From Tsukamurella tyrosinosolvens (GTDB lineage Bacteria > Actinomycetota > Actinomycetes > Mycobacteriales > Mycobacteriaceae): DNA of 64,000 nt. The notes beneath the pieces were generated by a model. That model was given only the letters and a program-made list of their open reading frames with translations, was not told where the DNA came from and made no database searches. The stretch lies in assembly GCF_900104775.1 (NCBI RefSeq), contig NZ_FNSA01000003.1, forward strand, positions 4,464,001 to 4,528,000. The letters run 5' to 3'. The first letter of the stretch is position 1. Every line of letters begins with the position of its first letter. Below are positions 1-64,000 of this stretch, one piece after another. Position numbers and translations under genes: made by a program.

Positions 1-34
1 TCCCGGACTGAATCCCCAGGGACTGGAACGCGAA

Positions 35-68
35 ACAGCCGCGGCCGGAGTGATCCGGCCGCGGCTGT
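35..68 (-). terminator. Perfect 14-bp hairpin terminator
   Basis: Two perfectly complementary 14-base arms (35-48 and 55-68) enclose a six-base loop. The hairpin lies 17 bases beyond the stop of the leftward siderophore-binding protein gene, so it is its likely terminator. There is no long T run after it, as is common in high-GC actinobacteria. Confidence 0.8.
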
Positions 69-84
69 CGCGGTGTGGAGCGGG

Positions 85-1071
85 CTACTTCTTGAACATC
101 TTCTCGACGACGTCGAGCGTGGCGATGGCCTTGTCGAAGTCGGGGCGCTGCACCCAGTAGGGCAGGTCAAATGCCCGGTTCGCGGTGAAGGCCGGGAGCG
201 AGGCGTAGACCGGCTGCGAGCGCAGCGAATTCGCGTCGAAGGTCTGGCCGCTGAAGCCCACGATGAACACCGACGGCTGCGTCACCGTGCTGGGCAGCTG
301 CTCCGGGGTGATCTCGTACGAGTCGCCGCCCGCGGTGTACGGCTTGAACTTGCCGCTCGCGAAGATCGGTGCGGCCTCGATACCCACCTTGGCGAACTCC
401 GCGGGGACGCCGCGGTTCTCGATCAGGCCGTAGGCCTTACCCTGCGCGGTCATCGAGAGGAAGGCCACGGGGCCGGGGGGCGGCGTGATGCCGGCCTTGA
501 CCTGCGCGATGCGCTCGTCGTACTTCTTCACGGCGTCCTGGTACACCTGCGGCTGGTCGAAGGCCTTGGCCAGGAACTCGAACTGCTGGTTCCAGCTCTC
601 CGCCTTGTTGTCGACGACGAGGGTCGGCGCGATGGCCTTGAGCCGGTCGTAGGCGTCGTTGGTCTGCTTGAACGGGAAGCCGAGGCCGCCGCCGACGATG
701 AGGTCGGGCTTCTCCGCGGCGATCGCCTCGAGGTCGTAACCGCCGGCCGGCCAGTGCATGAACTTGGTACCGGCCTTGGTGAAGTCGTCCTTCCACGCGT
801 CGAAGGGCTGGGCCTTCGCCGGGTCGCGGTCGGTGTACTCGGTGACCATGGCGGTCACGGGCAGGCCGAGGTCGTACAGGTAGCCCGCGAGGTTGTAGTT
901 CAGCAGCACGACGCGCTTCGGCTTGACCGGGATGGTCACGTCGCCCTTCACCGTGCTGACGGTGCGCGTCGCGGAAGCCTCGGTGCCGGAGTCGGTCGAG
1001 CCGCCCCCACACCCGGCGACCAGCCCGACGGCGCACAGGATGGCGACGAGGTATCGCACGTGCTTGGCCAT
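85..1071 (-). CDS. Iron-siderophore ABC transporter substrate-binding lipoprotein
   Basis: This is a periplasmic-binding-protein (FepB/FhuD, Peripla_BP_2) type receptor of 328 residues. It is predicted to be a membrane-anchored lipoprotein that captures ferric siderophore for a FecCD-type importer. The start at 1071 is followed by a short hydrophobic signal and a lipobox (LVAGC, Cys21), then a low-complexity Ser/Thr/Gly linker, the usual KGDVTIPVKPKRVV opening strand and a YDLEAIAAEKPDLIVGG segment typical of the fold. An ATG 16 codons upstream is open but would put charged residues before the signal and lies inside the iron box. No permease or ATPase gene is adjacent in the window. Two IdeR-type boxes lie upstream, so iron repression is expected. 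The substrate is inferred from family and operators. Confidence 0.85.
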   Translation of the reverse strand: MAKHVRYLVAILCAVGLVAGCGGGSTDSGTEASATRTVSTVKGDVTIPVKPKRVVLLNYNLAGYLYDLGLPVTAMVTEYTDRDPAKAQPFDAWKDDFTKAGTKFMHWPAGGYDLEAIAAEKPDLIVGGGLGFPFKQTNDAYDRLKAIAPTLVVDNKAESWNQQFEFLAKAFDQPQVYQDAVKKYDERIAQVKAGITPPPGPVAFLSMTAQGKAYGLIENRGVPAEFAKVGIEAAPIFASGKFKPYTAGGDSYEITPEQLPSTVTQPSVFIVGFSGQTFDANSLRSQPVYASLPAFTANRAFDLPYWVQRPDFDKAIATLDVVEKMFKK

Positions 1072-1094
1072 GAAGAAGCCCTTTCTCGGATTAT

Positions 1095-1113
1095 TTAGGA
1101 CAGGCTTATCAAA
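1095..1113 (-). promoter_or_regulatory. IdeR/DtxR-type iron box (binding protein side)
   Basis: The 19-mer TTAGGACAGGCTTATCAAA resembles the IdeR consensus TTAGGTTAGGCTAACCTAA at about 14 positions. It lies 24 bases upstream of the binding-protein start, where a bound repressor would block transcription. The family consensus is established knowledge; binding here is inferred. Confidence 0.65.
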
Positions 1114-1153
1114 GCACATGACGCGACGTCCGAGGTATCCACCCCGACCCCCG

Positions 1154-1172
1154 TGAGGTTAGGGTAACCAAA
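1154..1172 (+). promoter_or_regulatory. IdeR/DtxR-type iron box (DoxX-like side)
   Basis: The 19-mer TGAGGTTAGGGTAACCAAA matches the IdeR consensus at about 16 of 19 positions. It ends nine bases before the TACGGT -10 hexamer of the rightward gene and therefore covers its -35 region, a classic repressor position. Confidence 0.8.
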
Positions 1173-1181
1173 GCCACTCGA

Positions 1182-1187
1182 TACGGT
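1182..1187 (+). promoter_or_regulatory. -10 element, leaderless start of DoxX-like gene
   Basis: TACGGT fits TANNNT and is separated from the ATG at 1194 by six bases, so transcription would start at the start codon itself. No ribosome binding site is visible, which agrees with a leaderless message. Confidence 0.6.
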
Positions 1188-1193
1188 GGTGCC

Positions 1194-2477
1194 ATGACCC
1201 GAGCAGACACCCCCACTCCCGCCCGCACGGTCGCGCGCACCGTCGCGCTCGCCGTCTCCGGCCTCGTCCTCGTCCTGTTCACAGCTGCGGTGCTGCTGTC
1301 CCAGATCTTCGCCGCGTTCTCGGCCGCGGCGCTGTTCACGCCCGCATGGCGGGCCGTCGGCGCCGTCGGGGCGCTGGTCACGGGCACCGATCCGGCGCCC
1401 GTCGACGTGGCGACCGGCAGCGACCTGGCGTGGGCATGGCAGTTCCATGCGGGCGCGCTCGTCCTCGGCGTCGCCGGGGGCCTCGCGTGGGGCGCGCTCG
1501 CCGTCCGGGCCGGCGACCGTGGTGCGGCCGGCGTGGACCGCGCCACCCGGGTACTGCGTGGAATCGCCTGCGGCGTCCTGGCGGTCGCCATGCTGCTCTA
1601 CGGGCTGGCCAAGGTGATCCCCGCACAGATGGGCCACATGAACCTCCCCGCCTACCAGCTGCAGGCGGTCGGCGACACCGAACCCTTCTCGCTGCTCTGG
1701 GGCTACATGGCCGCGTCCACGCCCTACACGGTCATCACCGGCGCCATCGAACTCACCGCGGGACTCCTGCTGATCGTGCCCCGCACCCGCCTCGCCGGCG
1801 CACTCCTGTCCGTCGTCGCGCTGACGCAGATCGTGCTGCTCAACCTGTTCTACGACGTACCGGTCAAGCTGCTCGCCGCCGAGCTCCTGGTGATCGCCCT
1901 GGTCCTGGTGTTCCCGCACCGCCGGGCGCTGCTGCGCGCCGTCCTGCCCGCCGGGGCGTCGACCGCGCGCCGCACGGGGACCGTCGTGGCGGCCGTCCTC
2001 GCGGCGGTCCTCATCGCCGCCACCGTCGCCGGGAACCTGGCGCGGGTCGACACCATGAACACGCCGCGGGATCCGCGCGACGGGGTCTGGCGCGCCACGG
2101 CGCTGACCGTCGACGGCGCGCCGGCCCTCGCCGTCGGCGCCGCCGGCCCCGCGTGGACGTCGATCGCGATCACGCTCCGCGGCACCGCCGACCGCCCAGC
2201 CAAGGGCTCCGCGCAGGACAGCCTCGTCACCCAGACCCCCGACGGCGCCGTCACCGCCTGGGGCCTGCGGGCCGACGGCGACCGCTTCACCGTGCGGCGG
2301 GGCGCGGGCGCGGCCCCCGTCGAGCTGCGCGTCACGACGGTGCCCGACGGCCTGCGGGTCGCCGGCACCGTCGACGGACACCGGCTCGACGCCCGGTACG
2401 AGCGGCGCGCCCTCGAGCGCCACAGCGACATCCGGCTCGTGCAGGCCCCCTTCGATCGGACACGGCCCCGGCTGTGA
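1194..2477 (+). CDS. DoxX-like polytopic membrane protein with C-terminal soluble domain
   Basis: A 427-residue membrane protein. A first hydrophobic segment (about residues 15-45) is followed by an Ala/Gly-rich second segment, then a four-helix DoxX-like core (about 120-245) with the GLAK and YDVPVKLL motifs, and one more helix near 265-285. The last 140 residues form a hydrophilic, probably extracytoplasmic beta-rich domain beginning at DGVWRATALTVDG. DoxX-like proteins are linked to redox or thiol stress in mycobacteria, but the function of this family is not settled. It is preceded by an iron box and a leaderless promoter, so it is probably iron-repressed, and it shares a transcript with the downstream F420 oxidoreductase. 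Confidence 0.6.
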   Translation: MTRADTPTPARTVARTVALAVSGLVLVLFTAAVLLSQIFAAFSAAALFTPAWRAVGAVGALVTGTDPAPVDVATGSDLAWAWQFHAGALVLGVAGGLAWGALAVRAGDRGAAGVDRATRVLRGIACGVLAVAMLLYGLAKVIPAQMGHMNLPAYQLQAVGDTEPFSLLWGYMAASTPYTVITGAIELTAGLLLIVPRTRLAGALLSVVALTQIVLLNLFYDVPVKLLAAELLVIALVLVFPHRRALLRAVLPAGASTARRTGTVVAAVLAAVLIAATVAGNLARVDTMNTPRDPRDGVWRATALTVDGAPALAVGAAGPAWTSIAITLRGTADRPAKGSAQDSLVTQTPDGAVTAWGLRADGDRFTVRRGAGAAPVELRVTTVPDGLRVAGTVDGHRLDARYERRALERHSDIRLVQAPFDRTRPRL

Positions 2478-2494
2478 TGGCACAGTGGTCTTCC

Positions 2495-3421
2495 ATGGAG
2501 CTACGCATCTTCGTCGAACCCCAGCAGGGCGCCACCTACGCCGACCAGCTCGCCGTCGCGCGGACCGCGGAGGCCGCCGGGTTCGGGGCCTTCTTCCGGT
2601 CGGACCACTACGTCGCGATGAACGTCGACGGGGCGCCCGGCCCCACCGACTCGTGGATCACCCTCGGCGCGATCGGCCGCGAGACCTCGACCATCCGCCT
2701 CGGCACGCTGGTCACCTCCGCGACCTTCCGGTTCCCCGGGCCGCTGGCCATCTCGGTGGCGCAGGTCGACGAGATGTCGGGCGGGCGCGTGGAGCTGGGG
2801 CTCGGCGCGGGCTGGTTCGAGGAGGAGCACGCGGCGTACGCGATCCCCTTCCCCGACGTGAAGGAGCGGTTCGACCGCTTCGAGGAGACGCTCGAGATCG
2901 TCACGGGCTTGTGGGAGTCGCAGGGCCCCTACACCTTCCGCGGCGAGCACTTCTCGCTGGTCGACTCCCCCGCGCTGCCCAAGCCGGCGCAGAAGCACGT
3001 GCCGATCGTGCTCGGCGGGGCCGGTAAGAAGCGCAGCGCCGCCCTGGCCGCGCGGTTCGCCGACGAGTACAACACGCCCTTCGTCCCGGTCACCGAGGCC
3101 GCGGCGGTGTGGGCGCGCGTCGACGCCGCCGCCGTCGCCGCGGGCCGCGATCCGCAGTCGATCGTCAAGTCGGCCGCCCAGGTCGTGTGCGGCGGCCACG
3201 ACGAGGCGACCGTCGCGCGGCGGGCCGCGACCATCGGCCGCGAGCTGCCCGAGCTGCGGGAGAACGGCCTCACCGGCTCCGCCGGTGAGATCGTCGACAA
3301 GCTGGGCACCTTCGCCGAGGCGGGCGCGTCGCGCGTGTACCTGCAGGTGCTCGACCAGAGCGACCTCGATCACGTCGAGTGGATCGGCGCCGAGGTGCTG
3401 CCGCAGGTCGCCGACCTGTAG
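2495..3421 (+). CDS. LLM-class F420-dependent oxidoreductase
   Basis: A luciferase-like monooxygenase-fold TIM barrel of 308 residues. Family marks are the opening MELRIFVEPQQG strand, FFRSDHY, IRLGTLVTSATFRFPGPLA, SGGRVELGLGAGWFEEEH and the late GGAGKKR segment that holds cofactor phosphate. Such enzymes use coenzyme F420 to reduce or oxidise varied substrates; the substrate cannot be read from sequence. The start at 2495 fits family proteins. An in-frame ATG at 2477 overlaps the stop of the DoxX-like gene as TGATG and would add six residues, suggesting translational coupling. It is the second gene of an IdeR-controlled pair. A long inverted repeat follows the stop. Confidence 0.8.
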   Translation: MELRIFVEPQQGATYADQLAVARTAEAAGFGAFFRSDHYVAMNVDGAPGPTDSWITLGAIGRETSTIRLGTLVTSATFRFPGPLAISVAQVDEMSGGRVELGLGAGWFEEEHAAYAIPFPDVKERFDRFEETLEIVTGLWESQGPYTFRGEHFSLVDSPALPKPAQKHVPIVLGGAGKKRSAALAARFADEYNTPFVPVTEAAAVWARVDAAAVAAGRDPQSIVKSAAQVVCGGHDEATVARRAATIGRELPELRENGLTGSAGEIVDKLGTFAEAGASRVYLQVLDQSDLDHVEWIGAEVLPQVADL

Positions 3422-3436
3422 CCGCCGAGACACCAC

Positions 3437-3499
3437 AAACCGGCCCTCAGCTCGGTCGCGCGGAAGTATTTCCGTCGAGGACGAGCTGAGGGCCGGTTT
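3437..3499. terminator. Bidirectional terminator, 18-bp perfect inverted repeat
   Basis: Arms at 3437-3454 and 3482-3499 are perfectly complementary over 18 bases (AAACCGGCCCTCAGCTCG and its complement) with a 27-base loop. It fills the gap between two convergent genes, and the A and T flanks (AAA and TTT) suit termination in both directions. Confidence 0.8.
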
Positions 3500-3510
3500 C
3501 TGTACGCAGG

Positions 3511-5466
3511 TCAGGCGCCGGCGGCCAGGAGGTTGGTCGCGGTGCGCCGCGCCAGCGCCATCGTGGTGATCATCGGGTTCACGCCGGAGCAGGTGGGCAT
3601 GCCGCTGGCGTCCGCGATCCACACGCCGCGGGTGTCGTGCAGCTCGCCCGACGGATTCGCCACGGAGGTCGCGGGATCCGCGCCGAGCGGGGCGCTGCAC
3701 ATCTGGTGCGCGCTGAACACCGGGGTGCCGCCGGGTCCGATCGGGATCTCGTTCACCTGCGCGATGAAGGCGTCCAGGTCGTCGCCGCGGGTCCACGGCG
3801 CGAAGCGCTGGCCGGCCACGTAGATCCGCCGCGCGCCGGCGGCCTCCTGCATCCGGATCGAGGCGGTGATGCCCTCGCGGAAGTGCTTGCGGTCCAGCTC
3901 GTCGTCGAACGGGTAGGCGTGCACGGCCTCGCCGTCCTCGTCGATCGTCACCGAGCCGACGCCGCGGTCCTTGACCAGCACCACCCAGTCGGCGCGGTTG
4001 CGGTACTGCGCCGTCAGCTCCTTGTGCGCGGCGCCTCCGAGCCACGGGACGACGCTGTTGAAGAGCCCCGGCAGGTGCTGCACGCTCTCGATGAGGAAAC
4101 CGTAGCCCGCTTCGGCGTCGGCGAACTCGTTCATCACGCCGGCCATCGCGGGGCCGTACCAGGGGTCCTGCGGCTCGTCGTAGACGCCGCTCACCAGCGT
4201 GGCGGGATGCAGCCGCAGCGTGGTTCCCACGGCCGGCCCGCCGATGCCCGAACGGAGCAGCAGGGCGGGCGATTCCAGGCTGCCGGCGGAGACGACGACC
4301 GTGGGCGCGTCGATCCGGACGGCGGTCTGCTGGCCCGTCGCCGGGTCGGTGTACGTCGCCTCGACACCGGTCGCGGCGCCGTCCGCCGTGGTGATCCGCT
4401 GCACCCGGGTGTTCGGCAGCAGCCGCGCACCCGCGTCGGAGGCGTCCTGCAGGAACGTGCGCATCGTGCCGTTCTTGGCGCCGGTCTGATCGCCCATGCC
4501 GCTGTAGGCGCTGCGGACCGGGTCGAACCGGTCGGGGTTCACGTTGAGGTCGACCTTGCGGTAGGAGTAGCCGAGGCCGGCGGCACCGTCGGAGAGTCGT
4601 TCGTGCGGACCGTTCTGCAGGGCGACGTCCTCGTTGCAGCCCATGCGGGCGAAGACCGCGTTGAGGTGCTCGTCGAACTCGGGCCCGAGGGCGTCGTCGA
4701 GTCCCGCGCCCGCCCACTCCTTGCGGACGGTCTCGGGCGTCTTCAGCGAGTTGGACCAGTTCACGGTGCTGCCGCCGCCGACGGTGCCGCCGGCCGCGAG
4801 CATGACCATGCCGTCGGAGGAGGGGAAGAAGCCGCCGCGCAGGAAGAGGGTCTGGTAGGCGAACAGCTCGTTCTGCACGAAGTCGGACTCGTTGCGGTAG
4901 CTGCCGCCCTCGACCACGATCACGTTCTTGCCGGCCTGCGCCAGCACGGCGGCGGACACGCCGCCGCCGCTGCCGCTGCCGACGATCACGACGTCGGCGG
5001 TGAGGGCCTCGCCCGCAGTCGGGGTGATCGCCGTGATGGTCTTGGGCGTGGCGGGCGGCGCGGACACCGGTCCGGGGTAGCCCATCCCCGCCCACAACGG
5101 GTTGCGGCCCTGATCGTCCATGAGGCCGTACGCGATCATCGTGGAGAGCTGGCGCAGGCTCGCGACCGCGAGGCCCGACTCGGGAGTGATCCCGGCGAGG
5201 TTCGCGAGGATGGCCTCGCGGACGGCCTGCGGCTGGTTCTTCATGCCCACGAGGGCGGCGGTGTCGAGGAGCTGGCCGAGGCCCTCCAGCTGCTCCTCGG
5301 GGAGATGTCCCAGGAGGTAGTCCTCCACGGCGGCGTCGACCTGCAGGTCGCTGCCCTTGACGGCCCAGAAGCCGGTGGGGTCGTCATCGCGGGGCACGGA
5401 GGCGACGAAGGTGTCGACGACGGCGGTGAGGGTGGCGCGGCGGCGCGCGTCGAAGGTGAAGCTCAT
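3511..5466 (-). CDS. GMC-family FAD-dependent alcohol oxidase (long-chain alcohol oxidase-like)
   Basis: A 651-residue GMC oxidoreductase. The first 130 residues form a small helical domain (TLTAVVDTFVASVP), as in long-chain fatty alcohol oxidases. An ADP-binding strand follows, VVIVGSGSGGGVSA near residue 170, then the FAD clamp with GGGSTVNWSNS. The C-terminal catalytic region holds the conserved His in SAHQMCSAPLG and the closing SGMPTCSGVNPMITTMALARR. It should oxidise a primary or long-chain alcohol to the aldehyde. The aldehyde dehydrogenase gene lies 44 bases upstream on the same strand, so the pair probably carries out alcohol to aldehyde to acid. The divergent PucR-type regulator is the likely controller. 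The exact substrate is unknown; a sterol or choline substrate is less likely given the N-terminal domain. Confidence 0.8.
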   Translation of the reverse strand: MSFTFDARRRATLTAVVDTFVASVPRDDDPTGFWAVKGSDLQVDAAVEDYLLGHLPEEQLEGLGQLLDTAALVGMKNQPQAVREAILANLAGITPESGLAVASLRQLSTMIAYGLMDDQGRNPLWAGMGYPGPVSAPPATPKTITAITPTAGEALTADVVIVGSGSGGGVSAAVLAQAGKNVIVVEGGSYRNESDFVQNELFAYQTLFLRGGFFPSSDGMVMLAAGGTVGGGSTVNWSNSLKTPETVRKEWAGAGLDDALGPEFDEHLNAVFARMGCNEDVALQNGPHERLSDGAAGLGYSYRKVDLNVNPDRFDPVRSAYSGMGDQTGAKNGTMRTFLQDASDAGARLLPNTRVQRITTADGAATGVEATYTDPATGQQTAVRIDAPTVVVSAGSLESPALLLRSGIGGPAVGTTLRLHPATLVSGVYDEPQDPWYGPAMAGVMNEFADAEAGYGFLIESVQHLPGLFNSVVPWLGGAAHKELTAQYRNRADWVVLVKDRGVGSVTIDEDGEAVHAYPFDDELDRKHFREGITASIRMQEAAGARRIYVAGQRFAPWTRGDDLDAFIAQVNEIPIGPGGTPVFSAHQMCSAPLGADPATSVANPSGELHDTRGVWIADASGMPTCSGVNPMITTMALARRTATNLLAAGA

Positions 5467-5510
5467 GGCGGTGGTCCTCTCGGAAGTGTGTGGGGTCGTG
5501 GGTGATGCGC

Positions 5511-6932
<1,422 letters not shown>

Positions 6933-6981
6933 CGCGGGCTCCTGCGGTCGGCTGTGTTGTTCGTCGCTTCCAAGCATCGAC

Positions 6982-6997
6982 TGTGATGGCCGTCATA
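6982..6997. promoter_or_regulatory. CRP/GlxR-like site between ALDH and PucR-type genes
   Basis: TGTGA, six bases, TCATA: nine of ten matches to the CRP-family palindrome TGTGA-N6-TCACA. It sits between the divergent aldehyde dehydrogenase and regulator genes, about 50 bases upstream of the former. Binding is inferred. Two further such sites occur in the window (44437 and 57181). Confidence 0.45.
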
Positions 6998-7058
6998 TTC
7001 TTGGCGTCATGAGCAACGTTCGCGCAGGCGTTTGTCCGCTGGAACAAAACAGGGCGTC

Positions 7059-8282
7059 ATGGCGCGGCTGACGCCACCGGCCCGCGAGTGGCTGGCGGAG
7101 TTCGCGCGGGCGGCCGAGAACGAGCAGGCCCTCGACGCGATGGTCGGCGAGGTGGACGACGCGATCGTCGCGGCCCTCCCGGAGATGGACGAGCCGCTGT
7201 TGCGCACCGAGCTGGACGCGAGCACCCGCGCGCACTGGCGCGGCGTGCTCGGCAACGCGACGCGCGAGACCATCACCATCCGGCCCGGCGAGGAGACGCA
7301 CGACCTCGCGCGGACGATGGCGCGGCGCGGCCTCGAACTCCGCGTCCTGCTGGCCGTCTACCGTGTGGGACAGAGTGCGGCGTGGCGGCTGTTCACCACG
7401 ACCGCGGCGGTGGAGATCCCCGACGCGGAGGTGCGCTCGGAGGTACTACTGCATTTCTGGCCGCGCACCACGCAGTGGCTCGACGCCTCCATCGAGCAGA
7501 TGATCGGCACGTTCGTCGCCGAGCGCGAGCAGTGGCAGCGCGGCGCCCTGGCGCGGCAGGCGGCCACCGTCGACGCGGTGCTGGCCGGGCAGGACGTGGA
7601 CCCCGCGGAGGCGACCGCCGCCCTGAACTACCCGGTCGTGCCCGCGCACACCGCCTACACGCTGTGGGTCGACGAGGCCGTCGCCGACGCCGACGTGCAG
7701 CGGCTCCTCGAGCGCGCCGCCGCGGCCGTGCACCGCGCGGTGCACGGCGAGCACCGCCTGGCCCAGCGGATCGGGGCCCGGTCACTGCGCTGCTGGAGCA
7801 CGGGATCGTCCGTGCCCGACGGGCTCGACCTCCCCCCGACGGTGCGCTGCGCCCTCGGTACCGCGCATCCCGGGATCGACGGCTTCCGGCGCAGCCACGA
7901 GGAGTCGGCGGCCGCACTGATGGTCGCGCGGCGGACGGGCCGCCCGTTCGTCGCCTACCGGGACGTCGAAATCGCCTGCCTGGCGCACGGCATCGCCGGA
8001 CCGGACGGGCCGTCGACGCTGGTGGAGCGCGAGCTCGGCGCGCTGGCGGACGACACCGCGGCCGCGGCGCGGCTGCGCGAGACAGCGCTCGCCTACCTGA
8101 GCGCGGGGTGCGACGCCCGCGCCGCCGGCGCTGCACTCGTGCTGCACCCCAACACCGTGCGGTACCGGATCCGGCAGGTCGAACAGGTGCTCGGGCACCC
8201 GATCGACGAGCGGCGCGTGTACGTCGAGCTGGCACTGCACTCGGTGCGCGCTTTCGGCGTCAGTCCTGCAGCGCGCCCTTGA
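7059..8282 (+). CDS. PucR/CdaR-family transcriptional regulator
   Basis: A 407-residue regulator. A long N-terminal helical region (residues 1-160) and a central domain are followed by the PucR C-terminal helix-turn-helix: LRETALAYLSAGCDARAAG, then ALVLHPNTVRYRIRQVEQVLG, ending in a short helix. Such proteins activate or repress neighbouring catabolic genes in response to a pathway metabolite. It is divergent from the ALDH/GMC pair, its likely target. I chose ATG 7059; a TTG at 7032 would add nine residues. Its last 23 bases overlap the 3' end of the convergent DinB-like gene. Confidence 0.8.
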   Translation: MARLTPPAREWLAEFARAAENEQALDAMVGEVDDAIVAALPEMDEPLLRTELDASTRAHWRGVLGNATRETITIRPGEETHDLARTMARRGLELRVLLAVYRVGQSAAWRLFTTTAAVEIPDAEVRSEVLLHFWPRTTQWLDASIEQMIGTFVAEREQWQRGALARQAATVDAVLAGQDVDPAEATAALNYPVVPAHTAYTLWVDEAVADADVQRLLERAAAAVHRAVHGEHRLAQRIGARSLRCWSTGSSVPDGLDLPPTVRCALGTAHPGIDGFRRSHEESAAALMVARRTGRPFVAYRDVEIACLAHGIAGPDGPSTLVERELGALADDTAAAARLRETALAYLSAGCDARAAGAALVLHPNTVRYRIRQVEQVLGHPIDERRVYVELALHSVRAFGVSPAARP

Positions 8283-8772
8283 GGTAGGCGGCGGCGCCGA
8301 GGTGCTGGGCGCAGTCGTCGACGATGCTCACCAGCCGCACCGCGACGGTGACCGGCGGGTCCCACGCCGTGTCGATCACGCGGGAGAGCTCGTCCGGCGT
8401 GATCGTGGCGAGGTAGCGGCTCGCCATCGCGTCGACGTCGCGGAAGTAGCCGATGAGCAGCGCGTCACTGCCGTGCACCTTGGCCGCGTCGGCCCGGGTG
8501 TGGCCGTATCCGGTGGACTCCGGCGGGAGGTCGAGCGCGAACCGGCCGTACCAGTCGTTCGCGGTCCAGACCTCCTCCACGCCCGCGATCGGCGCCAGCT
8601 GCGCGTCGATCACCCGCGCGCTGTGCCACACCAGCCACGCGATCGTGTTGGCGTCCGGCACGATCCGCCGGTTCGCGATCCCCGGGTCGAGGCCCTCGGT
8701 CACGCCCTCCGCGTGCTCGAGGATCCGGGCGAACGAGTCGGTGAGCAGGTCCCGTGCAGCGGCTGAGTCCAT
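8260..8772 (-). CDS. DinB-superfamily (DUF664) protein
   Basis: A 170-residue four-helix-bundle protein. Two of the usual metal-ligand histidines are visible in WLVWHSARVID (near residue 50) and DDCAQHLGAAAYLKG near the C-terminus. In actinobacteria, members of this superfamily include mycothiol-dependent enzymes; the specific substrate is unknown. The start is supported by a TACCGT hexamer (8780-8785, minus strand) seven bases upstream, consistent with a leaderless message. The 3' end overlaps the convergent regulator gene. Confidence 0.7.
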   Translation of the reverse strand: MDSAAARDLLTDSFARILEHAEGVTEGLDPGIANRRIVPDANTIAWLVWHSARVIDAQLAPIAGVEEVWTANDWYGRFALDLPPESTGYGHTRADAAKVHGSDALLIGYFRDVDAMASRYLATITPDELSRVIDTAWDPPVTVAVRLVSIVDDCAQHLGAAAYLKGALQD

Positions 8773-8827
8773 GGTTCCGACGGTACGCGCCCCGGCCCGG
8801 CGGGGTGTCGTCTCGCGCCGGACCGGG

Positions 8828-10753
8828 TCAACCGAGGCTGCGGCCGAGCTGACGCGCGAGGACCGCGGCGAAGGCGGCGGGGTCGGCGACGGACCCGCCC
8901 TCCGCGAGAAGCGCCGTGCCGTAGAGGATCTCGGCGGCGTCCGTGAGTTCCGCGTCCTCGGCCGGCGCGTCCGCGGCGGCGACGCGGTCGCGGAGCGACT
9001 TCACCAGGTCGTTCTCGGGGTTCAGCTCGAGGGTGCGGCGGGTGCGGGGTACCTCCTGGCCGCTGGCTCGGTACATCTGCTCCAGTTGCGGCGTGAGGTC
9101 GAATTCGCCGCCGACCAGGCACGCGGCCGACGTGGTGAGGCGCGAGGTGAGGCGTACGCCCGCGACGTCGTCGTCGAGGGTCTTCGCCAGCCATTCCGTC
9201 AGCTGCTCGAAGCCTTCGGCCTCCGGCGCGTCCTCGCCGAGGTCGGCCTCCCCCTTGGCGACGGAGACGAACCGCTTACCGTCGAACTCGGCACCCGTGG
9301 TCCACAGCTCGTCGACCTGATCGGTGAGGAGCAGGACCTCGAAGCCCTTGGCGGCGAAGGCCTCCAGGTGCGGCGAGGCCTCCAGGCGGGCGCGGGAATC
9401 GCCGGCCGCGTAGTAGATCACGTCCTGTCCCTCGGGCATGCGGGCGACGTAGTCGGCGAGGCCGGTGGTGCCGGTCTCGCTGAAGGTGGACTCGAACGAC
9501 GATGCCTTGAGCAGGGTCTCGCGGTTGTCATGGTCGTCGAGCAGGCCCTCCTTGAAGACCGCGCCGAACGCCGACCAGAACGTGTCGTACTTCTCCCGCT
9601 CGTTCTCGCGGAGCGCGGTGACGGTCTGCAGGACCCGCTTGACCAGGCGCTTGCGGATCATGACCAGGTGCCGATCGTTCTGCAGGATCTCGCGGGAGAC
9701 GTTGAGCGACAGGTCCTGCGCGTCCACGACGCCTGCGACGAAGCGCAGGTACGGCGGGAGCAGGGCCTCGCAGTGATCCATGATGAAGACGCGCTTGACG
9801 TACAGCGCCGGGCCCGACTTGGTGTTGCGGTAGAACATGTCGAACGGCGGCATGGTCGGGATGAACAGCAGCGCCTGGTACTCGAAGGTGCCCTCCGCGC
9901 GGACCGAGATGGTCTCCAGGGGCTCGTCGAAGGCGTGGCTGACGTGGCGGTAGAAGTCGGCGTACTCCTCGTCGGAGACCTCCTCCTTCGGGCGCGCCCA
10001 CAGCGCCTGCATGGAGTTGAGGGTCTCCGGCTCCGTGGCCTCGGCCCCGTCGGACTCGGTGTCGTCGGCCTCGGCGGCCGGGGTGGGGGCCAGGCGGATC
10101 GGGAAGGCGATGAAGTCGCTGTAGCGGCGCACGACCGAGCGCAGGACGTGCTCGGAGGTGTAGTCGTGCAGGCTCTCGTCGCCGTCGGCGGCGCGGAGGT
10201 GCAACGTGATCGTGGTGCCGTGCTGCGCGGGGACGTCGTCGCCGGTGAGGTCGGTGACGGTGTACGTGCCGTGGCCCTCGGACTCCCAGCGGGTGGCGGT
10301 GTCCTCGCCGGCCTTGCGGGTCACCAGGGTCACGCGGTCGGCGACCATGAACGCCGAGTAGAAGCCGATGCCGAACTGGCCGATGAGCTCCGCGGAGGCG
10401 CCCTGCTCCTTGGCCTGCTTCGCGGCCTCCAGCTTGCGCCGGAGCTCGCCGGTGCCGGACTTGGCGAGCGTGCCGATGAGGTCGACGACGTCCGCGCGGC
10501 TCATGCCGATGCCGTTGTCGGCGATCGTCAGCGTCCGGGCCTCGGGGTCGGTGCGCAGCTCGATGTGCAGGTCGGAGGCGTCGGCGTCGAGGTCCTTGTC
10601 CTGGTACGCCTCGAGCCGCAGCTTGTCGAGCGCGTCCGAAGCGTTGGAGATCAGCTCGCGCAGGAAGACGTCCTTCTCCGAGTACACGGAGTGGATCATC
10701 AGCGACAGCAGCTGATCGGTCTCGGCCTGGAACTGCAGGGTCTCCGCGGTCAC
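8828..10753 (-). CDS. htpG: HtpG, Hsp90-family chaperone
   Basis: A 641-residue cytosolic Hsp90 homologue, full length for bacteria. The N-terminal GHKL ATPase carries the expected motifs: FLRELISNASDALDKLR, the Asp-Gly loop IADNGIGMSRADV, and the GQFGIGFYSAFMVADRV lid. The middle domain has VKRVFIMDH and LSLNVSREILQNDRHL. The C-terminal dimerisation region ends at LARQLGRSLG. It starts with GTG, with GAGGAG upstream. It folds and remodels client proteins, usually under heat or other stress. No HAIR or CIRCE operator is obvious in the 74-base upstream gap. Confidence 0.97.
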   Translation of the reverse strand: MTAETLQFQAETDQLLSLMIHSVYSEKDVFLRELISNASDALDKLRLEAYQDKDLDADASDLHIELRTDPEARTLTIADNGIGMSRADVVDLIGTLAKSGTGELRRKLEAAKQAKEQGASAELIGQFGIGFYSAFMVADRVTLVTRKAGEDTATRWESEGHGTYTVTDLTGDDVPAQHGTTITLHLRAADGDESLHDYTSEHVLRSVVRRYSDFIAFPIRLAPTPAAEADDTESDGAEATEPETLNSMQALWARPKEEVSDEEYADFYRHVSHAFDEPLETISVRAEGTFEYQALLFIPTMPPFDMFYRNTKSGPALYVKRVFIMDHCEALLPPYLRFVAGVVDAQDLSLNVSREILQNDRHLVMIRKRLVKRVLQTVTALRENEREKYDTFWSAFGAVFKEGLLDDHDNRETLLKASSFESTFSETGTTGLADYVARMPEGQDVIYYAAGDSRARLEASPHLEAFAAKGFEVLLLTDQVDELWTTGAEFDGKRFVSVAKGEADLGEDAPEAEGFEQLTEWLAKTLDDDVAGVRLTSRLTTSAACLVGGEFDLTPQLEQMYRASGQEVPRTRRTLELNPENDLVKSLRDRVAAADAPAEDAELTDAAEILYGTALLAEGGSVADPAAFAAVLARQLGRSLG

Positions 10754-10827
10754 GCTCTGTTCTCCTCATCGCCGGGCGGGTACTCCCATCAATTCTGCCA
10801 ACCGCCGGAGTGCGACTCCGCGCGGCC

Positions 10828-11565
10828 TCACCCCTGCACCGTCGGGAGCACGATCATCGAGGCGACGTTCACCCCCACAGGCAGCGCCGCAGTCCAGGCC
10901 ACTGCGTCGCCGATCGCGGAGGCCGGAATGGGCGGGTTCTCGACGGCGTACTGCCGCAGTGCCGCGGCGGCGTCCGGATCCGTGACGCCCGCGGCGAGCT
11001 CGGACTCGACCATGCCCGGCTCGATGAGGCGGACGCGGACGCCGCGGGGGCCGAACTCCGCCCGGAGATGGTTCGTCAGGTGCGCGACAGCCGCCTTCGT
11101 CGCGTTGTAGACCGAGTATCCGGGCAGGACCATGTGCGCGCCGATGGAGCCGATCAGGACCAGGTCGGCAGGCCCGGTCTCGGCAGCAGCGGCGAGGTCG
11201 TCGATCGTCGCCCTGGCGGTGGTGAGCAGGCCGCTGATGTTCGTCGCGACCATCTCGTCCCAGTCGTCCGGGTCGGCGGTGTCGAACGCCGCGGGCAGCA
11301 TGGCGCCCGCGTTCGCGACCACGAGGTCGAACCGTCCGACCCGGTCGCGGAGCCCGGCCACGGCGGCGGTGAGCGCCGCGCGATCCGTCACGTCGGCGGC
11401 GGCGTGGCCGGCTCCCGTCGCAGCGGCCACTTCGGTGAGGCGGTCGGCGCGTCTGCCGACGAGTGCCGTCCGCGCGCCCGCTGCCGCGAGAGCAGTGGCG
11501 GTGGCCGCGCCGATGCCGCTTCCGGCGCCGGTGATGAGGGCTGTGCGATCAGTCAAGGAGGTCAT
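10828..11565 (-). CDS. Short-chain dehydrogenase/reductase
   Basis: A 245-residue classical SDR. The NADP-binding TGAGSGIGAATA motif lies at residues 11-22, NAG (VVANAGAM) near 85, the catalytic Ser in LIGSIGAHM, and the YxxxK pair in YSVYNATKAAV. The Arg after the first strand (LVGRRADRL) favours NADPH. It ends soon after an IEPGMVESEL substrate-loop region. The substrate is unknown. It diverges from an XRE-type regulator gene; the 102 bases between them contain a perfect palindrome, so the two are probably one regulated unit. Confidence 0.85.
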   Translation of the reverse strand: MTSLTDRTALITGAGSGIGAATATALAAAGARTALVGRRADRLTEVAAATGAGHAAADVTDRAALTAAVAGLRDRVGRFDLVVANAGAMLPAAFDTADPDDWDEMVATNISGLLTTARATIDDLAAAAETGPADLVLIGSIGAHMVLPGYSVYNATKAAVAHLTNHLRAEFGPRGVRVRLIEPGMVESELAAGVTDPDAAAALRQYAVENPPIPASAIGDAVAWTAALPVGVNVASMIVLPTVQG

Positions 11566-11617
11566 GCCCACGACGCTGCCCGGCCCGAACCGAGCGCGAC
11601 AGGCCGTGCCACTGCGG

Positions 11618-11632
11618 GGTAGCCGCGCTACC
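11618..11632. promoter_or_regulatory. Palindromic operator between SDR and XRE genes
   Basis: GGTAGC-N3-GCTACC is a perfect palindrome with six-base arms. It lies 23 bases before the TAGCGT -10 hexamer (11655-11660) of the regulator gene, spanning the -35 region, and 53 bases from the SDR start. A related half site (GGTAGC) recurs at 11653. It is a likely binding site for the divergent regulator itself. Confidence 0.5.
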
Positions 11633-11667
11633 TGGCTGGACCTGGGCTGATGGGTAGCGTGGGGCGG

Positions 11668-12489
11668 GTGGACGGGAATCTGCTCGGCGAGTTTCTGCGC
11701 GCACGGCGCGAACGCGTCGATCCCGCGACACTGGGGCTGCGCACCATGGGCGTGCGCCGCACGCCGGGCCTGCGACGGGAAGAGGTAGCGGCGCAGGCAG
11801 GGATCAGCGTCGAGTACCTCGTGCGTCTCGAACGGGGCAGGGACCGCAGGCCGTCGCCCGCGGTGGTCGCCGCGCTCGCCGAGGTACTGCAGCTCGACGC
11901 CGACGGCGCCGCCCACCTCGCGCAGCTGGCGGAGCTCCCCGACGGCCGGGGCGGCGAGGTGGTCGACGAGATGTCCGGCGTCGTGCGCCGCCTGCTCGAC
12001 TCGTGGCCGAACCCGACAATCGTGACCAACTCGCTGCTCGACCTCATCGGCACCAACGCGGCAGGTGAGGAGCTGCACCGCGGCATCGGCCTCCGCGTGG
12101 GCGACAACATGGTGCGGTCGCTGTTCCTCGACCCGCGGTCGCGGGAGGTCTTCCTCGACTACGACACGGTCGCGCGGGAGTCGGTCGGCAATCTCCGGGC
12201 GCTGTCGGGCCCGAATCCCTCGAACCCGCGGCTGATGGCACTGGTGGGCGAACTCTCGGTGCGGAGCGAGCACTTCGCTCGGCTGTGGGGTGTCGGCGAA
12301 GTGCAGGCGAAGACGAACGGCAGCAAGGTGATCGCGCACCCGGAGCTGGGTGTGGTCGAGCTGGAGTGGTCGACCTTGGAGGTGGCGGCGGCGCCGGGGC
12401 AGCTGGTCGTCGCCTACCAGGCACTGGAGGGCACGGCGTCGGAGCGAACCCTGGCGGAGCTCGTCGCCCACGTCGCCCGCTCGTCATAG
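11668..12489 (+). CDS. XRE-family regulator with MmyB-like ligand-binding domain
   Basis: A 273-residue regulator. The N-terminal helix-turn-helix runs LRREEVAAQAGISVEYLVRLERGRD preceded by GVRRTPG, the form seen in actinobacterial MmyB-like proteins. A PAS-like domain follows (SWPNPTIVTNSLLDLIGTN), which in the family binds a small hydrophobic ligand. I chose GTG 11668 because TAGCGT lies seven bases upstream (leaderless pattern) and the protein then opens MDGNLLGEFLRARRER like relatives. The ATG at 11650 would overlap that promoter. It probably represses the divergent SDR gene. Confidence 0.8.
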   Translation: MDGNLLGEFLRARRERVDPATLGLRTMGVRRTPGLRREEVAAQAGISVEYLVRLERGRDRRPSPAVVAALAEVLQLDADGAAHLAQLAELPDGRGGEVVDEMSGVVRRLLDSWPNPTIVTNSLLDLIGTNAAGEELHRGIGLRVGDNMVRSLFLDPRSREVFLDYDTVARESVGNLRALSGPNPSNPRLMALVGELSVRSEHFARLWGVGEVQAKTNGSKVIAHPELGVVELEWSTLEVAAAPGQLVVAYQALEGTASERTLAELVAHVARSS

Positions 12490-12499
12490 CCCCGGTGCC

Positions 12500-12572
12500 T
12501 TCCGAAACTCGAGTTCTGCGGGCGCGGCCGCCGAATATCGCCGCGGTGGCTCGTAAGACTCGACTTTCGGAA
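12500..12572. repeat. 15-bp inverted repeat with one mismatch, downstream of XRE gene
   Basis: Arms 12500-12514 and 12558-12572 (TTCCGAAACTCGAGT against ACTCGACTTTCGGAA) pair at 14 of 15 bases with a 43-base GC-rich spacer. It lies just past the stop of the rightward regulator gene and beside the groEL terminator; it may end transcription from the left. Confidence 0.5.
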
Positions 12573-12579
12573 ACAGGAA

Positions 12580-12614
12580 GGGCCCGGCACCATCGTCGAG
12601 ACGATGCCGGGCCC
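12580..12614 (-). terminator. Terminator downstream of groEL2
   Basis: GGGCCCGGCA...ATCGTC pairs with GACGATGCCGGGCCC, a 15-bp stem with a two-base bulge, 24 bases beyond the groEL2 stop on its reading strand. Confidence 0.75.
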
Positions 12615-12638
12615 GAATCCTTAGCCGAGTGGCAGGAC

Positions 12639-14387
<1,749 letters not shown>

Positions 14388-14400
14388 TCACCTCTTCGAC

Positions 14401-14427
14401 CTAGCACTCACGTAATCCGAGTGCTAA
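14401..14427. promoter_or_regulatory. CIRCE operator 1 (HrcA site)
   Basis: TAGCACTC, nine bases, GAGTGCTAA: near-perfect match to the HrcA inverted repeat TTAGCACTC-N9-GAGTGCTAA. It lies upstream of groEL2 on its reading strand. Confidence 0.9.
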
Positions 14428-14434
14428 GTCGTTT

Positions 14435-14461
14435 CTAGCACTCGGCAGGGTCGAGTGCAAG
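14435..14461. promoter_or_regulatory. CIRCE operator 2 (HrcA site)
   Basis: TAGCACTC, nine bases, GAGTGCAA: a second, slightly degenerate CIRCE element seven bases from the first. Tandem sites of this kind precede groEL2 in related actinobacteria. Confidence 0.85.
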
Positions 14462-14502
14462 GTCGTTCGCCGTGGGCTGGACGGACCCTTCCTACTCCTG
14501 GG

Positions 14503-14508
14503 TAGGAT
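14503..14508 (+). promoter_or_regulatory. -10 element of SRPBCC gene
   Basis: TAGGAT lies six bases before the ATG at 14515, the leaderless arrangement. The promoter is 42 bases to the right of the second CIRCE element, so it may be partly affected by HrcA. Confidence 0.55.
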
Positions 14509-14514
14509 CCGGTC

Positions 14515-14976
14515 ATGGCAACCCCCGTTCTGGAGTCGAGCGTCGTGATCGACGCGCCCGTGGAGAAGGTCTGGTCGGTCGTGTCCGACCTCGAGGCGAT
14601 GGGCCGTCGCAGCCCGCAGTGCAAGAAGGTGTTCGTGTTCGGCGGCCCGATCAAGGTGGGCACCCGCATGCTGAACATCAACCGGCAGGGCTGGAAGGTC
14701 TGGCCCACCAACACCCAGGTCACCGAGTTCACGGCCAACGAGCGCGTCGCGTTCCGCGTGGCCGAGAACCACACCACCTGGAGCTTCACCCTGGTGCCCG
14801 ACGGCGACAAGACGACCGTCGTCGAGCGCCGCGAGGCCAAGGACGGCAAGACCACCGCGCTGAGCAGCGGACTGATCGCCGCGCTCCTCGGCGGCAACGA
14901 GGACTTCGAGCGCGGCCTCCTGGTCGGCATGAAGCAGACCCTCTCGCACATCAAGACCGAGTCCGAGGCGAAGTAG
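14515..14976 (+). CDS. SRPBCC-family (START-like) protein
   Basis: A 153-residue helix-grip protein. It begins with the usual SSVVIDAPVEKVWSVVSDLEAM strand-helix, continues with alternating beta strands (VTEFTANERVAFRV, TTWSFTLVPDGDKTTVVERRE) and ends in the long C-terminal helix FERGLLVGMKQTLSHIKTE that closes the hydrophobic cavity. Such proteins bind or modify lipids, polyketides or aromatic ligands; the ligand cannot be told. It stands alone between the groEL2 promoter region and a strong terminator. Divergence from groEL2 may be positional only. Confidence 0.75.
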   Translation: MATPVLESSVVIDAPVEKVWSVVSDLEAMGRRSPQCKKVFVFGGPIKVGTRMLNINRQGWKVWPTNTQVTEFTANERVAFRVAENHTTWSFTLVPDGDKTTVVERREAKDGKTTALSSGLIAALLGGNEDFERGLLVGMKQTLSHIKTESEAK

Positions 14977-14990
14977 CCTCCCCGAGACCC

Positions 14991-15026
14991 ACGAAGGGGC
15001 GCACCCGGCCGGGTGCGCCCCTTCGT
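14991..15026. terminator. 16-bp perfect hairpin terminator
   Basis: ACGAAGGGGCGCACCC and its complement (14991-15006, 15011-15026) flank a GGCC loop. It lies between the convergent SRPBCC and lipoprotein genes and can serve both. Confidence 0.85.
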
Positions 15027-15037
15027 CGTCATGACGC

Positions 15038-16222
15038 CTAGGTGGCGTTCTTCAGGACCAGGTAGGCCGCGCCGATCCCCTGGAGCGCCTGCTGCCGCTG
15101 GGACGAATTGAACTCCGCCACGTACCGCCCCACGGCGACCGAGCACCAGGTCATCTTCGAGGTCGCCCCCTCGTAGGTGGGGAAGGTCAGGCAGCGCCCG
15201 CCGGGCACGCCCTTGACCTTCTCCTCCTCGACCTTCGTGAAGGTCTTCCGGTTCTCGTCGGTGAACTCGTCCACGACGTGCTGCGCGCCCGTCGCGTCCT
15301 TCGCCCGGTAGACGGTGCTGCCGCCGGTTCCGACGACGTCGACGCCCGCGTCGGCGAAGGTCTTCACCGACCGGGACACGTCGGTCTGCCGCAGTACCGC
15401 GGACCTCGCGGGGAGCGCGTAGCCGCCGTCGCCCTTCGACGGTGCGAGGGTCAGCTTCGCGACGCCCTCGGGGTCGAGCTGCAGGGTGCTCACCTTGTCG
15501 AGCGGCGTCGGCTGGAAGCCGTCGAGTGCCTTGGTCTGCCGGTCGAAGAAGGTGCGCAGCTGGTCCACGGAGAGGTCACCGAAGGCACCGATCACGTACT
15601 GCTTGTACGCGAGGAAGGCCACCGTCGCGGTGCCGACGGAGGCGCCGTACGTCTGCGTGTACGCGATGGCTGCGTCGTAGCCGGGAACCCTGGTCTCCAC
15701 CTTCGCCGGCAGATCGTCGCCGGAGGAGTCCTTCTCGCGGGCCCGCAGCGCCTGGCCGACGGCGGACGAAGCGTCCGCCGGGCTCGCCATGCGGACCAGG
15801 ACGACGGTCTCGCCGCGTTCCTTCTTCTTCGAGTCGTACTTGGTGCCCTGCTGCGTGTCACTGGCGCCCACCGAAGTCGCGACCTCGGCCTTGGCGCCGA
15901 GCACATCTCCCGCCGCTTGACCGAAGACTCCCTTGACCATCCCCTGGATGGCCGACCGGGACGTCGCGCGCACGCTGCCGCGGAAATGCATCGCCGCATC
16001 GATCTCGTGGATGAACGGCACGGTCTCCGCCATCCGGTATCCCTCGAGCGCCTCCCCGTCGGCCTGCGTCGTCGAGCCGATGGTCCGGGACGTGGTCGCG
16101 AACGAGCCGGTCTCCGGCTTCGGCACACCGGACGGATCGGGGACGGGGGTTCCCGCCACCGTCGACGAGCACCCCGCCAGGAGCATTGCCGATGCGGCGA
16201 GCACCGCCAGAGACTTCTTCAT
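15038..16222 (-). CDS. DUF7373-type lipoprotein, copy 2
   Basis: A 394-residue lipoprotein with signal MKKSLAVLAASAMLLAGC (Cys near 18) and a following SSTVAGTPVPDPSGVPKPETGS linker-like start. It is about the same length as the upstream gene and shares its motifs: TVAGTPV versus TVPGSPV, DPSGVPKP, the internal YRMAETVP/FRMVEIIP and GVPGGRC..FP segments, and the ending AAYLVLKNAT versus ASYLILQQAK. The two therefore arose by tandem duplication. Proteins of this kind are expanded in Nocardia, Mycobacterium and Tsukamurella and have no assigned function. The ATG at 16222 has GAGGTG upstream; a GTG at 16228 is the alternative. It starts seven bases after the first copy stops. Confidence 0.7.
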   Translation of the reverse strand: MKKSLAVLAASAMLLAGCSSTVAGTPVPDPSGVPKPETGSFATTSRTIGSTTQADGEALEGYRMAETVPFIHEIDAAMHFRGSVRATSRSAIQGMVKGVFGQAAGDVLGAKAEVATSVGASDTQQGTKYDSKKKERGETVVLVRMASPADASSAVGQALRAREKDSSGDDLPAKVETRVPGYDAAIAYTQTYGASVGTATVAFLAYKQYVIGAFGDLSVDQLRTFFDRQTKALDGFQPTPLDKVSTLQLDPEGVAKLTLAPSKGDGGYALPARSAVLRQTDVSRSVKTFADAGVDVVGTGGSTVYRAKDATGAQHVVDEFTDENRKTFTKVEEEKVKGVPGGRCLTFPTYEGATSKMTWCSVAVGRYVAEFNSSQRQQALQGIGAAYLVLKNAT

Positions 16223-16229
16223 AGCCACC

Positions 16230-17393
16230 TCACTTCGCCTGCTGCAGAATCAGATACGAGGCGCCGATGGCTTGCTTCGCCCTCGCCTCCTGCATGTCGC
16301 TGACCTCCGCGAGGTACCGCCCCACCGGCACGACGCAGTACGTCCGTTTGTCCTTCGAGCCCGTGTACTGCGGGAACGCGCGGCATCGGCCGCCCGGAAC
16401 GCCCCGCACCGTGGAGGACTCGCCTCCGGGGTAGAAGCGCGTGTTCTCAGCGATGAACTTGACGGCGAGCTGCGATGCACCTGCGGCATCGCGCGCCCGG
16501 TAGACGACGTTGCCGGCGTTCGCGATCCGGTCGACCCCCGTGGCGTCGAAATCTCCCGTCGCACCCGTCGTGTCCGAGGCGAACCGGGCGTAGCCCCGCG
16601 GCGAGAACGTGGTCTCGTACACCGTCGGCGACTGCTCCACGAGGGTGTACCGGAGCAGGTCCTCGTCCTTGCGAGTGAGCGTCGAGAACTTGTCGGCCGG
16701 CGTCGGCACGAAGCCGACGAGAGACTTGACCTGCAGGTCGAAGTACTTCTTGATCAGGTCGACGGAGCTGTTGGTCCACGCGGCGATCACATATCGCCCG
16801 CTCGCGAGGAGCCCGGCCCGGGAGCTCGAGTCCCCGATCGTCTTCGAGTACGCAGTCGCCTCCGAGTAGCCCGGGATCGTCTCCGGCTTCTTCGGCGTCT
16901 GCGTGTCGGACGCGAATCCCTTGTCAGGCGCGAGGACCGCCGGGTTCGTCACCGCCGCGCGCGCTGAGGCCTCATCCTTGAACCGGAACACCCCGGTGAC
17001 CAGACTCCTCGACGTCTTCGCGTCGGAGCCCGGCGCCTTATCGTCCGCCGAGATGTAGGCACCGACCTCCATATCGGCCACGGCGACGCCCACGCCGTCC
17101 CCGAACGCCGACTTCACAGTCGTCCCGATCCGTCCCACCGACGGACGCCCGCCGTACCGAAGTGCGGGGTCGACCTCAGTCGCCATCGGGATGATCTCGA
17201 CCATGCGGAACGCCTCCGCCGCGATGTACATCTTCTCCGTCATGGCGGCGAGTTGGCGCGGCGCTGTCGCGTACGACCCCGTGTCCGGCTTGGGCACTCC
17301 CGACGGGTCGGCGACGGGCGAACCGGGCACCGTCGTCGAACAGCCCCCGAGCAGCAGCGCTGCCCCCAGTGCGCACAGCGACCTACGCAGCAT
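16230..17393 (-). CDS. DUF7373-type lipoprotein, copy 1
   Basis: A 387-residue lipoprotein. Signal MLRRSLCALGAALLLGGC with lipobox Cys near 18 is followed by STTVPGSPVADPSGVPKPDTGS. The start at 17393 is set by GGAGGAATCC just upstream; the frame continues 12 codons higher without a signal. Two cysteines near the C-terminus (GGRC and TYC) are shared with copy 2 and may form a disulphide outside the membrane. It is first of a two-gene operon with its paralogue. A small inverted repeat lies 18-33 bases upstream. Function unknown. Confidence 0.7.
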   Translation of the reverse strand: MLRRSLCALGAALLLGGCSTTVPGSPVADPSGVPKPDTGSYATAPRQLAAMTEKMYIAAEAFRMVEIIPMATEVDPALRYGGRPSVGRIGTTVKSAFGDGVGVAVADMEVGAYISADDKAPGSDAKTSRSLVTGVFRFKDEASARAAVTNPAVLAPDKGFASDTQTPKKPETIPGYSEATAYSKTIGDSSSRAGLLASGRYVIAAWTNSSVDLIKKYFDLQVKSLVGFVPTPADKFSTLTRKDEDLLRYTLVEQSPTVYETTFSPRGYARFASDTTGATGDFDATGVDRIANAGNVVYRARDAAGASQLAVKFIAENTRFYPGGESSTVRGVPGGRCRAFPQYTGSKDKRTYCVVPVGRYLAEVSDMQEARAKQAIGASYLILQQAK

Positions 17394-17410
17394 GGATTCC
17401 TCCTCCAAGA

Positions 17411-17426
17411 GTTCACACAAGTGAAC
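17411..17426. repeat. Small palindrome upstream of lipoprotein pair
   Basis: GTTCAC-N4-GTGAAC is a perfect 6-bp inverted repeat in the 5' leader of the lipoprotein operon and 33 bases upstream of the divergent M20 peptidase -10. It may be an operator; the regulator is unknown. Confidence 0.35.
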
Positions 17427-17458
17427 CACGACCGGCCTGCCGCGTACTTAAGCCGCGC

Positions 17459-17464
17459 TAAGGT
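17459..17464 (+). promoter_or_regulatory. -10 element of M20 peptidase gene
   Basis: TAAGGT lies six bases before ATG 17471, a leaderless arrangement. It should drive the M20 peptidase and the overlapping moeA. Confidence 0.55.
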
Positions 17465-17470
17465 GAGCCG

Positions 17471-18844
17471 ATGACCGAGCGCAACCTGCGGGACACCGTC
17501 GAGAAGCTGATGGACAGGGCCAGGTCGGACCTGGCGGAGCTGGTCGCGCACCCGTCCGTGCACGACTCCCCCGAGTTCGGGGCCGAGCCGAACGCGGCGT
17601 CGGCGGCGTGGGTGGCGAAGGCCCTCACCGAGGCCGGCATCGGCAGCGTCGAGCAGGTCACCACGTCCGACGGGTCGATCGCGATCGTCGGGCACGCGCC
17701 CGCGCCCGAGGGCGCCCCGACGGTGCTGCTCTACAGCCACCACGACGTGCAGCCGCCCGGCCCGCGCGACGCCTGGGAATCCGACCCGTTCACCCTCACC
17801 ACGCGCCCCGGCCCCGACGGCGCGGACCGCTGGTACGGCCGCGGGGCCGCCGACTGCAAGGGCAACCTGGTCGCGCACCTGACCGCGCTGCGGGCCGTCC
17901 GCGGCGACGACGGCACCTTCCCCGTGGGCGTGCGGATCATCATCGAGGGCTCCGAGGAGGGCGGCGGCGCGGGTCTCGAGGACCTCGTCGCCGAGCGCCC
18001 CGAGCTGGCGCAGGCCGACCTCATCGTCATCGGCGACACCGGCAACGTCGCCGTCGGCCGGCCGACGCTGACCACCTCGCTGCGCGGCGTCGCGAGCGTG
18101 CGGGTCGAGCTCAGCACCGGCACCTCCGACCTGCACTCCGGCGCCTTCGGCGGAGCCGCCCCCGACGCGATCGCCGCCCTCATCGCGCTGCTCGCGACGC
18201 TGCGGGACGGCTTCGGCAACACCACGATCGACGGGCTCGACAGCTCCGCGCGCTGGGCCGGGGAGCCCTACGACGCGGCGCAGTTCGCCGCCGACGCCGC
18301 GATCTACGACGATGCCGCGATCCTCGGCTCCGGTGCCATCGCCGACCAGCTGTGGGCGCGGCCCGCGGTCACCGTCATCGGAATCGACGCCCCCGCGACG
18401 GCCACCGCCGCCGCGGCCATCCAGCCCCGCGCCGCGGCCCTGCTGAACCTGCGGGTGCCGCCGGGCACCGATCCGCGCCACGCCGGCGAGCTCCTCGTCG
18501 CGCACCTGACCCACCACGCCCCGTGGGGCGCGCACGTGGACGCCACCGTCGAGTCCGTGGGCGAGCCCTTCGCCGCCGAGACCACCGGCCCCGCCTACCG
18601 GGTGCTGCAGGAGGCCCTCGTCGAGGCGTACGACGGTGCCGAGGTCGCCTTCAGCGGCCAGGGCGGCTCGATCCCGCTGTGCACGCAGCTGCGCAAAGCC
18701 GCGCCGCAGGCCGAGATCGCGCTGCTCGGCGTCGAGGAGCCGCAGTGCCGCATCCACGCTCCGAACGAGTCCGTCGACCCCGCCGAGCTGCGCCGCACCG
18801 CGTTGGCCGAGGCGCTGCTGCTCACCCGGCTGGCCGGCGCGTGA
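17471..18844 (+). CDS. M20-family metallopeptidase (dipeptidase)
   Basis: A 457-residue zinc peptidase of the M20/M25/M40 type. Metal-site motifs are visible: SHHDVQPPG (His and catalytic Asp), YGRGAADCKGNL, the catalytic Glu pair in IIEGSEEGGGAGL, and the second-metal His in the C-terminal ECR segment EEPQCRIHAPNES. A lid/dimerisation domain lies at about 190-310. It should hydrolyse dipeptides or related amides in the cytoplasm. It overlaps moeA by four bases (GTGA), so the two are co-translated. M. tuberculosis has an SDR (Rv0439c) at this place, so this is a local difference. Confidence 0.85.
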   Translation: MTERNLRDTVEKLMDRARSDLAELVAHPSVHDSPEFGAEPNAASAAWVAKALTEAGIGSVEQVTTSDGSIAIVGHAPAPEGAPTVLLYSHHDVQPPGPRDAWESDPFTLTTRPGPDGADRWYGRGAADCKGNLVAHLTALRAVRGDDGTFPVGVRIIIEGSEEGGGAGLEDLVAERPELAQADLIVIGDTGNVAVGRPTLTTSLRGVASVRVELSTGTSDLHSGAFGGAAPDAIAALIALLATLRDGFGNTTIDGLDSSARWAGEPYDAAQFAADAAIYDDAAILGSGAIADQLWARPAVTVIGIDAPATATAAAAIQPRAAALLNLRVPPGTDPRHAGELLVAHLTHHAPWGAHVDATVESVGEPFAAETTGPAYRVLQEALVEAYDGAEVAFSGQGGSIPLCTQLRKAAPQAEIALLGVEEPQCRIHAPNESVDPAELRRTALAEALLLTRLAGA

Positions 18845-20046
18845 GGCCCGTCGACGAGCACCGGGCCGCGGTCGCCGCGCTGGTTCCCGCGCCACGGACC
18901 GTCGACGTGCCGGTCGCGGACGCCCTCGGCCGGGTCCTCGCCCGCGACGTGCCCGCGCCGCTCTCACTGCCGCCGTTCACGAACTCCGCGATGGACGGGT
19001 ACGCAGTCCGCGCCGCCGACGCCGTCGCGGGCGAGGTGCTGCCCGTCGCCTTCGACGTGCCCGCCGGCCGCACCGATGTGCCCGCGCTCCCCGTCGGGGC
19101 CGCGTGCCGCATAATGACCGGCGCCCCCGTGCCCGACGGTGCCGACGCCATCGTCCCCGTCGAGCGGACCGACGGCGGCATCGAGCGGGTCCGCATCGAC
19201 GAGGCGCCCGAGCCGGGCCGGTTCTTCCGCGCTGCGGGTAGCGACATCGGGGCCGGCGACGTCGCGCTGCGCGGTGGCGAGACCGTCGGGCCCGCCGTCG
19301 TCGGTTTCGCGGCCGCCCTCGGCCTCACGACGGTGCCCGTGCTCGCGCCGCCGCACGTCGCCGTCCTGTCCACCGGCTCCGAGCTGGTGGAACCGGGCAC
19401 GCCGCTGCGGCCCGGGCAGATCTACGAGTCCAACGCACCCATGCTGGCGAGCGCCATCCGTGAGGCCGGCGCCACCGCGGAGGTCGTGCGGTTCGTGGCG
19501 GACGACGCCGATGCCTTCCTCGCCCGGCTCGCCGAGCGGATCTCCGCGGGCGGCGTCGACCTGGTCGTCACCAGCGGCGGCGTCAGCGCCGGGGCCTTCG
19601 AGGTGGTCAAGGACGCGCTCGCGTCGCGGGGCGTCGACTTCGTCAAGGTCGCGATGCAGCCCGGCATGCCGCAGGGCTGCGGCACCGTCGACCTGGGGGG
19701 AGTGCAGGTCCCGTTCGTGACCTTCCCCGGCAACCCGGTGAGCGCGTTGGTCTCCTTCGAGGTCTTCCTGCGGCCCGCCCTGCGCGCGGCGATGGGCCTG
19801 CCCGACCGCCCCCGACGCGTCGCGCGGCTCGCCGAGCCCGTGGACTCGATCCCGGCAAAACGCCAGTACCTGCGGGGACTCCTGACGAGGAACGCCGACG
19901 GTACCGATTCGGTCTCGGTTCTCGGCGGGCCGGGTTCGCACTACCTACGATGGCTTTCACAGGCGGATTGCCTGCTGGACGTCCCCGCCGAGGTCGAGCA
20001 TCTGGCCGCGGGGACCCCGGTGGAACTGATTCTCCTGAACGACTAA
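18841..20046 (+). CDS. moeA: MoeA, molybdopterin molybdenumtransferase
   Basis: A 401-residue MoeA, which inserts molybdate into adenylated molybdopterin to make molybdenum cofactor. Signatures include LPPFTNSAMDGYAV near residue 40, RIMTGAPVPDGADAIVPVE, the MogA-like STGSELV...YESNAPML segment, the VTSGGVSAG loop, and PGMPQGCG...FPGNPVSALVSFEVF. It starts with GTG, overlapping the peptidase stop. The position beside psd/pssA matches M. tuberculosis moeA2. Confidence 0.92.
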   Translation: MRPVDEHRAAVAALVPAPRTVDVPVADALGRVLARDVPAPLSLPPFTNSAMDGYAVRAADAVAGEVLPVAFDVPAGRTDVPALPVGAACRIMTGAPVPDGADAIVPVERTDGGIERVRIDEAPEPGRFFRAAGSDIGAGDVALRGGETVGPAVVGFAAALGLTTVPVLAPPHVAVLSTGSELVEPGTPLRPGQIYESNAPMLASAIREAGATAEVVRFVADDADAFLARLAERISAGGVDLVVTSGGVSAGAFEVVKDALASRGVDFVKVAMQPGMPQGCGTVDLGGVQVPFVTFPGNPVSALVSFEVFLRPALRAAMGLPDRPRRVARLAEPVDSIPAKRQYLRGLLTRNADGTDSVSVLGGPGSHYLRWLSQADCLLDVPAEVEHLAAGTPVELILLND

Positions 20047-20059
20047 CGAGGAGACATTC

Positions 20060-20365
20060 ATGGTCGCGCAGAACGCAGACACCGTCATGCTCGCATCGGC
20101 CAACTTCAGCCCCGGCTGGTTCGCCTGGATCATCATCGGCGGCATCGCCGGCTGGATCGCCAGCAAGATCATGGGCACCGACAAGGACATGGGCATCATC
20201 AAGAACGTCCTGGCCGGCGTCATCGGCGGCTGGCTGGGCGGCTACGTGCTGCGCCTGTTCGACGTGCAGACCGGCGCGTTCGGCTGGTTCCTCACCTTCG
20301 TCACCGCACTCGTCGGCGCGTGCGTGGTGATCGGAGCAGTGAAGCTGGTCACCGGGCGCAAGTGA
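20060..20365 (+). CDS. GlsB/YeaQ/YmgE-family small membrane protein
   Basis: A 101-residue inner-membrane protein with three Gly-rich hydrophobic segments (about 15-37, 45-65 and 70-95). The family motif IIIGGIAGWIASKIMG is present, followed by the MGIIKNVLAGVIGGWLGGYV segment. These transglycosylase-associated proteins are linked to general stress; the molecular role is unknown. GAGGAG precedes the ATG, 13 bases after moeA. Confidence 0.85.
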   Translation: MVAQNADTVMLASANFSPGWFAWIIIGGIAGWIASKIMGTDKDMGIIKNVLAGVIGGWLGGYVLRLFDVQTGAFGWFLTFVTALVGACVVIGAVKLVTGRK

Positions 20366-20372
20366 TCGCACC

Positions 20373-20397
20373 GTCGGGTGACAGAATGTCCCCCGAC
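20373..20397. terminator. Imperfect hairpin after GlsB-like gene
   Basis: GTCGGG..ACA pairs with TGT..CCCGAC around a GAA loop (nine of eleven pairs). It follows the GlsB-like stop by seven bases and may be a weak terminator or attenuator in front of psd. Confidence 0.35.
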
Positions 20398-20423
20398 ATG
20401 AACGCGAACAGAGAGGACGTCAG

Positions 20424-21146
20424 GTGGCGCGCCGCCCACGCACGCCGGTCGACGGGCATCTGACCGAGCACACCTCCGGCATCGAGCACATCACCGAGCT
20501 CATCCGGCACACCGTCCCGCCGCTGCACCCCGCGGGGACCCCGTTCATCGCGGGATCCCTCGGGGTCGCCGCGGTGGGCTACCGCAAGAGCTGGATCCGG
20601 GTTCCCGCCCTGATCACCGCGGCCGCGTGCGCCGGCTTCTTCCGGCATCCCGCCCGCGTGACGCCCACCGCCGAGGGCGTCGCGGTGGCACCGGCCGACG
20701 GCGAGGTGACGCTCGTCGACGAGCACGTCCCGCCGCGCGAGCTGGGCCTCGGCGACGCGCCGCTGCCCCGGGTGTCGATCTTCCTGTCGGTGTTCGACGC
20801 GCACGTCCAGCGCGCGCCGCTCGCCGGCGTCGTCGACTCCGTGGTGCACACCGACGGCAAGTTCCTCCCCGCCGACCTCCCCGAGGCCAGCGACCGGAAC
20901 GAGCGGAACTCGGTGCGCCTCGCCACCGAGCACGGGCCCGTCGGCGTCGTCCAGATCGCCGGCCTCGTGGCGCGGCGGATCCGCACCGACTGCGCGCCCG
21001 GCGACACCCTCGAGCTGGGCGAGACCTACGGCATCATCCGGTTCGGTTCCCGCGTCGACACGTACTTCCCCGCCGGCACCGAGCTGACCGTCTACAGCGG
21101 CCAGCGCGCGGTGGCCGCCGAGACCGTGATCGCGCGCCTGCCGTGA
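20424..21146 (+). CDS. psd: Phosphatidylserine decarboxylase
   Basis: A 240-residue archaeal-type (short) phosphatidylserine decarboxylase. A hydrophobic N-terminal part (residues 45-75) precedes FFRHPARVTPTAEGVAVAPADGEV, the SIFLSVFDAHVQRAP segment, and the self-cleavage site in IRFGSRVDTYFP, where the Gly-Ser bond is cut to make the pyruvoyl group. It converts phosphatidylserine to phosphatidylethanolamine at the membrane. The GTG start has GAGAGGA upstream. Its last four bases overlap pssA, which supplies the substrate. Confidence 0.93.
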   Translation: MARRPRTPVDGHLTEHTSGIEHITELIRHTVPPLHPAGTPFIAGSLGVAAVGYRKSWIRVPALITAAACAGFFRHPARVTPTAEGVAVAPADGEVTLVDEHVPPRELGLGDAPLPRVSIFLSVFDAHVQRAPLAGVVDSVVHTDGKFLPADLPEASDRNERNSVRLATEHGPVGVVQIAGLVARRIRTDCAPGDTLELGETYGIIRFGSRVDTYFPAGTELTVYSGQRAVAAETVIARLP

Positions 21147-22039
21147 CCGACTCGTCCACCGCGCCGCACCGCCCCGTCGGCGTCATGATCCTGCCGTCGA
21201 TGCTGACGGTGGCCGCGCTCTGCGCGGGCCTGACGGGCGTGCGGTTCGCGGCGGACGGCAAGGTCGACCTGGCGATCATGCTGGTCGTCATCGCCGCGAT
21301 CCTCGACGGCCTCGACGGCCGCGTCGCGCGGCTCCTGGGCGCCTCCACCCGGATCGGCGCCGAGCTGGACTCCCTGGCGGACGCCATCAACTTCGGCGTC
21401 ACCCCCGCGCTGATCCTGTACTTCGTGTGCTTCCCCGGCTCGCCCGCCGGGTGGATCGTCGCGCTGCTGTACGTCGTCGCGATGGTGCTGCGGCTGGCCC
21501 GGTTCAACACTCTCGCCGCCGACCCGACCGCGCCGGCGTACACCAAGGACTTCTTCGTCGGCGTGCCCGCGCCCGCCGGCGCGCTGCTGGTCCTGGCCCC
21601 GCTGGCCGCGCAGCAGGAGTGGGGCGACGGCTGGTGGGTCAGCACCCCGATGGTCGCGGCGTGGACGCTGTTCGTCGCCGCGCTGACCGTCTCCCGGATC
21701 CCCACGTCCAGCTTCAAGACCATGACGGTGCAGCCCGCGAAGGCCGCCGGCGTGCTCGTCGCGGTCGCGGGCCTGGCGGCGCTGATCCTCACCTACCCGT
21801 ACATCGCGCTGCTGCTGGTGATCGCGCTCTACCTGCTGCACATCCCGTTCGCGTGGCGGTCCAAGCGGTGGGTCACCGCCCGGCCCGAGGCCTGGGACCG
21901 CAAGCCCGCGGAACGTCGCGCGATGCGCCGCGAGCAGCGCCGCCCGGTGCGGCCGCACCGCCGCGCCGCGACGGCCGGCCGGGGTGGCCGGCGGACCGCC
22001 GCCCGCCTGGGCCTGCGCCGCCCGACCCGCGAGGACTGA
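21143..22039 (+). CDS. pssA: CDP-diacylglycerol-serine O-phosphatidyltransferase
   Basis: A 298-residue polytopic membrane enzyme that joins CDP-diacylglycerol and serine to form phosphatidylserine. The CDP-alcohol phosphotransferase signature is clear: DGLDGRVARLLG, then IGAELDSLAD, with the four Asp residues in register. Six or more membrane helices follow. The last 60 residues are an Arg-rich cytoplasmic tail (RRAMRREQRRPVRPHRR). It starts with GTG in a GTGA overlap with psd. Confidence 0.93.
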   Translation: MTDSSTAPHRPVGVMILPSMLTVAALCAGLTGVRFAADGKVDLAIMLVVIAAILDGLDGRVARLLGASTRIGAELDSLADAINFGVTPALILYFVCFPGSPAGWIVALLYVVAMVLRLARFNTLAADPTAPAYTKDFFVGVPAPAGALLVLAPLAAQQEWGDGWWVSTPMVAAWTLFVAALTVSRIPTSSFKTMTVQPAKAAGVLVAVAGLAALILTYPYIALLLVIALYLLHIPFAWRSKRWVTARPEAWDRKPAERRAMRREQRRPVRPHRRAATAGRGGRRTAARLGLRRPTRED

Positions 22040-22075
22040 GGGCCGCTGAACCCGTCGCCGCGCGGCGGGGCGAAC

Positions 22076-22081
22076 TAGTGT
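22076..22081 (+). promoter_or_regulatory. -10 element of AAA ATPase gene
   Basis: TAGTGT lies seven bases before GTG 22089 and overlaps the alternative GTG at 22080, so the downstream GTG is the more likely start. Confidence 0.5.
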
Positions 22082-22088
22082 GGAGCGG

Positions 22089-24338
22089 GTGTCGAACCTC
22101 TCGCTCACCGTCCGCCTGCAGACCTCTGCCCTCGAGGCGCGACGGGGCATCGTCCGGATCCATCCCGAGGCCCTCGCGGCGCTCGGCCTGCGCGAGTGGG
22201 ACGGGATCGAGCTGCTCGGCGCACGGCGCACGGCCGCGGTCGTCGCCGCGGCGCCCGCGGGTTCCGCTCCGGGGGTCGCCCTCCTCGACGAGCTGACCAT
22301 CACCAACTGCGGCCTCCGCGAGGACGCGACCGTCGTGATCACGCCCGCCACCGTCTACGGCGCGAAGCGGGTGCTGCTGCGCGGCAGCGCGCTGACCCGC
22401 AACGCGCTCGACGGTGCCGCCCTGCGGCAGGCGCTGCTCGGGAAGGTGATGATGCCCGGCGACAGCGTCTCGCTCCTCCCCCGCGACCTCGGGCCCGGGA
22501 CGTCGACCGCGGACGCGGTGCAGCAACTGTCGCGCCTCGTCGGGATCACGTGGACGAACGAGCTGCTCACGGTGGTCGCGGTCGACCCGTCGCCGGGGCC
22601 GGTCTCCGTGCAGCCGAACTCCGCGGTGCTGTGGGCGGACGACGACGGAGCCGCCGTGCCCGCCGCTCCGGCCGCCGCGTCGTCCGGCGTCGCCGAGGTC
22701 CCGACGTTCACCGAGGAGGTGCCCGACGTCGAGACGCCGGCGGTGCGGCCCGTCGCCGACCTGGTCGGCGCCGACGGCGCGGTCCGCCGCCTCACCGAGT
22801 GGCTGTCCCTCGCGCTCGACGAGCCCGAGCTGCTGGAGAAGCTGGGCGCGCCCGCCCGCCTCGGCGTGCTCATCACCGGCCCCACGGGCGGCGGCAAGGC
22901 CACGGTGGCGCGGTCCGTCGTGTCGCCGCGGCCGCTCGTCGAACTCGACGGTGCGCTGACCGGCGCGCTCGAACCGCAGGCGCGGCTGGAGCGGGTGCGG
23001 AGCGCGGTCACCCGCGTGCGGGAGGCGGCCGCCGGCGGCGCCGGCGACACGGACCAGACGGGTTCCGGCGCCGCCCTGCTGGTCCGCGACGTCGAGGCGC
23101 TGCTGCCCGCGACCCGCGAGCCCGTCTCGACGATGATCCTCGACGAGCTGCGGCGGGCCGTCGCGACGCCCCGCGTCGCCCTGCTCGCGACCACCTCGGC
23201 GCCGGGCGAACTCGACTCGCGGCTGCGCGAGCCCGACCTGGCGGAGCGGACGGTGACCGTCGACCTCCCGGACGCGAAGCAGCGCGAGCAGCTGCTCGAC
23301 CTGCTGCTGCGCGACGCACCTACCGTCGACCTGGACCTGCACGAGGTCGCGCTGCGGGCGCCCGGCTTCGTGGCCGCCGACCTGGCGGCCCTGTGCCGGG
23401 AGGGTGCGCTGCGTGCCGCGGCGCGGGTGGTCGGTACCGACGAGCGGATCGCCATCACCCAGCCCGACCTGCTCGGGGCGCTCGGCGTGATCCGGCCGGT
23501 GTCGCGGTCGGCGACGGAGGAGGTCTCGGTCGGGTCGATCACGCTCGACGACGTCGGCGACATGGTCGAGACCAAGCAGGCCCTCACCGAGACCGTGCTG
23601 TGGCCGCTGCGCCACCCGGACACGTTCGCGCGGCTCGGCGTGGAGCCGCCGCGGGGCGTGCTGCTCTACGGCCCGCCCGGCTGCGGCAAGACCTTCGTGG
23701 TCCGCGCGCTCGCGGCGTCGGGGCAGCTGTCGGTGCACGCGGTCAAGGGCGCGGAGCTGATGAACAAGTGGGTCGGCGAGTCGGAGAAGGCCGTCCGCGA
23801 TCTGTTCGCGCGGGCGCGGGGCAGCGCACCGTCGCTGATCTTCCTCGACGAGGTCGACGCGCTCGCGCCGCGGCGCGGCCAGTCGTCGGACTCGGGCGTC
23901 GGCGACAAGGTCGTCGCCGCGCTGCTCACCGAGCTCGACGGCGCCGAGCCCCTGCGCGACGTGGTCGTCCTGGGCGCGACGAACCGCCCCGACCTCGTGG
24001 ATCCCGCGCTGCTGCGACCCGGCCGGTTGGAGCGGCTGATCTTCGTGCCGCCGCCGGACGCCGAGGCCCGCGCGGAGATCCTGAAGACCAGCTCGCGGTC
24101 GATCCCGCTGGCCGACGACGTGGACCTGCCGGCGCTGGCCGAGCAGCTGGACGGCTACTCCGCCGCCGACTGCAGCGCCCTGCTGCGCGAGGCCGCGCTC
24201 ACCGCGATGCGGCGCGACCTGGACGCGGCGACGGTCAGCGCGGCGGACGTGGAGGCCGCGCGGCAGGCGGTCCGCCCGTCGCTGGACCCCGCGCAGGTCG
24301 CGGACCTGCAGGCGTACGCGGACCGTCGGGCGACGTAG
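22089..24338 (+). CDS. CDC48-like tandem AAA+ ATPase (Rv0435c type)
   Basis: A 749-residue protein with a CDC48-N-like double-psi beta domain (residues 1-180, with VRIHPEALAALGLREWDGIEL) and two AAA modules. Module 1 has a P-loop variant GPTGGGKA near 263, but its Walker B reads LLVRDVEALL, without the usual DE. Module 2 is canonical: GPPGCGKTF near 527, LIFLDEVDALAPRRG, the GATNRPDLVDPALLRPGR arginine-finger region. It is expected to be a hexameric protein unfoldase or remodeller in which only the second ring hydrolyses ATP fully. Its position next to pssA matches M. tuberculosis Rv0435c. The substrate is unknown. Confidence 0.85.
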   Translation: MSNLSLTVRLQTSALEARRGIVRIHPEALAALGLREWDGIELLGARRTAAVVAAAPAGSAPGVALLDELTITNCGLREDATVVITPATVYGAKRVLLRGSALTRNALDGAALRQALLGKVMMPGDSVSLLPRDLGPGTSTADAVQQLSRLVGITWTNELLTVVAVDPSPGPVSVQPNSAVLWADDDGAAVPAAPAAASSGVAEVPTFTEEVPDVETPAVRPVADLVGADGAVRRLTEWLSLALDEPELLEKLGAPARLGVLITGPTGGGKATVARSVVSPRPLVELDGALTGALEPQARLERVRSAVTRVREAAAGGAGDTDQTGSGAALLVRDVEALLPATREPVSTMILDELRRAVATPRVALLATTSAPGELDSRLREPDLAERTVTVDLPDAKQREQLLDLLLRDAPTVDLDLHEVALRAPGFVAADLAALCREGALRAAARVVGTDERIAITQPDLLGALGVIRPVSRSATEEVSVGSITLDDVGDMVETKQALTETVLWPLRHPDTFARLGVEPPRGVLLYGPPGCGKTFVVRALAASGQLSVHAVKGAELMNKWVGESEKAVRDLFARARGSAPSLIFLDEVDALAPRRGQSSDSGVGDKVVAALLTELDGAEPLRDVVVLGATNRPDLVDPALLRPGRLERLIFVPPPDAEARAEILKTSSRSIPLADDVDLPALAEQLDGYSAADCSALLREAALTAMRRDLDAATVSAADVEAARQAVRPSLDPAQVADLQAYADRRAT

Positions 24339-24409
24339 ACCGTTCCGGAACCGCGTTCCTGAGCGGCCTGGGCGAAGCATTCCGATCGCGACCGAAATCG
24401 AGCCCGGTT

Positions 24410-25273
24410 TCAGAAGTCGGTAGTGCCACGATGTCGTCCCTTGCGAACCAGGGCGAGGACTTCCTGGAGGAACGCCGCCCATTCCTGATCGTCCATCACC
24501 TCGTCGTAGTCGATCCGGAGCACGCGGTAATTGCCGACCGTCGAGGTGCGGTCGCGCCTGCAGTCCGCCTTCCGCCGCGCTCCGTTGTGATGACCGTCGC
24601 TGTCGCACTCGATGATGAGCCTGTCTCCGACAAGCAGGTCCACCCTGCCCACGCCGGGTATCACGACCTGGGTCCGCACCCCGATGTGCGCGCGGCGCAG
24701 CCGATACCGCACGACCGATTCCGTGCCCGACTCGGCCGCCGGATCCAGGTGGTCGAGCAGTCGAAGCGTCCGAACCGGTGCGCCGTCGAACCACTGCCGG
24801 ATGTCGGCGAGGTCGACGGTCGGGGTCAGCCGGAGCACGGAATCCGCGACGGCGACGAACATGTCCGGGTCGAGGCAGTTGGCCGCGCAGATCAGCGCCT
24901 CGGGCAAGGCGTCGACCGCGGTGATCGGTGTCGCCAGCGTGCGGTGGGCGCGGCACTGATGATCGAACCTCGGTCTGCCCCGATAGCGGGACCATCGGGT
25001 GTGGAGCCGATTCTGGTGCGGCGGGATCCAGACCCCCGGCCGATGTTTGAGCGCCGAGACGCACGCGACGGTCGCGCCGGCCCGCACCGCTGCGACCACT
25101 GCCGCGTCCGCACCGGGGGTCTCGTACCAGCCGCGGCGGATCACCCCGAGCGCCGTGCGCCGTCGGAGTTCGTCCACGTCCGCGGCGTCCACGCCCGCCC
25201 TGACCAGCTGCCTGCGGGAGACGACGCCGCCATTGACCGCGGCGAGCGCGGCGATCCGGTCGTGACTGCTCAT
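24410..25273 (-). CDS. AbiEi-like antitoxin N-domain fused to DUF559 (Vsr-like) domain
   Basis: A 287-residue protein. The first 60 residues (RIAALAAVNGGVVSRRQLV, then LRRRTALGVIRRGWYETP) resemble the winged-helix N-domain of type IV AbiEi antitoxins. The C-terminal 110 residues form a DUF559/Vsr-type PD-(D/E)XK-like fold: GTESVVRYRL, VGRVDLLVGDRLIIECDSDGHH, and a final YRVLRIDYDEVM strand. The Asp and Glu in the V-D-L-L and I-I-E-C-D strands are the candidate metal ligands. No AbiEii toxin gene is adjacent, so it is an orphan. Such proteins are common and variable in actinobacteria and their role is not known. Confidence 0.65.
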   Translation of the reverse strand: MSSHDRIAALAAVNGGVVSRRQLVRAGVDAADVDELRRRTALGVIRRGWYETPGADAAVVAAVRAGATVACVSALKHRPGVWIPPHQNRLHTRWSRYRGRPRFDHQCRAHRTLATPITAVDALPEALICAANCLDPDMFVAVADSVLRLTPTVDLADIRQWFDGAPVRTLRLLDHLDPAAESGTESVVRYRLRRAHIGVRTQVVIPGVGRVDLLVGDRLIIECDSDGHHNGARRKADCRRDRTSTVGNYRVLRIDYDEVMDDQEWAAFLQEVLALVRKGRHRGTTDF

Positions 25274-25446
25274 GGGCCGATCGTGCCGGTGGTCCCGCCC
25301 TGATCCGTCCGCCCCGAAGCCTCCCTGTGGACAGAACACGTTAGGTACCCACATCTGTGGAGGAGTATCGTCCGAAACCGTCGTTCAGCGAGGTCAGGAC
25401 GAAAATACTTCGCCGCGATCGAGTTTCGAGCGGGTTTGTGAAGGCG

Positions 25447-25905
25447 CTAGACCTTGCTGACCGAGTAGAAGACGGCGTTCGGGACGGCGCCGGCCTGGAC
25501 GGAGCTCACGGTGACGACGTAGCCCTTGCCGGAGAACTGCGCGGACTGGGTGGCGTTGTCGGGAGCGCCGGCGCCGGCGCCGAGCGCGATGTAGCCGGCG
25601 TCGGTGAGTTTCTTCTTCGCCGCGTCGAAGCCGCCGTCGCCCGCCTGCACCGTCGCGTTGTAGACGGTGACGCCTCCCTGCTGCCGCTCCCCCGCGTCGA
25701 TGAGATTGCCGTCGACGATGGGCACGTCGGCCTTCGGGAAGGACGCGGGCAGGGTGACGGTGGCCGCCGGGGTGTCCTTGGCCTCGTCGCCGCAACCCGC
25801 CGCGCCGAGGAGCAGCGCCCCCGCCGCGAGGGCGCTGAGCACCCCGCGCGCGAGGCGCGAACCGCGCCCCGTCGAAGTCGTCGGACGATCCGTCAACTGG
25901 TCCAT
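25447..25905 (-). CDS. Small secreted lipoprotein, unknown function
   Basis: A 152-residue protein. A basic N-terminus (RGSRLARG), a hydrophobic core and the lipobox LLGAAGC (Cys near 38) mark a lipoprotein. The mature part has a repeating strand-helix pattern (GVTVYNATVQAGDGGFDAAKKKLTDAGY, given here only as a description) and no recognisable family. The start at 25905 lies 64 bases from the divergent mnhA start, so the two may share control. A 173-base gap without a gene separates it from the DUF559 gene. Confidence 0.6.
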   Translation of the reverse strand: MDQLTDRPTTSTGRGSRLARGVLSALAAGALLLGAAGCGDEAKDTPAATVTLPASFPKADVPIVDGNLIDAGERQQGGVTVYNATVQAGDGGFDAAKKKLTDAGYIALGAGAGAPDNATQSAQFSGKGYVVTVSSVQAGAVPNAVFYSVSKV

Positions 25906-25928
25906 GCAGCTCCCGACATCCCTACCGG

Positions 25929-25934
25929 TAGAAT
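25929..25934 (+). promoter_or_regulatory. -10 element of mnh operon
   Basis: TAGAAT, a close match to TANNNT, lies 36 bases before the mnhA GTG. The predicted leader is about 28 bases and contains AAGGA. Confidence 0.5.
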
Positions 25935-25969
25935 TCGAAAAGAACGACACCCCGCTCACAAAGGACGGA

Positions 25970-28873
25970 GTGCCCTTGCTTGTCATCCTTGTCTGTTTGT
26001 CACTGGCGACCTTAGCCGCACCGATCGTGGTCGGCCGCTTCGGCGCGCGCGGATTCCTTTCGCTCGCCCTGGCCCCCGCCGCGGCGCTGGTCTGGATCAT
26101 CACCGTCTGGCCCGTCTCCGGCGAACCCGACCGCACCGAGTCCCTGCAGTGGGTTCCGGCGCTGAACATGAACGTCGACCTGCGGCTCACGCCGCTCGCC
26201 GCGGTCATGTCCGTCCTCGTGCTGGGCATCGGCGCGGTCATCCTGGTGTACTGCGCCGGCTACTTCACCGGCGTCTCGAACACCCGCAAGCTGCCCACCT
26301 TCGCGGCCGAGCTGGTCGCCTTCATGGCCGTCATGTTCGGCCTCGTGGTCAGCGACAACATGCTGGTCATGTACGTCTTCTGGGAGCTCACCTCGGTGCT
26401 GAGCTTCCTGCTCGTCGGCTATTACGCCGAGCGCGCCACCAGCCGTCGTGCCGCCACGCAGGCGCTGCTCGTCACCACCCTCGGCGGCCTCGCGATGCTG
26501 GTCGGCATCATCGAGCTGGGCGAGCACTACGGCACCTACCTGTTCTCCGAGGTCATCTCCCGGGCGGTGGGCGACCCGTCGACGATCTCCATCGGCGTCG
26601 AGGTGGGCGTCGTGCTCATCCTCGTCGGCGCGATCAGCAAGTCCGCGATCGTGCCCTTCCACTTCTGGCTCCCCGGCGCCATGGCCGCGCCGACGCCCGT
26701 CTCCGGCTACCTGCACGCCGCGGCGATGGTGAAGGCCGGCGTCTTCCTCGTCGCACTGCTCGCGCCCGCCTTCGCGCACCTCACCTCGTGGCGGGTGATC
26801 GTGCTGGGCCTCGGCATCCTCACGATGATCCTGGCCGGCTGGCGCGCGCTGCGGGAGTTCGACCTCAAGCTGATCCTGGCCTTCGGCACCGTCAGCCAGC
26901 TCGGCATGCTCATGGTGCTGGTCGGCACGGGCGAGCGGAACGTGGCGCTCGCGGGCATGACGATGCTCACCGCGCACGCCCTCTTCAAGGCGACGCTGTT
27001 CATGGTGGTCGGCATCATCGACCACGCCACCGGTACGCGCGACATCCGGCGCCTGGCCCGCCTCGGCGACCGGCAGAAGGTGCTGGCCGTGATCGCGGCG
27101 CTGGCCGCGGCGTCGATGGCCGGCATCCCGCCGCTGTACGGCTTCGTCGGCAAGGAGGCCGCGCTCGAGACGATGCTGCACGCCTCGCTGCCGTCGCCGC
27201 TCCCCGTGATCCTGCTGGTGGGCATGTGCGCCGGCTCCGCGCTGACGGTGGCCTACAGCATCCGCTTCCTGTGGGGCGCGTTCGGCCGCAAAGGCCAGGC
27301 GAAGCCGACGAGCGCCGTCGAGAACATGCACGCGATCAGCCCGCTCTTCCTGGCCGGCCCCGCGCTGCTCGCCGTGCTCAGCCTGATCGACGGGATCTTC
27401 TCGCCCTGGATCGATCACGTGCTCGCCGAGTACCCCGACACCTCGTTCCCGCCCGCCGAGGACCCGTACCACCTCGCGCTGTGGCACGGGTTCACGCTGC
27501 CGCTCCTGCTGACCACGCTCATCATCGCGACGGGCATCGTCATCGTGCAGCCGCACAGCCCCTTCTCGCGGCTGCGCCAGCGCAACAGCGTGCTGCTCGG
27601 CAACGCGGACCGGCTCTACGACGCCACCCTGCGCGGCGCCGACGTGCTGTCGCTGCGCATGACGCAGAGCACGCAGCGCGGTTCGCTGCCGCTCACCCAG
27701 GGCACGATCCTGCTGACGCTGGTGCTGCTGCCGCTGCTGGTCCTCGCGTTCGGCACCCGCGCGCGGCCCGACCTGCGGGTCGAGGCCTCGCCGCTGTTCC
27801 TGGCGATCTCGCTGCTGATGTGTGCGGCCGCGCTCACCGCCGTCCTGCTGCGGAACCGCCTGGCGACGGTGCTCGTCGTCGGCGCCACCGGCTACGGCAC
27901 GGGCGTGATCTTCGCGATCTACGGCGCCCCCGACCTGGCCCTCACGCAGTTCCTCGTCGAGACGCTGACCCTGGTGGTCTTCGTGCTGGTGCTCCGCAAG
28001 CTGCCCGCCGAGGCGCCGATCACCGGCAGCCGCCCGTCGCGGGTGGCCCGTGCGCTGCTCGGCATCGCGGTGGCGGCGATGGTCGTCGTGGTGGCGATCG
28101 CGGCGCGCGCGGCACGGGTCGCCGCGCCCGTCGCGGACCGGCTGCCCGAGCAGGCCTACAAGTTCGGCTACGGCCACAACACGGTGAACGTGATCCTGGT
28201 CGACATCCGCGCGTGGGACACCTTCGGCGAGATCTCGGTGCTGCTGGTCGCGGCGACGGGCGTCGCCTCGCTGGTCTTCCGCAACCGCCGCTTCGGCTCG
28301 GCGCCGCGGGTGAGCGCGGAGGCCGCCGCCGCGGCCGCCGCGGCGCCCGGCACCACCTGGCTGCGGGGCAGCGCGCTCCGCGATCCGCGGCACCGCTCGC
28401 TGGTCCTGGAGATCACCTCGCGCATGGCGTTCCCCACGATCATGGTGGTCTCGGTCTACTTCTTCTTCGCCGGCCACAACGCGCCGGGCGGCGGCTTCGC
28501 GGGCGGCCTGACCGCCGGCCTCGCGCTGGTGCTGCGCTACTTGGCGGGCGGCCGGTACGAGATCGGCGAGGCCCTCCCGCTCGACGCCGGCCGGATCCTC
28601 GGCACGGGCCTGCTCCTCGCGGCGGGCGGCACCATCGTCTCGCTGCTCGCGGGCGCGCCGGCCATGTCGTCGGTCGCCTTCGAGTTCACCCTGCCGGTCT
28701 TCGGTGACGTCAAGGTGGTGACTGCGCTGATCTTCGACGCCGGCGTGTACCTCATCGTCGTGGGCCTGGTGCTCGACGTCCTGCGCAGCCTGGGAGCACG
28801 ACTCGACCTGGAGGGATCCCCCGCCGACATGACCTCGCCCCTGCCCGTCCAGTCGGGGGGTGGCGCGCGATGA
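25970..28873 (+). CDS. mnhA: Mrp/Mnh Na+/H+ antiporter subunit A (with fused B domain)
   Basis: A 967-residue polytopic subunit. Residues 1-650 are the NuoL-like proton channel, with the key Glu in MYVFWELTSVLSFLLVG, the Lys in ISKSAIVPFHFWLPGAMAAPTPVSGYLHAA and KATLFMVVGIIDHATGTRD. Beyond 750 comes the MrpA C-terminal and then a full MnhB module beginning RHRSLVLEITSRM with the APGGGFAGGL motif. The A-B fusion explains the absence of a separate mnhB. The start is GTG 25970 with AAGGA upstream. It forms a seven-function hetero-oligomer with the genes that follow and exports Na+ in exchange for H+. Confidence 0.93.
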   Translation: MPLLVILVCLSLATLAAPIVVGRFGARGFLSLALAPAAALVWIITVWPVSGEPDRTESLQWVPALNMNVDLRLTPLAAVMSVLVLGIGAVILVYCAGYFTGVSNTRKLPTFAAELVAFMAVMFGLVVSDNMLVMYVFWELTSVLSFLLVGYYAERATSRRAATQALLVTTLGGLAMLVGIIELGEHYGTYLFSEVISRAVGDPSTISIGVEVGVVLILVGAISKSAIVPFHFWLPGAMAAPTPVSGYLHAAAMVKAGVFLVALLAPAFAHLTSWRVIVLGLGILTMILAGWRALREFDLKLILAFGTVSQLGMLMVLVGTGERNVALAGMTMLTAHALFKATLFMVVGIIDHATGTRDIRRLARLGDRQKVLAVIAALAAASMAGIPPLYGFVGKEAALETMLHASLPSPLPVILLVGMCAGSALTVAYSIRFLWGAFGRKGQAKPTSAVENMHAISPLFLAGPALLAVLSLIDGIFSPWIDHVLAEYPDTSFPPAEDPYHLALWHGFTLPLLLTTLIIATGIVIVQPHSPFSRLRQRNSVLLGNADRLYDATLRGADVLSLRMTQSTQRGSLPLTQGTILLTLVLLPLLVLAFGTRARPDLRVEASPLFLAISLLMCAAALTAVLLRNRLATVLVVGATGYGTGVIFAIYGAPDLALTQFLVETLTLVVFVLVLRKLPAEAPITGSRPSRVARALLGIAVAAMVVVVAIAARAARVAAPVADRLPEQAYKFGYGHNTVNVILVDIRAWDTFGEISVLLVAATGVASLVFRNRRFGSAPRVSAEAAAAAAAAPGTTWLRGSALRDPRHRSLVLEITSRMAFPTIMVVSVYFFFAGHNAPGGGFAGGLTAGLALVLRYLAGGRYEIGEALPLDAGRILGTGLLLAAGGTIVSLLAGAPAMSSVAFEFTLPVFGDVKVVTALIFDAGVYLIVVGLVLDVLRSLGARLDLEGSPADMTSPLPVQSGGGAR

Positions 28874-29460
28874 TCGTCGACATCGGTCTCTTCGCCGCGA
28901 TCGCCGTCATGGTCGCCACCGGCGTGTACCTGCTCCTGGACCGCAGCCTCACCCGCATGCTGATGGGCATCATCCTGTTCGGCAACGCGGTCAACCTGCT
29001 CCTGCTCGCGCTGTCCTCCCCGCCCGGCAACCCGCCCATCGTCGGGTACTTCTCGGAGGGGCGGCTCACGGAGGCGGATCCGTTGGCGCAGGCGATGATC
29101 CTCACCGCCATCGTCATCACGATGGGCATGGCGGCGTTCATCCTCGCGCTGGCCTACCGCTCCTTCACGATCAACACCGACGACGAGGTCGACGACGACC
29201 CCGAGGACACGAAGGTCCTCGAGCGCGACGTCGACGTCGCGGCCGACGATCCGGACTACGACGCCTCGGACGACCCGATCACGGGCGCACCGTCGGCCCT
29301 GGGCGACGCCTACGGCCCCGACGGCGAACTGCTCTCCCCCGAGGAGCTCAAGCAGGCCCGCGTCGACGTCGTCGACACCGGGGCGCTGCCGCTGCCCAGC
29401 GTGCCGCGGGAGAAGCAGCTCCCGCCGGGCGAGCAGGACGAGAAGGGGGGCGGGCGATGA
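28870..29460 (+). CDS. mnhC: Mrp/Mnh antiporter subunit C
   Basis: A 196-residue subunit homologous to NuoK, with three membrane helices in residues 1-100 (GVYLLLDRSLTRMLMGIILFG and the conserved Glu in TEADPLAQAMILTAIVI). A long acidic hydrophilic tail (100-196, rich in Asp/Glu) is unusual compared with the roughly 115-residue core. ATGA overlap with mnhA. Confidence 0.92.
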   Translation: MIVDIGLFAAIAVMVATGVYLLLDRSLTRMLMGIILFGNAVNLLLLALSSPPGNPPIVGYFSEGRLTEADPLAQAMILTAIVITMGMAAFILALAYRSFTINTDDEVDDDPEDTKVLERDVDVAADDPDYDASDDPITGAPSALGDAYGPDGELLSPEELKQARVDVVDTGALPLPSVPREKQLPPGEQDEKGGGR

Positions 29461-31127
29461 CCGAATCGACGATGCTCGCCCTCATCCCGTTGCCGACGGT
29501 GCTGCCGATCGTCGCGGCCGCCATCACCATGGTGATGGGCCGGCACCCGCGGCTGCAGCGGCTGATCTCGCTGGTCTCCCTCATCGCGATCGTCGCCGTC
29601 GCGGCGCTGATGCTCTACTACACGGACCGGCACGGCACCGTCGCGCTGCACGTGGGCGGCTGGGGCGACCGGGACGGCGGGGGCGGGCCGCTCGGCATCA
29701 CCCTCGTCGCGGACCAGCTCGCCGCGCTCATGGTGCTGGTCTCGGCGATCGTGCTGCTGGGCGTCCTCGTGTACTCGGTGGGCCAGGGTATCCGCGACGG
29801 CGACGAGCACCAGCCCGTCTCGATCTTCTACCCCACCTACCTGATCCTCGCGGCGGGCGTGTGCAACGCCTTCCTCGCGGGCGACCTGTTCAACCTGTTC
29901 GTCTCCTTCGAGATGCTGCTCGCCGCATCCTTCGTGCTCCTGACGGTGGGCGGCAGCGCCGACCGCATCCGGGCCGGCGTCTCGTACGTCATGGTCTCGA
30001 TGGTCTCCTCGGTGATCTTCCTGCTGGGCATCGCCTACGCCTACTTCGCGACGGGCACGCTGAACCTCGCGGACATGGCGATCAAGCTGCAGGACCTGCC
30101 GTCGGGCACCACGACCACGCTGTTCGCGGTTCTGCTCGTGGCGTTCGGGATCAAGGCGGCGGTGTTCCCGCTGTCGACCTGGCTGCCGGACTCGTACCCG
30201 ACGGCACCCGCGCCGGTCACCGCGGTCTTCGCCGGCTTGCTGACCAAGGTCGGCGTGTACGCGATCATCCGCGCGCACACGCTCATGTTCCCGGGCGGCG
30301 CGCTCGACGACGTCCTCATGATCGCCGGCCTGCTCACGATGATCGTGGGCATCCTCGGCGCGATCGCGCAGACCGACATCAAGCGGCTGCTGTCGTTCAC
30401 GCTCGTCAGCCACATCGGCTACATGATCTTCGGCATCGCGCTGTCGACGCCGTTGGGCCTGAGCTCGACGATCTACTACGTGGTGCACCACATCCTCGTG
30501 CAGACGACGCTGTTCCTCGTGGTGGGCCTCATCGAACGCCAGGCGGGCGCGGCCTCGCTACGCCGCCTCGGCGGCCTCGCCGCGGCCAGCCCGGTGCTCG
30601 CGATCCTGTTCTTCCTGCCGGCGCTGAACCTCGGCGGCATCCCGCCGTTCTCGGGCTTCGTCGGCAAGGTCGGCCTCATCGAGGCGGGTGTGCGCGAGGG
30701 CTCGGTGCTGGCGTGGGTGCTGGTCGCGGGCAGCGTGATCACCAGCCTGCTGACCCTGTACGCGGTGATCCGCGTGTGGACGAAGGCCTTCTGGCGCCCC
30801 CGCTCCGATGCCCCCGAAGGGCAGCTGGCCGTCGCGCACCCGGAGGCGCTGCTCGACGACGCCGACGTCATCGAGTTCGCCGACCGCGAGGACCCGGGCC
30901 GCATGCCGATGAGCATGGTCGCGCCCACCGCGGGCCTCCTCGCCGTGGGCCTGATCCTCGCGATCTTCGCCGGCCCGATGTTCGACGTCACCGACCGCGC
31001 CGCCACCCAGCTCATCGGCCGGGAGGACTACATCGAGGCCGTGCTCGGCCCGGAGGCTCTGGAGAAGCTCAAGACGCCCGACGGTGCGCCCGTCACCGTC
31101 GGACCGCAGGGAGGCGCGCATGGCTAG
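29457..31127 (+). CDS. mnhD: Mrp/Mnh antiporter subunit D
   Basis: A 556-residue NuoM/N-like channel subunit with about 14 helices. Motifs are FNLFVSFEMLLAASFVLL (conserved Glu), GIKAAVFPLSTWLPDSYPTAPAPVTAVFAGLLTKVG described by its Lys and Pro-rich loop, and SHIGYMIFGIAL. ATGA overlap with mnhC. Confidence 0.93.
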   Translation: MTESTMLALIPLPTVLPIVAAAITMVMGRHPRLQRLISLVSLIAIVAVAALMLYYTDRHGTVALHVGGWGDRDGGGGPLGITLVADQLAALMVLVSAIVLLGVLVYSVGQGIRDGDEHQPVSIFYPTYLILAAGVCNAFLAGDLFNLFVSFEMLLAASFVLLTVGGSADRIRAGVSYVMVSMVSSVIFLLGIAYAYFATGTLNLADMAIKLQDLPSGTTTTLFAVLLVAFGIKAAVFPLSTWLPDSYPTAPAPVTAVFAGLLTKVGVYAIIRAHTLMFPGGALDDVLMIAGLLTMIVGILGAIAQTDIKRLLSFTLVSHIGYMIFGIALSTPLGLSSTIYYVVHHILVQTTLFLVVGLIERQAGAASLRRLGGLAAASPVLAILFFLPALNLGGIPPFSGFVGKVGLIEAGVREGSVLAWVLVAGSVITSLLTLYAVIRVWTKAFWRPRSDAPEGQLAVAHPEALLDDADVIEFADREDPGRMPMSMVAPTAGLLAVGLILAIFAGPMFDVTDRAATQLIGREDYIEAVLGPEALEKLKTPDGAPVTVGPQGGAHG

Positions 31128-31818
31128 GCGACTCGTGACGCGGATCCTGCCCGACCTGCGCGACGGCCGCGCCGTCGGGGTCAAGGTCGCGCAGCTGCTG
31201 TGGCTCGACGCGGTGTGGGTCATGCTGTGGGGCAGCGTGACCTGGGGCAACATCGCGGGCGGCCTCCTCGTGGGCCTCGCGATCCTGCTGCTGCTCCCCC
31301 TGCCGCCCGTGCCCGTCGAGGGCCGCGTGCACCTGGGCTCGCTGCTCAAGCTGATCGGCGTCTTCCTCGTGGAGATGTTCCGGTCCTCGATCGAGGTGGC
31401 CTGGCTCGCGATCCGGCCCGGGTCGATGCCGCTGAGCGCCGTGTTGCGGGCGAAGGTCTCGATCAAGTCCGACCTGGTGCTCACGCTGCTGGTCGACATG
31501 ATGAACCTGATCCCGGGCACGATGGTGCTGGAGATCGACACCAAGCGGCGCCTGCTGTACGTGCACGTCGTCGACGTGAGCAGCGAGAAGGCGGTGCGGC
31601 AGTTCTACCGCAGCACCGCCCGCCTCGAGCGGCTCTTCATCAACGCCTTCGAGCGCGACAACGAGTGGCACGCCAGCCCGATGCACGGCATCGACGACGA
31701 CGATTTCCACCACGTCACGCCCGGCGCCCGCGGCCTGGCGGGCGATGCGCGCCGCATGGCGGCGCCGGAGATCGCCTACCGCAAGGCGCAGACCACCGAG
31801 GGAGAGGAGAAGCCGTGA
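31120..31818 (+). CDS. mnhE: Mrp/Mnh antiporter subunit E
   Basis: A 232-residue subunit with two or three N-terminal helices and the MnhE domain (IKLIGVFLVEMFRSS-like segment and LTLLVDMMNLIPGTMVLEID). AGGGAGG lies before ATG 31120, which overlaps the mnhD end by eight bases. The basic N-terminus and acidic C-terminal 60 residues extend beyond the usual 160-residue core. Confidence 0.9.
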   Translation: MARRLVTRILPDLRDGRAVGVKVAQLLWLDAVWVMLWGSVTWGNIAGGLLVGLAILLLLPLPPVPVEGRVHLGSLLKLIGVFLVEMFRSSIEVAWLAIRPGSMPLSAVLRAKVSIKSDLVLTLLVDMMNLIPGTMVLEIDTKRRLLYVHVVDVSSEKAVRQFYRSTARLERLFINAFERDNEWHASPMHGIDDDDFHHVTPGARGLAGDARRMAAPEIAYRKAQTTEGEEKP

Positions 31819-32138
31819 CCGTCGTCTTCGTGATCACCGGCGTGATCCTCATGGCCGCCGCCTTCCTCACCGCCTACCGGCTGCTGCGCGGCCCGAACAC
31901 GCTCGACCGCGTCGTCGCGGTGGACGCGCTCGTCGCGATCGCCGTCGGCGGGCTCGCGGTGTGGGCGGCGTACAGCCGCAACTCGTCGGTCATCCCCGGC
32001 ATCGTGGCGCTCTCGCTGATCGGCTTCGTCGGCTCGGTCTCCGTGGTGCGGTTCCGCGTGCCCGACGATGCGGGGACCGCGCCGTCGCCGCCCGACGAGA
32101 CGCCGGACATCGCGCCGCGGAACGGGGGCCTGCGATGA
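31815..32138 (+). CDS. mnhF: Mrp/Mnh antiporter subunit F
   Basis: A 107-residue subunit with three helices. The family segment YRLLRGPNTLDRVVAVDAL is present. GTG start in a GTGA overlap with mnhE. Confidence 0.92.
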   Translation: MTVVFVITGVILMAAAFLTAYRLLRGPNTLDRVVAVDALVAIAVGGLAVWAAYSRNSSVIPGIVALSLIGFVGSVSVVRFRVPDDAGTAPSPPDETPDIAPRNGGLR

Positions 32139-32467
32139 TCGTCGACGTCGTCTCCTCGATCCTGTTCCTCACGGGCGCCGTCTTCGCGGTGACCGCCGCG
32201 ATCGGCATCATCCGGTTCCCGGACACGCTGACCCGCATGCACGCGGCGACGAAGCCGCAGACCCTCGGCATGCTGCTGCTGCTCGCCGGCGCGATCGTGC
32301 GGATGACCGATTCGGTCGACGTCTGGATGCTGGTGTTGGCCGGGCTGTTCACCATGATCACCGCGCCCGCGGTCGCGCATCGCGTGGGCCGGGTCGCCTA
32401 CCAGGAGCAGCGGCTGCGCGACAGCACCATCGATCCGGACCAGATGGAGACCGGCAGCCGCGACTGA
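32135..32467 (+). CDS. mnhG: Mrp/Mnh antiporter subunit G
   Basis: A 110-residue subunit with three helices and the MnhG motif IIRFPDTLTRMHAATKPQTLG. ATGA overlap with mnhF; last gene of the operon. It converges on the metallophore operon with 19 bases between stops and no clear hairpin. Confidence 0.92.
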   Translation: MIVDVVSSILFLTGAVFAVTAAIGIIRFPDTLTRMHAATKPQTLGMLLLLAGAIVRMTDSVDVWMLVLAGLFTMITAPAVAHRVGRVAYQEQRLRDSTIDPDQMETGSRD

Positions 32468-32486
32468 CGGCCGCCGGTCCCCCGGG

Positions 32487-33491
32487 TCACGCCCGGTCGC
32501 GCCCCGACCAGCGCATCCGCGACCACGGCAGCGCGATGCCGGACGGGTCGTCCACGAGTCGCGGCCGCACCGGTTCCGCCGGTTCGGTGTGCTCGGCCAG
32601 GGCGCGCAGGTAGCGGTGCCCGGTGTCCGGGAGCACCTGCACGGTGGCGTCGACCGGGTCGCCGTGGCCCTGCTCGTACCCCGCGACGACGTGCCCGGCG
32701 CCGGAGGAGAGCCCGGCGAAGAGGGCGTGTTCGCGGAGCAGCCGGTGGGTGCCGGCGCGGGCCACCTCGAAGGACACCCAGTGGATCACGTCGTAGAGCC
32801 CGTGCCGCACGTTGTCGAACGGGATCGACGAGCCGATGCCGGCGATGAGCATGGCGGGGTCCTCCACGTGCTCGGCGCCGAAGGTGACACTGCCGAAGGG
32901 CTGCACCCCGACGAGCTGCACGGCCAGCCCCGCCTCTTCGAGGCCGAGCCGCAGCGCGCCACTGGACACGCCCGAGCCGACGGGCGCGACGAGCCGCACG
33001 GAGGCGACGCCCTCCGCGGCGAGCTGGGCCGCCGCTGCGCGGGCGATGTCCCGGTAGCCGAGGTAGTGCACCGGGTCGTGGTACTGCCGCATCCAGTGCA
33101 GCGACGGGTCCTGCGCGAGGAGTTCGGTGATGCGACGGACGCGGCGGTCCTGGTCGAGCTTGAGCGAGGCCGACGGCGGCATCTGCTCGAGTTCGACTCC
33201 CAGGGCGAGCAATTGGACGCGCAGGCCCTCGTCGATCGTGGTCGATCCGACGATGCGGCACCGCACGCCGGCCTCGTGGCAGGCCAGCGCGAGCGCGTAC
33301 GCGTAGATGCCCGACGAGGAGTCGATGACAGTGCCGCCCGGCCGGACCCGGCCCGCGTCGAGGGCGGCGCGCAGCGCGGCTCGCGCGGAGGCGACCTTCA
33401 TCGACTCGAACCGCAGGAGGTACCGGTCGTGCGCGCCGCGGAGGAGGGCCGGACGGCTCAGCGCCTCGGCGATGTGGCCGTGGATCCTCAC
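32487..33491 (-). CDS. Cysteine-synthase-like PLP-dependent enzyme of Zur operon
   Basis: A 334-residue fold-type II PLP enzyme, related to cysteine synthase and SbnA. The Schiff-base Lys is Lys32 (FESMKVASA). The substrate loop, normally T-S-G-N-T, reads SSSGIY at 58-63, so the Asn that contacts PLP and substrate carboxylate is missing. The phosphate loop is VGSGVSSG near 175, and the C-terminal LPDTGHRYL near 295 is typical of the family. A beta-replacement (or related elimination) on a phosphorylated hydroxy-amino acid is the reasonable inference, since a GHMP kinase gene overlaps it by four bases (GTGA). By analogy SbnA uses O-phosphoserine to build siderophore precursors. It is last in the Zur-controlled operon. 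It is not a housekeeping cysteine synthase; the real substrates are unknown. Confidence 0.7.
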   Translation of the reverse strand: MRIHGHIAEALSRPALLRGAHDRYLLRFESMKVASARAALRAALDAGRVRPGGTVIDSSSGIYAYALALACHEAGVRCRIVGSTTIDEGLRVQLLALGVELEQMPPSASLKLDQDRRVRRITELLAQDPSLHWMRQYHDPVHYLGYRDIARAAAAQLAAEGVASVRLVAPVGSGVSSGALRLGLEEAGLAVQLVGVQPFGSVTFGAEHVEDPAMLIAGIGSSIPFDNVRHGLYDVIHWVSFEVARAGTHRLLREHALFAGLSSGAGHVVAGYEQGHGDPVDATVQVLPDTGHRYLRALAEHTEPAEPVRPRLVDDPSGIALPWSRMRWSGRDRA

Positions 33492-34408
33492 GCGGCACCG
33501 CCGATCGCGATCGGGGCGTCGTCCACGCGGAAGCCCACGGCGCGCACGCGGGTGCAGGTGCGCCGCAGGCGCTCCCGCGGGTGCTCGCGCTCGAAGAGCA
33601 GGCCGGCGACGTTCCCGGAGTGCGCCACCTGGACGCCGAGCGCGTCGCCGCGCTCGGCGGCGGCGATCAAGCGCTCGAGGCCGGGCTTGTAGTGGCGGGT
33701 CTGGTTGAGCAGCGCGCTGCGGGTCGCGACGGCGGCCACGGCGGCGGCGTCCCCGGCGGCGACCGCCCGACGCAGGCGGGCGCGCAGGTCCTCGTACTCC
33801 CCCACGTCGCCGTCGCCGGCCGTCCGCAGCGTCAGGGTGTCGACGGGGCCGCCGAGCACGCACCGCACCAGCAGCATCGGGGGCAGCGCGGCCCCGAGGT
33901 CCTCGATGACGTGACCGTGCCGGTGCGCGAACAGGATCGGCCGGTCCGCCCACAGCGGGTCGGAGGCCCCCTCCGCGGCGACGGCGAGCCGCGCGACGGT
34001 GTCGGCGTCGAGCTCCACGTCCGCGCAGTCGGCGACGGCGCGGACCGCCGCGAGGACGTCGGCGGTCGAGGACCCCAGTCCCAGTCCGACGGCCGTCGTC
34101 CGCGCGATGCGGAGCTCGCCGCCGGTACATCGGAGCGCGTCGTGCTCCCGCAAGTGGGCCAGCGTGGCCTCGGCCGCCCTGCGCGCCTTGTCCAGGTCGC
34201 GTTCGCCGACGGTGGTCCGTGCCCGCACGGCGCCGGAGGCGTCCGGGGCGAAGACCGCCACGGATCCGACGGTGCCGATCGGCACCGTCACGAGCCCCGG
34301 GCACTCGCCCTGGACGCGGCAGCGGAACCGGCCCTGCAGGAGCTCGCCGTGGTGGCCCGTGCTCCGGCCCACGCCACGTCCGCGGGAACCGGTGCGCGGG
34401 ATGCTCAT
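33488..34408 (-). CDS. GHMP-family kinase, PduX-like, of Zur operon
   Basis: A 306-residue GHMP kinase. The N-terminal STGHHGELLQG (16-26) corresponds to the CGEL-type motif of PduX L-threonine kinases, and the ATP loop GLGLGSSTAD lies at 108-117. The C-terminal part has VAHSGNVAGLLF, similar to the family's third motif. It should phosphorylate a hydroxyl group of an amino acid such as threonine, serine or homoserine. The next gene is a PLP enzyme that would use such an activated substrate, so the two are a likely biosynthetic pair. No cobalamin genes are near, which argues against PduX's role in B12 synthesis. ATGA overlap with the MFS gene. Confidence 0.7.
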   Translation of the reverse strand: MSIPRTGSRGRGVGRSTGHHGELLQGRFRCRVQGECPGLVTVPIGTVGSVAVFAPDASGAVRARTTVGERDLDKARRAAEATLAHLREHDALRCTGGELRIARTTAVGLGLGSSTADVLAAVRAVADCADVELDADTVARLAVAAEGASDPLWADRPILFAHRHGHVIEDLGAALPPMLLVRCVLGGPVDTLTLRTAGDGDVGEYEDLRARLRRAVAAGDAAAVAAVATRSALLNQTRHYKPGLERLIAAAERGDALGVQVAHSGNVAGLLFEREHPRERLRRTCTRVRAVGFRVDDAPIAIGGAA

Positions 34409-35610
34409 CCGACGGCCTCCGCGGTGCGGGCGCCGCGCAGCGCGCGCCGGGCGAAGACGGCGGCCAGCGCCGTGGCGCCGCCCAGGACGAGGCCGACGCC
34501 CGTCCAGCCGCCGAGCGCGAGGGCGCCGCCGGCGAGGGAGGCGCCCGCGAAGACGCCGACGCTCTGCGCGGCCCCGTTGAGCGAGAGGACGGTGCCCCGC
34601 ACCGGCCCCGCGCCCCGCACGAGGGTGGTGGTCACCGCGGCGGCGATGACGGCGTGCGAGGCCGAGACCAGGGCGACCATCGGCCATGCGACGGCGACGT
34701 GGGGCGCGGTGTAGAGGGCGACCATCGCGACGGCGGCGACGAGGATCGCGGCGAGTACCGTGCCGAGCAGGCGGTCCGCCCCGCGGTCCTGCATCACCCT
34801 GCCGCCCAGGAAGTTCCCGAGGAAGAAGGCGAGGCCGGAGGTGGCCCACACGAGGGAGAACCAGCCCGTCCCGATCCCGAAGCGCTCACCGAAGGCGGCG
34901 GCGATGTACGCCAGAGACCCCATGAAGGCGAGGGTGCGCAGGAGCGAGACGGCCAGGGTGTCCAGGCCGCCGGGGATCGACCGGACGGTGCGGAAGGCCT
35001 GGAGGTAGCTCACCGACGTCTGCCCGCCGCGGGGGTCGCGGCGCCGCGCCACCAGGACCGCGACCACGAGCAGCACCACTGCCGTGGCGGCCATGTCGGC
35101 GCGCCACCCCCACAGCACGGCGGGCAGCGCGAGCACCGGCGCGGCGAGGACCGCGGTCAGCGTCATGGTCGACGAGACCAGGGTCGCGGCCCGGGCGGAG
35201 GCCGCCGGGGAATCGAACCGGTCGGCGGCCATCGCGGACACCGCCGGGTTGAGGACGGCCGTGCCGGCACCGATCAGCAGGCAGAAGGCGATCCAGGCGA
35301 CGGTGCTGCCCTGGAGCGCGAGCCCGCAGCCCAGCGCGAGGACGAGCAGCGCGAGCGCCGCCACCGACGAGCGCGAGAGCCGGTCGAGCAGGGGCGCGGC
35401 CGCGACGCCGACCAGCAGGGCCGCGACCCCGCCGAGGCCCCGCAGGCCGCCGATCAGGTCGACGCCCGCGTGCGCGTCGGCGGCGATGGCGACGAGGAAG
35501 TTCGCCATCACGGTGAACGGCACGAGCCCCAGTGCGGCGGCGGCGAGCATCGGCCAGATCGCGCGGACGAGTACCCGATCGGGCAACGGCCGATCCGCGG
35601 CCGCACTCAC
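34405..35610 (-). CDS. MFS transporter of Zur operon (putative metallophore exporter)
   Basis: A 401-residue major facilitator protein with about twelve hydrophobic segments in two halves, separated by a basic loop (VARRRDPRGG) near residue 195. The AAPLLDRLSRSSVAAL loop between helices 2 and 3 corresponds to motif A. In comparable metallophore clusters an MFS protein exports the newly made chelator, as CntE does for staphylopine, so export is inferred here. It starts with GTG in a GTGA overlap with the DUF364 gene. Confidence 0.75.
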   Translation of the reverse strand: MSAAADRPLPDRVLVRAIWPMLAAAALGLVPFTVMANFLVAIAADAHAGVDLIGGLRGLGGVAALLVGVAAAPLLDRLSRSSVAALALLVLALGCGLALQGSTVAWIAFCLLIGAGTAVLNPAVSAMAADRFDSPAASARAATLVSSTMTLTAVLAAPVLALPAVLWGWRADMAATAVVLLVVAVLVARRRDPRGGQTSVSYLQAFRTVRSIPGGLDTLAVSLLRTLAFMGSLAYIAAAFGERFGIGTGWFSLVWATSGLAFFLGNFLGGRVMQDRGADRLLGTVLAAILVAAVAMVALYTAPHVAVAWPMVALVSASHAVIAAAVTTTLVRGAGPVRGTVLSLNGAAQSVGVFAGASLAGGALALGGWTGVGLVLGGATALAAVFARRALRGARTAEAVG

Positions 35611-36413
35611 GGGGCACTCCGGTACAGGTACATCGGCGAGGCGTCCGCGGAGAACTGCGAGAAGGGGAAGTGCTCGGCCGAGAGGGCGGTGAGACCCGCA
35701 CCGAGGAACGCGCGGGCGACGGCGGCGCCGCTCTGCGCGTACACCGCGAGCGGCACGTCCCGCTCCCGACAGGCCGCCAGGATCTCGTCGAAGCTGCCGT
35801 TGCCCAGGGTCATCCCGGTCGCGAGCACCGCGTCGGCCCCGGCGAGCACCGCGCGGTGGTCGTCCGCGACGGGGTCGCCCCAGTGGGTCCGCTCCAGGTT
35901 CCGGTCCGCGAGCAGCGGTTCCGCTCCGCGCTCGCGGATGGCGGCCACCAGGGGATTCACCACGCCGATCAGCGCGACGCGCGTCCCGGGGGCGACGGCG
36001 AGCAGCTCGGCGACCGCGGCGTCACGGGCGACGGCCCGGACGTCGGGGGTGCCGGTGGGCAGCGTCCGGAGCTCGGCGCGCGGGTCGTCCCGGTGCGGCG
36101 CCGCGGCGCCGAGCGCGGCGTCGGCGGCGGCGATCCGCAGGGGCTGCGCGGCGTGGTCGAGCAGTGCGGCCAGGGGCTCGCCGGACAGGTCCGCGACGTC
36201 CGGGTCGAGCTCGCCCTCCTCGAAGGCGCAGGCGCCGAAGGAGTCTCCGACGCGGACGAGGACGTAGCGGTTGCGGTACCGCTGGTCGCTGCCGGCGAGG
36301 CGGGTCCCGTGCGCGACGAAGAAGACACTGCGAGCGACCGCGTCGTCCGCGACCTCGCGCGCGAGATCCAGGACGTCGGCGACGGATTCGGGTGCGGAGC
36401 CGGGTGCGGTCAT
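35607..36413 (-). CDS. DUF364 (putative heavy-metal chelation domain) protein of Zur operon
   Basis: A 268-residue protein matching the DUF364 Rossmann-like family. An N-terminal enolase-like part (VFFVAHGTRLAGSDQRYRNRYVLVRVG) is followed by an Rossmann segment (VAPGTRVALIGVVNPLVAAIRERGAEPLLADRN) given here in outline, then ADAVLATGMTLGNGSFDEIL and the ending LSAEHFPFSQFSADASPMYLYR. The family is found beside metal transporters but its reaction is unknown. In this operon it may act in chelator assembly, metal release or handling. ATGA overlaps link it to the binding protein and to the MFS gene. Confidence 0.7.
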   Translation of the reverse strand: MTAPGSAPESVADVLDLAREVADDAVARSVFFVAHGTRLAGSDQRYRNRYVLVRVGDSFGACAFEEGELDPDVADLSGEPLAALLDHAAQPLRIAAADAALGAAAPHRDDPRAELRTLPTGTPDVRAVARDAAVAELLAVAPGTRVALIGVVNPLVAAIRERGAEPLLADRNLERTHWGDPVADDHRAVLAGADAVLATGMTLGNGSFDEILAACRERDVPLAVYAQSGAAVARAFLGAGLTALSAEHFPFSQFSADASPMYLYRSAP

Positions 36414-37411
36414 CGGGCCGCCCCACTCTGCTCCAGGTAGTCCGCGAGCGCCGCGGCGGCGTCGAGGTTGCGCGGGCCGGCGACCAGCTCGGCGTAGTCC
36501 ACCACCCGGATGCGGTTCTCCCGCACCGCGGGCGAGTCCTTGATCGGCGACGACTGTCGCAGGTAGTCGATCTTCTGCTGCGCGGGCTGCTTGTCGTAGT
36601 CGACGATGACGATCACCTCCGGCTGGGCCTGCACCACCGACTCCCAGCCGACCGAGGTCCAGCGGCCGTCCACGTCGTGCGTCACGGAGCGCCCACCGGC
36701 CAGGGAGACCACCTGGTCGGCGGCGGCGCGGCGGCCCGCGGTGTAGGGCTCCGCCGTCCCCGAGTCGTAGACGAACACCGACGGTTTCACGCTCTTCCGG
36801 TCGGCGCGTTCCTGCAGCGCGCGCTCGCGGGCCCGCAGGTCGTCGACCAGCTTCGCCGCGCGGTCCGGCACGCGGAAGATCGCGCCGAGGTTGGTGAGGT
36901 CGGTGTACGTGTCGGCCAACGGGTTCGCCGCCCGCGCGGCGGGCTTGTCACCGTAGTTGTAGCAGGTCTCCTCCTGCATGTAGCTGTCGATCCGCAGCTT
37001 TCCGAGAGACTCCGGGGTGACGCCTCGGGCGGGGCTGAACCCCGCCTGCCAGCCCGCGAACACCCAGTCCGCCTTGGCGGCCACGAGCGGCTCCTGGGTG
37101 AGGACGCCGTCGCTGAGGATCGGGACCTTGGCGTACTCATCGCGGTACGGGGACTTCGCGATCACGCCGTGCACCGTCTTCGGCAGGACGATGCCCTTGA
37201 TGCGGTCGGTGAGCCCGAGCGCGAACATCTTCTCGATCGCCGAGACGTCGTAGGGCACCGCAGCGGTCGGCGACCGGTACTGCTGCCGCACACCGCAGTT
37301 GGTCACGTCGACGAGGTCCGTCGTGGGTTCGGCGGGGCGCGCGCCGCAGGCGGTGCCGGTGAGCAGCGTGCTCGCCGCGACGGCCGCGGCGAGCAGGGAA
37401 CGGGGTTGCAT
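36410..37411 (-). CDS. FecB-like metallophore-binding lipoprotein of Zur operon
   Basis: A 333-residue Peripla_BP_2-type receptor. Signal peptide and lipobox end at LLTGTAC (Cys22). The mature part keeps family segments (YDVSAIEKMFALGLTDRIKGI, VAAKADWVFAGW, GWESVVQAQPEVIVIVDYD). Two cysteines (VTNCGVRQQY and EETCYNYGD) lie in the ligand-binding lobe and may form a disulphide. It should deliver a metal-chelate to the FecCD permease encoded first in this operon. AGGAT-type spacing precedes ATG 37411, 28 bases after the ATPase stop. It differs strongly from the IdeR-linked binding protein at 85-1071, which suggests another ligand. Confidence 0.8.
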   Translation of the reverse strand: MQPRSLLAAAVAASTLLTGTACGARPAEPTTDLVDVTNCGVRQQYRSPTAAVPYDVSAIEKMFALGLTDRIKGIVLPKTVHGVIAKSPYRDEYAKVPILSDGVLTQEPLVAAKADWVFAGWQAGFSPARGVTPESLGKLRIDSYMQEETCYNYGDKPAARAANPLADTYTDLTNLGAIFRVPDRAAKLVDDLRARERALQERADRKSVKPSVFVYDSGTAEPYTAGRRAAADQVVSLAGGRSVTHDVDGRWTSVGWESVVQAQPEVIVIVDYDKQPAQQKIDYLRQSSPIKDSPAVRENRIRVVDYAELVAGPRNLDAAAALADYLEQSGAAR

Positions 37412-37439
37412 CGGTCGATCCTTTCGATCGGTCGGGGTT

Positions 37440-38189
37440 CTACAGTTCGAAGCGGATGCGCGGCGGGCCGGACGACCCCGCGGCGACCACCGGCCGCACG
37501 CCGTAGACCTCGGCGATCCGGTCGGCCGTGAGGACCTCGGCCGGGGTACCGGTGGCGGCGACGCGCCCGCCGTCGAGGAGCACGAGGCGGTCGCAGCTCT
37601 GCGCGGCGAGGTCGATGTCGTGGATGGCGGTGACGGTCGTCTTGGTGGTCGCCCGCAGGAGGCGCAGCAGGTCCAGCTGGTGCCGGACGTCGAGGTGGTT
37701 GAGCGGCTCGTCGAGCAGGAGGACGGGCGTGTCCTGCGCGAGGGCGCGCGCGATGAGGATGCGTTGCCGCTCGCCGCCGGACAGCCCCAGCACGCTGCGG
37801 TGCCGCAGGTGGGTGGCGCCGACCGCGGCGAGCGCGGCTTCGCAGGCCCGCGCCGCGACGGCGCTGCCGGCGTCGCCGTGCGCGAACCGGCCGAGCATGA
37901 CGGTCTCACCCGCCGTGAAGCCGAGGTGGCCGGTCTCGCTCTGGGTGACCGCGGCGACGCGGCGGGCGCCGTCGCGGCGGCGCAGCGCGCCGAGCTCCGT
38001 GCCCCCGATCCGCACGGAGCCGGAGGCCGGGGTGATCGCGCGGTACAGGCAGCGCAGCAGGGTCGACTTGCCGCTGCCGTTGGGCCCGATCAGCCCGACG
38101 TGCGCGCCCGCGGCGATGTCGAGGGAGACGTCGTGGAGCACCCGGCTTGCGCCCAGGTCGACGGTGATCCGATCCAGTTCGATCCTCAT
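37440..38189 (-). CDS. FecE-like ABC transporter ATP-binding protein of Zur operon
   Basis: A 249-residue ATPase with Walker A GPNGSGKST, Q-loop TQSETGHLGF, signature LSGGERQR, Walker B VLLLDEPLNHLD and the switch His in AIHDIDLAAQ. It powers import by the overlapping permease. ATGA overlap with the permease gene. Confidence 0.9.
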   Translation of the reverse strand: MRIELDRITVDLGASRVLHDVSLDIAAGAHVGLIGPNGSGKSTLLRCLYRAITPASGSVRIGGTELGALRRRDGARRVAAVTQSETGHLGFTAGETVMLGRFAHGDAGSAVAARACEAALAAVGATHLRHRSVLGLSGGERQRILIARALAQDTPVLLLDEPLNHLDVRHQLDLLRLLRATTKTTVTAIHDIDLAAQSCDRLVLLDGGRVAATGTPAEVLTADRIAEVYGVRPVVAAGSSGPPRIRFEL

Positions 38190-39253
38190 GCCGCGCCGCC
38201 CAGGAGCCCGCCGCGGCGCCGGAGGAGGACGACGAAGACGGGGACGCCGACGAGCGCGGTGACGATGCCCAGCGGCAGCTCGCGCGGCGCCACCACCAAC
38301 CGGCTCAGCAGGTCCACCCACACCAGCAGCAGCGCGCCGACGAGCGGGGCGAGCAGGAGCACCGCCCGGTGGGCCGGGCCGACGATCATCCGGACGGCGT
38401 GCGGGACCACGAGGCCGACGAAGCCGACGGTGCCCGCGACCGCGACGAGGACCGAGGTCATGACCACGATGACGACGAACAGCATCCGCCGGGCGCGGTG
38501 CGGATCGAGGCCGAGGGCGGCGGCGGCCTCGTCGCCCTGGGCCAGGACGTCGAGCACGCCCGCGAGGCGCCCGGTGATCGCGGCGCAGACCGCCACCGTC
38601 GCCGCGACGAGCGGGAGCACGGACCACTGCGCTCCCCCGAGCCCGCCCAGCAGCCAGAACATCACGGACCGCGCGGCGTCGCCGACGGGGTCGAAGAAGA
38701 CGATCGCGCCGGCGAGGCCCTGGAAGGCGAAGGCGAGCACCACCCCCGTGAGCACCAGCCGGACGGGGCTGAGGGCACCGTCGGACGTGCGGCTGAGCAG
38801 GTAGACGAGGAGCGAGGCGAGCACCGCCGTCGCGAAGGCGGCCCCGGCGGTGCCGGCGATACCGAGGCCCGCGACCAGCCCGGTGGTGACGACGAAGCTC
38901 GCGCCCACGGAGGCACCGCTGGAGATCCCGAGGATGAAGGGATCGGCGAGCGGATTGCGCACGAGCGCCTGGCAGGCGACGCCGGCGATCGCGAGGCCGG
39001 CGCCGACGAGGGCGGCGAGCAGGACGCGCGGCACGCGCAGGTCCCAGAGGATCGAGTAGGTCGAGGCGTCCTCGCGGGCGAGGGCACCGCCGGTCAGCGC
39101 GGCCCAGAGCAGGCGGCGGACGTCGTCGAGCGGCACCGTCGCCGCGCCCTGCGACACCGCGACGGCCATCGACAGGACGAGGGCCGCAGTGAGGGCTCCG
39201 GCGAGGAGGAGCGGCGAGGCGCCGGCGCGGCGGCCGAGCGGGGTGGAGGGCAC
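38186..39253 (-). CDS. FecCD-family ABC transporter permease of Zur operon
   Basis: A 355-residue permease with about ten helices. Family motifs are LRVPRVLLAALVGAGLAIAG with ACQALVRNPLADPFILGISSGASVG (read as consecutive segments), ALGLDPHRARRM, and GTVGFVGLVVPHAVRMIVG. Importers of this class move siderophores, cobalamin, haem or other chelates. The start is GTG 39253. No ribosome site is seen, but a TAACTT hexamer lies six bases upstream, so the message is probably leaderless. The Zur-type palindrome covers this promoter, which places the whole operon under zinc control by inference. Confidence 0.9.
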   Translation of the reverse strand: MPSTPLGRRAGASPLLLAGALTAALVLSMAVAVSQGAATVPLDDVRRLLWAALTGGALAREDASTYSILWDLRVPRVLLAALVGAGLAIAGVACQALVRNPLADPFILGISSGASVGASFVVTTGLVAGLGIAGTAGAAFATAVLASLLVYLLSRTSDGALSPVRLVLTGVVLAFAFQGLAGAIVFFDPVGDAARSVMFWLLGGLGGAQWSVLPLVAATVAVCAAITGRLAGVLDVLAQGDEAAAALGLDPHRARRMLFVVIVVMTSVLVAVAGTVGFVGLVVPHAVRMIVGPAHRAVLLLAPLVGALLLVWVDLLSRLVVAPRELPLGIVTALVGVPVFVVLLRRRGGLLGGAA

Positions 39254-39259
39254 GCGACA

Positions 39260-39265
39260 AAGTTA
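39260..39265 (-). promoter_or_regulatory. -10 element of the Zur operon
   Basis: On the minus strand TAACTT lies six bases before GTG 39253. Its outer four bases are within the Zur-type palindrome, so a bound Zur would block polymerase. Confidence 0.55.
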
Positions 39266-39286
39266 ACGACAATCATTTTCGTTAAC
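39262..39286 (-). promoter_or_regulatory. Zur-type zinc operator
   Basis: A 25-bp palindrome with arms GTTAACGA and TCGTTAAC around a core AATCATT. Eleven of twelve symmetric pairs match. The core and spacing agree with the actinobacterial Zur box, whose centre reads AAAATCATTTT or AAAACGATTTT flanked by inverted arms. The AT-rich site stands out sharply in this DNA. It overlaps the -10 of the seven-gene operon reading left, the position for zinc-dependent repression. Fur-family alternatives such as FurA cannot be fully excluded. Confidence 0.8.
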
Positions 39287-39289
39287 AAA

Positions 39290-39301
39290 GACGCATGCGT
39301 C
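39290..39301. repeat. 12-bp palindrome next to Zur box
   Basis: GACGCATGCGTC is self-complementary and is followed by a further GCGTC copy. It begins four bases beyond the Zur box and lies 25 bases past the stop of the ybdK-like gene. It could be part of that gene's terminator or a second operator. Confidence 0.35.
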
Positions 39302-39326
39302 TATGCGTCACACCGCCGGAGAGCGG

Positions 39327-40490
39327 CTACGGCAGCACGAGCTCGCTCGTCACCGACCGCACCACGTCGCGATAGGTGTCCACGTTGCAGACACCGCCCG
39401 CGACGGCACGCTGCCGCTGATAGGAGGCGCCGCGGCGCGCGATGTCCGCCACGGCCGCCAGCTCACGGGAGCAGCCGAGGCGCTCGGCGATGGGCGCGAG
39501 CTGCTCGAGCAGGTCCTCGAGGTCTTCCGTGACCAGGCGCTCGTTGTTGTCCGCGTCCTGGATGATGATCGCGTCGAGGCCGTACCGCGCGGCGCGCCAC
39601 TTGTTCTCCTGGACGTGCCACGGCGGCAACGTCGGCAGGGTCTCCCCCGCGTCCAGCCGTGCGTCCAACCACACGACGAGGCAGTGGATGAGGGCGACGA
39701 CCGCCTCGAGCTCCGCGAACGACGACATGCCGTCGCAGATCCGCACCTCGATGGTCCCGAGGTGGCACGCGGGGCGGATGTCCCAGCGGATCTCGTTGAG
39801 GTGGTCGATGATCCCGGTGGTCTTCTGATCGTGCACGAAGCGCTCGAACTCGCTCCACCGCTCGAACTGGAAGGGCAGACCCGCGGTGGGCAGCTGCTGG
39901 AACATCATGGCGCGGGTGCTGGCGTAGCCGGTGTCGTGGCCGCCCCACATGGGGGAGCTCGCCGACAGCGCCAGGAGGTGTGGGTAGTGGTTGAGCAGCG
40001 CCGAGATGATCGGCAGCACCTTGTCGCGGTGGTTCACGCCGACGTGCACGTGCACGCCCCAGATGAGCATCTGCCGGCCCCACCACTGGGTGCGGGCGAT
40101 CAGCTCGTCGTAGCGCGGATTGTCGGTGAGCTGCTGCGCGTTCCACTGCGCGAACGGGTGGGTGCCCGCGCCGAACAGGTCGACGCCCATCGGGTCGGAC
40201 GTCTCCCGCACCGCCGCGATGATGCGGGCCAGGTCGGCCATCGCCTCCGCGGTGTTCTCGCAGACGCCGGTCACCACCTCGACGGTGTTGCGCAGCATTT
40301 CGGAATGCACCTGCGGCGCGATGTCCGGGTGCGCCGCACGGATCCCGTCGAACAATTCCCCGGCCCTACTGACCAGGTCCGCGGTCTCCCGGTCGACGAG
40401 AGCGAATTCCCACTCGACGCCGATCGTCGGCCGCGGCGACGCCTCGAAGGCGACGGTCTCGATGGCTAACCGACCTTGATCACGCCGCAC
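39327..40490 (-). CDS. YbdK-type carboxylate-amine ligase (glutamate-cysteine ligase 2 family)
   Basis: A 387-residue ligase of the GCS2/YbdK family, the positional match of M. tuberculosis Rv0433. Motifs include RPTIGVEWEFALVD, LLRNTVEVVTG-like EMLRNTVEVV, GRQMLIWGVHVHVG, the GYASTRAMMFQQLPTAGLP stretch and PPWHVQENKWRAARYGLDA. Family members join glutamate and an amine or cysteine using ATP; the true product in actinobacteria is uncertain because these bacteria use mycothiol. No ATG is near the conserved N-terminus; GTG 40490 gives the usual length and overlaps sodC by 25 bases. Confidence 0.85.
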   Translation of the reverse strand: MRRDQGRLAIETVAFEASPRPTIGVEWEFALVDRETADLVSRAGELFDGIRAAHPDIAPQVHSEMLRNTVEVVTGVCENTAEAMADLARIIAAVRETSDPMGVDLFGAGTHPFAQWNAQQLTDNPRYDELIARTQWWGRQMLIWGVHVHVGVNHRDKVLPIISALLNHYPHLLALSASSPMWGGHDTGYASTRAMMFQQLPTAGLPFQFERWSEFERFVHDQKTTGIIDHLNEIRWDIRPACHLGTIEVRICDGMSSFAELEAVVALIHCLVVWLDARLDAGETLPTLPPWHVQENKWRAARYGLDAIIIQDADNNERLVTEDLEDLLEQLAPIAERLGCSRELAAVADIARRGASYQRQRAVAGGVCNVDTYRDVVRSVTSELVLP

Positions 40491-41200
40491 GCGATGCGGC
40501 CGCCGGCGTCGCCGGTGTTGAGGGTGGTCTCGTCGGGCACGGGCTGGCCCGGAACGACATTGGTGTAGCGCGCCGACGGGATGTTGCCGAAGTTGTCGGG
40601 GCCCGCGTGGATCATGAGCGCGTTGCCGTCGGTGTTCTTCTTGATGTCGGCGAGGGTGAAGGCGCCGGTGCTGGTGACGGTCTGGCCCGTGCCGTTGGCG
40701 TTGACGTAGACCGAGACCAGGTCGCCCGTCATGGGGTGGCCGGAGGCGCCGGGCTTCTGCCAGTGGCCGCCCGCGGAGCCGAAGTTGGTGGCCGATCCCG
40801 GGGCGCCGTTCTTGGCGACCGAGTTCGGCTCGCACTTGCCCACCTCGTGGATGTGCATGCCGTGGAAGCCCGCGGGCAGGCCGGTCACGCGGACGTCGAT
40901 CACCACGACGCCGTCCTTCTCGGAGAAGGTGGCCTTGCCGGCGCTGCTGCCGTCGGGCTTGACGAGCGAGGCCTCCGCGGCACCGGCCGACGGTGCGCTC
41001 TCGCCCGGCTTCTCCTCGCCGTGGGCGGCGTTCGGGTCCAGGCTCCGGACCGGGCCCTGACCGGGCACCGTCGCGCCGGTGACGACCGCGGGGTTCGTTC
41101 CGGGCGTGTCCGAGGGCTTCTCGTTCGTCGTACAGCCGGCCAGGGCGATAGCCGCCACCGGAAGGATCGCGATCGGGGCGAGGAACTGACGCTTCGTCAT
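40466..41200 (-). CDS. sodC: Cu/Zn superoxide dismutase lipoprotein
   Basis: A 244-residue secreted Cu/Zn superoxide dismutase. Signal and lipobox end at AIALAGC (Cys22), followed by a 60-residue Pro/Gly/Ala linker. The copper and zinc ligands are visible in GFHGMHIHEVGKCE (two His), GHWQK, GHPMTGDL and MIHAGPDN, and the disulphide cysteines in GKCEPN and RIACGVI. It removes superoxide outside the membrane. AAGGAG precedes the ATG. It is followed directly by the ybdK-like gene, as in M. tuberculosis. Confidence 0.93.
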   Translation of the reverse strand: MTKRQFLAPIAILPVAAIALAGCTTNEKPSDTPGTNPAVVTGATVPGQGPVRSLDPNAAHGEEKPGESAPSAGAAEASLVKPDGSSAGKATFSEKDGVVVIDVRVTGLPAGFHGMHIHEVGKCEPNSVAKNGAPGSATNFGSAGGHWQKPGASGHPMTGDLVSVYVNANGTGQTVTSTGAFTLADIKKNTDGNALMIHAGPDNFGNIPSARYTNVVPGQPVPDETTLNTGDAGGRIACGVIKVG

Positions 41201-41261
41201 CGATGACTCCTTATGCGACGGCTACCGGGGCCGGGCCGCCCTGGGGCTGGTGTTGCCCGAA

Positions 41262-41267
41262 ATCATA
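41262..41267 (-). promoter_or_regulatory. -10 element of sodC
   Basis: TATGAT on the minus strand is a strong TANNNT match 61 bases upstream of the sodC ATG, giving a leader of about 55 bases. Confidence 0.5.
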
Positions 41268-41318
41268 TCGGGGCCGCTCTCGCGGCGAGGGACAGGTCCC
41301 CGCTCCGCCCGTCGCCGG

Positions 41319-41786
41319 CTACTTTTTGACGACGGCGACGGCCAGCGCGCCCTCGCACACCTCGAGCCCCGCGGGCCGCGCGGCGGTCGCGGAGCCGGGG
41401 AGCGCCGTGGAGACCGTCTTGGCGGCGTCCTCGCCGCCGTCCTCGAAGTAGACGGTGGTGGCGCGCGGCGCGGCGGGCCGGTTCGGCCAGGCGGCAGCGG
41501 CCTCACCCTGCACGGTGTATCCGGCCTTCGTGAGCTTGTCCCGCGCGTCGGCGACCGGCGCCCTGGCGACGGAGATCAGGCACACCGGCGGCTTGTCGGC
41601 GGCGGGCTGCGCCGTCTCGGTCGCGGCGGCCTTGATCTTGGCCTCCTGCGCGTTGAGCGCGGCCTGGGGATCGTCGTCGCGGGTCACGAGCCCATGGACC
41701 CCGACAGCTGCGAGGATGATCGCAGCCGAGATCAGGATCATGATGATGGTCCGGATCGGGACGGCGCGGGTGTTCTGAGTGCTCAC
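41319..41786 (-). CDS. VirR-like LytR_C-domain membrane protein
   Basis: A 155-residue protein with one N-terminal membrane helix (IRTIIMILISAAIILAAVGVHG, about residues 11-32), a short Ala-rich linker and a C-terminal LytR_C-like domain with two cysteines (VCLISVA and LEVCEG). The place between DUF3263 and sodC matches M. tuberculosis Rv0431 (VirR), which affects envelope integrity and vesicle release. Orthology is inferred from order and topology. GTG start, with TACAGT eight bases upstream. Confidence 0.75.
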   Translation of the reverse strand: MSTQNTRAVPIRTIIMILISAAIILAAVGVHGLVTRDDDPQAALNAQEAKIKAAATETAQPAADKPPVCLISVARAPVADARDKLTKAGYTVQGEAAAAWPNRPAAPRATTVYFEDGGEDAAKTVSTALPGSATAARPAGLEVCEGALAVAVVKK

Positions 41787-41805
41787 GACACCCGACTGTA
41801 TCGGA

Positions 41806-42132
41806 TCACGTGATCTCGAAGCCGAGCTTGCGGGCGGCGCGGGCCTTCTGCCGGCTGGCCCGGACGCGCCGCAGGCGCTTGACGAGCATGGGGTCGGCGG
41901 CCAGCGCCTCGGGCGTGTCGACCAGGGCGTTGAGCACCTGGTAGTACCGGGTCGCGGAGAGCCCGAAGAGCTCCTTGATCGCGTCCTCCTTGGCCCCGGC
42001 GTACTTCCACCACTGGCGCTCGAAGGCCAGGATGTCGTGCTCGCGCCTGGTCAGGCCGTCCTCGCCGCGCTCGTCGACGGGCTGCGCGTCAGTTCGGACC
42101 GTCTTCTGCGCGGCCGCACCGGCGCCCTCCAT
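41806..42132 (-). CDS. DUF3263 protein
   Basis: A 108-residue, mostly helical, basic protein of the DUF3263 family. The core is LTRREHDILAFERQWWKYAGAKEDAIKELFGLSATRYYQVLNAL, cited here by its WWKY and RYYQVLN motifs. The helix arrangement looks like a small DNA-binding fold, and the C-terminus is Arg/Lys-rich (RRVRASRQKARAARKLG). Start 42132 has GAGGGGA upstream; the frame is open further to 42186. It matches Rv0430. Function unknown. Confidence 0.8.
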   Translation of the reverse strand: MEGAGAAAQKTVRTDAQPVDERGEDGLTRREHDILAFERQWWKYAGAKEDAIKELFGLSATRYYQVLNALVDTPEALAADPMLVKRLRRVRASRQKARAARKLGFEIT

Positions 42133-42290
42133 GCGTTCCCCTCGCATTCGAAATGACACTTCTGTAGTTCGCGTCAATCTAACCACGACGGGCGGCGGCG
42201 CCAGGGGGCTACGGGCGCGTGTCGCACAGCTCCCGCGCCGCCGGGGCCCACCACGCCCGGTGCGCCGGTGCGACCCGCACCACCCCCGAC

Positions 42291-42296
42291 TACCGT
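42291..42296 (+). promoter_or_regulatory. -10 element of def
   Basis: TACCGT six bases before ATG 42303, a leaderless arrangement. Confidence 0.55.
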
Positions 42297-42302
42297 GTAG
42301 CC

Positions 42303-42893
42303 ATGTCCGTTCTCCCCATCGTCATCGTCGGCGACCCGGTGCTGCACTCCCCCACGAGGCCCGTCGAGCTGGACGCGGACGGCAAGCCGTCGGCCGAGAT
42401 CGTGGCGCTGCTCGACGACATGTACGAGACCATGGACGTCGCCAACGGCGTCGGCCTCGCCGGCAACCAGGTGGGCCGCGACCTGCGGCTGTTCGTCTAC
42501 GACTGCCCCGACGAGGAGACCCGCGAGCGCCGCCGCGGCGAGGTGATCAACCCCGTCCTCACCACGTCGGAGATCCCCGAGACGATGCCGGACCCCGACG
42601 ACGACTGGGAGGGCTGCCTCTCCGTCCCCGGCGAGTCCTTCCCGACGGGCCGCGCCGACTGGGCGAAGGTCGTCGGCACCGACCGCAACGGCGACACGGT
42701 CGAGATCGAGGGCACCGGCTTCTTCGCCCGGATGCTGCAGCACGAGACCGGCCACCTCGACGGCTTCCTCTACACCGACGTCCTCACCGGCCGGTACGCC
42801 CGGCAGGCGAAGAAGTTCATCAAGAAGCAGGGCTGGAACGTGCCGGGCCTGACCTGGGTGCCGGGCACCGTCGAAGACCCCTTCGGCCACTGA
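42303..42893 (+). CDS. def: Peptide deformylase
   Basis: A 196-residue metallo-deformylase that removes the formyl group from new proteins. The three motifs are intact: [18 protein letters not shown] (metal Cys) and QHETGHLDG (HExxH). The final [11 protein letters not shown] tail is typical of actinobacterial enzymes. One base separates it from the acetyltransferase gene. It matches Rv0429c in position. Confidence 0.95.
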
Positions 42894-42894
42894 C

Positions 42895-43785
42895 GTGCCC
42901 GCGCCCGGCGACCGGGTGGTGATCCGGCGGCTGCTGCCGTCCGGGCAGGCCTCGGACGTCCTCGGCACCCTGCTGTCCGACGGTGACCCGCTGATCGTCC
43001 GCGCCGATCGCGACGGCGCCGAGCACGCGATCCCCCGCGCCGAGATCGTCCGGGCGAAGACGGTGCCGCCCCGCCCCGTCCGGGCGAGCGAGATCCGGTC
43101 GCTCGACCTCGCCCGGGCCAGGTCGTGGTGGTCGGTCGAGCGGGAGTGGATCGACGGGTGGCTGTGCCGCGCCGCCCCGGGCCTGCCCGGACACCGCGCG
43201 AACGCCGCCGCGCCGCTGCACCCGGATGCCGCGCTCGACCGGCTCGACGGGGTGCGCGCCTGGTACGCCGCCCGTGACCTGCCGCTGCGCCTGACGCTCT
43301 CCGATCGCGTCCTGCCGGGGGCGTCCGGCCTCGCGCCCGTGGTGCAGCCGACCGAGGTGCTCACCGCGCCGGCCACCGCCGGCGGAGCGGATCCGCAGGT
43401 CCGGTTCGCCGATGCGCCCGACGCCGCGTGGCTCTCCCTCACCGGGACCGCCGCACCGCTCGTGACCTCGGTCGACGGGGTCGCGCTGTTCGCGTCGATC
43501 GCCGGGGCCGACGGTGCGCCCGCCGCGGCCGGACGGCTCGCCCTCACCACCGACGCGGCCGGGACGACGTGGGGCGGGATCGGCTCGATGGCCGTCGCGC
43601 CCGAGCAGCGCCGACGGGGGCTCGCGACTCGGCTGCTCGGCGCGCTGCGCGCGCGGGCGGCGGACGCGGGCGCGCCGCGCGTCTTCCTCGAGGTCACCCT
43701 CGAGAACGCCGTCGCGCGGGACCTCTACCGCGCGACCGGCTTCACGCACCATCACGGCTACCACTACTGGGCCGAGGCGCGATGA
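42895..43785 (+). CDS. GNAT-family acetyltransferase (Rv0428c type)
   Basis: A 296-residue protein. The first 75 residues form a small SH3-like domain (VVIRRLLPSGQASDVLGTLLSDGD), the middle contains EREWIDGWLCRAAPGLPGHRAN, and the C-terminal GNAT core carries the acetyl-CoA loop APEQRRRGLATRLL and LEVTLENAVARDLYRATGF. It starts with GTG one base after def. Substrate unknown; pairing with deformylase, as in M. tuberculosis, hints at N-terminal protein processing, but that is inference. Confidence 0.8.
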   Translation: MPAPGDRVVIRRLLPSGQASDVLGTLLSDGDPLIVRADRDGAEHAIPRAEIVRAKTVPPRPVRASEIRSLDLARARSWWSVEREWIDGWLCRAAPGLPGHRANAAAPLHPDAALDRLDGVRAWYAARDLPLRLTLSDRVLPGASGLAPVVQPTEVLTAPATAGGADPQVRFADAPDAAWLSLTGTAAPLVTSVDGVALFASIAGADGAPAAAGRLALTTDAAGTTWGGIGSMAVAPEQRRRGLATRLLGALRARAADAGAPRVFLEVTLENAVARDLYRATGFTHHHGYHYWAEAR

Positions 43786-44087
43786 CGGCGCCCGCCGAGC
43801 CGGCGTGGGGCCCGAGCCCGGACGACCACCGTCGTGCGCAGGTCACCGCGGTGATCGGTCACGGCGACGACGACTTCGCCCGCGCCGCGCACGACGTGCT
43901 GCGGTGGGCGGTGAAGACACGGAGCGGTTTCGCCGTGTCGACCGACGGCCCCGCCGAACCCGGTCAGCGGCTGACGGTGACAGCACGGGTCGCCGGGATC
44001 ACGATCCGGGAGCCCGTCGAGGTCGTCGAGGTGACGGACGCCCGCGACCGGGTCGGCTTCTCGTACCGCGCGCTGCCCGGCTACTAG
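43782..44087 (+). pseudogene. Truncated DUF1990-like protein
   Basis: A 101-residue product. It resembles the N-terminal half of DUF1990 proteins (FARAAHDVLRWAVKTRSGF, GQRLTVTARVAGI, VVEVTDARDRVGFSYRALPGY). Where family members read a GTLPGHPExGEE motif and continue for about 70 residues, this frame stops right after LPGY. The remaining half is absent because the opposite-strand GNAT gene begins its 3' end there, sharing four bases. It may be a decayed fragment or a short functional form. ATGA overlap with the acetyltransferase gene suggests it is still translated. Confidence 0.55.
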
Positions 44088-44425
44088 GTGTGCGCCGCCG
44101 AGTCGACGACGTCCTGGTACTGCGGGAACCGCGCGAGGAACGAGCGCACGTAGGTGCACACCGGGATCACCCTCCGGCCGCGGGAGCGCAGGTCGTCCAG
44201 GACCCCCGAGACGAGGGCGCGCGCGAAGCCCTGCTTGCCGAACTTCTCCATGACCACCGTGTGCAGGAGGATCACGTCACCGTGCTCGGTGACCTCGTAC
44301 CCCTCCACCCCGATGAGCTCGTCGCCCGACCAGAGTTCGTACCGGTCGCGCACCGGATTGTCGAAGAGACGCAACGGCTCCCCCAGTTCCAGCGTGGGCG
44401 GGGGAACCTCGACCTTGTCAGCCAT
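44084..44425 (-). CDS. Small GNAT-type acetyltransferase (YjdJ-like)
   Basis: A 113-residue protein with the reduced GNAT fold: YELWSGDELIGVEGYEVTEHGDVILLHTVVMEKFGKQGFARALVSGVLDDLRSRG, seen here as strands around GKQGFARALV, the acetyl-CoA loop, and ending in CTYVRSFLARFPQYQDVV. The start at 44425 has GGAGG upstream. A CRP/GlxR-like site lies directly upstream. It converges on the truncated DUF1990 gene with a four-base overlap. Substrate unknown. Confidence 0.75.
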   Translation of the reverse strand: MADKVEVPPPTLELGEPLRLFDNPVRDRYELWSGDELIGVEGYEVTEHGDVILLHTVVMEKFGKQGFARALVSGVLDDLRSRGRRVIPVCTYVRSFLARFPQYQDVVDSAAHT

Positions 44426-44436
44426 GAACACCTCCA

Positions 44437-44452
44437 TGTGATGCGGATCACT
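44437..44452. promoter_or_regulatory. CRP/GlxR-like site upstream of small GNAT gene
   Basis: TGTGATGCGGATCACT: nine of ten matches to TGTGA-N6-TCACA. It is 12 bases from the GNAT start and 94 bases from the divergent ABC ATPase -10. A site this close to the start codon would repress the GNAT gene. Confidence 0.5.
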
Positions 44453-44545
44453 CCACCGTACGCTGGAACCCCGACAAGTCGGCGCACTCGCGACGGGTGT
44501 TTTCACATCTGTCACATTTCTCGATCGTGAATATCGAAACGCCGC

Positions 44546-44551
44546 TACTGT
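44546..44551 (+). promoter_or_regulatory. -10 element of ABC exporter genes
   Basis: TACTGT six bases before ATG 44558, leaderless arrangement. Confidence 0.55.
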
Positions 44552-44557
44552 GAGGCC

Positions 44558-45397
44558 ATGACGCTGGTCGCCCGCGGACTCACGCGCACCTTCAGACAGC
44601 ACGTCGCGGTCGCCGACGCGACCCTCACGCTGCCGCCCGGCCGCATCGTCGGCCTGGTCGGTCCGAACGGTGCGGGCAAGACGACCCTGCTGCTCATGCT
44701 CGCGGGCCTGCTCCGGCCGTCGTCCGGCACCATCGAGCTCGACGGTGCGCCCGTCGCCCCCGAGGCGCTGCGCTCCCGCGTCGGATGGATGCCCGACGTC
44801 TTCGGCACGTGGGATTCGCTGACCCCCACCGAGATCCTCACCACCTTCGCGAAGCTGTACGGCATCCCGTCGGGCGAGGCCCGCACCCGCGCGACGGACC
44901 TGCTGGCACGCGTGCACCTGACGGAGTTCGCGGACCGGCCGGCGCAGGTGCTCTCCCGCGGGCAGAAGCAACGGCTCGGCTTCGCCCGCGCGATGGTCCA
45001 CCACCCGCCGATCCTCCTGCTCGACGAACCGGCCTCCGGCATGGACCCGCGGTCCCGGTTCGAGCTGCGCGACTCGCTCCGCGCCCTCGCCGACAGCGGC
45101 GTCGCCGTGCTCGTCTCCTCGCACATCCTCTCGGAGCTCGGAGAGATGGTGGACGACGTCGTCATGATGGCCCGCGGCCGCACCGAGGCACCACCGGAAT
45201 CCGCCGTGACCCGGTGGCGGATCCGACTGCTCGGCGAGCCACCGAGCGGGGGAACGTATCTCACCTTCGACTCCGAGGCCGACGCCGCCGCACACCTCGC
45301 GCAGCGGATCGCCGACGGTGCCGGGGTCGTCGAGTTCGCCCGCGCCACCAATGCCCTCGAGGACTCGTACTTCGCACTGGAGGCTGATCGCACATGA
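44558..45397 (+). CDS. ABC transporter ATP-binding protein (exporter type)
   Basis: A 279-residue ATPase with Walker A GPNGAGKTT, signature LSRGQKQR (Arg for the second Gly), Walker B ILLLDEPASGMD and SSHILSELGEM. A C-terminal 75-residue extension follows the core. It pairs with the next gene by an ATGA overlap to form an exporter of unknown substrate. It matches drug, bacteriocin or Nat-type exporters in general form. Confidence 0.85.
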   Translation: MTLVARGLTRTFRQHVAVADATLTLPPGRIVGLVGPNGAGKTTLLLMLAGLLRPSSGTIELDGAPVAPEALRSRVGWMPDVFGTWDSLTPTEILTTFAKLYGIPSGEARTRATDLLARVHLTEFADRPAQVLSRGQKQRLGFARAMVHHPPILLLDEPASGMDPRSRFELRDSLRALADSGVAVLVSSHILSELGEMVDDVVMMARGRTEAPPESAVTRWRIRLLGEPPSGGTYLTFDSEADAAAHLAQRIADGAGVVEFARATNALEDSYFALEADRT

Positions 45398-46524
45398 ACG
45401 GCTTCACCGGATGGTGGCGCACCGTCGGCGTGCTCACCGGGTTGGAACTTCGCCAACGCACCCGTGCCACCCGCTGGCGCGTCCTGTTGGGCGTGTTCTT
45501 CGCGTTCGTGAGCCTCGTGGTCTTCGGGTCCCGGTGGTTCAGCGCACAGGGCAATCACGGCACCCCGGGCGACGAGTGGGGCCCGAATCTCTACTTCTTC
45601 GTCCTGGGCTTCGTCGGCTTCCTCGGCCTGGTCATCGCTCCGACGATGACGGCGACGTCGATCAACGGCGACCGCAAGGACGCCACGCTGGCCGTCGTCC
45701 AGGCGACACCCGCCAGCGGCCTGCAACTCGCCACGGGAAAGCTCCTCGGCGCATGGGTCGCCTCGTGCGCTCTCCTCGTCGTGTCCGCGCCGTATCTCGT
45801 GTGGGCGATCATCGAGGCGCCGTATCCGGCCAGCCGGTCAGTGCTGGGCATCGCTGTGGTCGCTCTGCTCTTCCTGGCCTACTGCGGAATCGGGCTAGGA
45901 ATGTCTGCGTTCTTCTCACGGCCGATCGGGTCGGCGGCCGTCACTCAGCTCACGATGCTCTTCCTGCTGATCGGCCTTCCCGTCGTGGCTGCGGCTCTCG
46001 TCCCCACCACGACGGAGCGCGTCGCTTACACCACGACGGACTGGGACTACGACCGAACCACCGGCCAATCGACGTGCCGCGAATACAGATCGACACGGGA
46101 GATTGCACACACCAATAGGATCTGGTGGATCATCGCCCCCAATCCCGCCGTCGTCTTCGCCGACGCCGCCAGCGCATCGGACCCCGGGCGCGATCGAACC
46201 CCGTACGCATCGTCCGCAGGGGACACCTCCGACGAAGCACCGCGCCCCGATGAGACCGGCCTCGGCGCTCTCGCCGACGGCGCGGCGATATTCCGGGCCG
46301 GAGAGGGAGCGCCGCGGGAGCGCCGCTGCGCGTCCGATTCTCCGAGCCGCTCGTCCGAGTACTACGTCGACTACTACTACGACGAGGACGTCTCCGCGGT
46401 AGGCCACACCTGGTACTGGGGCCTGCTGGCGAACCTGGCGCTCGGTGGGATCGGGCTCGCGTTCGCGGCCCGCCGCCTGCGGGTTCCCGCTGCGAACCTG
46501 CCCCGGGGCGTGCGGATCGCCTGA
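45394..46524 (+). CDS. ABC-2-type exporter permease
   Basis: A 376-residue membrane protein. A first helix lies near residues 27-47, then about four more between 65 and 215 (VLGFVGFLGLVIAPTMT, LLVVSAPYLVWAIIE, VTQLTMLFLLIGLPVVAAAL). A large hydrophilic loop at 215-335 with Tyr- and Asp-rich stretches (YYVDYYYDED) and Cys residues is probably outside the membrane. A last helix lies near 340-360 (LLANLALGGIGLAFA). Partner of the overlapping ATPase. The large external loop is unusual for a plain ABC-2 permease. Confidence 0.75.
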   Translation: MNGFTGWWRTVGVLTGLELRQRTRATRWRVLLGVFFAFVSLVVFGSRWFSAQGNHGTPGDEWGPNLYFFVLGFVGFLGLVIAPTMTATSINGDRKDATLAVVQATPASGLQLATGKLLGAWVASCALLVVSAPYLVWAIIEAPYPASRSVLGIAVVALLFLAYCGIGLGMSAFFSRPIGSAAVTQLTMLFLLIGLPVVAAALVPTTTERVAYTTTDWDYDRTTGQSTCREYRSTREIAHTNRIWWIIAPNPAVVFADAASASDPGRDRTPYASSAGDTSDEAPRPDETGLGALADGAAIFRAGEGAPRERRCASDSPSRSSEYYVDYYYDEDVSAVGHTWYWGLLANLALGGIGLAFAARRLRVPAANLPRGVRIA

Positions 46525-46543
46525 GACTCCTCGGGGATTGCGC

Positions 46544-46549
46544 TACCCT
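46544..46549 (+). promoter_or_regulatory. -10 element of thiC riboswitch transcript
   Basis: TACCCT, a TANNNT match, is 12 bases before the first riboswitch base, so the RNA should start near 46556. Confidence 0.5.
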
Positions 46550-46560
46550 CGGTAACGCAC

Positions 46561-49226
<2,666 letters not shown>

Positions 49227-49236
<10 letters not shown>

Positions 49237-49296
49237 ACACCGTTCACGACAGGGAAACCGCGGGTCGGAGTGAACAGAAACGGTGTTCAATCGGGG
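49227..49296. terminator. 18-bp inverted repeat at the thiD / HNH convergence
   Basis: Arms CCCCGATTGAACACCGTT (49227-49244) and its exact complement (49279-49296) enclose 34 bases that also contain GTTCAC and GTGAAC. The left arm includes the last codons and stop of thiD; the right arm ends six bases before the HNH stop. A bidirectional terminator is the simplest reading. Confidence 0.75.
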
Positions 49297-49302
49297 CGGG
49301 GG

Positions 49303-49767
49303 TCAGACCGCCGCCGGGCGGAAGGGCTCGCGCACGAGGCGCATGCCCGCCTCTGCGGGCGTGCGATCCGCCTTGCGGTGGTTGCACTCCGCGCAGCACG
49401 CGACGAGGTTCGTCCACGTGTTGCCGCCGCCGCGGGAGCGCGGGAAGACGTGGTCGATCGTCGTGGCCCGCGCGCCGCAGCCCGCGTACTGGCAGGTGGA
49501 ATCGTCGCGGCGCAGGATCTCGGACCGGCTCGCGTGATCCGCGGTGCGGCGGTACGGCACCGCGGCGTACCGCACGAGCAGCATCGACTTCGGCACCTCG
49601 ATCACGGTGCTCGGGGAGCGCAGCACCCGCGGCGGGTCGTGCGGCTCCAGGACGAGGGCCACCTCGCGGAGCATCATGCCGACGGCGTCCTGCCAGTGCA
49701 CCGCGTCGAGCGGGCTGTAGTCAGCGTTGAACACCCGCACCGGCGGCGCGGAGACGAACGTGCTCAT
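49303..49767 (-). CDS. HNH endonuclease-domain protein
   Basis: A 154-residue protein. The first 80 residues form a family-specific domain (RVFNADYSPLDAVHWQDAVGMML, then SMLLVRYAAVPY). An HNH zinc-finger nuclease follows: two Cys pairs (CQYAGC and CCAEC) and the catalytic DHVFPRSRGGGNTWTNLV with NHRK. This type is widespread and conserved in actinobacteria, usually alone; its cellular role is not known. AGGAGG precedes ATG 49767. It lies between the two thiD genes on the opposite strand. Confidence 0.85.
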   Translation of the reverse strand: MSTFVSAPPVRVFNADYSPLDAVHWQDAVGMMLREVALVLEPHDPPRVLRSPSTVIEVPKSMLLVRYAAVPYRRTADHASRSEILRRDDSTCQYAGCGARATTIDHVFPRSRGGGNTWTNLVACCAECNHRKADRTPAEAGMRLVREPFRPAAV

Positions 49768-49885
49768 CCCGCACCTCCTTCCGGTCGTCCGAGCGTGGCG
49801 AGCAGGTCGACGATAGGAGTCGCGGATTGCGGCCGCAACGCCTTTTCCCGCCGGACGCACCCGCCGACCTGGCCGTTCGCGGCGG

Positions 49886-49891
49886 TATCCT
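49886..49891 (+). promoter_or_regulatory. -10 element of second thiD
   Basis: TATCCT six bases before ATG 49898, leaderless arrangement. No thi-box is present, so this copy is not under TPP control. Confidence 0.55.
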
Positions 49892-49897
49892 CGGCCC

Positions 49898-50740
49898 ATG
49901 CAGTTCCTCCCCCTGCCCGCGAACGGCGAGACCCCGGTACGGGTGATGACGATCGCGGGGTCCGATTCCGGCGGTGCCGCGGGGCTCCAATCGGACCTGC
50001 GGACCTTCGCGCTCGCCGGCGTGCACGGCACGAGCGCCGTCACGGCGGTCACGGTGCAGAACAGCCTCGGCGTCACCGGTTTCCACCCGATCCCGCCCGA
50101 GACCGTCGCGGGCCAGATCCGCGCGGTGGTGCAGGACATCGGAATCGGGGCCGCCAAGACCGGCATGCTGGCGACCGCGGGGATCATCGACGCGATCGCC
50201 GACACCGCCGAGGAACTCGGGATCGGCGCGCGCATCCCGTTCCTCGTCGACCCCGTCTGCGCCTCGCAGCACGGCGACCCCCTGCTCACCCCGGAGGCAC
50301 TGGAGACCCTGCTGCGCCGCCTGTTCCCGCTCGCGCACCTGGTCACCCCCAACCTCGACGAGGTGCGCCTCATCACCGGCATCGACGTCGTCGACGAGCC
50401 GACGCAGCGCGACGCCGCACGCGCGCTGCACGCCCTCGGCCCGCGCTGGGCGCTGGTCAAGGGCGGCCATCTGCGCACGGCGTCCACCAGCACGGACGTG
50501 CTGTACGACGGTGCCGAGTTCCTCGAGTTCGAGGCGCCGCGCCTGGACACCCGGCACGATCACGGCGCGGGCGACACGCTCGGCGCGGCGACGGTGTGCG
50601 CGATGGCGCACGGCTTCGACGTCCCCGACGCCGTAGCCTTCGGCAAGGAGTGGGTCACCCGGTCCCTCGCGGCCGCGTACCCCGTCGGCGCGGGCCACGG
50701 CCCCGTCAATGCGTCGTGGCGGCTCCGCGAGCAGCCCTGA
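49898..50740 (+). CDS. thiD: HMP/HMP-P kinase, copy 2
   Basis: A 280-residue ThiD paralogue with the same motifs: MTIAGSDSGGAAGLQSD, TVQNSLGVTGF, KTGMLAT, LVDPVCASQHGDPLL, TPNLDEVRLITG, LVKGGHL and RHDHGAGDTLGAAT. It has its own leaderless promoter and no riboswitch, so it may be a constitutive or salvage enzyme (HMP uptake) or act on pyridoxal-type substrates. Its last 35 bases overlap the convergent AbrB-like gene. Confidence 0.85.
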   Translation: MQFLPLPANGETPVRVMTIAGSDSGGAAGLQSDLRTFALAGVHGTSAVTAVTVQNSLGVTGFHPIPPETVAGQIRAVVQDIGIGAAKTGMLATAGIIDAIADTAEELGIGARIPFLVDPVCASQHGDPLLTPEALETLLRRLFPLAHLVTPNLDEVRLITGIDVVDEPTQRDAARALHALGPRWALVKGGHLRTASTSTDVLYDGAEFLEFEAPRLDTRHDHGAGDTLGAATVCAMAHGFDVPDAVAFGKEWVTRSLAAAYPVGAGHGPVNASWRLREQP

Positions 50741-51887
50741 GCCCCGACCAGCGGTTCATCGCGGCCACCACCAGCGGCAACGCCAGCACGACGATGATGA
50801 GCCGCAGGCTCTGGACGGTCGCGATGAGCGCCATGTCGGCCTCCGCGCTGCCGGCGGCGCTGGCGACGACGGCGTTGATCCCGCCGGGGGTGGTGGCGAG
50901 GTAGGCATCGGAGAGCGGCACGCCGGTCAGGTACGCCGCGGCGGCGGCGAGGAGCGCGACCAGTCCGCACAGCACGACGATGCCGGCCGCGATAGCGGGC
51001 AGCAGGTGCGCCAGCCGGCGCAGCAGGCGGCGGTCGAACATCAGCCCCACCTCCAGCCCGACGACGATGAGCAACAGCTCCTTGAACGCGCCCTGCGGCG
51101 CGAAGCCGCGGGTGAGCTCGGCGCCGCCGATCACCGCGGCCAGCAACATCGGCCCGATCAGCCCGCCGCCCGGCAGGTGGAGCCTGCGGCCGAGCCACAT
51201 GCCCGCCATCGCGAAGACGAAAGCGGTGGACAGGCCCGCCACCTGGTCCCCGCGGCCCACGATCTGCAGGTCGAGCAGCCAGGACTGCGACGACGCCGTG
51301 GCGCCGCCGGCCAGGCCCACCATGACGAACGGGGCGGTGAGGCTCACCAGCAGCACGCGCGAGTACTGCATCACGCCGACGACGTCCTTGCGCGCTCCGA
51401 GCTCGTCGCAGAGGGTGACCACCGCCGAGGAGCCTCCGGCCATGAGGCCGAGCGTCGCCGTGCGCTGGTCGAGTCCCGAGGCCCACCGGCTCAGCGCCCA
51501 CGCGGTGACGAGCGAGAGCAGCACGGTCAGCACGGAGATCGCGAGGAAGGGCGCGAGCACGGGACCGACGGCCCGCATCGCCTCCAGATTCAGGTAGCCG
51601 CCCAGCATGACGCCGATGAACGCCTGCGTCCACCTGCTCACCTCGGCGGGGACGGTGACCTCCCGTCCGATCGCCATGCGGAGCACCGCACCCAGCACGA
51701 GCGCCGCGAGGAGCGCGGGCGCGGGGACCCCGAACAGCCCCAACGCCTCGGCCAGCAGCCAGGCCCCGACGAGGACCGCGAGGTACCGCACACCCCGTCG
51801 CCCGACGGTGCGCCGCACGAGCCCCGGCGCGGGGTCCCGCACGGGCGCGTCCGGGGCGGTCGGCGGGGCGGCGCTCTCGACGGTCAC
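50706..51887 (-). CDS. AbrB-duplication-type membrane protein
   Basis: A 393-residue polytopic protein with about ten helices in two repeated halves. Each half has the AbrB-duplication Gly-rich motif (QAFIGVMLGGYLN with LGLMAGGSSAVVTL; VGLEVGLMF with ATTPGGINAVVASAAG). The family (often mislabelled ammonia monooxygenase or AbrB regulator) has no proven transport substrate. GTG start with AGGAAGGG upstream. The 3' end overlaps thiD copy 2. Confidence 0.75.
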   Translation of the reverse strand: MTVESAAPPTAPDAPVRDPAPGLVRRTVGRRGVRYLAVLVGAWLLAEALGLFGVPAPALLAALVLGAVLRMAIGREVTVPAEVSRWTQAFIGVMLGGYLNLEAMRAVGPVLAPFLAISVLTVLLSLVTAWALSRWASGLDQRTATLGLMAGGSSAVVTLCDELGARKDVVGVMQYSRVLLVSLTAPFVMVGLAGGATASSQSWLLDLQIVGRGDQVAGLSTAFVFAMAGMWLGRRLHLPGGGLIGPMLLAAVIGGAELTRGFAPQGAFKELLLIVVGLEVGLMFDRRLLRRLAHLLPAIAAGIVVLCGLVALLAAAAAYLTGVPLSDAYLATTPGGINAVVASAAGSAEADMALIATVQSLRLIIVVLALPLVVAAMNRWSGLRAARGAATTH

Positions 51888-51994
51888 CCTTCCTATGTAG
51901 CACTGCGAACGATCGCCGGAAAGGGGCGTCGACGAACGTTCACGCGATGCTTACATCCGCGGTGTGACCTGCATCGATGAGCGCGACGAGTGAG

Positions 51995-52753
51995 TCACGC
52001 GTCACGCCGCGCGACGAGTGCGACGCCCCCGGCCCACAGCGCGCCGATCACGACGAGGAGGTAGACGAAGGACACCGGCGCGCCCCACGGGAAGGTGTCG
52101 TCGAAGAGGACGCCCATGAAGTTCTGCAGGTTCGACAGCGGCAGGTAGGGCCCCGCCTCGCGGGTCTGCGGGATCGTCGTGATCACGTTGTCGACCACGA
52201 ACAGGTAGCCCAGGAGCAGGGTGATGGCGCCGGCACCGTTGCGCAGCGCGCAGCCCACCGCCACGCCCAGGACCGCCGCGAAGGCCGTCCCGACGGGGAA
52301 GGCGAGGAACGAGGCCGCGCCCGAGCGCAGCACCTCGCCCGGCGAGCCGTCCACGATCACTCCGAAGAGCAGCACCGCCACGACCATCGCCACCGCGTAG
52401 GTCACGGCGCACACCACGGCCACCACGAAGGTCTTGGCCAGCAGGGCGATCCACCGGTTGGGCACGGCGAGGAAGGTGGCCCGCAGCGTGCTGTAGCGGA
52501 CCTCGGTGGTCACCGACAGCACGCCGATGACGCCGGCGAAGGTGATCGCGATACCGGGGAGGGCGGCGAAGCCCGAGAGCGGCGCGAGGGCCACCACTCC
52601 GATGTCGTCCACGGTCTCCCCGACGTTGCGGATCACCAGCGCCACGATCACGGTGATCGCCAGCGCCGCCGCCGACGATCCGATCAACAACCACTTGGTG
52701 GCGCGGACCGTCGCGAGCTTGACGAATTCGGCCTGGACAGCGCGCACGATCAT
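51995..52753 (-). CDS. ABC-2-type permease
   Basis: A 252-residue protein with six hydrophobic segments: about 20-40, 60-82, 105-130, 145-165, 175-195 and 225-245. The N-terminal AVQAEFVKLATVRATKW loop is typical of actinobacterial ABC-2 permeases. It forms an exporter with the overlapping ATPase gene. Substrate unknown. Confidence 0.8.
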   Translation of the reverse strand: MIVRAVQAEFVKLATVRATKWLLIGSSAAALAITVIVALVIRNVGETVDDIGVVALAPLSGFAALPGIAITFAGVIGVLSVTTEVRYSTLRATFLAVPNRWIALLAKTFVVAVVCAVTYAVAMVVAVLLFGVIVDGSPGEVLRSGAASFLAFPVGTAFAAVLGVAVGCALRNGAGAITLLLGYLFVVDNVITTIPQTREAGPYLPLSNLQNFMGVLFDDTFPWGAPVSFVYLLVVIGALWAGGVALVARRDA

Positions 52754-53688
52754 CCGATGCCTCCCGTTCCGCGGTACTCCACCGCTCCGCCCGTGAGGCG
52801 CATGAACACCTGTTCCAGCGAACTGCTCTGCGGGGCCAGCTCGGCGAGCGGCAGCCCTTCGGCGGCGGCGATCTCGCCGACCGCGTCGCTCGTGGCGCCC
52901 CGGACGGTCAGCACGGTGCGACCGCCCCCGCCCGGAGCGGCCTCCGCCGCCGCATCCACCGCCAGCCCGCGCGAGGTGAGGGCCTTGGCGAGCTCCCTGT
53001 CGCGCGGGCTGCGCACGCGCACGGTGCGCTCGGAGTTCTGCTCGATGAAGTCGGCCATGGTGCCGTTCCACACCAGGTGGCCGCGGCCGACGATCACCAC
53101 GTCGTCCGCGGTGAGCGCCATCTCGGCCAGCAGGTGGCTGGAGACGAAGACCGTGCGGCCCTGCGCGGCGAGCGATTTCATGAAGGTGCGCACCCAGACG
53201 ATGCCCTCGGGGTCGAGCCCGTTGACCGGCTCGTCGAAGAGCAGCACGCCCGGGTCGCCCAGCAGCGCACCCGCGATGCCGAGGCGCTGCGCCATGCCGA
53301 GGGAGAATCCGCCCGCCTTCTTCCGCGCCGCGTCCGACAGCCCCACGGCCGCCAGGCACTCGTCGGCGCGCCCGACGGGGATGCCGCTCGCCACCGCGAG
53401 CCAGCGCAGATGGTCGCGCGCAGTCCGATTGGGGTGCACCCACTTCGCGTCGAGCAGCGCGCCCACCTTCGTCATCGGCCGGTCGATGGCGCGGTAGTCG
53501 CTGCCTCCGATCGTCGCGCGGCCGGCGGTGGGACGGTCCAGTCCGAGGATGCACCGCATCGTCGTGGACTTGCCCGCTCCGTTCGGCCCCAGGAAGCCGG
53601 TGACGCGACCGGGCCGCACCGCGAAGGACAGGTCGTTCACCGCCTGGACGGCCCCGTAGGTCTTGGTCAAGCCCGCGACTTCGATCAT
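52750..53688 (-). CDS. ABC exporter ATP-binding protein
   Basis: A 312-residue ATPase with Walker A GPNGAGKST, the signature in a variant form FSLGMAQRL, Walker B VLLFDEPVNGLD, and switch SSHLLAEMALT. A C-terminal domain of about 80 residues follows (VRSPRDRELAKALTSRG). It resembles bacitracin- or multidrug-type ATPases. Leaderless promoter pattern TAGCGT (53695-53700 minus) six bases before ATG 53688. ATGA overlap with the permease gene. Confidence 0.85.
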   Translation of the reverse strand: MIEVAGLTKTYGAVQAVNDLSFAVRPGRVTGFLGPNGAGKSTTMRCILGLDRPTAGRATIGGSDYRAIDRPMTKVGALLDAKWVHPNRTARDHLRWLAVASGIPVGRADECLAAVGLSDAARKKAGGFSLGMAQRLGIAGALLGDPGVLLFDEPVNGLDPEGIVWVRTFMKSLAAQGRTVFVSSHLLAEMALTADDVVIVGRGHLVWNGTMADFIEQNSERTVRVRSPRDRELAKALTSRGLAVDAAAEAAPGGGGRTVLTVRGATSDAVGEIAAAEGLPLAELAPQSSSLEQVFMRLTGGAVEYRGTGGIG

Positions 53689-53694
53689 GGATTC

Positions 53695-53700
53695 ACGCTA
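53695..53700 (-). promoter_or_regulatory. -10 element of ABC exporter operon
   Basis: TAGCGT on the minus strand, six bases before ATG 53688; leaderless arrangement. Confidence 0.55.
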
Positions 53701-53780
53701 ACAATTCTTCGGCCGCGCCGCCGTGACCCGCTTCCCGCCATAGACTCGGCCCCGACCGGACTCGGCGGAGGGGGCTGGCG

Positions 53781-55298
53781 ATGAACGGGGACTCGGTGAA
53801 CGACCGGGCGGGAACGATCTTCGGCCCGTACCGATTGGTGCGGCTGCTGGGCCGCGGGGGCATGGGCGAGGTCTACCTCGCCCACGACACGGTGAAGGGC
53901 CGCGACGTCGCGCTCAAGCTGCTGCACGCCGGCGTCGCGCAGGATCCCGGATTCCGCGGGCGCTTCACGCACGAATCGCAGACCGCGGCCCGGCTCTCGG
54001 ACCCGCACGTCATCCCGATCCACGACTACGGCGAGATCGACGGCACCCTGTACCTCGACATGCGGCTCGTCGACGGCAACAATCTCGCCGAGCTCGTCGC
54101 CGCCGGCCCGCTGCCGCCCGAGCGGGCCGTCGACCTCGTCGCCCAGGTCGCCTCCGCCCTCGATTCCGCGCACCTGCAGGGCCTCGTGCACCGCGACGTC
54201 AAGCCCGCCAACATCCAGGTGACCCCGTCGGGCTTCGCCTACCTGCTCGACTTCGGCCTCGTCGTGGACGGTGCCGCGGACCGGCTCACCTCCGCCGGAC
54301 TGTTCGTCGGCTCGCAGGCGTACGCCGCGCCGGAGCGCTTCGACGGTGGCGGCGCCACCCCCGCGGGCGACGTCTACTCGCTGGCCTGCGTCCTCTACGA
54401 GCTGCTCGCCGGCCGGCCCCCGTTCGCCGCGAACTCGATCTCCGAGATGATGCGCCACCACCTGCTCTCGGCGCCGCCGCGAGCATCGGCGGTCGCGCCC
54501 GTCCCCGCCGCGCTCGACGCCGTGATCGCCAAGGGCATGGCGAAGCGCCCGGAGGAGCGCTACGCGACCTGCGGCTCGCTCGCCCGGGCAGCCACCGCCG
54601 CCCTCCGCGGCACGCCGCAGAGCTGGGGCACCACGACGACGGTGCCGTCGGCGCCGGGCCCGGCGGGGCCTCCCTCCGCGCCGCTGCCCACGCAGATCTC
54701 GTACCCGCACGGCGCGCCCTCGTCCAGCGGCGGGCCGCAGTACGTCACCCCGAGCTACGCGCCGCCCGCCGCCTACCCGCCCATCGCCGGTGTCGGCGCG
54801 GCCGCCCCGCCGCCGCGCAATCGAACGCTGGTCCCCGTGCTCGCGCTCGTCGCGGTCCTGCTCGTCGCCGCGGTCGCCGCCGCCGTCGTGCTCCTCCTCG
54901 GCGGTGGATCGTCGGCTCCCGTAGCGGCGACCACGACCACCGCGCCGCCCGCGTCCGCGGCCACCGCCACGAGTGCCGCACCGTCGACCACCCCGACGGT
55001 GACCAAAGCCGCCCAGCCGGCCAACACCGAGGTGTGCCCGGGTGACACCGGCCAGGTCTTCGGCACCGTCGCCGCCGACCGGGGCAGCGGCGTGCCCGGC
55101 GAGCCGTACACCTCCTGCGAGTTCGCCACGGCGATCGCCGCTGCCTACCGCGCGGCCCACACCGCACCGCAGTCCGGGCCCGTGTCCGCGGTCAGCCCGC
55201 GCGCCCCGGACCTCGGCGCGATCGCCATGTCGTGCATCGGCACGACGAACATCGTGACCTGCCGGGGAGGGAACAATGCGATCGTCTACCTCTACTAG
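53781..55298 (+). CDS. Transmembrane Ser/Thr protein kinase
   Basis: A 505-residue Hanks-type receptor kinase. The kinase domain (17-270) keeps GRGGMGEV (24-31), Lys46, HRDVKPAN (HRD 137-139), DFG (157-159) and APE. A Pro/Ser/Ala-rich juxtamembrane linker (275-345) precedes one membrane helix (about 353-374) and a 130-residue external part. That part starts with a Thr/Ala-rich stalk and has four cysteines (VCPGD, SCEF, SCIG, TCRGG), probably two disulphides. Similar layouts occur in mycobacterial PknD/E/H relatives. The 3' end overlaps a secreted beta-lactamase-like gene by 23 bases, so the two may work together at the cell surface. Confidence 0.88.
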   Translation: MNGDSVNDRAGTIFGPYRLVRLLGRGGMGEVYLAHDTVKGRDVALKLLHAGVAQDPGFRGRFTHESQTAARLSDPHVIPIHDYGEIDGTLYLDMRLVDGNNLAELVAAGPLPPERAVDLVAQVASALDSAHLQGLVHRDVKPANIQVTPSGFAYLLDFGLVVDGAADRLTSAGLFVGSQAYAAPERFDGGGATPAGDVYSLACVLYELLAGRPPFAANSISEMMRHHLLSAPPRASAVAPVPAALDAVIAKGMAKRPEERYATCGSLARAATAALRGTPQSWGTTTTVPSAPGPAGPPSAPLPTQISYPHGAPSSSGGPQYVTPSYAPPAAYPPIAGVGAAAPPPRNRTLVPVLALVAVLLVAAVAAAVVLLLGGGSSAPVAATTTTAPPASAATATSAAPSTTPTVTKAAQPANTEVCPGDTGQVFGTVAADRGSGVPGEPYTSCEFATAIAAAYRAAHTAPQSGPVSAVSPRAPDLGAIAMSCIGTTNIVTCRGGNNAIVYLY

Positions 55299-56181
55299 GG
55301 CGGCCGCGGTCCTCGCCGCAGCGCTGAGCGCCACCGCCTGCACCATCGGCGACGCGGGGTCGGCCGCGCCCTCGTCCTCGGCGCCCGCGCAGAGCCCGGC
55401 GACCGCGGTCGCCGGCTCGTCCACCGGCTCACCGTCGGCCCGCGCCTCGGCCGGCCCCGCCGACCCGCTCCGAGCGGCGCTGGACCGCGCGGTGGCCGCG
55501 ATCCCCGGGCGGGCGAGCGTCGCCGTCGCGGGCGGCGGGCGCGTGGTGTCCGCGGGGACCGTGACGGGATTCCCCGCCTGGTCGACGTCCAAGGTGCCGC
55601 TGGTCATGGCCGCGCTCGAGCGCGCGGGGACGCCGGAATCCGCGGTCACGGCCGACATGCGCGCCGCGATCACCAGCTCCGACAACGAGGCGGCCGAGGC
55701 GATCTGGTCGTCCCTCGGCGCGCCCGCGAAGGCGGGCCTCGCGGTACAGCAGGTGCTGCGGGCGGGCGGCGACACCGAGACCGTGGTGCAGGCCGCCAAG
55801 GTGCGCCCCGAGTACTCCGCGTTCGGCCAGACCCTGTGGAACGACGGGCCCGCCGCCACCTTCGCGGCCCGGCTCCCCTGCTCGTCCTCGGGCCGGTCGA
55901 CCGCCGCGCTCATGCGCGAGGTCGACGCGAACCAGCAGTGGGGCGCGTTCGGCCTGCGCGGCGCGCAGTCGGTCGGCGTCAAGGGCGGCTGGGGCCCCGG
56001 CACCGACGGGGCCTACGTCGTGCGGCAGCTCGCCGTCGTGCAGACCGCCCGCGGCTACACCGGCGTGATGCTCTCCGCGCGCCCCGCGGACGGCGGGTTC
56101 GCGTCGGGCAGGGCGGCCCTCACCCGCCTCGCGGAGACGCTCCGCGCGCAGCTCGGGGCCCTGCCGGCGGCGCCCTGCTGA
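55276..56181 (+). CDS. Beta-lactamase-like serine hydrolase lipoprotein
   Basis: A 301-residue exported protein. A signal with lipobox ALSATAC (Cys22) and a Ser/Ala/Pro linker lead into a class A beta-lactamase/penicillin-binding fold. The catalytic motifs are STSK (nucleophile, near residue 97), SDN (SSDNEAAEA) and KGG (SVGVKGGWG) in place of KTG. The usual Omega-loop Glu of true beta-lactamases is not evident, so it may be a DD-peptidase-like or binding protein rather than a drug-degrading enzyme. The start overlaps the kinase gene by 23 bases. Confidence 0.7.
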   Translation: MRSSTSTRAAAVLAAALSATACTIGDAGSAAPSSSAPAQSPATAVAGSSTGSPSARASAGPADPLRAALDRAVAAIPGRASVAVAGGGRVVSAGTVTGFPAWSTSKVPLVMAALERAGTPESAVTADMRAAITSSDNEAAEAIWSSLGAPAKAGLAVQQVLRAGGDTETVVQAAKVRPEYSAFGQTLWNDGPAATFAARLPCSSSGRSTAALMREVDANQQWGAFGLRGAQSVGVKGGWGPGTDGAYVVRQLAVVQTARGYTGVMLSARPADGGFASGRAALTRLAETLRAQLGALPAAPC

Positions 56182-56263
56182 CCCGTCCGGCTGTGGTTCC
56201 CGTCACACGGACGAACCGGTCATGCGATGATGAATCACCCGCTGCGACCGCCCGGAGAGACCG

Positions 56264-57109
56264 ATGACCGCCAGCACGATCGACGCCGACGCGACCAGGT
56301 CCGCCCTCCGAACCATTCGTACGCGCACAGAACTTCCCGTGGCCTTCGTCGGCCTGGTCGATGACGACCACGTGATCCTGGACGGCGGCGTCGGCCTGCG
56401 CACCCCGGCCCTCAACGGCCTTCCGGTCGCGCGCGGCGCGGGCTTGGGCGGGCACGTCCTGCGCACCGGGCGCCCCACCGCCGTGGCCGACTACGGCACC
56501 GCCGGCATCACCCAGCACTACCAGGCGCACGTGCAGGCCGAGGGGCTGCGTTCCATGGTCGCGGTACCGCTCGCGGTGAACGGCATCGTGCGCGCGGTCT
56601 TCTACGCCGCCGACCGCCGGCAGTCCACGTTCGGCGACACCATCCTCGGCGCCGTCGCGCACACCGTCCGCGACCTCGCCTACGAGCTGCGCGTGCGCGA
56701 CGAGGTCGCGCGGCGGATGCAGTTCGCCGAGGCCGCTGCGGCGGAACGGTCCGCCCTCGGCGGCGTCGACCGGGAGCTCCTGCGCGAGGTCTTCTCCGAG
56801 CTCCGCGCGCTCGCCGGGGAGATCACCGACGGTGCCGTCCGCTCGCGCCTGGAATCGGCGTGCGGCCGCATCACCGACCTCGGCCGCCCGGCCGACGATG
56901 CCGCCCGCCCCGAGCGCCCGCTCACCGCGCGCGAGCTGGACGCGCTCGCCCACGTGGCGCTCGGCTGCACGAACGCCGAGGTGGCACAACGCCTCTCGAT
57001 CAGCGCCGAGACCGTCAAAGCCTACCTGCGCAGCGCCGGGCAGAAGCTGGGGACCCGCACCCGGTTCGAGGCGGTCACCCGCGCCCGGAGCCTCGGCCTC
57101 CTGCCGTAG
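56264..57109 (+). CDS. GAF-LuxR-type transcriptional regulator
   Basis: A 281-residue regulator. A GAF sensor domain (about 15-150: LPVAFVGLVDDDHVILDGGVG, GLGGHVLRTGRP, LRSMVAVPLAVNG) is followed by a helical linker and a LuxR helix-turn-helix, LTARELDALAHVALGCTNAEVAQRLSISAETVKAYLRSAGQKLG in outline. It lies just upstream of the MHS transporter gene on the same strand, 123 bases away, and could control it. The ligand is unknown. GGAGAG precedes the ATG. Confidence 0.8.
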   Translation: MTASTIDADATRSALRTIRTRTELPVAFVGLVDDDHVILDGGVGLRTPALNGLPVARGAGLGGHVLRTGRPTAVADYGTAGITQHYQAHVQAEGLRSMVAVPLAVNGIVRAVFYAADRRQSTFGDTILGAVAHTVRDLAYELRVRDEVARRMQFAEAAAAERSALGGVDRELLREVFSELRALAGEITDGAVRSRLESACGRITDLGRPADDAARPERPLTARELDALAHVALGCTNAEVAQRLSISAETVKAYLRSAGQKLGTRTRFEAVTRARSLGLLP

Positions 57110-57180
57110 CGCCGGGAGCACCGCCGGACGGGCGACCGCGCACCGTCGGACCGACTACCCCCTTTCGGGGGTACCGCCGA

Positions 57181-57196
57181 TGTGACCGCCATCACT
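57181..57196 (+). promoter_or_regulatory. CRP/GlxR-like site in MHS transporter leader
   Basis: TGTGACCGCCATCACT matches TGTGA-N6-TCACA at nine of ten positions, 36 bases before GTG 57233. Carbon-state control of the transporter is inferred. Confidence 0.55.
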
Positions 57197-57232
57197 ACCG
57201 TTCGTGGGGTCCACCGACCCCGAGGAGCCCCT

Positions 57233-58636
57233 GTGAGCGCACCCGACCTCCCCGTCGTCCCGAAAGCCCGGCTCCGCCGGGTGGCGATGGCGAGCTCGAT
57301 CGGAACCACGATCGAGTTCTACGACTTCTTCATCTACGGCACCGCCGCCGCCCTGGTGTTCCCCACCATCTTCTTCTCGAACATGAGCCCCGGCGTCGCG
57401 ACGCTGGCCTCGTTCGCGACCTTCGCGGTGGCGTTCTTCGCCCGCCCGGTGGGCGCGATCCTGTTCGGCCACTTCGGCGATCGGATCGGCCGCAAGCGCA
57501 CCCTGGTGTGGACGCTGCTGATCATGGGCGCAGCGACGGTGATGATCGGCCTGCTCCCCGGCAGCGAGACCGGCGTCTTCGGGCTGTTCCCGAACGGCAT
57601 CGGCACGCTCGCGCCGGTGCTGCTCGTGGTGATGCGCTTCCTTCAGGGCTTCGCCGTGGGCGGCGAGTGGGCCGGCGCCACGCTGCTCACCGCCGAGTAC
57701 GCACCGAAGGGCAAGCGCGGCCTGTACGCGATGTTCCCGCAGCTGGGCCCGTCGTTCGCGTTCTTCCTCTCCAGCGGCACGTTCCTGCTGTTCACGCTGA
57801 CCGCCGGCGATACGAAGAACGCCGAGAGCGCCTTCATGACCATCGGCTGGCGCATCCCCTTCCTGATGTCGGCCCTGCTCGTGCTCGTCGGCCTGTGGGT
57901 GCGACTGACCGTCGAGGAGACCCCCGTCTTCACCGAGGTCCGCAAGCGCGCGATGAGCGAGATCAACCGCACCAAGCTGCCCTTCCTGGATGCGATCCGC
58001 TTCCAGTGGAAGGAGATCCTCATCGCCGCCGGGGCGCTGGCCTCGCTGTTCTCGCTGTTCTACATGGGCACCGCGTTCCTCACGAACTACGCGACCAAGA
58101 ACCTCGGCTTCCCGCGCACCACGGTGCTGGCGATGGGCATGGCCGGCGCCGTCTTCTTCGGCCTCGCGATCGCCGCGTCGGCCGTCTACTCCGACAAGAT
58201 CGGCCGCCGCAAGGTCATCATGACCTCGTGCGCCCTCGCCGTGGTGTGGTCGCTCGTGCTGTTCCCGATCCTGGACACCAAGAGCCTGCCGATGTACGCC
58301 GTCGGCCTGATCGGCACGCTGATCATCTTCGGCATCGCCTACGGCCCCGCCGGCGCCGCGCTGCCCGAGATGTTCCACGAGCGCTACCGCTACACCGGCG
58401 CCGGCCTGGGCTACAACCTCGCCGGCATCCTCGGCGGCGCGATCCCGCCGCTGATCGCGGCGAAGTGGGTCGCCGACGGCAACCAGCTGTGGGTCGGCTT
58501 CATGCTGGCCGGGCTGTCCGGGGTGAGCGTGCTGTGCTGCTACCTGATGGTCGAGACCAAGGACCACGACATCGTCGAGACCGCGAGCGCGGACCGCGAC
58601 GACGCGCAGCCCGGCGAGGACCTCGCCACCGTCTAG
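57233..58636 (+). CDS. MHS-family (MFS) metabolite:H+ symporter
   Basis: A 467-residue, 12-helix transporter of the metabolite:H+ symporter group. The family pattern IGTTIEFYDFFIYGTAAALVF opens helix 1, followed by FGHFGDRIGRKRTLV (motif A), RFLQGFAVGGEWAGATLL, and a central GRRKVIM loop. Relatives carry shikimate, proline/betaine, citrate or alpha-ketoglutarate; the substrate is not clear. GTG 57233 has GAGGAG upstream; the longer frame from 57182 would begin inside the CRP-like site. It converges on the double TetR gene with four bases between stops. Confidence 0.88.
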   Translation: MSAPDLPVVPKARLRRVAMASSIGTTIEFYDFFIYGTAAALVFPTIFFSNMSPGVATLASFATFAVAFFARPVGAILFGHFGDRIGRKRTLVWTLLIMGAATVMIGLLPGSETGVFGLFPNGIGTLAPVLLVVMRFLQGFAVGGEWAGATLLTAEYAPKGKRGLYAMFPQLGPSFAFFLSSGTFLLFTLTAGDTKNAESAFMTIGWRIPFLMSALLVLVGLWVRLTVEETPVFTEVRKRAMSEINRTKLPFLDAIRFQWKEILIAAGALASLFSLFYMGTAFLTNYATKNLGFPRTTVLAMGMAGAVFFGLAIAASAVYSDKIGRRKVIMTSCALAVVWSLVLFPILDTKSLPMYAVGLIGTLIIFGIAYGPAGAALPEMFHERYRYTGAGLGYNLAGILGGAIPPLIAAKWVADGNQLWVGFMLAGLSGVSVLCCYLMVETKDHDIVETASADRDDAQPGEDLATV

Positions 58637-58640
58637 CCGC

Positions 58641-59990
58641 TCACTCCGTACGGGCGCCGCCGAGAAGCAGATTCGTGACCACGCGAGCGCTCTCGGCGGG
58701 GCTCGTCACGTCGACATCGCTGACCATGGCCGCGGCGGCGCCGAGCATGTAACCCAGCCAGACCTCCGCGATGTCGCCGACGTCGAGACTCTCGTGCACC
58801 AGGCCCGCCGCGGACGCGCCACTGAGGATCGCCACGAACCGCGACGTCGCCTCGCGGTACAGCGCCAGGTAGGTGTCGAAGGCCTCGACGTCCACGCCGG
58901 GCACCTCGAGCGCGAGGAAGCGGAACTCGTCCAGGCGCGCCGCGACATCCTGGAGCACATCGCGATTCAGCTCGAACACCGCGGCCTGGAGGGCCTCCAC
59001 CGTGCCCGCGGGCGGATCCGCCACGACGGCGTCGAGCCGGCCCAGGACACCCTCCCGGCTCCGCTCGACCAGCACCGTGAGCATGTGCCGCTTGCTGTCG
59101 AAATAGTTGTAGAAAGTCCCGTGACTGACGCCGGCGCGTTCGGTGATCTCGCGGACCCCGACCGCCGCGTAGCCCTTCTCCACGAACTCGGCGATCGCGG
59201 CGTCGAGCAGTTCGGCGGAGCGGCCGGCGACCGTGTCCTGCGGGGCCTCCGGCGCGGAATCGCCCTCGCCCGACGGTGCCAGAACCGGCAACGTCGACCG
59301 GGCATCGTCGGCCAGGATGCCGCTGGCCGACATCCGGACGGCGGATCGCACGTAGGCCTGCCGCCGCTCGGCGCTGTCGGCGCCGGTCAGCGCCATGACG
59401 AGGCCGGGCACACCGAGCGCGGGGAGGAGCCGGCCCAGTTGGACGGTCTCTGCCTCCGGGTCCTCGGTGCGGGTCACGATCCATCCGCGCTCGCGGGCGT
59501 GGCCGAGCGCGCGGCCCATCATCCCATCGAAAGTCTGGTACAGGCCCTGGATCCGGAAGCGGAGCTCCTCGTCGACGGTGCCGGACTGCACCATGACCAC
59601 CTTGAGGATGTCGGGCCGCGAGTCGACGAGGTCGAACAGCCGCGCGGCGACGTCTTCGACCATCCGCTCGGTGGCCTCGAGGTCTCCGCCCGCGGACACC
59701 TCGACCACGCGGTCCGGCGCGATGGCGGTCATCAACTCGTCGACGCAGCGGTCGAAGACGAGGTCGAGCAGCTCGCGCTTGCCCTCGACGTAGCGGTACA
59801 GCGTGCCCTGCCCCATTCCCGCGCGCTTGGCGATGTCGGCGACCGAGGCCTGCTCGTAACCCTGCTCCGCGAAGACGGTGAAGGCGGCGTCCGTCAGCTG
59901 CTCGCGGCGACGCTCGGCGAGCCCCACGGACGGCGGACGGCCGCGACGAGGCCTGGGGGCCTCCTCGACGCCCGACTCCGATACCGACAT
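58641..59990 (-). CDS. Double TetR-family regulator (two DNA-binding domains)
   Basis: A 449-residue protein made of two complete TetR units in tandem. Unit 1: LTDAAFTVFAEQGYEQASVADIAKRAGMGQGTLYRYVEGKRELL, HTH about residues 45-68, with its own ligand domain to about 225. Unit 2 begins near 245: LLDAAIAEFVEKGYAAVGVREITERAGVSHGTFYNYFDSKRHML, HTH about 268-291, then a second ligand domain. (Both are cited in outline.) Ordinary TetR proteins are about 200 residues and work as dimers; this may be a covalent pseudo-dimer. TAGAAT on the minus strand (59999-60004) precedes the ATG, overlapping the ABC1 stop. Confidence 0.85.
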   Translation of the reverse strand: MSVSESGVEEAPRPRRGRPPSVGLAERRREQLTDAAFTVFAEQGYEQASVADIAKRAGMGQGTLYRYVEGKRELLDLVFDRCVDELMTAIAPDRVVEVSAGGDLEATERMVEDVAARLFDLVDSRPDILKVVMVQSGTVDEELRFRIQGLYQTFDGMMGRALGHARERGWIVTRTEDPEAETVQLGRLLPALGVPGLVMALTGADSAERRQAYVRSAVRMSASGILADDARSTLPVLAPSGEGDSAPEAPQDTVAGRSAELLDAAIAEFVEKGYAAVGVREITERAGVSHGTFYNYFDSKRHMLTVLVERSREGVLGRLDAVVADPPAGTVEALQAAVFELNRDVLQDVAARLDEFRFLALEVPGVDVEAFDTYLALYREATSRFVAILSGASAAGLVHESLDVGDIAEVWLGYMLGAAAAMVSDVDVTSPAESARVVTNLLLGGARTE

Positions 59991-60001
59991 GGTTGAAGAT
60001 T

Positions 60002-62384
<2,383 letters not shown>

Positions 62385-62394
<10 letters not shown>

Positions 62395-63422
62395 GCCTGC
62401 ACCTCCTGCTTCAGAACCATATCCGCCGCCCGCAGCCCCGTCACGGGTGCGAGGAGCAGCCCGTTGCGGCCGTGCCCCGTCGCCGCGAAGACGCGGCCGC
62501 CGAGCGGCGCGATCACGGGCACGTTGCCCGCCGTCGTGGGCCGCAGGCCAGCGGTGACCTCCACGAACTCGTATTCGCGGAGGAAGGGCAGCACGGTGAA
62601 GGCGTCGTCCAGCAGCTCCACCACGGGCCCGATGCGCACGCCGAGATCGTGGTCGTTCTCGTACTGCGTGGCGCCCACGACCACGCCGTCCGCCCGGGGG
62701 ACGACGTACACCTGCCGGCCGCGGACCCGGGCGCGCACCGTCACTTCCGGGGGTGGCAGGCACGTCGGTCCGCGCCGCAGCCGCACCACCTCGCCCTTCA
62801 CGGGCCGCACCCCGAGCTCGGGGGCGAGCGCGGCGGAATCGGATCCGGCGCAGACGATCACGGCGTCGCCGGGCAGGTCGTCGAGGGCGGCGGCGCCGTC
62901 CACCGACTCGGCCCGGAAGGTCACGCCCTCGGTCGTGCACGCAGCGCGGAGTGCCCGGTGTACGAGGCGGTTGTCGACGGAGATCTCCTCCGGCGCCGTC
63001 GCGGCGGCCCGGATCCGCGGCGCCGCACCGGGAACCGCGCGCGCCGCGGCCGACGGGCGCAGCGGCCCGAACAGCGCGGGGTCGCCGACGGCCGTGGCGA
63101 TGGTCTCCAGGTCGGCGGCGTCCCCGTCGTCGACGGCGAGGTGCACGGCGCCGCGCGACGTGACCAGCGGACCGTCGGCGAAGGGCTGGAGGTCGCGCGC
63201 GAAACCCTCCCACAGGCCCAGGGATTCGACGCCGAGCCGGAACAGCCCCTCCTCGCCGGGCCACGCCTCGGAGTACGGGGCGATCATGCCCCCGGCCACC
63301 CAGGAGGCCCCCGACCCCGGCTGGGGATCGACGACGGTGACGGTGCTCCCGTGCCGCGCCAGGGTCCAGGCGACGGTGAGGCCGACGGTGCCCCCGCCCA
63401 CAACGGTCACAGTCTTCTTCAC
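62385..63422 (-). CDS. thiO: Glycine oxidase ThiO
   Basis: A 345-residue DAO-family flavoprotein supplying dehydroglycine for the thiazole. It has [19 protein letters not shown] (FAD site), [21 protein letters not shown], and [17 protein letters not shown] near the C-terminus. The start is GTG 63422 with GGAAGGA upstream. The upstream in-frame ATG at 63449 is the conserved GTAATGCC of the riboswitch and is not a translation start. Confidence 0.93.
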
Positions 63423-63435
63423 GCGAACAGATCCT

Positions 63436-63524
63436 TCCTTCGCCGGCATTACCCGGATCAGGTCTGACGGTCAGGGGCGCGACGTGCCCCACTCTCAGCC
63501 CCGCGGCGGGAGCTCCCGTGTGTA
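63436..63524 (-). promoter_or_regulatory. TPP riboswitch upstream of thiO-thiS-thiG
   Basis: On the minus strand: CACGGGAGCTC, GCTGAGAG, a variable stem, ACCTGATCCGGGTAATGCC, GGCGAAGGA. A complete thi-box that should lower thiO-thiS-thiG expression when thiamine pyrophosphate is high. Confidence 0.95.
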
Positions 63525-63550
63525 CGTCGTCCAGCCTACTCCGCCGGGCC

Positions 63551-63556
63551 TACGCT
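63551..63556 (+). promoter_or_regulatory. -10 element of thiE
   Basis: TACGCT six bases before ATG 63563, a leaderless arrangement. Unlike thiC and thiO, thiE has no riboswitch. Confidence 0.55.
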
Positions 63557-63562
63557 GGGGCC

Positions 63563-64000
63563 ATGATCTCCCCCCGCGAGCGCCTCGCCTCCGCCTCCCT
63601 GTACCTGTGCACCGACGCCCGCCGCGAGCGTGGCGACCTGGCCGAGTTCGTCGCCGCGGCGCTGCGCGGCGGCGTCGACATCGTGCAGCTGCGGGACAAG
63701 GGGTCGGCGGGCGAGCGCGAGTTCGGGGCGCTCGAGGCGGCGCAGGAGATCGACATCGTCGCGCAGCTGCGGGAGATCGCACACGACCACGGCGCGCTGG
63801 TCGCGGTGAACGACCGCGCCGACGTCGCATTCGCGGCCCGGGCGGACGTGCTGCACCTCGGGCAGGACGACCTACCCGTGCCGGTGGCCCGGCAGATCGT
63901 CGGGCCGGACGTGGTGATCGGCCGGTCCACGCACGACGGTGCCCAGGCGCGCGCGGCCGCAGCGGAGGAGGGCGTCGACTACTTCTGTACCGGCCCGTGC
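63563..64000 (+). CDS. thiE: Thiamine-phosphate synthase (partial, runs off right edge)
   Basis: The first 146 residues of ThiE are present, with no stop before the window ends. Seen are [30 protein letters not shown] (diphosphate site), [29 protein letters not shown] and IGRSTHD, plus DYFCTGP before the edge. It couples HMP-PP with the thiazole phosphate to make thiamine phosphate. It diverges from thiO; M. tuberculosis has the same thiE/thiO divergence. It has its own leaderless promoter. Confidence 0.93.

What the first reader, a model, noticed from the sequence alone, without database searches (positions are those of the whole stretch)
32487..39286. Zur-controlled seven-gene operon: a probable undescribed zinc metallophore synthesis and transport system
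Seen: a leftward unit from 39253 to 32487. The genes are FecCD permease, FecE ATPase, FecB-like lipoprotein, DUF364, MFS transporter, PduX-like GHMP kinase and cysteine-synthase-like PLP enzyme, with five of six junctions overlapping by ATGA or GTGA. A Zur-type palindrome covers its promoter. Known: siderophore clusters with SbnA-type PLP enzymes use phosphorylated amino acids, MFS proteins export such chelators, and FecBCD-type importers bring them back. Inferred: a small amino-acid-derived zinc chelator is made by kinase plus PLP enzyme (with DUF364), exported by MFS and re-imported by FecBCD. There is no NRPS, no opine synthase and no nicotianamine-like gene, so the chemistry should differ from staphylopine-type zincophores.
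Basis: partly seen in the sequence, partly recalled or inferred. Interest (0 to 1): 0.88.

Follow-up and report, generated by a model that had tools for sequence, protein, structure and literature searches.

The report
Zur-controlled zinc-chelator operon of actinobacteria
A seven-gene operon in a Tsukamurella bacterium, with close relatives in many other actinobacteria, very probably makes, exports and re-imports a small zinc-grabbing molecule when zinc runs short, and a single changed amino acid in one of its enzymes suggests which building block is used.

Summary
Seven same-strand genes (FecCD, FecE, FecB, DUF364, MFS, GHMP kinase, SbnA-like PLP enzyme) run 39253-32487 behind a palindrome at 39262-39286. 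The host is Tsukamurella. Zur control is well supported by comparison: an own-genome scan for the palindrome hits two places, this operon and a CobW/COG0523-type gene, a classical Zur target. Of 92 related loci from at least 17 genera, 76 carry a match of 9/11 or better to the Streptomyces Zur motif, against 1 of 92 for the reversed motif and about 3 for shuffles; iron (IdeR) boxes do not exceed chance. DUF364, PLP enzyme, exporter and importer travel together. New: one loop residue of the PLP enzyme is Ser in 75 of 75 loci with the kinase and Thr in 22 of 22 without, read here as phosphothreonine versus phosphoserine use. Best explanation: the kinase makes a phospho-amino acid, the PLP enzyme swaps the phosphate for another amino acid's nitrogen, and the aminopolycarboxylate, perhaps finished by DUF364, is a zincophore. 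Product, zinc binding and regulation are untested. Ten searches of open papers listed no description; the EDDS zincophore genes could not be compared.

The parts
39289..39302 (.). second perfect palindrome AGACGCATGCGTCT just upstream of the Zur box; role unknown
   Evidence: the only exact copy in the whole genome; exact or nearly so in the 11 Tsukamurella promoters shown
39262..39286 (.). Zur-type operator palindrome
   Evidence: 13 of 15 fixed bases of the actinobacterial 21-bp Zur consensus
39283..39288 (-). possible -35 element TTGTTA (read by eye)
   Evidence: sequence; inference
39261..39266 (-). possible -10 element TTAACT (read by eye, 16-base spacer), implying a nearly leaderless transcript with Zur bound between the elements
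   Evidence: sequence; inference. C. glutamicum Zur sites overlap -35 or -10/-35 regions and three of its targets are leaderless (PMC2823685 passages)
38186..39253 (-). FecCD-type ABC permease
   Evidence: PF01032 E 9.8e-83
37440..38189 (-). FecE-type ABC ATPase
   Evidence: PF00005 E 1.3e-31
36410..37411 (-). FecB-type substrate-binding protein, probable lipoprotein
   Evidence: PF01497 E 2.7e-14; solved relatives 4mlz, 4n01; lipobox-like TAC seen by eye in the sequence
35607..36413 (-). DUF364 protein
   Evidence: PF04016 E 5.2e-12 over residues 135-220; profile hit to 3npg
34405..35610 (-). MFS transporter, probable exporter of the product
   Evidence: PF07690 E 4.8e-25
33488..34408 (-). 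GHMP-superfamily small-molecule kinase
   Evidence: PF00288 and PF08544; invariant glycine/serine loop (G108, G110, S113, S114) and Asp150
32487..33491 (-). SbnA-like PLP-dependent beta-substitution enzyme; Lys32 conserved, Ser173 linked to the presence of the kinase
   Evidence: PF00291; profile best solved match SbnA 158 bits

Best explanation
This is a zinc-starvation operon for a small chelator (zincophore). Shown by comparison: the promoter carries an actinobacterial Zur operator, so zinc-loaded Zur should repress it. Inferred: when zinc is scarce, the GHMP kinase phosphorylates a hydroxy amino acid, more likely L-threonine than L-serine. The SbnA-like PLP enzyme removes the phosphate and joins the amino nitrogen of a second amino acid to the beta carbon. 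This gives an ethylenediamine-type aminopolycarboxylate, which is a good zinc ligand by chemistry. No SbnB-type dehydrogenase is found in the genome and no lyase lies in the operon, so the adduct is probably kept rather than cleaved to a diamino acid. DUF364 may add or condense a further group. The MFS protein exports the chelator; FecB, FecCD and FecE bring the zinc complex back. Likelihoods: Zur control 0.93; chelator made, exported and re-imported 0.75; phospho-amino acid plus amino acid chemistry 0.6; threonine as the phosphorylated substrate 0.45.
For: Zur: the own-genome scan gives two places only, this promoter and the start of a CobW/COG0523-type gene (PF02492 E 5.7e-54), and 0 for the reversed pattern. 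Weaker palindromes lie before znuA and before an ArsR-type plus Fur-family gene pair. Of 92 loci, 76 have >=9/11 of the S. coelicolor Zur motif (PMC5472717 passages) against 1 of 92 reversed and about 3.2 shuffled. IdeR boxes match chance, except L055. Module: among 92 loci PLP 89, FecB 75, kinase 69, a FecB or family-5 (OppA-type) binding protein 81, kinase next to PLP in 66 of 67; an MFS gene within 2.5 kb of the cluster in 87 of 92, against 1 MFS place in the 639 kb farther out. In the genus the operon comes and goes as a unit: DUF364 in 12 of 16 genomes, and the four without it also lacked the kinase. Enzyme: the PLP profile finds SbnA first (158 bits) and CmnB next (138); [quoted passage not shown] Coupling: Ser/Thr at position 173 follows kinase presence in 97 of 97 loci, and in 5 of 7 added PLP enzymes. 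No PF02423 (SbnB type) hit in the genome.
Against: No expression, metabolite or zinc-binding data. The PLP enzyme scores 111 bits against the SbnA cut-off of 350, and SbnA's Ser185 is replaced by an invariant Gly172, so substrates may differ. Mesorhizobium L033 and L034 break the Ser/Thr rule. The tree gives only 2 independent pairs for the kinase on well-supported branches (6 on all), too few for significance, and other PLP columns also separate the two groups, less perfectly. The changed position lies in the loop that binds the PLP phosphate (recalled), so the 'room for a methyl group' idea is a guess. DUF364 has no known reaction; none of the models shown for the FecBCD proteins is passed at its cut-off (for FecE only the best 25 of 192 were shown). 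16 of 92 loci scored below 9/11 for the Zur motif; some of these are cut contigs, and one (L048) has an intact palindrome with a different centre base.
Confidence: 0.68

Rival explanations
1. A member or close variant of the known [S,S]-EDDS zincophore pathway of Amycolatopsis japonicum, so the kind is already known.
For: EDDS production is repressed by zinc through Zur, and its structure pointed to a route other than NRPS or NIS (passages of PMC9252823 and PMC4993170). Three Amycolatopsis species hold relatives of this cluster (L072, L093, L104).
Against: As I recall, EDDS assembly needs lyase-like and decarboxylase steps; an ArgH query hit one ORF in the 100 loci, far from the cluster in L109.
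Confidence: 0.15
2. An iron-siderophore operon, with the Zur box incidental.
For: FecBCD transporters mostly carry iron-siderophore complexes (recalled). L055 (Austwickia), which has DUF364 and FecBCD but no kinase or PLP gene, has an IdeR-like site at 15 of 19 and no Zur match.
Against: Over the other 91 loci the IdeR scores follow the shuffled distribution, while Zur motifs are strongly over-represented.
Confidence: 0.07
3. Zinc import plus a side pathway: FecBCD takes up a chelate made by other organisms, and kinase, PLP and DUF364 modify or supply something inside the cell.
For: No enzyme of the operon has a proven synthetic role. Kinase plus PLP pairs occur in Mesorhizobium, Bosea and Azospirillum plasmids with no FecBCD annotated nearby.
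Against: An MFS gene is at the cluster in 87 of 92 loci, and the import type switches between FecBCD and a family-5 peptide-type system while DUF364, PLP and MFS stay.
Confidence: 0.12
4. A cobalamin salvage operon: BtuCDF-like importer plus a PduX-like threonine kinase.
For: The FecCD protein also hits BtuC models; PduX makes threonine phosphate for B12 (recalled).
Against: The BtuC, BtuD and BtuF models shown are far below their cut-offs. The PLP enzyme belongs to the cysteine-synthase fold, not that of the B12 decarboxylase CobD (recalled). The operator is Zur-type.
Confidence: 0.03

Closest known systems
Staphyloferrin B front end: SbnI (serine kinase) and SbnA
   Same: dedicated amino-acid kinase and SbnA-like PLP enzyme inside a metallophore pathway; SbnA is the nearest solved relative
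   Different: Zur instead of Fur control; GHMP-type kinase; no SbnB in the genome; no NIS synthetase in the operon; DUF364 present
[S,S]-EDDS zincophore of Amycolatopsis japonicum
   Same: Zur-controlled actinobacterial zinc chelator made outside NRPS routes; predicted product class alike
   Different: aes genes not available for comparison; no lyase in this operon
Staphylopine/pseudopaline opine zincophores (cnt)
   Same: MFS exporter plus ABC importer (recalled); some relatives here use a family-5, OppA-type importer
   Different: no nicotianamine-synthase-like or opine dehydrogenase gene among the seven; the extra methyltransferase in relatives looks HemK/PrmC-like, weakly
Coelibactin (Streptomyces) and sidAB (C. 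diphtheriae)
   Same: Zur-controlled metallophore or presumed metallophore loci in actinobacteria (PMC5472717 and PMC6711530 passages)
   Different: those use NRPS (sidAB also a polyketide synthase); none among the seven genes here
Pacidamycin-type diaminobutyrate cassette: threonine kinase, cysteine-synthase-like enzyme and lyase (recalled; paper not held)
   Same: kinase plus PLP enzyme; the Azospirillum relative L031 even has ArgH and ATP-grasp nearby
   Different: no lyase in this operon, and a Zur operator plus transporters

Membership tests
zincophore system (synthesis, export, import under Zur) | Zur operator at the promoter | tested here: met
   by sequence comparison only:
zincophore system (synthesis, export, import under Zur) | synthesis, export and import genes inherited together | tested here: met
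zincophore system (synthesis, export, import under Zur) | a secreted molecule that binds zinc | not testable with these tools
   needs metabolite work
SbnA/SbnB 2,3-diaminopropionate route | PLP enzyme above the SbnA model cut-off (TIGR03945) | tested here: not met
   111.3 bits against 349.95
SbnA/SbnB 2,3-diaminopropionate route | SbnB-type dehydrogenase (PF02423) | tested here: not met
   none in the own genome; the control rang in 8 of 14 genomes
opine zincophore | staphylopine-type opine dehydrogenase (PF10100) | tested here: inconclusive
   no hit in the own genome, but the control rang in no genome; none in the operon
PduX L-threonine kinase | match to a PduX model or threonine specificity | tested here: inconclusive
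   only GHMP superfamily shown; no PduX model among the hits
putative F420-0 ABC transporter (TIGR03868/03869/03873) | scores above the three cut-offs | tested here: not met
   161/392, 263/437 and 235/372 bits
EDDS (aes) pathway | orthology to aes genes | not testable with these tools
   sequences and paper not held
DUF364 (PF04016) | Pfam gathering score | tested here: met
   46.1 bits against 23. Among divergent relatives L042 and L027 pass, L041 is just below (22.0), L026 gave no hit at E 0.001

The most novel reading that the evidence does not exclude
A new class of zincophore, widespread in actinobacteria: a Zur-controlled aminopolycarboxylate built from a phosphorylated hydroxy amino acid by an SbnA-like enzyme and completed by DUF364, in two chemical versions. 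Clusters with the kinase would use O-phosphothreonine (Ser173 in the PLP enzyme) and give beta-methylated chelators. Clusters without it would use O-phosphoserine from primary metabolism (Thr173). This would give DUF364 its first biochemical role.
Probability: 0.35. Interest if true: 0.86.

Novelty: new variant of a known kind. Interest (0 to 1): 0.72.

Why it matters
Few zincophores are known, and those I could name are mostly opine- or NRPS-derived. If this reading is right, a compact, NRPS-free zincophore pathway sits in many Streptomyces and other actinobacteria (the 80 best of 453 DUF364 relatives confirmed in one scan all lie in actinobacteria; the other 373 were not looked at), where cluster finders built on NRPS or opine genes may miss it. 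It would give DUF364, a family with solved structures but no proven function, a testable role. The kinase/Ser-Thr coupling predicts a cluster's building block from one residue.

Tried and rejected
The strict box pattern found only this site in the genome, so a looser one was used. The viral-contig scan for the kinase found no relative. An ATP-grasp enzyme like that of the g23 clusters is not evident in the own genome: three weak hits only. The phylum sample with the DUF364 profile found 6 of 396 genomes, but few candidates per genome were scored, so it is a lower bound. The idea that the relatives' methyltransferase is nicotianamine-synthase-like was tested on 8 proteins and dropped. Iron control was tested and dropped. 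B12 salvage was considered and rejected. My first architecture table lost adjacent genes through an overlap filter and was redone on domain coordinates. The first MFS count (95 of 100, whole loci) had no background, so I recounted near and far from the cluster. I first took L135 and L137 as lacking a kinase; their 'hypothetical' genes are GHMP kinases. Structure prediction of DUF364 and the kinase never ran: the machine was busy at all 11 tries.
Full report
Observation. Seven complete reading frames lie on the minus strand from 39253 to 32487. Pfam confirms FecCD, ABC ATPase, FecB-type binding protein, DUF364, MFS, GHMP kinase and a PALP-type PLP enzyme. Five of six junctions overlap by four bases; with public start choices it is four of six. 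The palindrome at 39262-39286 is the only such site in the window, with no match in 100 shuffles.

Conservation in the genus. Of 201 family genomes 13 have the kinase: 11 in this genus (own genome included) and 2 in another genus, g23. The 10 other same-genus loci fetched all have the seven genes in the same order. A DUF364 search found it in 12 of 16 same-genus genomes; the four without it (G125, G158, G168, G198) were also without the kinase. So the operon is gained or lost as a unit. The palindrome is kept in 12 of 12 Tsukamurella sequences compared, with changes in its arms. In L048 the arms are intact but the centre base differs, so it scored 8/11.

Zur control. The pattern TAAYGANAATNATTNTCRTTA with up to 3 mismatches hits two places in the 5.28-Mb genome, and the reversed control none. 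The second place is directly upstream of a CobW/COG0523-type gene, a classical Zur target (C. glutamicum cg0794, PMC2823685 passages). Weaker palindromes precede znuA and an ArsR-type gene followed by a Fur-family gene, the znr-zur arrangement. For relatives I used the motif tGaNNatSatNNtCa derived from ChIP-chip in S. coelicolor (PMC5472717 passages). From 100 loci I dropped 8 as copies of genomes already present (L029, L049-L054, L076). Of the remaining 92, 76 have a site of at least 9/11 within 400 bases upstream of a cluster transcription unit, against 1 of 92 for the reversed motif and 3.2 of 92 on average for Markov shuffles; 45 of 92 reach at least 10/11 against 0 and 0.2. IdeR scores follow the shuffled distribution; the one high value is L055 (Austwickia), which has DUF364 and FecBCD but no kinase or PLP gene, no Zur match, and an IdeR-like site upstream of FecB. 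It works as an internal contrast. The loci are related, so these counts are not independent, but they span at least 17 genera.

A widespread module. In the 100 loci studied (the window, those 80, and 19 plasmid and genome loci) the PLP enzyme is present in 97, FecB in 83, FecCD and FecE in 80, the kinase in 77 and a methyltransferase in 46. An MFS gene lies within 2.5 kb of the cluster in 87 of 92 loci, while the 639 kb farther out hold one such place; of the five loci without it, L065, L078 and L107 begin or end at the cluster. Two of the three loci without PLP (L094, L122) end near the cluster; the third is L055. A second type has ATP-grasp, DUF364 and PLP genes and, in 5 of 6, a dipeptide epimerase and a methyltransferase, with an OppA-type (SBP_bac_5) or FecBCD importer (L026, L027, L041-L044). 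There the DUF364 label is weaker: L042 and L027 pass the Pfam cut-off, L041 just misses it and L026 gave no hit. The importer is exchangeable while DUF364, PLP and exporter stay.

The enzymes. A profile of 26 PLP enzymes matches SbnA best among solved structures (158 bits), then CmnB (138), ahead of cystathionine and cysteine synthases (134 and below). The catalytic Lys (Lys32, by alignment) and SbnA's Tyr152 (Tyr137 here) are invariant in those 26; SbnA's Ser185 is Gly172 here. SbnA joins O-phosphoserine and glutamate into N-(2-amino-2-carboxyethyl)-L-glutamate, and SbnI supplies O-phosphoserine (PMC12414870 passages). The kinase family keeps GHMP motifs and has only distant solved relatives. 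DUF364 has a two-domain fold with a conserved pocket, and the authors of its first structure proposed a role in metal-chelator synthesis (PMC2954201 passages); no reaction is known. The genome has no SbnB-type hit; its four lyase-family genes lie outside the window.

Kinase/PLP coupling. Over 97 loci (8 duplicates included; 89 without them) residue 173 of the PLP enzyme is Ser in 75 of 75 with the kinase and Thr in 22 of 22 without it, the best of all columns. Seven more distant PLP enzymes were added: five agree and two Mesorhizobium ones (L033, L034) do not. On a tree of 96 rows built without that column the kinase needs 6 changes and the residue 7. Independent pairs number 2 on well-supported branches and 6 on all; over 200 random pairings on the supported branches the residue mostly goes the same way in both pairs, in a few it does not differ in one, and it never goes the other way. 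The sign test cannot reach significance with so few. The contrasts are L084 and L100 against Nocardiopsis, and L026/L027 against L041-L044. I infer that the kinase's product is the PLP enzyme's substrate and that the substrate differs with and without the kinase. Threonine is my favoured kinase substrate; serine or homoserine remain possible.

Mechanism. Zinc loss frees the promoter; kinase and PLP enzyme make a beta-amino-linked amino acid adduct with an ethylenediamine core and several carboxylates; DUF364 may extend it; MFS exports it; FecB captures the zinc complex and FecCD/FecE import it. Only the genetic and regulatory layout is supported here; the chemistry and transport direction are inferred.

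Known and new. It works like a zincophore system. It does not meet the defining features of the SbnA/SbnB route; the opine test was inconclusive, but the operon itself holds no opine gene. It could not be compared with EDDS. Searches in open papers listed no description of this cluster that I could recognise from titles and abstracts; DUF364 itself occurs in only 7 papers. Eight papers were seen as passages only.

Noticed in passing
window 39289-39302: A perfect 14-base palindrome AGACGCATGCGTCT sits 2 bases upstream of the Zur box; it is the only exact copy in the genome and is largely kept in the genus. A second regulator may bind here.
   Followed up: partly
L055: Austwickia chelonae has DUF364 and FecBCD without kinase, PLP or the searched MFS types, with an IdeR-like site upstream of FecB, suggesting an iron version of the import part.
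   Followed up: partly
L031, L033, L034, L134, L137: Kinase plus cysteine-synthase-like pairs on plasmids of Azospirillum, Mesorhizobium, Bosea and Sinorhizobium, some with ATP-grasp or lyase genes: probably related diamino-acid pathways of unknown product.
   Followed up: partly
window 36410-39253: The closest named models for the three transporter genes are the 'putative F420-0 ABC transporter' families, all below cut-off; that name may cover metallophore importers.
   Followed up: no
L029: NZ_LR134468, labelled plasmid 26 of T. tyrosinosolvens NCTC13231, carries this operon with housekeeping neighbours (peptide deformylase, Mnh antiporter); it may be a mislabelled chromosomal piece.
   Followed up: no
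window 40466-41200: A superoxide dismutase family gene (annotated so) lies upstream of the operon, beyond a glutamate-cysteine-ligase-like frame (named by eye); whether it responds to zinc was not examined.
   Followed up: no
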